Assembly (NCBI GenBank): GCA_017623575.1
Contig: JAGAOS010000038.1
Span: 1-33,530 of the forward strand
Source: Clostridia bacterium
GTDB lineage: Bacteria > Bacillota > Clostridia > Oscillospirales > Acutalibacteraceae
Direction of reading: 5' to 3'
DNA length: 33,530 bases
Below, in pieces: positions 1-33,530 of the stretch (position 1 is the stretch's first letter; the number at the start of each line of letters is the position of its first letter). Below the pieces are notes generated by a model. The model made no database searches. It was not told the DNA's origin and saw only the letters and a list, made by a program, of their open reading frames with translations. A program made the translations under genes and the position numbers.

Positions 1-2148
1 GACGATGCCGCATTCCGCGCAGACCTCGCCGCAATCGGGGCAGATCGCCGTCGCGCAGTCAATACAGGTATGGCAGTTTCCGCAGATCTCGCTGCAGTCG
101 GTGCAGGCCTCGCCGCAGTCGGGACAGATCCATACATGGTCGCTGCACTTGCTGCAGCTGCCGCAGATATCGGCGAAGCAGTTGGTGCAGTGTTCGCCGC
201 ACTCCTCGCAGATTATTTCGCAGTTGGAGCAGGAATAGCAGTTGCCACAGACATTTCCGCAATCGGAGCAGACCTCGCCGCAATCGGGGCAGATCCAGAC
301 ATGCTCCTCGCACTTGCCGCAGCCGCCGCAGACATTCTTGCAGTTATAGCAGGTGCGCTCGCATTCGGTGCAGAGCTCGGTGCAATCATTGCAGAGCTTG
401 CACTCCGCGCAGTAGTTATCCACACATTCAAAGCACTTGAAGCAATCCACACAGTAAGAGCCCTCGCCGCGCTCCGTCAGACACTCGCCGCATTCGGGGC
501 AGTGGCACTCGTTGTTTCTGGCACACTCATCGCAAAGCTTGCACTCCTCGCAGTATTCATCGCCCAGGCACTTGGCGCAGGAGTTACATTCCTGACAGTG
601 TGACGCGCCATCGCCGGTGACAAAGCAGGCTCCGCAGTCCTCGCAGGCCGCATCATTTTCCAAATGGCACACCAGGCAGGCCGAGCAGCCCTGGTCGCAG
701 GCACCGCCGCAGCTGTCGTCAAAGCATCTGAGGCACAGCTCACACAATTCTGTGTTGCTATGGCAGGCACCGCAATCCCGACAGTGGCCGCCGGTGGCAC
801 AGTCCAGGCATTTTTCACATTCGCCGCACCACTCCTCAATGCAGTTGTGACACTTGAAGCAGCCGTCGCAGTAGTCGCCGGCAAGGAACAGACAGTCTCC
901 GCAATCCTGGCAGTGGGTGCCCTCATTAAAGGCGCACTCGTGGCACTTTTCACATTCCGGGCAGTACTCAGCGCATTCGGAGCATTTGCCGCATTCTTTA
1001 CAGTAATTTCTGTCATCAAACTCTTCTATGCATCCTTCGCAGTCAGGGCAGACCTCACTGCTTCCGTGACAGTCGTAGCATTTGAAGCAGGCATAACACC
1101 ATGCAGTACATCCACTGCAATGATCGAAACATTCAGGGCATACAAATTCCTCACTGCCGCAGGTATAGCAACCTCCGCAATGCCATCCTTCATACACGCA
1201 GCAGTCTAAACACGCGTCGCAGAATTCACAAAATTCAACGCAATTGCTGCAAGAAAGACACTCCCAGCAGACATAATCTACGATAGAATAGCAATCCTGA
1301 CAATTGGGACAGTGACCGCCATCATTTATCATACATGAAATGCATGCAGCACATTCATAGCAGTATTCGGAACATTCACTGCATAGACCGCATTCAGGGC
1401 AGATATCAACGCCCATCTCACAGTTGCCGCAATCAGAGCAGTGCGAACCGTCAGATATACAGCAGTCTATGCATGCTTCATGCTCGTCGCAGATTTCAGA
1501 GCAGTTACTGCAAACTTCACCGCATGTCAGACATAAATCGTAATCAGCCCAACAGTTGCCGCATGTTTGGCAATGACTACCACAATCGGTTGCACATATG
1601 TAACACAAATAGCAGTTTTCACAGTATCCGTATTCCTGGCAATTTACGCACAACATGCAGTTTTCGCAGAATTCATCATCGTAAATGCAACCTATGCCAC
1701 AGCTTTCGCAGTGTGTTCCATCGTCATATGCACATTCCGCACACATCTCATGGGCTTCACAATAATCCACGCAATCGGCGCACCTTCCGCACAGTTCACA
1801 GATCGTTACATCAGCTTCGCACTGTTCACATTCGCTGCAGTGATAACCGCATGAGACAGCGCAATCATAACATATGTTGCCGCACCCATCGCACAGTTCT
1901 TCCGGGTCGTCCACGCACTCGCCGCAGTCGGCGCAGTGGTGTTCCTCGTAGCAGGATCGACCGCTGTCTTCGCTGCAGTGGGAGCCGCCACTGCAGATGT
2001 AATCATCGCCGCAGCCCTCACCACAGTATTCACATTCCACATACTCGTCCCATGCGTGAACGTGGAGCGACGTTGTCGGAACTAAGCCGAAGATCATCGC
2101 AAGTGTTAGCATTATGCTTAAAATTTTTCTTAATGCTTTATGCTTCAT
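1..2148 (-). CDS. Secreted giant cysteine-rich repeat protein (partial, open at left edge)
   Basis: I do not recognise a named family. The minus strand reads without a stop for 716 codons from an ATG at 2148, preceded by a strong AAGGAGG site 8 nt away. Residues 1-32 are a Sec signal peptide (two Lys, an Arg, a Leu/Ile/Met core, ending HVHA). The rest is about a quarter cysteine (about 170 Cys), nearly all in CxxC steps, with Asp, Glu and Gly between. A GxHC motif recurs with its Cys at residues 58, 104, 147, 193, 237, 280, 324, 413 and 456 (a variant at 367), giving a 43-46 residue unit. Within a unit the Cys are separated by 2, 2, 6-8, 2, 2, 2-3, 2, 3, 2, 2 and 2 residues. Beyond residue 456 the period breaks, and a 55-residue repeat (HVWICPDCGE at 616 and 671) appears. 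It lies 34 nt downstream of a dockerin gene, probably in one operon. Extracellular metal binding or disulfide-rich wall material are inferences. Confidence 0.9.
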   Translation of the reverse strand, partial: MKHKALRKILSIMLTLAMIFGLVPTTSLHVHAWDEYVECEYCGEGCGDDYICSGGSHCSEDSGRSCYEEHHCADCGECVDDPEELCDGCGNICYDCAVSCGYHCSECEQCEADVTICELCGRCADCVDYCEAHEMCAECAYDDGTHCESCGIGCIYDDEFCENCMLCVNCQEYGYCENCYLCYICATDCGSHCQTCGNCWADYDLCLTCGEVCSNCSEICDEHEACIDCCISDGSHCSDCGNCEMGVDICPECGLCSECSEYCYECAACISCMINDGGHCPNCQDCYSIVDYVCWECLSCSNCVEFCEFCDACLDCCVYEGWHCGGCYTCGSEEFVCPECFDHCSGCTAWCYACFKCYDCHGSSEVCPDCEGCIEEFDDRNYCKECGKCSECAEYCPECEKCHECAFNEGTHCQDCGDCLFLAGDYCDGCFKCHNCIEEWCGECEKCLDCATGGHCRDCGACHSNTELCELCLRCFDDSCGGACDQGCSACLVCHLENDAACEDCGACFVTGDGASHCQECNSCAKCLGDEYCEECKLCDECARNNECHCPECGECLTERGEGSYCVDCFKCFECVDNYCAECKLCNDCTELCTECERTCYNCKNVCGGCGKCEEHVWICPDCGEVCSDCGNVCGNCYSCSNCEIICEECGEHCTNCFADICGSCSKCSDHVWICPDCGEACTDCSEICGNCHTCIDCATAICPDCGEVCAECGIV

Positions 2149-2182
2149 TTGTTATTCCTCCTTGTTTTTAAAGCTGAGTCTT

Positions 2183-5062
2183 TTAGTGTAGCTCTATTCC
2201 TTGCCATCCCGCAACAAACTGTGAAAGATGAACAACATCTGTTAAATCTACCGAGCCGACGCCGTTGGTATTGAGCGCCGCCTCATTACAAGTTATCTGC
2301 CATCCCGCAACGAACTGCGAAAGGGTAACAACATCAACCAAATCAACCTCGCCGTCATCATTCACATCGCCGGGGGTATAGGCGCTAATTTTGGTTAGGG
2401 TTATGTTATGAATAACGTTTTCGCTGACGGTTAGGGTTGCTTCATAGGTTTTGTGATTATTTTTAGTTGCTACAAGACGGTAGGTACCGTCTTTAACATT
2501 GCCTATATAATAGTTTGCATTATTGCCTTTAACGGTGGTTTCATAGGCTAAATCGTTACTGTTTTGTTTATAAAGACGTATTGTTATATCATCGGTAGAA
2601 CTGCCGCCGCTTGTAATTTGACCGCTTACAAACAAACTGCTTTCGGGAGCGGCTGCGCCTTCTGTAAAGGTGTAGTAGATATATACTACATTACTGTTTG
2701 CATAAACGGCATCCCAATCCAGTCTTTCGGTTACCTGTTTGCCGTTGATATATGCCGTAACGGGCGATACAAACTTACACATATTTGCACCGTCAACCTT
2801 TTGGGGGATTATTTTAATTTCCAGTTTATACTGTTTGCCCTGAACAAAGGTTTCGTCTGACATCATAGGAGCACCGTCGGCGTTATACCATATAACACCC
2901 TTTTCGCCGTAGCTCTCATCGGGCATATAGTAATCAGAATGTACGGCAGTTAAATCATAGTCGGGAGTATTACCCGCTTTGGGTATGTCTATGTCTTTAA
3001 GCATAATCAGCGATGTATTTACAGGATTACAGGTAAAATTACTGCTGATAGTTTGTTTATAAAGACCTTCGTTTGTGGTTGTGTTGCCCTCGGCTATATT
3101 TCCGTTTACGGTTGCGTTAAACAGCATATCATAATACTTATCGTGCCAGAAGGTAACGCCCTTTTCGGTTATGAGGTATATGCGAACCTGATACTCGTGA
3201 CCGGGAATAAAGGTTTCGTTTTCATATACCCAATCAAAGTCGGTCATATCAAACCAGCCCATACCGTTTTTAATGTAATAATATTTTGTACCGGCGTTTA
3301 CGCCAACATACTCTTCATAATATTCAGATTTATCAAAATCCAGATAATAACCGTTACCTCGCAGACTGCAGGTATAACGGGGTTTTTCACCTGGAACGGG
3401 AGCATAAACATCCTCAATAACAACATTTTCTATAACGCTGTCATTACACTCACCAAAACTGTATTCCACAGTAATATAGTTTGATGGGTCTTGGTCATAT
3501 GCCTTTTTAACCTTGGCGGAATTGCCGTTTACGGTTGCCGTTACATACGGGTCAAGATTATCATCCAACAAAAACTCATAGCCATTAGCGGTTTTAATAT
3601 CCACATAAAGCTTGTAATAATAGCCCGACATAAAGGTGTGATTACCGTTAATCTCCCACCAATCATAACCGTCAGAGGACATATACCACTTGCGGTAATC
3701 GGTGTAGTTACTGCTGCCGCCCACGGCATAGTAGGTGTTGTTACCGCAAGCAACGGTATAGGAGGGCTTGCTACCTTCTTTAGGTGCGGTAACGGTAAGC
3801 TCTACGGTAGGAACTGTGGCAGGGCATATGCCAAAATCCACGGCAAGACATAGCGCCTTAGCCGAATCATTGCCTACCGTTGTAACGGTTGCCTTTTTGC
3901 CGTTTATTGTAGCCGAGGTAAGGGGAGATTCAAAGCTTCCGTAATCCTCTGCATTAATGTAAATTTCCACCCTGTAGGATTTACCCGCAGTAAAAGCGCC
4001 GCTATTTATATACTCATCATCCTCATACCAATGGACGGTATGCTTATAGCAACCGTCGGGTATGTTATAAACCTCATTATCAATAGAAATCCCCGCAACG
4101 GGAGAATTAATGGCTATATCCAGTTTGTCTATCATTCTGAATATCTCAACCAGTTTATCGGAATCCACATACTCCTGAGAATATTCCGACTGAGGATTAA
4201 ACCAATATCCGTTGGTAAAGGGGGTATAAACATCTTTATCCATATAGTTGGCAAGGGGGGTGCTGTCGGTTGGCAGCTTTATGCCAAAGAAGGTTCCGCC
4301 CTTTAAATCAACCTCGGCATCCTTGCAAATGGTAAGACCGTATGTGTTGTTATTGTAGCTTCCGCTTAAATCGTTGGAATAAAATTCTCCGCCAAATATT
4401 TCTGCCTTACCGTTTAAAAGAAGCACCGCATCTATATCTCTGCCGCCATATAATGCGCTTTCGCCAATAAGACTGCCGTCATAAACATAAAGCTCACCGT
4501 ATTCCTGCCAAATAGCTCTACCGTAAACGGCGGTGTTATAGCTGCCTTTTAATGTGGCGTTATGTATATAAACATTACCGCCCACATTGGAAATAACCGC
4601 ATTTCTGGCGCTGCTGCAGGAGGCTTTATAGGTAAGAGAGCCGGGACCGTAGATTCTTAAAGCGGCATAAGGATAGGTGTTATATAAAAGGGCATCAAAA
4701 TCGCAATAGCCATCATTTGTGTCGGGAGCGGTAAAAACAGAATGGCCTGTTAAATACAAGGTTTTAAAGCCTCTAACCAAAATGGCGGCGGGTAATAGCT
4801 TGTCGCCCTCCACCAATGGTATTACTTCATCACAGTTACCAAGCGCAACATAGGGCATCCATTCGTTTTCCATAGCGGCCTTGAATTCGGCAAAGGAGTT
4901 GCATATGGCAGGATTATCTGCGCTTTTACCCACTCCCTCAGGGAATTGTACGGCGGCACTGCTAACCTCCGTTGATTCTTCTGCAAGAACATTAAATGAT
5001 GATATGGGTATTGTCAAGGTAAGCATCAACAATGCAAGCAACAGTGACAATATTTTTTTCAT
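2183..5062 (-). CDS. Secreted dockerin protein with beta-helix-like region and four Ig-like repeats
   Basis: A 959-residue secreted protein. I chose the ATG at 5062 because AGGAGAGGG lies just before it; an upstream in-frame TTG at 5083 would place that site inside the gene. Residues 1-29 are a signal peptide. About 85-260 is rich in short strands and Gly/Asn turns, like a right-handed beta-helix. About 320-800 holds four loosely similar modules of roughly 110 residues, each with a P-x-x-G-x-x-P-x-Y start, a W, an F-x-x-G-x-x-Y and an NG near the end. A CarboxypepD_reg-like beta-sandwich follows (about 815-890). A C-terminal type I dockerin starts at DVNDDGEVDLVD; its second Ca loop (NTNGVGSVDLTD) is degenerate. 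No catalytic motif is visible, so adhesion, scaffolding or substrate binding is likelier than hydrolysis. It is first in a probable operon with the Cys-rich protein. Confidence 0.88.
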   Translation of the reverse strand: MKKILSLLLALLMLTLTIPISSFNVLAEESTEVSSAAVQFPEGVGKSADNPAICNSFAEFKAAMENEWMPYVALGNCDEVIPLVEGDKLLPAAILVRGFKTLYLTGHSVFTAPDTNDGYCDFDALLYNTYPYAALRIYGPGSLTYKASCSSARNAVISNVGGNVYIHNATLKGSYNTAVYGRAIWQEYGELYVYDGSLIGESALYGGRDIDAVLLLNGKAEIFGGEFYSNDLSGSYNNNTYGLTICKDAEVDLKGGTFFGIKLPTDSTPLANYMDKDVYTPFTNGYWFNPQSEYSQEYVDSDKLVEIFRMIDKLDIAINSPVAGISIDNEVYNIPDGCYKHTVHWYEDDEYINSGAFTAGKSYRVEIYINAEDYGSFESPLTSATINGKKATVTTVGNDSAKALCLAVDFGICPATVPTVELTVTAPKEGSKPSYTVACGNNTYYAVGGSSNYTDYRKWYMSSDGYDWWEINGNHTFMSGYYYKLYVDIKTANGYEFLLDDNLDPYVTATVNGNSAKVKKAYDQDPSNYITVEYSFGECNDSVIENVVIEDVYAPVPGEKPRYTCSLRGNGYYLDFDKSEYYEEYVGVNAGTKYYYIKNGMGWFDMTDFDWVYENETFIPGHEYQVRIYLITEKGVTFWHDKYYDMLFNATVNGNIAEGNTTTNEGLYKQTISSNFTCNPVNTSLIMLKDIDIPKAGNTPDYDLTAVHSDYYMPDESYGEKGVIWYNADGAPMMSDETFVQGKQYKLEIKIIPQKVDGANMCKFVSPVTAYINGKQVTERLDWDAVYANSNVVYIYYTFTEGAAAPESSLFVSGQITSGGSSTDDITIRLYKQNSNDLAYETTVKGNNANYYIGNVKDGTYRLVATKNNHKTYEATLTVSENVIHNITLTKISAYTPGDVNDDGEVDLVDVVTLSQFVAGWQITCNEAALNTNGVGSVDLTDVVHLSQFVAGWQGIELH

Positions 5063-5118
5063 AATACCCTCTCCTTTGGTCAAACGGATTCAGGTGCAAT
5101 CCGGATTCTTTATATAAT

Positions 5119-5147
5119 ATTATATATTATATAAAAATCCTTGTCCC
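5119..5147 (-). promoter_or_regulatory. Promoter of the dockerin/Cys-rich operon
   Basis: On the minus strand GGGACA (5147-5142) is followed by a 17-nt spacer and TATAAT (5124-5119). A second TATAAT is at 5131-5126. The 5' leader would be about 50 nt. A GTGTGGG box overlaps and extends upstream of the -35. Confidence 0.55.
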
Positions 5148-5218
5148 CACACTTTTTTAAAATATAGGTATGGGATTTTAGGTTTTTTATAAAAAAGTGT
5201 GGGAAAAAGTGTGGGAAA
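5146..5218. promoter_or_regulatory. GTGTGGG boxes: inverted plus tandem repeats between divergent genes
   Basis: CCCACACTTTTTTA (5146-5159) and TAAAAAAGTGTGGG (5190-5203) form an exact 14-bp inverted repeat with a 30-nt loop. The right arm is part of a tandem 12-bp direct repeat, AAGTGTGGGAAA, at 5195-5206 and 5207-5218. There are thus three copies of GTGTGGG between the dockerin operon and the LuxR-type regulator gene. The left box abuts the minus-strand -35, and the right pair lies 35 nt before the plus-strand -35. An operator for the adjacent regulator is the simplest reading. Confidence 0.6.
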
Positions 5219-5253
5219 GCATTTGGAATTGAATAAATTAATTGATATTTATG

Positions 5254-5282
5254 TTGCCCGCGAAAAAATTTTATGGTATAAT
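5254..5282 (+). promoter_or_regulatory. Promoter of the LuxR-type regulator gene
   Basis: TTGCCC (5254-5259), 17-nt spacer, TATAAT (5277-5282), about 28 nt before the ATG. Confidence 0.6.
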
Positions 5283-5310
5283 TAAAAAAAATCGATATTG
5301 GGAGATAGAT

Positions 5311-6360
5311 ATGAAAAAATTATCTGCCTTTTTTATGGTAATTACTCTTTTGTTGCTTTGCCTTTCGGGGTGTAGCGGCATTGGTGATAAAAACGCCAGT
5401 CTTTCAGTGGTGTATGCAATTATGGCGGTGCTTTCTTTATTTCCGCTAATAGGATATTGCATTTTTATAAAGAAAAAAGACCCGTGGTTTTTTGTTTTAT
5501 TTTCGGGTGTTTTGGTGGTGAATGTAGGGTATTTTTGCCTTTCGGTTTCATCAAGTCTGGAAGAGGCTCTGCTTGCCAACCGAATATCTTATTTAGGTTC
5601 GGTTATTTTGCCCCTGTCAATGCTGCTTATAATACTGCGTGCGACGGGACTAAAATATAAAAAAGCTCTTCCAATTTGCCTTATAGTTCTTGCCTCTATA
5701 GTGTTTTTTATAGCGGCAAGCCCCGGTTATTCCACAATTTATTATAAAAGTGCCGAGCTTATATTTATAAACGGTGTAGCAGTGCTTCAAAAACAGTATG
5801 GACCGCTTCACATCCTTTACCTTTTTTATCTGCTTGGGTATTTTGCCGCTATGATAGCTGCTGTAATTCAGGCGGCAATTAAAAAAAGAATGGAAAGCGC
5901 CCTGCAGACCTTCTTTTTAATTGCTTCGGTTTATGTTAATCTTGGAATATGGCTTATTGAACAGCTTGTTAAAATTGATTTTGAATTTCTTTCTATATCC
6001 TATTTTATAAGCGAGCTGTTTTTAATAGGACTTTATTTACTGATTGAGCAGAATTCAAGGCAGAGCCTTCCGCTTCCGTCCAATTCGTCAGATGCGAAAA
6101 CGGTTTTTGTTCCAAAAGAAGAAATGGTAGCCAAAGAATATAATTCGGAGCTTTTTTCACTTGGTCTTACAAAGCTCACCCGTACCGAAAGGATAATTTA
6201 TAGCCTGTATGTTGAGGGCAAATCCACAAAAGAGATTATGTGCGACCTTAATATAACCGAAAATACACTTAAATATCACAATAAAAACATTTACGGTAAG
6301 CTTGGGGTGTCATCACGAAAAGAGCTTTTGGAAGTAGCGGCTATTTTAAATAACAAATAA
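5311..6360 (+). CDS. Membrane-bound LuxR-family transcriptional regulator
   Basis: A 349-residue one-component regulator. I chose the ATG at 5311, which has GGGAG a few nt upstream; an in-frame TTG at 5242 lies upstream of the promoter -10. The N-terminus is a hydrophobic leader with a possible lipobox (LSGC, Cys21). About seven hydrophobic segments follow up to about residue 250, resembling the 7TM sensor region (HisKA_7TM type) found on some histidine kinases. The last 65 residues are a GerE/LuxR helix-turn-helix: LTRTERIIYSLYVEGKSTKE, then a recognition helix ending TLKYHNKNIYGKLG. There is no kinase or receiver domain, so the sensor appears joined straight to the DNA-binding domain. It is divergent from the dockerin/Cys-rich operon and shares GTGTGGG boxes with it, so it probably regulates that operon and itself. 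Confidence 0.85.
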   Translation: MKKLSAFFMVITLLLLCLSGCSGIGDKNASLSVVYAIMAVLSLFPLIGYCIFIKKKDPWFFVLFSGVLVVNVGYFCLSVSSSLEEALLANRISYLGSVILPLSMLLIILRATGLKYKKALPICLIVLASIVFFIAASPGYSTIYYKSAELIFINGVAVLQKQYGPLHILYLFYLLGYFAAMIAAVIQAAIKKRMESALQTFFLIASVYVNLGIWLIEQLVKIDFEFLSISYFISELFLIGLYLLIEQNSRQSLPLPSNSSDAKTVFVPKEEMVAKEYNSELFSLGLTKLTRTERIIYSLYVEGKSTKEIMCDLNITENTLKYHNKNIYGKLGVSSRKELLEVAAILNNK

Positions 6361-6406
6361 AACAAGCTAAAATTATAGCATTAATAAAAATATTTATAAA
6401 CACAAA

Positions 6407-6445
6407 AACCGTAACAGAAGCATTGTTTTTGCCTCTGTTACGGTT
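6407..6445. terminator. Bidirectional terminator between convergent genes
   Basis: AACCGTAACAGA (6407-6418) pairs exactly with TCTGTTACGGTT (6434-6445). It is flanked by A-rich sequence on the left and T-rich sequence on the right, so it can serve the regulator gene and the GH13 gene. Confidence 0.8.
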
Positions 6446-6500
6446 GCTTTTATTTATTCTTTTATATTTAAAATAGTTTAGTTTTTTAAACAGCGCGTTG

Positions 6501-8363
6501 CTATAATTTATTAACTAAAAGCGAAATTCCTTCGCCCATAATTGTAATGGTATTTTCATATGGGGAATCACCAAAAACGGTAGTATAGGTAGATAAATCA
6601 ATATCAAGGGTTATTTTTTCAGCTACATTCCAACGGTTTATGCCTATTATTGCCGAGCTTTTTTCGTCAAAGCGTCTGAACACAACATAACCAAGCCCCA
6701 CCGCTAAAAATTCCAGATTACCCTCTTTAAATGCGGTACAGTTTTTTCTTACAGCACCAAGCTTTTTATAAAAATCAACAAGCTCCATATCCTCATTGCC
6801 CCAAGGGTAGGTGCCGCGGCAGAATGGGTCGCCATATCCCGTAAGTCCTGCCTCATCCCCATAATAAAGAGAGGGCAGACCCACCAGGGTATACTGCAGG
6901 GTTGCCGCTAGTTTAAGCAGTTTTTTGCCATTTTGATATTGTTCGGGAGTAAGGTGCTGACTTGATTGCCAATCCCTTTTTCGGTCGCCCTGAGGCTCAC
7001 CCGCAAGTCTGGTTAAAATTCGGGCGGTATCGTGGGTGCCTATATGATTCATTAAATTATGAAGTGACTGGGGTGGGTAATTTTCCATAACGGTCATTAC
7101 GGCTTCGGCAAAATTCTTGCCCTCTCCACCGCTTACAAAATCAACAATGGCATTTGCAAAGGGATAATTCATAACGCTGTCAAGCTGTTTGCCGCGCAAA
7201 AATCTGCGGCGTTTTCCATAGCTTATTTTGTTGGTGGCATCCTCCCATACCTCACCTAAAAGGTATCCGTCGGGATTTTCTGCCTTTACAGCAAGCCGCA
7301 CCTTATCTAAAAATGCATCGGGCAGTTCGTCGGCTACATCCAGCCTGAAGCCTGCGGCGCCGCGGCGCATCCAATAGCGGATAACACCGTTTTCACCTGT
7401 AATAAATTCGGTAAAGGCAGGGTCATCCTCATATACCTCAGGCAGAGATTTAACCCCCCACCAGCAATGATAATCATCATTATACTTTTTGAATTTATAC
7501 CAAGAGTAATATTTACTATCCTTACTGTTATATGCGCCGACCTCATCATAGCGGTTTTTGGCATTAAAATAAATGCTGTCATCACCTGTATGGGAGAAAA
7601 CTCCGTCTAAAATAATATCAATGCCGTATTCCTTTGCAGATTTGCAAAGACTTATAAAGTCCTCCTCACTGCCAAGCAGGGGGTCGATTTTAAAGTAGTC
7701 GGCGGTGTTGTAGCGGTGGTTTGAATGGGCTTCAAAAATGGGATTTAAATAAATCATAGTAACCCCAAGGGATGCTATATATTCAAGCTTTTGCTCAATG
7801 CCCTTTAAATTACCGCAAAAATAATCGTTACCCAAGCATTTAAAGGTGTTATTCTGAGTATATTCGGGTGTTCCGCCCCAATCGTTTCTTATATATCTGT
7901 CCTTTGGGTAGGGCAGATTATTTTTGCCCCTTGCAAATCGGTCAGGGAAAATTTGATAAATAATTCCACCGCGGGTATGAGTTGGGGTTTTAAAGCCTTT
8001 TTCATAAACGGTAAGCTGAAAATCTTTGCCCGACTTAGGCTCGAAATCTCCAAAGCCATCACCTATGCAGTGAAGCTTGCGTTCACCCTCCACAGTGTAC
8101 ATAATAAAATGGTAAAAATAAAGACCCTCCTCTAAAGAAACCTCGGTGCTGCGGGTGTAAAAATTACCCTCTAAATTATTGCAGTCGTCGGTCATCTCAA
8201 AGGAAAGCTCTTTTTCATTATCCTTATTAAAAACGGCGACCACGCCCTTAACATATCCGTCACGGGGCAGAAGCACACTAAGCTTAAAGCTTTTATGTGC
8301 TTCCACACTGCCGAAGATAGACTTATAAAAAGTATCTCTGGAATTGTAGGGCATGGTACGCAT
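6501..8363 (-). CDS. GH13 alpha-amylase family enzyme (neopullulanase/maltodextrin glucosidase type), intracellular
   Basis: A 620-residue alpha-glucan hydrolase. I chose the ATG at 8363 because GGTGAT, matching the anti-SD tail, lies just upstream; an in-frame TTG at 8375 overlaps that site. There is no signal peptide. Residues 1-130 form an N-terminal beta-domain as in neopullulanase and cyclomaltodextrinase relatives. The (beta/alpha)8 barrel starts near GGIIYQIFPDRF. GH13 conserved regions are intact: DGVFSHTG (near 253), GFRLDVAD with the nucleophile Asp at about 342, GEVWE with the acid/base Glu at about 371, and NHIGTHDT with the stabilising Asp at about 445. It sits 18 nt downstream of glgP, so it probably debranches or shortens glycogen or maltodextrins for the phosphorylase. 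The exact bond specificity cannot be read from the sequence. Confidence 0.92.
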   Translation of the reverse strand: MRTMPYNSRDTFYKSIFGSVEAHKSFKLSVLLPRDGYVKGVVAVFNKDNEKELSFEMTDDCNNLEGNFYTRSTEVSLEEGLYFYHFIMYTVEGERKLHCIGDGFGDFEPKSGKDFQLTVYEKGFKTPTHTRGGIIYQIFPDRFARGKNNLPYPKDRYIRNDWGGTPEYTQNNTFKCLGNDYFCGNLKGIEQKLEYIASLGVTMIYLNPIFEAHSNHRYNTADYFKIDPLLGSEEDFISLCKSAKEYGIDIILDGVFSHTGDDSIYFNAKNRYDEVGAYNSKDSKYYSWYKFKKYNDDYHCWWGVKSLPEVYEDDPAFTEFITGENGVIRYWMRRGAAGFRLDVADELPDAFLDKVRLAVKAENPDGYLLGEVWEDATNKISYGKRRRFLRGKQLDSVMNYPFANAIVDFVSGGEGKNFAEAVMTVMENYPPQSLHNLMNHIGTHDTARILTRLAGEPQGDRKRDWQSSQHLTPEQYQNGKKLLKLAATLQYTLVGLPSLYYGDEAGLTGYGDPFCRGTYPWGNEDMELVDFYKKLGAVRKNCTAFKEGNLEFLAVGLGYVVFRRFDEKSSAIIGINRWNVAEKITLDIDLSTYTTVFGDSPYENTITIMGEGISLLVNKL

Positions 8364-8381
8364 TTTAATCACCAAAAAATA

Positions 8382-10781
8382 TTAGTCTTTTAAGGGTTTG
8401 GCATCCCAGATATTTTTTGCATAATCGTCAATGGAGCGGTCGGATGCAAAAATACCCGATGATGCAATATTCATAAGGGACATACGGTTCCATACATCCT
8501 TATCGTTATAAAGGGAAGAAACTGTATTCTGTGCGCGGGTGTAGTCGGCAAAATCGGCAAGAGCCATATAGGTATCGTTGTTTTTAATGTGTTCGGTAAC
8601 AACCTTGAAATCGGTGCCCAACCCTGAACCTAAGAAGTCTAAAACCTCACGAATAATGGGATTATTATTGTAATAATCATAAGGGTGGTAGCCAGCCTTT
8701 TTAAGGCGGTTTACCTCGGGGGTTTCCATACCAAAGATAATGATGTTATCATCACCAACGGCCTTGTGGATTTCTACATTGGCGCCGTCCTCAGTGCCAA
8801 GTGTTACAGCGCCGTTCATCATAAGCTTCATATTACCGGTACCGCTTGCCTCTGTACCCGCAAGGGAGATCTGCTCACTGACATCGGCAGAGGGAATCAT
8901 AAGCTCTGCCAAAGTAACGCGATAATCCTCCATAAATACAATCTTTAATTTATCGCGAACGGCGGGGTCATTATTAACTACCTGACTTAAACAGTATATC
9001 ATATGAATGATATGTTTTGCAAGCATATATCCGGGGGCAGCCTTTGCGCCGAAAATATAGGTCTTGGGTGTAAAATCCATATTTGGGTTAGCCTTTAGGG
9101 CAAGATATTCTGCCGTAATATTCATAACATTAAGGTGCTGGCGCTTGTATTCGTGAAGGCGTTTAACCTGCATATCGAAAATGGAATCGGTATTTAATAT
9201 TATGCCGCAGTGGTCTTTCACATATTTGGCAAAACGCTCCTTATTTGCTTTTTTAATATCAAAAAGGGAGCTTAAAACCTGCTTGTCATCAGCAAAAGCC
9301 TTTAATTTTTCCAGTTGATTGGTGTCCTTTTTAAAGCCATCACCAATAAGCTCGGTAAGGTAGCCAGTAAGACCTTTGTTAGCTGAGCAGAGCCAGCGTC
9401 TGTGGGCAATACCGTTGGTAACATTTGTGAATTTTTCGGGGGTGAGTCTGTAATAATCGTTAAACAAATCATCCTTTAAAATTTCACTGTGCAGCTTTGA
9501 AACACCATTTACGCTATGGCATACCGAAACGCAGAGGTTGGCCATTTTAACCATTCCGCCCGAAATAATTGCAGTACGCTCAACATAATCAGCATCGTGG
9601 GTCTGCTCCCAAACCTTGGCGCGGTGACGGTTATCAATCTCGGTAATAATATTAAAAATACGAGGGAGTCTGCTTTTAAAAAGGTCACACTGCCAACATT
9701 CCAAGGCTTCACTCATAACGGTGTGGTTGGTGTAGGCGGCGGTTCGTGTTACAATATCAAAAGCATCATCCCAAGAGTAGCCACATTCATCTAAAAGATG
9801 GCGCATAAGCTCGGGAATAACCAAAGCGGGGTGGGTGTCATTAATATGAATAGCAGCCTTTTCGGGCAGATTATCCAATGTTCCGTAGGTGCGAAGATGA
9901 CGGCGCAAAATATCCTGAATGGATGCCGAAACAAGGAAATACTGCTGACGAAGTCTAAGAGATTTACCCTCCATATGGTGATCTTCAGGGTAAAGCACCT
10001 TGCTGATAACCTCACAGTTTGCCTGATGCTCCAGCGCGCGGGCATAGTTACCCATATTAAAATCATCCATATTAATAGATGGGGTTTCGGCACTCCAAAG
10101 TCTTAATGCATTAACCGTTTTGCCGTCATTACCTGCAACCATAAGGTCATAGGGAACTGCGTGAACTGTGGTGTAATCTTTAAGCTCAACATGGTGATAG
10201 TCGCCATCCCAACGCTCCTCAACCCAACCGTCAAACAAAACATCAACGGCGGATGTGGGGCGAGCCTCCAGCCACACGCTACCACCGGGAAGCCAGAAAT
10301 CAGGCATTTCTGTCTGCCAGCCGTCTACAAGCTTTTGACGGAAAATGCCGAACTCATACTTAATGCAATAACCCATTGCAGGGTAGGAGCCGGAGGAAAG
10401 TGAATCTAAAAAGCAGGCGGCAAGTCTGCCAAGACCGCCGTTGCCCAAGCCTGCGTCGGGCTCCAGCTCATAAAGCTGGCTGAGCTTTACGCCAAAGTCA
10501 GAAAGGGCGGTTTTCATAGTATCCTCAAGCTCTAAATTATAAAGATTATTTTTAAGGGAACGACCCATTAAAAATTCCATACTTAAATAGTAAACCATTT
10601 TTGCTTGCTTAGCCTCGGTTTCCTTACGGAAGCCGGTGCGACGCTCACGCATAATGTCTAAAAGCACCAAAACGGTTGCTTTATAAAAAAGCTCATCCGA
10701 TGCCTGCTCAGGCGAAACGCCAAAATTGTGTGAAAGGGTGGCGGCGATTCTGTTTTTGAGCTCATTAGATGTATATTTCAT
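8382..10781 (-). CDS. glgP: Glycogen/maltodextrin phosphorylase
   Basis: A 799-residue GT35 enzyme that phosphorolyses alpha-1,4-glucan to glucose 1-phosphate in the cytoplasm, with pyridoxal phosphate as cofactor. The PLP motif EASGTGNMKLMMNGA is present with the Schiff-base Lys at residue 652. Other family landmarks are YLSMEFLMGRSLKNNL near the start, GLGNGGLGRLAACFLDSL and the IHINDTHPA segment. Length is normal for the family. The ATG at 10781 follows AAAAGGAGAG; the open frame continues upstream to 10865, but that extension covers the promoter and is rejected. It is first gene of an operon with the GH13 enzyme and has its own TTGAAA/TATTAT promoter. Confidence 0.97.
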   Translation of the reverse strand: MKYTSNELKNRIAATLSHNFGVSPEQASDELFYKATVLVLLDIMRERRTGFRKETEAKQAKMVYYLSMEFLMGRSLKNNLYNLELEDTMKTALSDFGVKLSQLYELEPDAGLGNGGLGRLAACFLDSLSSGSYPAMGYCIKYEFGIFRQKLVDGWQTEMPDFWLPGGSVWLEARPTSAVDVLFDGWVEERWDGDYHHVELKDYTTVHAVPYDLMVAGNDGKTVNALRLWSAETPSINMDDFNMGNYARALEHQANCEVISKVLYPEDHHMEGKSLRLRQQYFLVSASIQDILRRHLRTYGTLDNLPEKAAIHINDTHPALVIPELMRHLLDECGYSWDDAFDIVTRTAAYTNHTVMSEALECWQCDLFKSRLPRIFNIITEIDNRHRAKVWEQTHDADYVERTAIISGGMVKMANLCVSVCHSVNGVSKLHSEILKDDLFNDYYRLTPEKFTNVTNGIAHRRWLCSANKGLTGYLTELIGDGFKKDTNQLEKLKAFADDKQVLSSLFDIKKANKERFAKYVKDHCGIILNTDSIFDMQVKRLHEYKRQHLNVMNITAEYLALKANPNMDFTPKTYIFGAKAAPGYMLAKHIIHMIYCLSQVVNNDPAVRDKLKIVFMEDYRVTLAELMIPSADVSEQISLAGTEASGTGNMKLMMNGAVTLGTEDGANVEIHKAVGDDNIIIFGMETPEVNRLKKAGYHPYDYYNNNPIIREVLDFLGSGLGTDFKVVTEHIKNNDTYMALADFADYTRAQNTVSSLYNDKDVWNRMSLMNIASSGIFASDRSIDDYAKNIWDAKPLKD

Positions 10782-10830
10782 AATGCAAATCTCTCCTTTT
10801 AGAAAATGCAAATAAATACTGTGTAAATAT

Positions 10831-10859
10831 ATAATAGTATATTCTGCGCAAATTTTCAA
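10831..10859 (-). promoter_or_regulatory. glgP promoter
   Basis: TTGAAA (10859-10854), 17-nt spacer, TATTAT (10836-10831) on the minus strand, giving a leader of about 45 nt before the glgP ATG. Confidence 0.75.
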
Positions 10860-11126
10860 GTGCATTTACGAATATTGTATGTAAAAAAATAAGGTTTTTT
10901 ATACAAAAATTATAAAAATTTGGTTTTTATTCAAAAAAACAGAAATGTTTTTATGCAATTATCACAAAAATCGACCAAATTCAATTTACCGTAGTCAGAC
11001 TTTAAAACACATATTTTTCGCCTTAACATATCTTATCACTTGCAATACGGTATCGCCTTACAAAAATTTCAGGAAAGCAGGGCAGTAAAAAGGCGGTGAG
11101 CGAAACTGTAATGGGTTCGGCTACTG
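10860..11126. other. AT-rich intergenic stretch between divergent glgP and sigma genes
   Basis: I see no convincing gene, RNA structure or repeat here. The left half is very AT-rich. About 11030-11126 is less so and can be read on the minus strand as a short open frame, but that frame has no good start signal. Confidence 0.5.
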
Positions 11127-11155
11127 TTGACAAAAATATTATTTTATGAAATAAT
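11127..11155 (+). promoter_or_regulatory. Promoter of the sigma/anti-sigma operon
   Basis: A consensus TTGACA (11127-11132), 17-nt spacer and AATAAT (11150-11155), about 60 nt before the sigma factor ATG. This looks like a housekeeping promoter, not an ECF-type one. Confidence 0.65.
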
Positions 11156-11216
11156 AAAAATAATGAAATAAAATGAGTTTCAAATACATTAATTATATGA
11201 AAGGAGCAAAAAATCA

Positions 11217-11792
11217 ATGATTTGTTTTACATCAACAATGTTTTTCGGCACCAATGATAAAACTCTGGATGCTCTTATAAAAAAGGTGGCACAAAAGGAC
11301 TTAACTGCTATGGAGCGGCTTTATAAATTAACTAGGGCAGGTATTTACGGCTTTGCACTTTCAATTTTAAAAAGTCAGACGGATGCAGAGGATGTTCTGC
11401 ACGAAACATATTTAAGCATCTGGGTATCGGCACATATGTATGCATCAGAGGGAAAGCCTATGGCGTGGCTTATTACCATTGCAAAAAATCATTGCTTTAA
11501 GATTTTTCGTAATCGCAAATGGCAGGATGAGGCTGAGCTCAGGGAGGAGACCGCCTCGGAGAATTACGATTTTACCCTTGCGGGGGAGGAAAAATGGATT
11601 CTTAAAGAATGTATGGAAGCTTTAAATGATGACGAGCGACAAATTATAATGCTTCACGCAGTTTCCGGCTTTAAGTATAGGGAAATTGCGGAGTTTTTAA
11701 ACAAGCCGCTGTCTACAGTGCTTTCAAAGCATCACAGAGGCATTAAAAAGCTAAAAGAATTTTGCGCAAAAGGAGGCATCTTAAATGAATAA
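11217..11792 (+). CDS. ECF-type RNA polymerase sigma factor
   Basis: A 191-residue sigma-70 family protein with only regions 2 and 4. Region 2 spans about 26-95 (YKLTRAGIYGFALSILKSQT, DAEDVLHETYLSIW, then the MAWLITIAKNHCFKIFRNRK DNA-melting/-10 recognition part). Region 4 spans about 130-185 (LNDDERQIIMLHAVSGFKYR, EIAEFLNKPLSTVLSKHHRG). AAAGGAG precedes the ATG by 10 nt. Its stop overlaps the start of the anti-sigma gene by 8 nt, the usual arrangement for a sigma/anti-sigma pair. It would direct RNA polymerase to a small regulon when released by its partner; the giant secreted protein immediately downstream is a candidate target. Confidence 0.93.
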   Translation: MICFTSTMFFGTNDKTLDALIKKVAQKDLTAMERLYKLTRAGIYGFALSILKSQTDAEDVLHETYLSIWVSAHMYASEGKPMAWLITIAKNHCFKIFRNRKWQDEAELREETASENYDFTLAGEEKWILKECMEALNDDERQIIMLHAVSGFKYREIAEFLNKPLSTVLSKHHRGIKKLKEFCAKGGILNE

Positions 11793-13038
11793 CAGGGAAC
11801 TGGAAGGAAAAATTAAATCCGCTGTAGAAAAAGCTGCTCCCGATATGTGGGAAAGGCTAGAACGCGACATAGGCTACGGCAAGGGAGATACAATAACCTT
11901 GTCAGATAGCAAAAGAAAATCCAAATGGCTGGGAGTTATTTCGGGACTTGCGGCAGCGCTTGTGCTTATTGCGGCGGGTGTTTTTGGAATTGTTAATTAC
12001 AATAGGGCAGATGAAAAAATAGTTTCTACAGTCGCAATTGAGGTCAACCCCGAAATAATACTATCTCTTAACACCTATAATGTGGTTTTAAAGGCCGAAG
12101 CCGATAATGAGGACGGTAAAAAGATAATAGAAAAAACAAATTTGGAAGGACTTCAACTTGACTTAGCATTGGATTCAGTGGTGGCTTCTATGGTTAAAGA
12201 GGGATACCTGAGCGATAAATCCAACACCATGCTTTTAAGTGTGAAAAATGATGATAGCGTTAAGGAAAAGGCGCTTTATTATGAGGTAATGGATAATGCA
12301 ACCAGGGCTATGGATAGCGAAAACTTTAACGGCTGTGCGGTTGTTCAAAGGCTGAGCCTCAGTAATGAAAAAGAGGTGCAGGCGCTTGCTGAAAGGCATA
12401 ATATTTCCAGAGGTAAGGCGGATTTTATATATTTATTTTATAAGAGTGTTAAAGCCACCGAGGATGAGCTTGCAAAACTTTCTGTAAATGATCTTAATCT
12501 TATTTTTGAAAGCGACTATAATCACGAAAAATACAAGGATTCAGGCGACATAACCTATAGCGGAAAATCCTCAGATAAAAAATATATCGGCTTGGATAAG
12601 CTTAAAGAAATCGTTTTTAAAAATGCTGATGCAGAGGAAAAATATGTAAGGCGTTTTGATGCTGATTTTGATGTTGAAGATGGCATTATGGTTTATGAGG
12701 TGGATTTTGTTTTCGGTTCTACCAAATATGAGTATGAAGTAAACGCCATAAGCGGCGAAATTCTTAAAAAAGAAACCAAGGAATATAAAGAATCTGAATA
12801 TGGTGCGGAATCATCAAAGCCTCAGTTGAATTTCATCACAGGCGAAGATGCTTTAAAAATTGCTCTTGAGGATGCGGGAATTAAGCGTTCTGATGCAACC
12901 GATATTGATGCTGAAATTGATAGTGATGACCCCATAAAACACATTGATATTGAGTTTACAGCGGGCGGTTATGACTATGAATATGAAATTGCTTCAGACG
13001 GAAGAATTTTAAACAGAAAAAAAGAATTAAGTGATTAG
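11785..13038 (+). CDS. RsgI-like membrane anti-sigma factor with two PepSY-like domains
   Basis: A 417-residue single-pass membrane protein. About 47 cytoplasmic residues probably bind the sigma factor. A transmembrane helix follows (about 48-70), then an RsgI middle-domain-like segment starting IVSTVAIEVNPEIILSLNTY and running to about 230. The remaining extracellular part is two PepSY-like beta domains, about 265-335 and 345-415, each with a YEYEV/YEYEI strand followed by an SGEIL or DGRIL turn. AGGAGG lies 8 nt before the ATG, and the start overlaps the sigma gene by 8 nt. In Clostridium thermocellum, RsgI proteins sense extracellular polysaccharide and control cellulosomal genes through SigI. 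Here the partner is an ECF sigma and the sensor is PepSY-like, not a carbohydrate-binding module, so the ligand is unknown. Confidence 0.85.
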   Translation: MNNRELEGKIKSAVEKAAPDMWERLERDIGYGKGDTITLSDSKRKSKWLGVISGLAAALVLIAAGVFGIVNYNRADEKIVSTVAIEVNPEIILSLNTYNVVLKAEADNEDGKKIIEKTNLEGLQLDLALDSVVASMVKEGYLSDKSNTMLLSVKNDDSVKEKALYYEVMDNATRAMDSENFNGCAVVQRLSLSNEKEVQALAERHNISRGKADFIYLFYKSVKATEDELAKLSVNDLNLIFESDYNHEKYKDSGDITYSGKSSDKKYIGLDKLKEIVFKNADAEEKYVRRFDADFDVEDGIMVYEVDFVFGSTKYEYEVNAISGEILKKETKEYKESEYGAESSKPQLNFITGEDALKIALEDAGIKRSDATDIDAEIDSDDPIKHIDIEFTAGGYDYEYEIASDGRILNRKKELSD

Positions 13039-13070
13039 TAAAAAGAATTTGCAAAAATTTTCCAAAATCA

Positions 13071-13153
13071 TATGTCATAAATAAACATTATTTTCAAAGC
13101 CAAAAGGCATAAATAAAAGCTTTTTAATAAAAAATATGTCATAAATAAACATT
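13071..13153. repeat. 19-bp direct repeat upstream of giant secreted protein gene
   Basis: TATGTCATAAATAAACATT occurs exactly at 13071-13089 and 13135-13153. A partial copy (GGCATAAATAAAA) lies between them near 13107. The copies sit between the anti-sigma stop and a terminator, so they are noncoding. They could be a regulator site or a small duplication. Confidence 0.75.
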
Positions 13154-13155
13154 TA

Positions 13156-13202
13156 ACCCCTTTTTCAAGGAATTGCACACCTTGACAAAAGGGGTGTTTT
13201 TG
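13156..13202 (+). terminator. Terminator of the sigma/anti-sigma operon
   Basis: ACCCCTTTTTCAAGG (13156-13170) pairs with CCTTGACAAAAGGGGT (13180-13195), followed by a T-rich run. Confidence 0.85.
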
Positions 13203-13211
13203 TAGTAAAAA

Positions 13212-13217
13212 TATAAT
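13212..13217 (+). promoter_or_regulatory. Possible -10 element for the giant secreted protein gene
   Basis: A perfect TATAAT 63 nt before the ATG. No good -35 lies at 16-18 nt; the TTGACA at 13182 is 24 nt away and sits in the terminator stem. The promoter may need an activator or another sigma factor. Confidence 0.3.
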
Positions 13218-13280
13218 GTAATCATATGGTGAAGTGGATGAATTTTAGCACTTTTGCCAAAAGAAAATGGAGGAGAATAT

Positions 13281-16200
13281 ATGAGTAAAAAAATCTTATC
13301 AGTTTTACTTGCAGTTGTTATGATAATAACTGCATCCTTTGGCGGAATGACCGTTTCTGCTGAGGGACTCACCAACTATGTTGGTGACGGTGGATTTGAA
13401 AACGCAGATTTTTCAGGCACTATTCCTAATTACGGCACAGGTTCATCAACCGATATGGCAACCTGGGGTCGTTTCAGCTCGGGTGTTACCCGTATGGAGC
13501 TTGTTACCTCTGACAACTATTCAGGTGATGACAGCGTAGCTCTTAACGGCAATAAGTATATGAAGTCGGGTGTTACAGCAGACGGTGCTTATATCCGCGG
13601 CTTTGGTCAAAGACTGGAGCTTACTGCAGGCGACTATCTGCTAACATTTATTGCCAAGTCGGATGCAGGCGGTCTTTTCTCTGCTGGTATTTACCCCACC
13701 ACACAGACTTCCATTGGTGTTAATTCAGCTATTGCATACACATATCTGGATGCAACAAACTACTGGAAAGAGTACACCGTTGAATTTACTGTTTCTGCCG
13801 ATGGCATTTATAACCTTATGATAGGTGGTAATACAGGCGGCGACAACAATATCCGTCTTTTCTATATGGATAATGTTGCTGTTTATGCAAAGAGCGATAT
13901 TGTTACCGTTAATGCTGTGGCAACAGCCGGTGGTACTGTTACCGGCGGCGGTGTTGTAGTCAAGGGTGATGCCATTACCCTTACCGCAACCGCAAAAAGC
14001 GGCTATGAGTTTACAGGTTGGTCGGATGGCGAAGCCTCTGCTAGCCGAACCTTTACCGCAACCGCAGATGTAAGCTACACCGCTAATTTTAGAAAGCTTA
14101 GCGCAGACTATGTTCCCAACGGCGATTTTGAGGCTGACGATTGGGCGCTTTCCGATTATTGGACCACCCTTTCGGGCAACTCTGCATTCTTAGAGGTTGC
14201 TGACCCTGAAAACGCAAACAACACCGTTGCTTATGCAAAGGGCGCAACCGCCGCAACCTCAATGGTTTCTAAAAACACCATCACCTTAAAGGACGGACAC
14301 ACCTATCACATTTGTTTTGATTTCTTTATGGCTGATGCAGTAAGCGGTAGCGGTACAAACTTCTACCGTGTAGGCTTTTTAAAGCCCGGCTCTGCAAATC
14401 TTGCAGGCGCCAGCTTCTATGGTGCCTTTGAAAGTATATACGGCATTACAACTTCTGCTAATCGCGGTACATGGTATAAAGGCTACGGTTACAAATATAC
14501 CCACTCGGGTGCCGATGCCGAGGCTAATATAGTTATAGGCTTGTACAATAATGAATGTACCTCTGATTTTTATGTAGATAACATTGTAGCTTATGATGAA
14601 GCCGACCTTTGCACTATGACCGTTACTGCCGACAAAGGCGGTAAAATAGAGGGTGCAAAATCCACCTATTTTGCAGGTGATGTATTAACCCTTACCGCAA
14701 TTGCAAAATCAGGCTTTGAATTTGCAGGCTGGAGCGATGGCGAAACAGCCGCAACCCGTACTGTTACCGCCGAAAACGGTGCAGCCTACCATGCTAATTT
14801 CACAAGAAAGCTTACAGCTAATTTAATAATTGATGGCGATTTTGAAGCCGATGAGTGGGCGGTATCCGAAGCTTGGAACACCGTTAACTCAAACGATAAA
14901 ACCTTTACTAAGGCAACCGAAAGCGGCAACACCTATGCCGTAGCTACCCCCGAAACCAAACAGTCCTTGGCTTCTGATATTATTACAGTTAAGCCGGGTG
15001 AAACCTACACCCTTACCTTTGATTCTATGTTTATAGATAGCGGCAAGACGCTTACAGGCGATATGAATGGCTTCTACCGTTACGGATTTATTGAGGCAAC
15101 TCAAACGGCTCTTGGCGGCAGTGCATTTACCGCTCTTGCAGGTAATAACTACGCAAGCTTCTCCCCCGGAGTAATGTCCGATGCAAGATTCGGTGTATGG
15201 GAAACCGTTACTAAGGAATACACCAACAACACCGATGCAGATGTTAGCGTTAAGGCGGTTATTGGTTATTATAATGATGAGTGCGGCTATGAATGGCGTG
15301 TTGATAATGTAATTCTTTACAGCGGCGCGGATGTTATTACCATTGGCGCCTGGGCACAGAACGGTTCGGTAAGCAACGGCTCTGTAAGTGCTTTAAAGGG
15401 CGAAACTGTTACTATTACCGCAAGCCCCTCTGCACCTGATAATAAGTTCCTTGGTTGGTTTGTTGCAGGCTCTACCGAGCTTGTTTCTACCAATGAAACC
15501 TTAACAGTTACCGCAACCGAAAATAAAACCTACTATGCACAGTATGCATATGTTGGCAAAAATCTTGTTGTAAACGGTGATTTTGAATCCACAAGCAACA
15601 AAGAAATTGATTTTGCTACTAATCTTACAACCTCTTCTGCTCTATTAGAAAATATGTGGAGCAAGGTTGGTACCGGCGTTAATATGTTTGCTCAGGTAGA
15701 TATAACCGATGCCGATGACCAATATGTAAACGACAACAAATATGTTAAGGCAACCGTTCCTGCTGAGGGATATGTAAGATCCTTTGGTCAGTATGTTACC
15801 TTAGAACCGAATACCGACTATGTATTGGAATTTATTGCAAAGAATACTACAGATAAGGATATCTACGGCGCTCTTATTAAGCGCTTTACATCAGGTAGCT
15901 TTGGCGTTCATCCTGCAGGTGGTAATGCAAATGTAATTGATTCCTCTGCCTTTGTAACAGTTCCTGCCTCTGCTTCTGATTGGGCAATCTACACCCTTAA
16001 TTTCAACAGTGGTAATAATACCTCGGTCTGCGTTGCATTTGGTAGCAATATCACCTCTACCGCAGGCACATACTTTGCAATTGATAATGTAGTTCTTTCC
16101 AAGGCAAGCGATTACGGTGTTGGCAAAACCGTTGTAGGCGGCTTTGAAAACGGCACCGACGGTTGGACCGCATCTGAGGGCGCAACCATTACCACCGCAA

Positions 16201-17189
16201 ATACTGCCGATACCGCACTTGGCAGCTTTAAAAAATATCTTGGCAACAATATTGGCGTTCTTAACCCCGCAGCCGAGGGTGATACCTTTACTTCCCCTGC
16301 ATTCGCTACCGAATCGGGTAAAACCTATGATGTGGTTATCTACACCAGACACAATTCTGCCGATGATGCAAGAGGCGCATTTTCCTTTACAGCAGGCGGA
16401 GCCGGTGAAGTTATGAAGCAGGCTACTTATGGCAAGCCCGCAAACGACTCTGAGCTTGGCAAATATGAAAATAATGACGGCTTTATGGTTGTTCCCGTTA
16501 ATGCAAATAAGGATAATTTTGTTTCATCCACCTTTGTTAAGCTTATATTCACCTTTACTGCAACCGCCAACTCTCACAACATTACAATTACTACCCTTAC
16601 CCCTGTAAGCGCATTTATTGACGGCTTTGAGGTTTACTGCCATGATGATTTTGTTAAGCTTGCAGAGGATAGCCTTGGCTTTAAGGGTACTGCAATCCGT
16701 ATTACAGGTGTGCAGGGTCTTCGCTTTAAAAACACCATTAATGTGGATGCCCTTAAGAACTTTGGCAACTATGCAAAGGTAGTTGAGTATGGAACTCTTG
16801 CCATTAAGCAAGAGTATAAAAAAGGTGCAATCACCTTTGAAAACCTTACCGACGGTACCTATGAGTACACTAAATCAGGCGGTACAGTAGGTAGTTACCT
16901 TAAATGCGGTGTTGCTTATAATGTAGAAACAAACACCGATACAGTATTTGCATCTAACCTTTATGCAAAGGACTTTACAGGCGTTTTGATTGGCATTACT
17001 GAGGAAAACTATTCGACAAACTATGTAACAAGAGCCTATGCAAAGGTACAGTTTGCAGATGGTAGTTACACCTATGTATACGGTGATGAGCAGGTAGCAA
17101 GCATTACTGCAGTAGCACAGCATATTGTAAATAACAATTTGGAAAGTGAAGCAGTACGCGAATACCTTACCACCAATATTCTGGGATAA
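13281..17189 (+). CDS. Giant secreted multi-module surface protein A
   Basis: A 1302-residue secreted protein. The ATG at 13281 follows GGAGGAG. Residues 1-29 are a signal peptide ending VSAEG. Five galactose-binding-like (CBM4/9-like) modules start near residues 30, 274, 512, 759 and 947. The middle ones begin with a G-D-F-E signature (NGDFEADDWA, DGDFEADEWA, NGDFES). Divergent InlB-type beta repeats separate the first four modules (about 207-273, 441-511, 683-758), with the hallmark GYEFTGWSDGE / GFEFAGWSDGE and a closing YTANF/YHANF. The last 165 residues (from GLRFKNTI near 1140) form a domain shared with protein B at 21373-25233. There is no dockerin, sortase motif or catalytic signature. 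Glycan binding at the cell surface is inferred. It follows the sigma/anti-sigma operon and may belong to its regulon. Confidence 0.88.
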   Translation: MSKKILSVLLAVVMIITASFGGMTVSAEGLTNYVGDGGFENADFSGTIPNYGTGSSTDMATWGRFSSGVTRMELVTSDNYSGDDSVALNGNKYMKSGVTADGAYIRGFGQRLELTAGDYLLTFIAKSDAGGLFSAGIYPTTQTSIGVNSAIAYTYLDATNYWKEYTVEFTVSADGIYNLMIGGNTGGDNNIRLFYMDNVAVYAKSDIVTVNAVATAGGTVTGGGVVVKGDAITLTATAKSGYEFTGWSDGEASASRTFTATADVSYTANFRKLSADYVPNGDFEADDWALSDYWTTLSGNSAFLEVADPENANNTVAYAKGATAATSMVSKNTITLKDGHTYHICFDFFMADAVSGSGTNFYRVGFLKPGSANLAGASFYGAFESIYGITTSANRGTWYKGYGYKYTHSGADAEANIVIGLYNNECTSDFYVDNIVAYDEADLCTMTVTADKGGKIEGAKSTYFAGDVLTLTAIAKSGFEFAGWSDGETAATRTVTAENGAAYHANFTRKLTANLIIDGDFEADEWAVSEAWNTVNSNDKTFTKATESGNTYAVATPETKQSLASDIITVKPGETYTLTFDSMFIDSGKTLTGDMNGFYRYGFIEATQTALGGSAFTALAGNNYASFSPGVMSDARFGVWETVTKEYTNNTDADVSVKAVIGYYNDECGYEWRVDNVILYSGADVITIGAWAQNGSVSNGSVSALKGETVTITASPSAPDNKFLGWFVAGSTELVSTNETLTVTATENKTYYAQYAYVGKNLVVNGDFESTSNKEIDFATNLTTSSALLENMWSKVGTGVNMFAQVDITDADDQYVNDNKYVKATVPAEGYVRSFGQYVTLEPNTDYVLEFIAKNTTDKDIYGALIKRFTSGSFGVHPAGGNANVIDSSAFVTVPASASDWAIYTLNFNSGNNTSVCVAFGSNITSTAGTYFAIDNVVLSKASDYGVGKTVVGGFENGTDGWTASEGATITTANTADTALGSFKKYLGNNIGVLNPAAEGDTFTSPAFATESGKTYDVVIYTRHNSADDARGAFSFTAGGAGEVMKQATYGKPANDSELGKYENNDGFMVVPVNANKDNFVSSTFVKLIFTFTATANSHNITITTLTPVSAFIDGFEVYCHDDFVKLAEDSLGFKGTAIRITGVQGLRFKNTINVDALKNFGNYAKVVEYGTLAIKQEYKKGAITFENLTDGTYEYTKSGGTVGSYLKCGVAYNVETNTDTVFASNLYAKDFTGVLIGITEENYSTNYVTRAYAKVQFADGSYTYVYGDEQVASITAVAQHIVNNNLESEAVREYLTTNILG

Positions 17190-17229
17190 TTAATTCTGTT
17201 TAAGTCTATTTAATATATTTTCCCTACCC

Positions 17230-17269
17230 AAACGGAAATCCGCCCTCTTTTGAGGGCGGATTTCCGTTT
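17230..17269. terminator. Bidirectional terminator with perfect 18-bp stem
   Basis: AAACGGAAATCCGCCCTC (17230-17247) pairs without mismatch with GAGGGCGGATTTCCGTTT (17252-17269) across a TTTT loop. It sits between convergent genes. Its right arm ends within the stop codon of the TIR gene (TAA read from 17271-17269). Confidence 0.92.
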
Positions 17270-20200
17270 TACTTTTTAGGTTCTTTTTTGATCGAAATTT
17301 TATTATCTTTATAGGTTTCTATTGCCTTTTGCATAAGCCTGTAAAAACAAAGATAATAAAATTTTTCTGCCGAGCGCAATGACTTATACTCCTTAAAGGT
17401 TATACACATCTCACCAAGATTATTCTTTGCCATATAACTAAACATATATTTGGTAGCATTAAACCTGATTATTTCCGGCGAAACATCTGTAGCGCCCTCT
17501 TCTATTTTTATGCACCTGCTGTAAAATACCTCTGTTAATTGTTCAAGGTTTTTAAGCAGCACGGGGGATGAAATGAAATTCTTATAAAGCATATCGGTGG
17601 TAGGATCGCTGTCCCGCTCTGAAAGCTCCGGAATCCAATGGGGTATTAACAACCAAAAATAATTATTTGCAATTTGTCTTTCGGTTTTATGGGCTATGCA
17701 ATACTTTACAGCATTATTCAACAGCTCAGCGTAGTTATCATCCTTACGGTGATATGCGGCATAGGCAACGGCGGCAAGACTGTATGCGGTCGCGCTTTTG
17801 GAAACATTTTTCTTACGGCTTTTTTTAATTTTGGCATATCGTTGCCGAACCGCTTCAACATACCCAAAATTGCCATTATTTATCGAATAGTTGCATATTG
17901 CCTCAAGCAAATAAAGCAACGCCATTTGACCTGTGTATGTTATTGAATTAAGGCTTGCAATTGCATCATCAATAATATCCCACAAAAACTTCATAGCTTC
18001 AGTAATATCTGCTTTAGGTTCAAAGTTTTTGCATTTAAGAAAAATTCTAATCACAAAATTCCTTAGTGTTTCATACAAATAGCGTTCGGTTTTATCAAGG
18101 GATTTAATTGCAAATTCTGCTACCATAATAATTGATTTTATACTATAGGTTTCAAAGGAGTTTAAACGCAAAATTTTTCTTGAAACAGAACTTAGTTGAA
18201 TAGAATCAGGGGCGCAGATATGCCAATGCTTGAATACCTCAATATACGCATCCAATGCCCTTTTGTGTTCGCCAAAGGTAGCGCAGGTGTCACCGTAGGA
18301 CTCAATAGCCGCTAAAATATCGCTGTGGCCCTCAGGGCGCAGATGTCGCACCACGCTAATTAACTCTCTTGCCTGTTTAATTGCTTCACGATTGCCATAT
18401 TGCATATTTATTAAAGCTGCAACCTGCAGGCTTGAAAGGGCGCGCACAGATATGTTTTCCATATCAACCTGTTCGGTAAGCTCCCACACACCTTTTTGAA
18501 TGACCGACTCTGGGAACATACGCAACGAGTTAATGGCACTCATTACGGCTGTTGAGGCGGATGTAAGGGTTGTGTTGTTGTTTACATTCATCATATGAAC
18601 ATTAACCGCAATTTCAATAATTTTGGTTGCATCCATTTTATCGCCCTCAAGGGCTTTTTCTATTTCTTTGCTTAAACCAACCAGCATTTGAACCATTGGG
18701 TCGTTGGAACCCTTTTCAATTCTTTTGTAAAGGTCATTGCTCAAATAATATCCGCGAACTGCCAATATGGGATGCAGCAACAAAAATGATAAGTTTTGAA
18801 AATTGTTGTCAAACAAATTATTTATAAATTCTTGGGCTTTTTCTATTAAATCAGATAGCTTATTGTTTTTAATAAGGGATAAGGAAAAATACATTGCTTC
18901 CAGCCATATTAACATTCCGCTTTTTTCGCCGTCTGCTTTTCGCTGATTGATATATGAATGTAGCTGTTTTTTTAATTCATTTGCTGACTTTTCGGTATTA
19001 GTAAAATATGAAATCATTAAAAACACCGAAAAATCGTCCTTATTTTCCATAGCAACAACAAAAGCTTTATCAATTATTGATAAAATTTTGCTACGGTATT
19101 CTTTAACACTGCTTATGTGAGCCATTGTTACAGAAAGGCACCGCATAACCCATTTATAATTAACCGCGTTAGAATTAAGGGTTGCTATGTATTTTTCCAG
19201 TAAATCAACACGGGTTGGATGCTGTTCAAGAACAACCATATCACCATAGGCAATTATCATAGCCTGCTCAGAGGCATTATTAATAAGCTTTGCAAGGGCG
19301 TTTACCTTTTGTGTTGTTGCAGAAGCATCACCAAGCAAATAGTCTACCGAAACAAAGCGCGACCACAATTCCTGCGAAAGATTATGGTTTCCCCCTGCCA
19401 GCACAAAACAGGCATAAAACAATCCGTCGCCAAGCGCAGTAGCATCTGCATAGGTAAGCTTTTTCATAGCAGTATCTGATTGCCTTACGAGGTATTCAAT
19501 CATTTCTGAAACAGACTGCTCTGTAGGTACCAAAAGCTTTGCCATTAAGCGAGATAAAATTGGGTGAAGATAAAGATTTTCCTCCACACCGTCATTAACA
19601 GAAACCCGCTGAAGCTCCAACCAACCATTGTTTACAAGCTCATTTATATCATTGCGATTGGTAAGCTTAAGTATATTCATTAAATCGGCAACCGAAATGG
19701 TTCCGTCAGACAAAACAGACATTGAGCGCAGAATGTGTAAACAGCCGTCACCAAAGCAATTTATTTTAAACAGCTTCTGCAAATGGCCAAAAATAGTATC
19801 ATAATCCTTGTTTTCGTTATGGCGGAAATCTATCTTTGCATCAAGGGTATCAAAGTTGTCCATTTTGCCTATAATATCGTCAATGCCCATTCCGTGAGCC
19901 TTCATCATTTTGGCAAAAATGCAAAGAGTAATTGTATGGCCGCCAACATAGTTATACAGCGTTTTAAAGGTATCCAAGGGGATGTCAGCGCCGTATATTT
20001 CGTCAAACATTATTTTGGCATTGGGCTCGTCCAATTTTTCAATAGGTACAACTGCAATTTTATCTGAATTGGCATTGATTCTGGCTCTTGTGGTAATAAG
20101 CAGGCGACATTTTAAGCGCGAAATTATCTCATGAAGATCTTCATTATCCAAAAGATTATAATTGTCAACAACAAGCAGAACCGTTTCGGGCAAATTACAA

Positions 20201-21069
20201 AGTGCTTGCAATTTCCGTTCATACTTTTCTTTTTCGGTTAATGAATTAAGGCTGTCATAAACCGATTTAACATAGCTTGCAGATGAAACAAGGGTATATA
20301 GGCCACCCCGCTCACCGCTTAATTCCTGAACATGTACAATCTGTGGGCATTTTAAATAACCCATTTGTTCAAACCGTTGGGCAATTTCTATGGCAAGGGT
20401 GGTTTTGCCCATTCCGCCCAATCCGTGAAGAACAACCACCTGCTTACCTTCTGAAAAGGCGGTAAGCACATTTTCAATTTCAGCTTCACGGCCTACGGGC
20501 TTGATATTAGTAATTTGCTGTTCACTGGAAATTTCTAATTTGGGCATCTGCGAAATTACAGGCTGCCCCGCATTACGCTTTTGTATAAATGCTTCGCAAC
20601 GGGAAGTAACCTCTTCCAAGGTTTTTTCGCTTAAAGCTCCGTTTTCATTAAGTGTACCGAATACCTGCGAAAAACCGCGGGTTGCTGAGTAAAAAAACCA
20701 ACCTACTGAATCGTTATAATCGTGAAACGGTTCAGAATAGCGAAAAAATCCCGACATACATAAAATAACAATGTTTAACTGGTTTGTGCTTTCCAGCTCG
20801 CATGCCAAATTACATTCCCGCCTTACTTCTGTAAGTCTGCCATGTTGGGTAATAAGGGGATCGTTACGCAAATTATCGGTAAGTAGCATAAGGTAAACCT
20901 TGCTTTTATCGAGGGCTTCACAAAAATCCTCGCGGAATTGCCCCTTACAATAGGCATCACTGTCATAATAAGAAAGCCCCATTTGAGCTAAGCGTTGTTT
21001 GATAGCATCCTTTAGCTCCCTATCTGCACCGGTAAAGCTTAGAAAAACATCATACAAATATTCGCTCAT
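17269..21069 (-). CDS. TIR-NB-ARC-TPR-like STAND protein (bacterial NLR-like defence candidate)
   Basis: A 1266-residue cytosolic protein with no signal peptide or membrane segment; GGAGG precedes the ATG. Residues 4-165 are a TIR domain (YDVFLSFTGADRE; Glu85 in TEVRRECNLAC is the likely NADase glutamate). Residues 190-400 are an NB-ARC-type ATPase: the P-loop GLGGMGKTT is at 216-224, Walker B VLLVVDN at 297-303, sensor LLITTRA at 323-329, and GGHTITL replaces the usual GxPLAL. A winged-helix-like part follows (about 430-530). The rest is helical, with TPR-like pairs around 900-970. In this class the repeats sense a ligand, the ATPase oligomerises, and the TIR effector consumes NAD+ to abort infection. 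It has its own promoter and a strong terminator, so it is a one-gene unit. The activity and trigger are inferred. Confidence 0.92.
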   Translation of the reverse strand: MSEYLYDVFLSFTGADRELKDAIKQRLAQMGLSYYDSDAYCKGQFREDFCEALDKSKVYLMLLTDNLRNDPLITQHGRLTEVRRECNLACELESTNQLNIVILCMSGFFRYSEPFHDYNDSVGWFFYSATRGFSQVFGTLNENGALSEKTLEEVTSRCEAFIQKRNAGQPVISQMPKLEISSEQQITNIKPVGREAEIENVLTAFSEGKQVVVLHGLGGMGKTTLAIEIAQRFEQMGYLKCPQIVHVQELSGERGGLYTLVSSASYVKSVYDSLNSLTEKEKYERKLQALCNLPETVLLVVDNYNLLDNEDLHEIISRLKCRLLITTRARINANSDKIAVVPIEKLDEPNAKIMFDEIYGADIPLDTFKTLYNYVGGHTITLCIFAKMMKAHGMGIDDIIGKMDNFDTLDAKIDFRHNENKDYDTIFGHLQKLFKINCFGDGCLHILRSMSVLSDGTISVADLMNILKLTNRNDINELVNNGWLELQRVSVNDGVEENLYLHPILSRLMAKLLVPTEQSVSEMIEYLVRQSDTAMKKLTYADATALGDGLFYACFVLAGGNHNLSQELWSRFVSVDYLLGDASATTQKVNALAKLINNASEQAMIIAYGDMVVLEQHPTRVDLLEKYIATLNSNAVNYKWVMRCLSVTMAHISSVKEYRSKILSIIDKAFVVAMENKDDFSVFLMISYFTNTEKSANELKKQLHSYINQRKADGEKSGMLIWLEAMYFSLSLIKNNKLSDLIEKAQEFINNLFDNNFQNLSFLLLHPILAVRGYYLSNDLYKRIEKGSNDPMVQMLVGLSKEIEKALEGDKMDATKIIEIAVNVHMMNVNNNTTLTSASTAVMSAINSLRMFPESVIQKGVWELTEQVDMENISVRALSSLQVAALINMQYGNREAIKQARELISVVRHLRPEGHSDILAAIESYGDTCATFGEHKRALDAYIEVFKHWHICAPDSIQLSSVSRKILRLNSFETYSIKSIIMVAEFAIKSLDKTERYLYETLRNFVIRIFLKCKNFEPKADITEAMKFLWDIIDDAIASLNSITYTGQMALLYLLEAICNYSINNGNFGYVEAVRQRYAKIKKSRKKNVSKSATAYSLAAVAYAAYHRKDDNYAELLNNAVKYCIAHKTERQIANNYFWLLIPHWIPELSERDSDPTTDMLYKNFISSPVLLKNLEQLTEVFYSRCIKIEEGATDVSPEIIRFNATKYMFSYMAKNNLGEMCITFKEYKSLRSAEKFYYLCFYRLMQKAIETYKDNKISIKKEPKK

Positions 21070-21102
21070 TTAAAATCCCTCCAACCCATAAATACTAATT
21101 CG

Positions 21103-21131
21103 ATTTTAACATTATTTGTAAGAAAAATCAA
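21103..21131 (-). promoter_or_regulatory. Promoter of the TIR-NB-ARC gene
   Basis: TTGATT (21131-21126), 17-nt spacer, TAAAAT (21108-21103) on the minus strand, about 34 nt before the ATG. Confidence 0.6.
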
Positions 21132-21306
21132 CATTATTTTAACCACTATTGGCAGCCTATTATAGAAATTGTGGTGAACGCCAAGCGTTCCCTTTTTGCG
21201 GGATGGTTTTAATCTTTAGACTATATCTCGTTCCGCGCCCATAAAGCAAGTGATAAATTGTGGATTGAACGCCTTCCCCGTCAAGGGGAAGGCTCTTTTC
21301 CAATCA
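21132..21306. repeat. Intergenic stretch with two hairpins, possible degenerate interspersed element
   Basis: The gap between the TIR gene and protein B holds no gene. It has a small hairpin GAACGC/GCGTTC (about 21176-21190) and a stronger one, GCCTTCCCC (21271-21279) pairing with GGGGAAGGC (21285-21293). Both follow similar text (TTGTGGTGAACGCC, TTGTGGATTGAACGCC). Such CCTTCCCC/GGGGAAGG hairpins resemble dispersed palindromic repeats I associate with gut Clostridia genomes; this is recollection, not a search. Confidence 0.45.
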
Positions 21307-21338
21307 AAAAGGGCCTGCGCTGTTGCGCAAGCCCTTTT
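21307..21338 (-). terminator. Terminator of secreted protein B gene
   Basis: AAAAGGGC (21307-21314) pairs with GCCCTTTT (21331-21338), with an inner GCGC/GCGC pairing. It is 35 nt past the stop of the minus-strand gene, whose transcript would end in a T-rich run. Confidence 0.75.
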
Positions 21339-21372
21339 AAGGTTTAATTTAACTGTTTGTGCTGATTGTTAA

Positions 21373-24300
21373 TTAACCAACATAATTATTGTAGGCATTA
21401 ACAACTGTCTGAGCTACTGCAACATCCTCAGCGTTAGCATTTTCTTCAATAATCTGCTGTGCTGCATCGTAAACAGAAAGAACAACGATTTCATCATAAA
21501 CGGTGGTGCGTGTTCCATCTGCAAGCTCAATAACTGCATAGCCGCGAACTGCGAAGTCAACATCATAGTTCTTAACGCCAATACCGGTAAGAACACCTGT
21601 ATAGGTAAGAACATTATTTGTTTCGTCAATTGCGTATCTTACATCTGTGCCATCAGCCTCATTGTAAGCAATACCGGCAATAACATGACCGGCAACTGCT
21701 GTATCCTTAGCTGCCTGACGAACAAGGTAGAAGCCCTGATTCATAAGCTCTGCTTTAATTGCAAGAGTACCGTACTCAACAATCTTAGCACCCTCTGCAA
21801 GGTTGAGCTTATCAAGGTCGATTGTGCTCTTGAAGCGGAGACCCTGCTTCTTTTCATCGGTCTTTGCGCGGATGTTGAATGCATAGGTACCATCGGTAGC
21901 ATCGTTAGTTTCACCAATAATAGCAGTAGAAACTTTTTCTACCTTGAAGTTATCAACACCAACTACCCAACCTCCATCGTTAGGACGAATACCAAACTCA
22001 ACAAGGCCTTCGTAATCGTTGTTGGTACCAACTTCAATTTCAACTCTCTGCCACTCATCCCAAAGAGCACCGCCATAAGCATCGACCATTGCATCTTCAT
22101 AAACGGTTACTTCACTGGTAGTACCGTCTTCTTCATTTGTTACGGTTTCTTTATGGGTTTTTCTGCCATAGTAGTCATTGCCGGCTGCGTGGTTAAAGCA
22201 GGTAACCTTTTGGAATGCCTGACCGTTTTCATAGTATCTTGTAACAATGTTATCGGTATTGGGGTTAAGGGATGCATTAGTCTCACTTGAAGCACCGTAT
22301 AAACCGTCATCAAATTTTAGGAGAACATGGTCAATACCGTTGGAAACCGGACCGGTACCATAGGTGAAAATCTTAAAGTCATAAGAGATTTTGTACTTAT
22401 AACCCTGCTCATACATAAAGTTGAATGCCATACCCTCAAAGCTGGAAGTGGTGTACTGCAAGTACTTAGAACCAATCTTTTCGGGCTGGTTAACAGCATC
22501 TACAACCTCAAGTTTAGAATTACCTTTTGCGGTAATATTTTCCATTACACCGTCTTCAAATGACCATTCGTTTAAGAATTCACGGGTAGCACCGCAAATG
22601 TTACACTGAGTATCTGAGAAATCATCATAAATGTGGTTGCCATTACAATCGTACTCAACTAGGGTAAGCTCATCTATAAAGGTGTGACCACCGGTATAGG
22701 AGGGGTATTGATTGTAAATGGTAAAGTAAGCTACTGTATCGGTAGCTGTAAATGTAAGCTCAATCTTAAACCATTTTTGAACATGGTCCATATTAGCAAT
22801 ACGAGAGAAGGTTTTTGAAGTTGTAGCACCGTTATCACCGGTAACACGGTCTTCGGTAACATCTACCCAAGGCTCAGAATAGGCGGCTAAAACCTCAGAA
22901 TCAGCAGTAAGATTTGCCTGTGTGCGAACTGCTACTTCCTTAATCCAGTAATCCTTATAGGGGTTGAATGCATAGAAGCTTAATGTGTAGGTTTTGCCTG
23001 CTGTTAAGCCCTCTAATGCTCTGATAGCTGTTCTTGAAGAAGCCTGCATTTGAAGCATTTTATCACCGCTGTAGGGAGTAACAGTAATATATTGTGCTTG
23101 GCTGGAATGGTTACCGCTATCGGCATAGATTTTTTCACTAGCAATAGCCGACTTAATGGTGGGGAAGCCTGTGAAGTAGGTAAAGCCTGTGTAACCGCTG
23201 GTGTTCATAACACCGCCTGCGGCTTCAATATCTTCAATAATCTTAGCAGTTGTTACGCCGCTATCACTATCTTTAAGGCCTGTTGACCTAATATTGGTAT
23301 CCCAACCAGTCCACTTATCGCCTGTGGGGGGAACAGAATTGTAGTAACGGAACTCGCCTGCTGTGTAGTTGGGATAAGGCTCTGTACCTGCTTTAACTAC
23401 GGTATAAGCAGCTTCAAGGTTGGTGTTGTCAGCATAGTTTTCAAAACCACCTGCATAGGCAAGAAGGTTCTTAGAAGTGAATACTGCCTTAAGGTCAGCA
23501 TAGGAGCCTGTAATCTCAAGCTCGGTATCGGTAGAAACTAATTCAGTGCCGTTATACCAACCGTCAAAGGTAAGGGTATCACTTTCAAAAAGATTTACAG
23601 TAGCAATAGTTTTATCTGCTAAAACATCATAATATTTGTTTGCAGTATGTTTGGTGTTTGCCAAGGTATCGGTCTCGCCGTTAGCATTTTTGTACTCAAC
23701 GGGAACGGCAGTAACATCAGATTTAATTTCAAAATTATCAAAATCATAAACCTGACCGGAATAGAGGAACTCAATAGCTAAAGCAACGGTAGCATCCTGA
23801 GTGGCAGGAACATACCAGTTTGTCTTACCACTATTAAAGGTCCAAGCGCTATCAGCATAGGTATAACGCATATTTGCATTGGTGCTTGAGGATTTTGTTG
23901 CGCCTAATGTTGCAGCCTCTTGCAGGGTCTGTGCGCCAACAGCATTAAGGGTGTATTCGCCCTTTATCCATGTGGAGGTATTGATTTCATTTTTAAAGGT
24001 ACGACCGTGCTGAGAGCCTGCACCCTGTGGCTTATTAGCGATTAAAGCACCGTCGGCATTATAATATGCCATAGTTCCTATATTTGAAGCAGTAACACGA
24101 CGGATACGGGTAGAAGAGGTAGAGCCTGCATAGAAATAGGAATAACCGTTATTAGGACCGCTGTATTCTCTTTGTATTTCGGTAGCGGATGCTCCACTAT
24201 CCAGTTTATATACAGTTTCATCGCCTTCGGCTTTGATTGCATCATATTCGGCGCTGTAATCTAAAGCGCCTGTTTCAAAGAAGTCAAATGCGGGGGAACG

Positions 24301-25233
24301 ACCTAGAGAATCGCTATCATGGAAGCCGTTTTCACTTGTATAGCGGGCATCAAAGGAAAGCTGATAGGTTTTGCCACCTATGAAGTCAATGTTATAATAA
24401 TCTCCGCCTAATTTTGCAGAAATTTGATACTTCTTAAGTGTAGTACTACCAATTTCTTGGCAGCCGTACATACGGATGAATACATTGCCGTTTTCCTCTA
24501 CTGCGTAGGGAATAACCTGAGCATTTTTGAAAAGGAAGTTACCTGCATCGGTTTCGGAAGCGGGGAAGATTTTTGCGTCGCTTAATGTAACAGAACCTGC
24601 GGTAAGACCGTCGGCAAACATTCTGATGTGGTTAATCCATTTGGTTGAGCCCCTAAAAAGGTAGGTGTAGGTGTAGGTTTTACCTGCAACAAGAGCTGCT
24701 GCATTATCTGCATTAGTGGTGGGAACGGTTTTATCACTGGTAGCATTTGCAGATACACTGTTATAAGCAGTTTCTACTTTAAGGGGTGTAGTAACATCAG
24801 TTCTTACACCGGCAATCTGACTAAGGGTATGATTCATAGAATCATTGGAATGGAAAACGGGGTAAAGCTTAACACCCTCGTTAATATCCTCAGAAGCGGT
24901 TACGGTAAGGGTTAATTGATGTACCACATTCTCGGTTAAACGAGCACCCTCTGTACCGGAGATAACATTGCCCTCGTCATCTTTCTTTTGGTCCCAACCA
25001 CGAATACCGTAGTTTACGCTGGTGGGGAAGGTAACGCCCGAAACAGTAAAGGTAGATTCGGGTGTGATGGTTTTTGTGCCGTTGTTAGTGATCCAATCAT
25101 TAACGGGCAGGGTTTCAACTGCGGCGGGAGCCTCAGTTGCTGCCTCTTCTGCAGATGCGGGCATAGTAAACATACAAGTTACTGTGCTAAGCACCATTAA
25201 AAGAGCCAGTAAAATTGATAAACTCTTTTTCAT
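21373..25233 (-). CDS. Giant secreted multi-module surface protein B
   Basis: A 1286-residue secreted protein. The ATG at 25233 follows GGGAGGAG. Residues 1-29 are a signal peptide ending PASA. Most of the chain is large beta-rich, galactose-binding-like modules, with repeated phrases such as LTAGKTYTLSFYAFNPY and GGKTYQLSFDARYTS typical of CBM4/9-like domains. An InlB-type beta segment with FDGWYNGTELV lies at about 540-590. A small Cys/His motif (CNGNHIYDDFSDTQCNICGA, about 861-880) looks like a zinc-ribbon-type linker. The last 175 residues, from KKQGLRFKSTI, match the C-terminus of protein A (GLRFK-TI, EYGTLAIK, GIAYN, YTGVLTGI, VRGYAVIELADG, VYDAAQ). There is no catalytic, dockerin or sortase signature. 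A glycan-binding surface or secreted role is inferred. Confidence 0.87.
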   Translation of the reverse strand: MKKSLSILLALLMVLSTVTCMFTMPASAEEAATEAPAAVETLPVNDWITNNGTKTITPESTFTVSGVTFPTSVNYGIRGWDQKKDDEGNVISGTEGARLTENVVHQLTLTVTASEDINEGVKLYPVFHSNDSMNHTLSQIAGVRTDVTTPLKVETAYNSVSANATSDKTVPTTNADNAAALVAGKTYTYTYLFRGSTKWINHIRMFADGLTAGSVTLSDAKIFPASETDAGNFLFKNAQVIPYAVEENGNVFIRMYGCQEIGSTTLKKYQISAKLGGDYYNIDFIGGKTYQLSFDARYTSENGFHDSDSLGRSPAFDFFETGALDYSAEYDAIKAEGDETVYKLDSGASATEIQREYSGPNNGYSYFYAGSTSSTRIRRVTASNIGTMAYYNADGALIANKPQGAGSQHGRTFKNEINTSTWIKGEYTLNAVGAQTLQEAATLGATKSSSTNANMRYTYADSAWTFNSGKTNWYVPATQDATVALAIEFLYSGQVYDFDNFEIKSDVTAVPVEYKNANGETDTLANTKHTANKYYDVLADKTIATVNLFESDTLTFDGWYNGTELVSTDTELEITGSYADLKAVFTSKNLLAYAGGFENYADNTNLEAAYTVVKAGTEPYPNYTAGEFRYYNSVPPTGDKWTGWDTNIRSTGLKDSDSGVTTAKIIEDIEAAGGVMNTSGYTGFTYFTGFPTIKSAIASEKIYADSGNHSSQAQYITVTPYSGDKMLQMQASSRTAIRALEGLTAGKTYTLSFYAFNPYKDYWIKEVAVRTQANLTADSEVLAAYSEPWVDVTEDRVTGDNGATTSKTFSRIANMDHVQKWFKIELTFTATDTVAYFTIYNQYPSYTGGHTFIDELTLVEYDCNGNHIYDDFSDTQCNICGATREFLNEWSFEDGVMENITAKGNSKLEVVDAVNQPEKIGSKYLQYTTSSFEGMAFNFMYEQGYKYKISYDFKIFTYGTGPVSNGIDHVLLKFDDGLYGASSETNASLNPNTDNIVTRYYENGQAFQKVTCFNHAAGNDYYGRKTHKETVTNEEDGTTSEVTVYEDAMVDAYGGALWDEWQRVEIEVGTNNDYEGLVEFGIRPNDGGWVVGVDNFKVEKVSTAIIGETNDATDGTYAFNIRAKTDEKKQGLRFKSTIDLDKLNLAEGAKIVEYGTLAIKAELMNQGFYLVRQAAKDTAVAGHVIAGIAYNEADGTDVRYAIDETNNVLTYTGVLTGIGVKNYDVDFAVRGYAVIELADGTRTTVYDEIVVLSVYDAAQQIIEENANAEDVAVAQTVVNAYNNYVG

Positions 25234-25267
25234 TTTAGGTTTCTCCTCCCAAAAAATATTAATAATG

Positions 25268-25281
25268 TGTACAGTTGTACA
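25268..25281. promoter_or_regulatory. TGTACA-GT-TGTACA operator candidate
   Basis: Two copies of the palindrome TGTACA (25268-25273, 25276-25281) separated by 2 nt give a 14-bp near-perfect dyad. It begins a few nt after the expected start of transcription for the secreted protein B gene, a position suited to a repressor. Confidence 0.5.
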
Positions 25282-25292
25282 ATTATAGTATA

Positions 25293-25321
25293 ATTATACC
25301 GCCTGAGCATATAAAAATCAA
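25293..25321 (-). promoter_or_regulatory. Promoter of secreted protein B gene
   Basis: TTGATT (25321-25316), 17-nt spacer, TATAAT (25298-25293) on the minus strand, followed by the TGTACA dyad and a GGGAGGAG ribosome binding site. Confidence 0.7.
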
Positions 25322-25765
25322 CTTGCCGTAAGTTAGAAAAAACAAACCTGTTTTTGTGCATTTTCACCCAAATTTATTTGGTTTTTTCTGCGAAATGCTA
25401 TATATTGTATATGATAGTTCAAATAATCACAAGAAGGTAATATATAATATATGTAAAAGGAAACGCAAAAATCATCCAACCGATAAATCGTGGTATGTAT
25501 GCACAAATTTGCGGTTTATAAGGCCGTCCCCGAACGGCGGTGGAAGGGGAGATTTTTTACAGCAGAAAGCCTTCGCAAACCGCTCTATTAAAGGTTTTTT
25601 CTTGTAGGGGCGAGCATTGCTCGCCCGCATAAATAGCACAAACCTTTTTCGGGCGATTAATAATCGCCCCTACGGTGAATTTATAAATCCCAGCGATAAA
25701 CTATAATTTATCTGTCTAATATATTTATAAACATAAAAATCTGCAACGGAAGGGCTTTTTTATCC
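25322..25765. other. Long noncoding gap between divergent genes
   Basis: No supportable gene. About 25322-25520 is plain AT-rich sequence. About 25523-25673 is a palindromic element listed separately. 25674-25765 has only a weak GATAAA/TTTATC dyad (25695-25712). Confidence 0.5.
25523..25673. repeat. Composite palindromic (REP/MITE-like) element
   Basis: Outer arms GTAGGGGCGA (25604-25613) and TCGCCCCTAC (25664-25673) are exact inverted repeats. Inside are two near-perfect hairpins, each with 9-bp arms around a single base: GGGCGAGCA/TGCTCGCCC (25608-25626) and GGGCGATTA/TAATCGCCC (25651-25669). To the left lies GCCGT/ACGGC (25523-25538), followed by a GGAAGGGGAG stretch. The element has no coding capacity. 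It is likely a dispersed noncoding repeat of this genome. Confidence 0.65.
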
Positions 25766-25794
25766 TTGCAAAGAGTATATATTTATGCTAAGAT
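25766..25794 (+). promoter_or_regulatory. Promoter of the EEP/isomerase operon
   Basis: TTGCAA (25766-25771), 17-nt spacer, TAAGAT (25789-25794), 28 nt before the ATG at 25823. Confidence 0.6.
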
Positions 25795-25822
25795 AAAAGA
25801 AAAATCTTAAAGGGTGATCTTC

Positions 25823-26659
25823 ATGGCGAAATTAAGATTTATGAGCAATAACATCTGGTGGTGTGAAAACAATACTCCGAATTGGGCAGAAAAAGGTGAG
25901 GATTGCTCAGCTGAACACCGTTCAAAGGGCTTTGCAAGGGTTTATGATGAAACCGCGCCTGATGTTATAGGTATTCAGGAGGCGGGAGGTAGTTTGCCAT
26001 CAAAAGTTATGACCGCCCTTTTAAATCAAAGTAAAATACCCTACTCTCTTTTATGGGGTAAGGATACACCTATTATCTATCGCGCCGATAAATTCGAGGT
26101 TATAGATACTTCCTATGATATTTATCCCGAAGAATTATCCGGCTATGAGGGTAGTTTTAATAATTTAAGCACAAAATCCTACTGTGTTGCTGTTTTTCGC
26201 ACCAAGGAGGAGGGTAAGCTATTTATTTTTGCTACAACTCACCTTTGGTATATGAGGGAGGATCAGCAAGCAGGCTCTGATGCTGCAAGGACATATCAGC
26301 TTGGCATTCTTATGGATAAAATTGAGCAGTTTAAGGCAAGGTACAAATGCCCCGTATTTATGGTAGGGGATTTTAACGCCTATTATAATTCAGAGGCGGT
26401 ACAGTCTGCCCTAAAGCGAGGATATATAAGTGCCTATCACCTTGCCACCGATTACAGGGACGAAACCTGCGGCTATCATCATTGTGCAGGTGACCGTTAT
26501 GAGGGATTTGATAACAAAAAAACCGTTAATGAATCTATAGACCAGTTTATGGTTAAATCTGCGCCCGAGGGAAGCGTAAAACGCTTTGACCGTTTTTACC
26601 CCGAATATTATTATCCCCTTTCTGACCATTTCCCCATTATTGTGGATGTAGAACTATAA
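25823..26659 (+). CDS. Endonuclease/exonuclease/phosphatase (EEP) family protein
   Basis: A 278-residue cytosolic EEP-fold (DNase I-like) hydrolase. Motifs are IQEAG (metal Glu at about 53), TTHLWY (about 138), GDFNAYYNS (about 183) and the C-terminal SDHFPI. The ATG at 25823 follows AGGGTGATC, which matches the anti-SD tail; an in-frame GTG at 25814 lies inside that site and is rejected. There is no signal peptide. The family cleaves phosphodiesters in nucleic acids, inositol phosphates or lipids, and the substrate cannot be read here. The next gene starts 1 nt after the stop, so the two proteins probably act together, perhaps on a sugar- or cyclitol-phosphate compound. Confidence 0.88.
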   Translation: MAKLRFMSNNIWWCENNTPNWAEKGEDCSAEHRSKGFARVYDETAPDVIGIQEAGGSLPSKVMTALLNQSKIPYSLLWGKDTPIIYRADKFEVIDTSYDIYPEELSGYEGSFNNLSTKSYCVAVFRTKEEGKLFIFATTHLWYMREDQQAGSDAARTYQLGILMDKIEQFKARYKCPVFMVGDFNAYYNSEAVQSALKRGYISAYHLATDYRDETCGYHHCAGDRYEGFDNKKTVNESIDQFMVKSAPEGSVKRFDRFYPEYYYPLSDHFPIIVDVEL

Positions 26660-26660
26660 A

Positions 26661-27449
26661 ATGAAGCTTTGTTTTTCAACTCTTGGTTGTCCCGGTAGGG
26701 GAATGGATGAAATAATTTCATTGGCTAGAAAATTTAATATAAATGCGGTTGAGCTTCGTGGTGTGGGTGATGAGCTGTTACCAAGCGCCACTTACGATTT
26801 TGCGCCCGAAAATATTAAAAAAACCAAAGAAAAGTTTTTTCAAAACGGCATAAAAATAATTTCTCTTGACCTATCCTTCTCCTGCCATATTGTGGGCAAA
26901 AATAATGATGAAATAAATGCTCTTATTCCTGAGCTTAATATAGCGGCGGCTATGGATATTCCGTATATACGCGTTTTTGGTAACAATATTATTGGCGACA
27001 GAGGTAAAGCTATCCAAAATGTGATTTATGCTTTAAAGGGCGCTTGTCATCTTGCGGCTGAAAGGGGTATTACCGTTTTGTTTGAAATTCACGGTGATTT
27101 CAACTGCTGTGATAATATTAAGCCAATTATAAATGCTATGCAGGGCGAAAATAACTTTGGAATTATATGGGATATTGCCCATAGCGACAGGGTTTACGGT
27201 GATGACTTTGAGCCCTTTTATGAGTGCATAAAGCCATATATCCGCCATATACATATTAAGGACCATATCCGAACCCCATTTACTCTAACCGCAATAGGCA
27301 AGGGCGAAATTCCCATTAAAAAAATCATCCGCCGTTTAATTAACGACCGATTTGATGGTTATTTTTCTCTTGAATGGGAAAAGCGTTGGACACCTCACTT
27401 AAGTGAAATTGAGGTTGCCTTGAAGGATTTTATTGATATTATGAAATAA
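26661..27449 (+). CDS. Sugar phosphate isomerase/epimerase-like TIM-barrel protein
   Basis: A 262-residue protein of the AP-endonuclease-2/xylose isomerase-like fold. It begins MKLCFSTLGCPGRGMDEIIS, and the metal-binding positions of the family are visible: Glu in VLFEIHGDF, Asp in IIWDIAHS, His in IRHIHIKDH and a late Glu in FSLEWEKRW. It starts 1 nt after the EEP gene stop and lacks its own clear ribosome binding site, so it is translationally coupled. It likely isomerises or epimerises a keto-sugar or inosose. It overlaps the 3' end of the opposite-strand Crp/Fnr gene by 11 nt, and no terminator is visible between them. Confidence 0.88.
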   Translation: MKLCFSTLGCPGRGMDEIISLARKFNINAVELRGVGDELLPSATYDFAPENIKKTKEKFFQNGIKIISLDLSFSCHIVGKNNDEINALIPELNIAAAMDIPYIRVFGNNIIGDRGKAIQNVIYALKGACHLAAERGITVLFEIHGDFNCCDNIKPIINAMQGENNFGIIWDIAHSDRVYGDDFEPFYECIKPYIRHIHIKDHIRTPFTLTAIGKGEIPIKKIIRRLINDRFDGYFSLEWEKRWTPHLSEIEVALKDFIDIMK

Positions 27450-28101
27450 TATTAAAATGATTTTTGCGGTAGGTTAAAATTCCTTCCCGTTGCATTTTGC
27501 TTAGCTCTGCCGAAAGACCGCTTCGGTCAACCTCTAAATAATCAGCCAGCTCCTGCCTGTCAAAGGGAATATCAAAGCTGTTGTTGCCTGCCTTTTTTGC
27601 TTGTTGCATAAGGTAGGCATAAATTTTTTCTCTTGTGGTGCGTTTGGATGTGACCTCCAGTTTTTGGTGAAACGCAATATTCTTTACCGCCAGAGTTTTC
27701 ATTAAATTAAAAATTATTTGTCTGTGAAAATCACAGGCATTACTGCAGGAATAAAGTATTCTTCGGCAGTCCACCAGCATTATTTCGGAATCTTCATTTG
27801 CCGTAACGCTTATAGGCAGGCTTTTTATATCGGCGCAGGCAAAGGATTCACCAAATATTTCTCCCGCCTCAGCAAAGGAGATTATATTTCGGTTGCCCAA
27901 AAAATCCACCGCCGTAATTTGCGCCGACCCCGATAAAACTATTCCTATATATTCTGCAGCCTCTCCTTCTAAAAAAATGGGTTGCTTTTTATTAAAGGTT
28001 TTTACTCCGGCATTAAGGCAACCCAAAAGCGGAATTAAATTTTCATCCTCAACGCCCCAAAAAAGAGAGCACTTTTTTAAAACATTTAAGTATTTTTTCA
28101 T
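27439..28101 (-). CDS. Crp/Fnr family transcriptional regulator
   Basis: A 220-residue regulator with an N-terminal cyclic-nucleotide-binding-like beta-roll (about 15-125; GIVLSGSAQITAVDFLGNRN and EIFGESFAC are typical), a dimer helix, and a C-terminal winged HTH (RQELADYLEVDRSGLSAELS). The ATG at 28101 follows AAAGGTG. It has several Cys but not the N-terminal cluster of classical Fnr, so its signal is unknown. It is divergent from an Fe-S protein and a flavodiiron protein, the neighbourhood of HcpR-type regulators of nitric oxide and oxygen stress. A palindrome at 28117-28130 sits downstream of its own start of transcription, so self-repression is likely. Confidence 0.92.
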   Translation of the reverse strand: MKKYLNVLKKCSLFWGVEDENLIPLLGCLNAGVKTFNKKQPIFLEGEAAEYIGIVLSGSAQITAVDFLGNRNIISFAEAGEIFGESFACADIKSLPISVTANEDSEIMLVDCRRILYSCSNACDFHRQIIFNLMKTLAVKNIAFHQKLEVTSKRTTREKIYAYLMQQAKKAGNNSFDIPFDRQELADYLEVDRSGLSAELSKMQREGILTYRKNHFNIIS

Positions 28102-28116
28102 TTTTTTGCACCTTTC

Positions 28117-28130
28117 GTTGAAAATTCAAC
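28117..28130. promoter_or_regulatory. Crp/Fnr operator candidate
   Basis: GTTGAA-AA-TTCAAC, 6-bp arms around 2 bases. Its centre (28123.5) is about 41.5 nt upstream of the start expected from the plus-strand TATAAT at 28153-28158, the classic class II activator position, and about +9 to +22 for the minus-strand promoter, a repressing position. Confidence 0.6.
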
Positions 28131-28145
28131 AGATTTATTGATTTT

Positions 28146-28174
28146 ATTATATTATAATAAGAGTAGCAAATCAA
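28146..28174 (-). promoter_or_regulatory. Promoter of the Crp/Fnr gene
   Basis: TTGATT (28174-28169), 17-nt spacer, TATAAT (28151-28146) on the minus strand. It overlaps the divergent -10. Confidence 0.6.
28153..28158 (+). promoter_or_regulatory. -10 element of the Fe-S protein gene
   Basis: TATAAT with no recognisable -35 at 16-18 nt, as expected for a class II activated promoter with the palindrome at about -41.5. Confidence 0.45.
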
Positions 28175-28189
28175 GGAGGAATATTTTTT

Positions 28190-28894
28190 ATGATTAGAAA
28201 AATAATTAAAATAGATGAAGAAAAATGCAACGGCTGTGGTGCCTGTGCCGCCGCCTGCCACGAGGGCGCAATTGAAATGATAAACGGCAAGGCGCGCCTT
28301 ACCCGTGAGGATTACTGTGACGGTCTGGGCGATTGTCTTCCCGCCTGCCCCGCAGATGCTATCTCCTTTGAGGAAAGGGAGGCGCCCGCCTATGATGAGG
28401 CGGCGGTGCTTAAATCCAAAGCCCAAAAAGAGGGGGAAAAGGAATCCCTTCCATGCGGATGTCCCGGCACCAATGCAAAGGCTATTAAGCGTGAGTCACA
28501 GGCAGAGCAGTTTAGCACCGCTCCCGTTTTCAGCCAACTTTCGCAGTGGCCTGTACAAATTAAGCTTGCGCCCCCAAAGGCGCCCTATTTTGAAAACGCA
28601 AATCTGCTTATAGCCGCCGATTGTACCGCATATGCCTATGGCAATTTCCATAATGATTTTATTAAAAATCGTATTACGCTTATAGGCTGTCCCAAGCTGG
28701 ATATGGTGGATTATACCGAAAAGCTTACGGCTATAATCGGGGGTAATAACATTAAAAGTGTAACGGTGGTAAGAATGGAGGTTCCCTGCTGTGGCGGAAT
28801 TGAAAGCGCTACCAAGCAGGCGCTTATAAACAGCGGAAAGTTTATTCCCTGGAATATAGTTACCATTTCCACCGACGGCAGAATTTTAGAATAA
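28190..28894 (+). CDS. Ferredoxin-like 4Fe-4S protein with C-terminal CCGG domain
   Basis: A 234-residue cytosolic electron-transfer protein. AAGGAGG precedes the ATG at 28190. The N-terminus carries a canonical 4Fe-4S motif (Cys13, 16, 19, 23 in CNGCGACAAACHEG) and a second Cys group (43, 49, 53 in YCDGLGDCLPACP). A linker with CGCPG follows, then an alpha/beta domain (AADCTAYAYGNFHNDF, LIGCPKLD, MEVPCCGGIESA) containing further Cys. Proteins of this build lie next to Crp/Fnr regulators and hydroxylamine reductase or flavodiiron genes in anaerobes. Here it probably passes electrons in O2/NO defence. The flavodiiron gene follows after 83 nt. Confidence 0.85.
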   Translation: MIRKIIKIDEEKCNGCGACAAACHEGAIEMINGKARLTREDYCDGLGDCLPACPADAISFEEREAPAYDEAAVLKSKAQKEGEKESLPCGCPGTNAKAIKRESQAEQFSTAPVFSQLSQWPVQIKLAPPKAPYFENANLLIAADCTAYAYGNFHNDFIKNRITLIGCPKLDMVDYTEKLTAIIGGNNIKSVTVVRMEVPCCGGIESATKQALINSGKFIPWNIVTISTDGRILE

Positions 28895-28917
28895 TTTTTT
28901 AATTTTTAAAAAAACTA

Positions 28918-28946
28918 GTGACTAAAAAGTGTTTTTGTGATACAAT
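28918..28946 (+). promoter_or_regulatory. Possible internal promoter of the flavodiiron gene
   Basis: GTGACT (28918-28923), 17-nt spacer, TACAAT (28941-28946), 31 nt before the ATG. Confidence 0.4.
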
Positions 28947-28977
28947 TATAAAAAATGTTATTTGGAGGGAGTTTCCA

Positions 28978-30768
28978 ATGATAATTTCAGATACTATAAA
29001 ATATATAGGTGTTAATGACCATGAGGTTGACCTTTTTGAGGGTCAGTATATTGTTCCAAACGGTATGTCATATAATTCATATGTTATTATGGATGAAAAA
29101 ATCGCCGTAATGGATACCGTTGATGCCCGCTTTACTCACGCTTGGCTGGATAATCTTCAAAATGTGCTGGGCGGTAAAAGTCCCGATTATCTGGTGGTTC
29201 AGCATATGGAGCCTGACCACTCGGCTAATATCCATAACTTTGTAAAAAATTATCCCAATGCAAAAATAGTGTCATCCGTCAAGGCTTTTGCTATGATGAA
29301 AAACTTCTTTGGCACCGATTTTGCCGAAAAGCAGATTGTGGTTGGTGAGGGTGATACCCTTTCCTTAGGTGAAAGAACCTTAACCTTTGTTACCGCTCCT
29401 ATGGTGCATTGGCCTGAGGTTATTGTTACCTATGACAGTAAGGATAAGGTGCTTTTTTCTGCCGACGGTTTTGGCAAATTCGGCGCATTGGATGTCACTG
29501 AGGATTGGGCTTGTGAGGCGCGTCGCTATTATATAGGTATAGTAGGTAAGTACGGCGCGCAGGTTCAGGCGCTCCTAAAAAAGGCGGCAACCTTGGATAT
29601 TGAAAAAATCTGCCCCCTGCACGGTCCCGTTCTTACCGAAAATTTAGGCTATTATCTTGATTTATATAACACCTGGTCATCCTATCAGCCCGAAACCGAG
29701 GGCATTGTAATTGCCTATACATCGGTTTACGGCAACACCAAAAAGGCTGTTTTACAGCTTGCCGAAAAATTAAAAGAAAACGGCTGTCCCAAGGTGGTTG
29801 TAAATGACCTTGCAAGGTGCGATATGGCAGAAGCGGTAGAGGATGCCTTCCGTTACAGCAAGCTTGTTCTTGCCACCACTACCTATAATGCAGATATATT
29901 CCCCTTTATGAGGGAGTTTATTGACCATTTAACCGAGCGCAACTTCCAAAACAGAACGGTTGCCTTTATTGAAAACGGAAGCTGGGCACCCTTAGCCGCA
30001 AAGGTTATGAAGGAGATGCTTTCTAAAAGCAAAAATCTTACCTTTGCCGAAAATACGGTTAAGATTTTATCCGCCCTTAATGAGGAAAGCTCTGCCACCC
30101 TTGATGCTCTTGCAAAGGAGCTTTGCACCGATTATCTGGCACAGCAATCCGAAACGGCAAATAAAAATGATATGACCGCCCTTTTTAACATCGGCTACGG
30201 ACTTTATGTTGTAACCTCTAACGATGGCAAAAAGGATAACGGACTTATTGTTAATACCGTTACTCAGGTTACCAATACCCCCAACCGTCTGGCGGTTACC
30301 ATAAGCAAGGAAAATTATTCCCATCATATTATTAAGCAAACGGGTAAAATGAACATCAACTGCCTTACTACTGATGCTCCCTTTATGGTTTTTGAAACCT
30401 TTGGATTTAAAAGCGGCAGAAACACCAACAAGTTTGAAAACTGCACACCCCTTCGCTCCGATAACGGACTTGTATTTTTGCCCCGCTATATAAACTCCTT
30501 TATGTCCTTAAAGGTGGAGCAGTATGTGGATTTAGATACCCACGGTATGTTTATTTGTAGTGTTACCGAGGCAAGGGTTATTTCCAATCAGGAAACAATG
30601 ACCTATACCTATTATCTTAATAATGTAAAGCCCAAACCCGAAACCGAGGGCAAAAAAGGTTATGTTTGTAAAATCTGCGGATATGTTTATGAGGGTGAAA
30701 ATCTTCCCGATGATTTCATTTGTCCCCTTTGTAAGCACGGCGCCGCCGATTTTGAAGAAATAAAATAA
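28978..30768 (+). CDS. Flavodiiron protein fused to flavin reductase and rubredoxin domains
   Basis: A 596-residue O2 and/or NO reductase. I chose the ATG at 28978 (MIISDTIKYIG) because it follows GGAGGGAG; the frame opens upstream but without a start signal. Domain order: metallo-beta-lactamase-like diiron domain (about 1-235; ligands in HMEPDH, His76, Glu78, Asp80, His81, then MVHWPE, SADGFG and LHGP); FMN flavodoxin domain (about 240-385; AYTSVYGNTKKA); FMN-binding flavin reductase domain (about 395-545; NIGYGLYVVTSNDGKKDNGL); C-terminal rubredoxin (YVCKICGYVYEG, then ICPLC). The simple form has only the first two domains. The fusion carries a reductase and electron carrier in one chain. 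It follows the Crp/Fnr-controlled Fe-S gene. Confidence 0.95.
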   Translation: MIISDTIKYIGVNDHEVDLFEGQYIVPNGMSYNSYVIMDEKIAVMDTVDARFTHAWLDNLQNVLGGKSPDYLVVQHMEPDHSANIHNFVKNYPNAKIVSSVKAFAMMKNFFGTDFAEKQIVVGEGDTLSLGERTLTFVTAPMVHWPEVIVTYDSKDKVLFSADGFGKFGALDVTEDWACEARRYYIGIVGKYGAQVQALLKKAATLDIEKICPLHGPVLTENLGYYLDLYNTWSSYQPETEGIVIAYTSVYGNTKKAVLQLAEKLKENGCPKVVVNDLARCDMAEAVEDAFRYSKLVLATTTYNADIFPFMREFIDHLTERNFQNRTVAFIENGSWAPLAAKVMKEMLSKSKNLTFAENTVKILSALNEESSATLDALAKELCTDYLAQQSETANKNDMTALFNIGYGLYVVTSNDGKKDNGLIVNTVTQVTNTPNRLAVTISKENYSHHIIKQTGKMNINCLTTDAPFMVFETFGFKSGRNTNKFENCTPLRSDNGLVFLPRYINSFMSLKVEQYVDLDTHGMFICSVTEARVISNQETMTYTYYLNNVKPKPETEGKKGYVCKICGYVYEGENLPDDFICPLCKHGAADFEEIK

Positions 30769-30780
30769 GAGGTGAAAATA

Positions 30781-30939
30781 ATGAAATATGTATGCGATGT
30801 ATGCGGCTGGGTTTATGATGAGGCCGAAGGTGCACCCGATTTGGATATTGCACCCGGCACCAAGTTTGAAGACCTTCCCGACGATTTCGCCTGCCCCCTT
30901 TGCGGAGTAGGTAAAGACAACTTCAGCGCTGAAGAATAA
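30781..30939 (+). CDS. Rubredoxin
   Basis: A 52-residue small gene. It reads [20 protein letters not shown] with the two knuckles CDVCG and CPLCG (spaced as in classic rubredoxins), ending in [15 protein letters not shown] lies just before the ATG, and it starts 12 nt after the flavodiiron stop, so it is cotranscribed. It is an iron electron carrier in the cytoplasm and likely feeds electrons to the flavodiiron protein or other partners. It is redundant with that protein's own rubredoxin domain. Confidence 0.96.
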
Positions 30940-30951
30940 TTTTATATGAAT

Positions 30952-30981
30952 GACACCCCCCATCTTAAGTTGGGGGGTGTC
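30952..30981 (+). terminator. Terminator after rubredoxin
   Basis: GACACCCCCCA (30952-30962) pairs exactly with TGGGGGGTGTC (30971-30981) across an 8-nt loop. The T-run after it is weak. Confidence 0.75.
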
Positions 30982-31062
30982 TGTTGCAAATGAAAAAAAT
31001 TTAAATTACTATGTAATTTTTTAAAAAGAAAGTTTACTTTTAGATATATAAAGCAAGGTTGT

Positions 31063-31119
31063 TTGCCGTAAAAATATAATAAAAAGCAATTGACGGCAAT
31101 ACAAAAGATAATATATAAT
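31063..31119 (+). promoter_or_regulatory. Promoter of the second dockerin gene, with inverted repeat at -35
   Basis: TTGACG (31090-31095), 18-nt spacer, TATAAT (31114-31119). TTGCCGT (31063-31069) and ACGGCAA (31093-31099) form an inverted repeat whose right arm overlaps the -35, so a bound protein could affect it. Confidence 0.55.
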
Positions 31120-31150
31120 TAGTACACAAATCAAAAAGGAGTATTTTAAA

Positions 31151-33202
31151 ATGCGTAAATTTTTAAGTATAGTACTTGCTGTAATGCTCATAATCTGTAT
31201 TTTCCCTATCAATGACATTAAGGTAAACGCAGTAACAGAGACTCTTACTTTAAATCAAAGTCAAACCATAACAGTTGTTGAAGAGCAAAATACTGTTTTA
31301 AAATTCACTCCTTCAAAAACGGGTTATTATTCACTTACATCATCCTCTGATAATGACCTTAACTGTACAATATATAATGGCAATGAAGAAATCGCCTATA
31401 ATGATGACGGCGGCGGGCTCAGGGATTTCTCGGTTAAAGGCAAGCTGCAGGCAGGTGTTACATATACCTTTGAGGTAGGTATATATTTTGGCGCTTGCTA
31501 TAATGCAACCGTAATACTTAAGGAAGCTACATATGTAACAGATATTAAGGTTATAAATAAGCCTGTTAATCTTACCTATTTAAAGGGATTCGTTGATGAT
31601 TATTTTTCCTATGAGGGCTTACAGCTTATGCTTACCCTCTCCAATAAAAGTGTGGTAATGTGGAATTGCGATGATAACTTTAATTGGGATATGTATGATA
31701 TGAGGATAGATACCTCTGATGCAGATGCCACAGGCAAGGCTATTATAAAAATAGATGATGCGATTTGTGAGCTTCCCCTTAACATATTAAATAAAACAAT
31801 AAAAAGCATAGAGGTTATTGATGATAATTTTGCCCCTCTGGAGGAGGGTGCACAAGGCATTTATTCATATGATGAGGATTTTAATGAAATTTTTTATTAT
31901 TCCTATAATTATGAAAAGCTTAGCTTAAAGGTGAATTACAGTGATGGAAGCTCTGATACGCTTTTATCTGTTGATGAGCCGCTTTTCGGTGTATATTATG
32001 CCTATACTTATGATAATCAGTTTGATAATGAGTGGACTGTAGGCGGCGCAAAAAACACCCTTACGGTTGAGCTTTTAAACGCCACCGCTAAATATAATGT
32101 AAAGATTGTAGAAAATCCCGTTAAAAGCATTACAATAAATACCGCCCCTACAAGACAGTATGTATACGGCGATTTAAACTATGGTGATTATTTCTACGGC
32201 GAATACTTTTTCTATCCAAACGATTTAACGGGAATTAAATTCACCGTTAATTTTAAAGACGGCAGTAAAAAAGCCTATACATATAATAATATAAATCAAA
32301 ATGAGCTTACTGTGGATGGCTATGCCTTAAATATTGAATACGATTATTTTGCATCTCCCGGTAAAATCCCCGTAACCTTAAGCTACCGCGGCTGTGAGGC
32401 AGAATATAATGTAACCTTAAAGGCATCAGGTGTATCCGGGGTTGAAATCACAAAGGCGCCAAACCTGACAAAGCTTAAAAATGATTATTTTTCGGCAGAT
32501 TTTATTGGCGCCGCATTTAAAATAACCTATACTAACGGCACAACAAAAACCGTAAATGTAACAAATTCAAACTCCAAATATATTTATGATCCTAATTTCG
32601 GTGAGGTAGGTGTGGATGTTTCGGTGGACGGTAACACCGCAAGATTTTACACCGAGTATGACTATGAATATGGTTGTACAACCACCCTTACATATATGGG
32701 GGCTTCCTGCATAAGGGAGGATTTAGTGTCTGTGGCGGATAATCCCATTAAGGATGTAAAGGTTACAAGCTTTGAATCAAACGGAAGCCTGACTGTTAAA
32801 CTAATTTTGCAGGATAATACCGAAAAAACCTTGAGCGTTGTTCCAAAAACTACAACGCGGGAGGATTACGGCGATTGTGTAGAAACAATGGCTACCGCCT
32901 CAACCGAATGGGGTGTTATTAATTATTCCTTTATTATGTATGAAAATAATATGGGATTTTTTGAACTGTCGCTTTTTGATAAATTCTTCGGTTTTAAAAA
33001 GTCTGCTCAAAAAGGCGATTTCGATTTCAACGGCAGGGTGGATTTGGTGGATGTTGTTGCACTGTCGCAATATGTAGCAGGCTGGGATATTACCTGCAGT
33101 GGCACCGAAATGAATATAAACGGCGACTCGGAAACCGACCTTTTAGATGTAGTTCACCTGTCACAGTATGTTGCAAACTGGCAGGGAATAGAGATAAAAT
33201 AA
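31151..33202 (+). CDS. Secreted dockerin protein with PPC-like and Ig-like domains
   Basis: A 683-residue secreted protein. AAAAAGGAG precedes the ATG at 31151. Residues 1-27 are a signal peptide ending VNA. Residues about 30-125 resemble a pre-peptidase C-terminal (PPC) beta domain (LKFTPSKTGYYSLTSSSDND). Residues 130-610 hold about five bacterial Ig-like modules of the Big_3 kind, each with a V-K-S-I/V-K-D-V start, a Y/F-x-D-G-S turn and a closing alternating strand (LKVNYSDGSSDTL, KFTVNFKDGSKKAYTYN). The C-terminus is a type I dockerin with two Ca loops (DFDFNGRVDLVD; NINGDSETDLLD) and the tail NWQGIEIK, closely matching the GWQGIELH tail of the first dockerin protein. No catalytic motif is visible. 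It should dock on a cohesin, but none is encoded in this window. Confidence 0.88.
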   Translation: MRKFLSIVLAVMLIICIFPINDIKVNAVTETLTLNQSQTITVVEEQNTVLKFTPSKTGYYSLTSSSDNDLNCTIYNGNEEIAYNDDGGGLRDFSVKGKLQAGVTYTFEVGIYFGACYNATVILKEATYVTDIKVINKPVNLTYLKGFVDDYFSYEGLQLMLTLSNKSVVMWNCDDNFNWDMYDMRIDTSDADATGKAIIKIDDAICELPLNILNKTIKSIEVIDDNFAPLEEGAQGIYSYDEDFNEIFYYSYNYEKLSLKVNYSDGSSDTLLSVDEPLFGVYYAYTYDNQFDNEWTVGGAKNTLTVELLNATAKYNVKIVENPVKSITINTAPTRQYVYGDLNYGDYFYGEYFFYPNDLTGIKFTVNFKDGSKKAYTYNNINQNELTVDGYALNIEYDYFASPGKIPVTLSYRGCEAEYNVTLKASGVSGVEITKAPNLTKLKNDYFSADFIGAAFKITYTNGTTKTVNVTNSNSKYIYDPNFGEVGVDVSVDGNTARFYTEYDYEYGCTTTLTYMGASCIREDLVSVADNPIKDVKVTSFESNGSLTVKLILQDNTEKTLSVVPKTTTREDYGDCVETMATASTEWGVINYSFIMYENNMGFFELSLFDKFFGFKKSAQKGDFDFNGRVDLVDVVALSQYVAGWDITCSGTEMNINGDSETDLLDVVHLSQYVANWQGIEIK

Positions 33203-33293
33203 CACTTTTCCCAATCAAAGATAGGCAGATTTTAATAGTTTATGTAAAAACTGCACAAAGTTAAAAAAATCTTAAAAAATTTGAAAAAAAGTG

Positions 33294-33322
33294 TTGACAA
33301 ATGGGTTGGGATTTGGTATTAT
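33294..33322 (+). promoter_or_regulatory. rRNA operon promoter
   Basis: A consensus TTGACA (33294-33299), 17-nt spacer and TATTAT (33317-33322), about 190 nt before the 16S 5' end. Confidence 0.85.
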
Positions 33323-33512
33323 ATTTTGGCACCCTTGAGAGAGGGTAGCAAACGAACCTTGAAAATTAAACAACGATTAAGTTCAAAAAGGACCCGACAA
33401 TTCAAGTTTTAAACTTGGTAAAAACGGAAAAAGAACAAAACGCTAGTTTTGTTCGTTAAGAGCTAAACAAAGCTTTAAAATAGGTTTGAGCGCTACGGCG
33501 TTTAGATATAAT
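33323..33512 (+). other. rRNA leader region
   Basis: A noncoding leader with short hairpins: ACCCT/AGGGT (33331-33346), CAAGTTT/AAACTTG (33403-33417) and GAACAAAAC/GTTTTGTTC (33433-33454). It also has the stretch ACCTTGAAAATTAAACAACG (33357-33376), of a kind common near Clostridia rRNA genes. It likely holds antitermination and processing signals, but the pairing partner downstream of 16S is outside the window. Confidence 0.7.
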
Positions 33513-33530
33513 ATTTTAGAGAGTTTGATC
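33513..33530 (+). rRNA. rrs: 16S ribosomal RNA, 5' end only
   Basis: The last 11 bases, AGAGTTTGATC (33520-33530), are the universal start of bacterial 16S rRNA (27F primer site). The mature 5' end is estimated a few nt before this. The gene continues beyond the window. Confidence 0.93.

Follow-up and report, generated by a model that had tools for sequence, protein, structure and literature searches.

An exported, cysteine-rich repeat protein family of Clostridia and the case for its folding by metal-thiolate coordination

Metallothioneins are small, cytosolic, cysteine-rich chains in which CxC is the rule. C2H2 zinc-finger arrays have CPxCG-like pairs together with two histidine ligands, while bacterial ferredoxins and polyferredoxins are recognised by the signature CxxCxxCxxxCP and the Fer4 model. 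The VSPs of Giardia are described as secreted and C-terminally anchored proteins with CxxC throughout, CxxCxxxCxxC modules, uncommon CxC and, in some, tandem repeats, and those with CxxCxxxCxxC are reported to bind zinc substoichiometrically (PMC2996952). Membrane proteins of L. lactis with the motif CX2C-X10-CX2C have been reported to bind zinc (PMC4628341), and exclusion of cysteine from exported proteins has been reported for Firmicutes and Gram-positive bacteria (PMC4628341, PMC9974433). No paper on proteins of the kind described here was found among the open-licence papers of PubMed Central.

The protein in question is encoded at one end of a clostridial DNA stretch of 33,530 nucleotides, called the window. 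Its gene lies at 1..2148 on the minus strand, with the ATG at 2148, a ribosome-binding site read from the sequence (AAGGAGG, 2157..2163, minus strand) 8 nt ahead of it, and a signal peptide recognised by eye (residues 1-32, MKHKALRK... to VHA / WDEY; 2053..2148, minus strand). The 716 residues present, which make up the first two thirds of the protein, include 171 cysteines (23.9%), and the protein is, judged by its sequence, exported. The frame is open at the window edge, which is the edge of contig C66, and the 3' part of the gene is missing; the remainder was not found elsewhere in the assembly of this genome (2.04 Mb in 82 contigs, 70% complete) and had to be supplied by relatives. One scan of genome contigs gave the two that are full length, L007 (JAFTIZ010000008.1, an Oscillospiraceae MAG from roe deer cecum; gene 1155-4493, 1112 aa) and L008 (CANBCW010000014.1, an uncultured Clostridia MAG; gene 5242-8595, 1117 aa). 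Both start similarly to the window protein and are 92% and 71% identical to it, respectively, over the shared part. The initial annotation had allowed for an interruption of the frame just past the window, and none is seen in either relative.

The window copy is a real gene, with its coding frame under purifying selection. Compared with L007 over 647 codons, the sense frame has 0 stops and a pN/pS of 0.09; of its 146 changes, 116 fall on the third base of a codon. In the comparison with relatives all five other frames contain stops; against L007, four of them have ratios of 2.3-4.6, and the antisense +1 frame has a ratio of 0.16 but 34 stops. The dN/dS of the cysteine-rich rod is 0.04-0.14 against L007 and L008 (Nei-Gojobori, where dS is not saturated), with the signal-peptide region looser at 0.30-0.55. 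Divergence along the gene is mosaic: the N half of the window copy is near L007 (dS 0.145), and the C half is near L008 (dS 0.20; to L007 it is 0.75), a pattern indicative of recombination within the repeats. Tests of codon position and of selection ruled out antisense coding, in the form of a long Ala-rich frame of 1103 aa in L008. A eukaryotic, Giardia-like origin was also ruled out, given the bacterial ribosome site, the bacterial neighbours and the dockerin-like ends.

Beyond the signal peptide, the window protein has an irregular cysteine-rich N-terminal piece (residues 39-100; 1849..2034, minus strand), nine superunits (residues 101-501; 646..1848, minus strand) and a rod of 13-14-residue CxxC modules (residues 502-716; 1..645, minus strand), which in L007 continues to about residue 962. 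The superunits are 43-47 residues long and have 11 cysteines each in the layout [G-x-H-]C-x2-C-x2-C, a loop, then usually C-x2-C-x2-C-x2-C-x3-C-x2-C-x2-C-x2-C, with the G-x-H-C opening in eight of the nine. From about residue 502, small four-cysteine modules (C-x2-C-x3-C-x2-C-x3 / C-x2-C-x2-C-x2-C-x3) take over, with a period of 27 residues in full-length L007. About ten units of 43-46 residues had been proposed initially, with anchors at residues 58, 104, 147, 193, 237, 280, 324, 367, 413 and 456. All of these residues are cysteines; however, the register changes after about residue 501 and the protein is thus not ten equal units, so that regularity holds for nine superunits and not for the start or for the short modules at the end. 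The spacing itself is as fixed as had been claimed for this secreted, quarter-cysteine protein. A gap of exactly two residues separates 104 of the 170 successive cysteine pairs, against a mean of 24 and a maximum of 43 in 1000 residue shuffles, while gaps of 0 or 1 occur three times against a shuffle mean of 75 and a minimum of 58. The eight-cysteine module C2C2C2C3C2C2C2C is present in three copies, with 0 in each of 100 shuffles. The window rod is strongly acidic (Asp+Glu 139 vs Lys+Arg 21), and the L007 rod has 245 cysteines.

Cysteine is conserved almost residue for residue. Across the nine superunit positions of three related proteins (27 superunits, cut by hand and not 27 independent cases), cysteine occupies 292 of the 297 canonical positions and histidine the other five. 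Ten of the eleven cysteine columns are invariant and the last has 22 Cys and 5 His, with nothing else, although the five swaps perhaps reflect only two events. The histidine of GxHC is present in 24 of the 27, and one superunit position has SEVC instead of GxHC in all three proteins. A 12-row alignment of two superunits has 26 invariant columns, of which 24 are Cys, one Gly and one His. L008 and the window protein diverge most in their N-terminal halves, and 86 of 91 cysteines and 11 of 14 histidines are kept there, as against 108 of 275 non-cysteine residues overall (His included). In six relatives with membrane or other anchors, 54 of 65 Cys are invariant, as are 6 of 10 His and 13 columns of other kinds. 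The replacements at variable cysteine columns in four orthologue groups (n=29) are mixed (N 5, A 4, S 4, D 3, H 3, others 10), which limits the histidine rule to the canonical superunit positions.

The statement that no named family has this repeat was borne out: Pfam returned nothing for the window protein at E<=1 and nothing within the rods of L007, L021, L022, L023 and L026, and NCBIfam gave no match for the window protein or for the rods of six relatives. A sequence search of the PDB at E<=1 returned four distinct sequences, all zinc-finger arrays, the best at E 1.8e-4; with phmmer these include Aart (E 1.8e-4, residues 555-708) and PRDM9 (E 3.1e-4, residues 612-708). A superunit profile searched against the PDB reached E 0.05 at best, among 17 weak entries with many zinc-binding proteins and one cytochrome c. 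The zinc-finger matches are taken here as matches of CxxC composition. While CPxCG-like pairs are common to both, only the CxxC halves of C2H2 arrays align with the rod, the two histidine ligands are unmatched in the alignment, and there is no Pfam zf-C2H2 at E<=1. Metallothioneins share the richness in cysteine and, on the reading of the rod given below, probably the metal-thiolate chemistry; by contrast, the rod protein is large (>700 aa), exported and aromatic-containing, and instead of CxC clusters in a small cytosolic chain it has a signal peptide and one CxC in the 675 residues of the window rod (two in L007). The ferredoxin signature CxxCxxCxxxCP occurs once in the 716 residues, with no Pfam family, Fer4 included, at E<=1.

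The closest resemblance is to the Giardia VSPs, in that the module CxxCxxxCxxC is present in an exported, CxxC-rich chain, with 17 copies in the window protein and 40 in L007. However, VSPs are reported to average 12.6 CXXC per kb (PMC2996952), as against about 45-48 per kb in the present family (104/2.1 kb, 150/3.3 kb), and the C-terminal CRGKA motif, which in VSPs follows a hydrophobic anchor, is absent from the 17 complete rod-protein 3' ends, those of the window copy and L078 being cut. VSPs are eukaryotic, and the likeness is one of kind and not of descent. Dockerin-bearing surface proteins are a further comparison, since the end of L026 scores above the Dockerin_1 cut-off, but the Cys rod has no counterpart in Pfam or NCBIfam models. 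The protein family is real, unusual and unnamed in the libraries searched, and the rod is a member of nothing tested.

The rod is N-terminal in all relatives, while the C-terminus differs. Past the end of the window, L007 and L008 add about 250 rod residues (to residue 962 and 967, respectively), followed by an Ig-like stretch and two Asp-rich dockerin loops seen by eye. Pfam was scanned for L007, L021, L022, L023 and L026, and against the Dockerin_1 (PF00404) cut-off of 22.9 bits L026 scores 40.8, L007 21.7 (just under) and L021 19.6; the other C-termini were typed by eye. Dockerin-like ends were recognised by eye in L007, L008, L025, L026, L027, L038 and L086, a membrane helix with a basic tail in L023, L036, L037 and L039, a sorting-signal-like end in L024 and wall-binding-like repeats in L077, while L021 (with an internal dockerin-like piece), L022 and L035 have ends of no clear type. 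The part present of the window's own copy has no Dockerin_1 module, and a dockerin end for that copy is inferred from its full-length relatives. Cohesin matches were obtained in 12 of 14 carrier genomes at E<=0.001, above the cut-off in 10, with three above the cut-off in the window's genome (G000) and none found in G291 or in G1028, the genome of L007. From the variety of its C-terminal anchors, the rod is a surface-displayed module.

Altogether 18 rod proteins were found in 17 genomes, two of them in the window's own. A search of 300 genomes from the window's family recovered rods in 7 at E<=1e-10. At E<=1e-12, and with the window's own genome counted each time, rods were recovered in 4 of 394 genomes from the order and in 3 of 391 from the class. 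The family search undercounts because G062, G133 and G232 of the same draw carry rods found by way of the regulator described below, and at least 10 of the 300 genomes therefore have one. Three further genomes from the window's genus yielded no rod at E<=1e-10. L027, the second rod of the window's genome, is truncated at its 5' end and shares 85% identity with the G118 rod over 262 residues, and the rod of G864, from another family outside the order, is 71% identical to that of G118 over 554 residues; from such matches rods appear to be patchy and probably exchanged between genomes. Plasmids had no match to the rod. In viral contigs, none of 44 pattern stretches encodes a relative. The bare eight-cysteine DNA pattern occurs in such contigs at no fewer than 120 loci, with an open frame in 40 of those listed (41 frames). 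The best 25 of the 41 frames by CxxC are low-complexity or repeat-derived and none is rod-like, which means that the bare pattern is non-specific.

Upstream of the window gene, and 34 nt from it, lies a gene for a secreted dockerin-like protein (2183..5083, minus strand; Dockerin_1 22.0 bits, cut-off 22.9). No terminator-like site was found between the two genes, and they are probably one operon. Divergent from them is a gene for a membrane regulator (5311..6360, plus strand) with HisKA_7TM (57.6 bits) and a GerE/LuxR helix-turn-helix (48.1 bits). This 7TM-LuxR regulator adjoins the cysteine gene in 8 of 15 loci (the window, L021, L023, L025, L026, L037, L038 and L039) and was not seen at L007, L008, L022, L024, L027, L035 or L036; the sequence ends near the gene at L007 and L027. 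Searched alone in the 300 family genomes, it was found in 32 places in 30 genomes; 26 of its flanks were examined and eight have a Cys rod, including L086, where the rod is beside a more distant regulator. Many flanks without a rod have another large secreted protein instead. Since the regulator is often beside unrelated secreted proteins, it is a general partner of surface proteins and not specific to rods. The divergent intergenic region contains an inverted and direct repeat, GTCCCCACACT..AAAAGTGTGGGA (5143..5216), which is a candidate operator or hairpin. An inverted repeat TGTCnCCACACT..AAAAGTGTGGGA is common to 15 aligned loci, in the stretch from which the 7TM-LuxR gene and its neighbour diverge; it often has additional direct copies and occurs with or without a Cys rod.

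The best explanation, with a probability of about 0.45, would be a surface-displayed metal-thiolate rod that serves mainly as a stalk or coat and is switched by the regulator. The chain would fold at the cell surface or within the wall as its CxxC pairs bind a divalent metal, most likely Zn2+; the 11 cysteines and the GxHC histidine would give 12 ligands, sufficient for each superunit to hold three sites of four ligands. The resulting rod, stiff and acidic, would be mainly a stalk or coat that resists proteases and is held in place by cohesin-dockerin binding. Metal buffering would be secondary, and the neighbouring 7TM-LuxR protein would probably sense a surface or extracellular cue and switch the operon. 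The near-invariant CxxC spacing, the GxHC histidine and the restriction of canonical swaps to histidine together make a metal-thiolate fold the most economical reading, with zinc as the probable metal. Most probably the rod works as a stalk or coat of zinc-thiolate type, comparable in kind to the Giardia VSPs. The same rod could bind metal with surface capture or detoxification as its main job. The 245 cysteines of the L007 rod, the strong negative charge and the patchy, accessory distribution agree with this. Against it, inspection by eye showed no transporter or regulator of metals beside the gene in the window or in the printed frames of its relatives, and the 7TM-LuxR regulator goes with many unrelated secreted proteins in the 26 flanks; capture as the main function is unlikely. 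Nor did inspection of the window by eye bring up any metal-related gene, which also tells against the stalk or coat reading.

The initial annotation had left metal ions and a disulfide rod side by side; the evidence leans to metal. Extracellular cysteine-rich repeats of animals and protists are often disulfide-linked, and the conservation of cysteine is by itself compatible with CxxC pairs that are oxidised after export into a stiff, cross-linked fibre. However, neither DsbA (PF01323) nor VKOR (PF07884) was found in any of 16 carrier genomes, some of them incomplete (the window's 70%, G496 71%), while controls were positive in 8 of 14 and 3 of 14, respectively. This argues against a disulfide rod, although it does not exclude other oxidants or spontaneous oxidation. 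Canonical cysteines are replaced by histidine only and never together with a second cysteine loss, the L007 host is a gut anaerobe going by its sample, and cysteine is reportedly excluded from exported Firmicutes proteins (PMC9974433, PMC4628341); a disulfide-linked fibre is improbable. The reducing gut setting of L007, the many surface thiols and the failure to find DsbA or VKOR would all suit a brush of free thiols that exchange with mucin or dietary disulfides in adhesion, or that buffer redox, but this leaves the near-invariant spacing, the conserved GxHC histidine and the Cys-to-His swaps unexplained and is somewhat less probable again. That four-cysteine sets hold [4Fe-4S] clusters in an extracellular electron-transfer wire is very improbable: runs of CxxCxxC are common and about 245 cysteines in the L007 rod would allow some 60 clusters, but the ferredoxin signature occurs only 0-3 times per protein, Fer4 has no match, and Sec-exported Fe-S proteins are rare.

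With an exported chain that is one quarter cysteine, conserved nearly cysteine for cysteine, in genomes that yielded neither of two standard enzymes of oxidative folding, it becomes testable whether metal-thiolate sites can on their own sustain an extracellular protein; short, regular repeats of this kind would be easy to express. The wider proposition can be put forward tentatively, at somewhat under even odds: a class of extracellular bacterial proteins folded wholly by metal-thiolate coordination in place of disulfide bonds or hydrophobic cores, each with as many as some 270 cysteines and perhaps tens of zinc ions, exchangeable anchors and a membrane LuxR-type sensor as the switch. If this is true, the rods would be what the CxxC coats of Giardia are among eukaryotes, and would plainly break the reported rule that Firmicutes exclude cysteine from exported proteins.

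A candidate leader RNA of 85 nt with a three-way junction was observed at L023 7517-7601 (+), L038 8600-8684 (+), L071 7107-7184 (-) and L073 6693-6772 (+), with further copies at L021 3531-3619 (-), L068 5955-6035 (+) and L079 79-168 (+). In an alignment of seven sequences that was fitted to the structure, 16 of 26 pairs are changed on both sides, as against five or fewer in slid controls. The candidate is present in 8 of the 300 family genomes and was not found in the window's genome; Rfam gave no gathering-score match overlapping it in five of its loci that were scanned, and none at gathering score in the window. Five of its ten places precede the 7TM-LuxR regulator, four are ahead of a two-gene operon for a solute-binding-like protein and another LuxR-type membrane protein, and one (G256) precedes neither type of neighbour. 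Small genes (FDSLKRAxES..., FSNGILRVFVPxGW... and others) recur beside Cys rods at L007 4487-6074, L008 8677-10166 and L036 7636-8786, and the same genes are found at L069 12292-14082, near the other LuxR-type operon. Elsewhere in the window, 17269-21069 (minus strand) is a frame of 1266 aa whose start is TIR-domain-like by eye, and 31112-33202 (plus strand) encodes a secreted protein whose dockerin-like ending, SQYVANWQGIEIK, is by eye shared with the neighbour of the cysteine gene.
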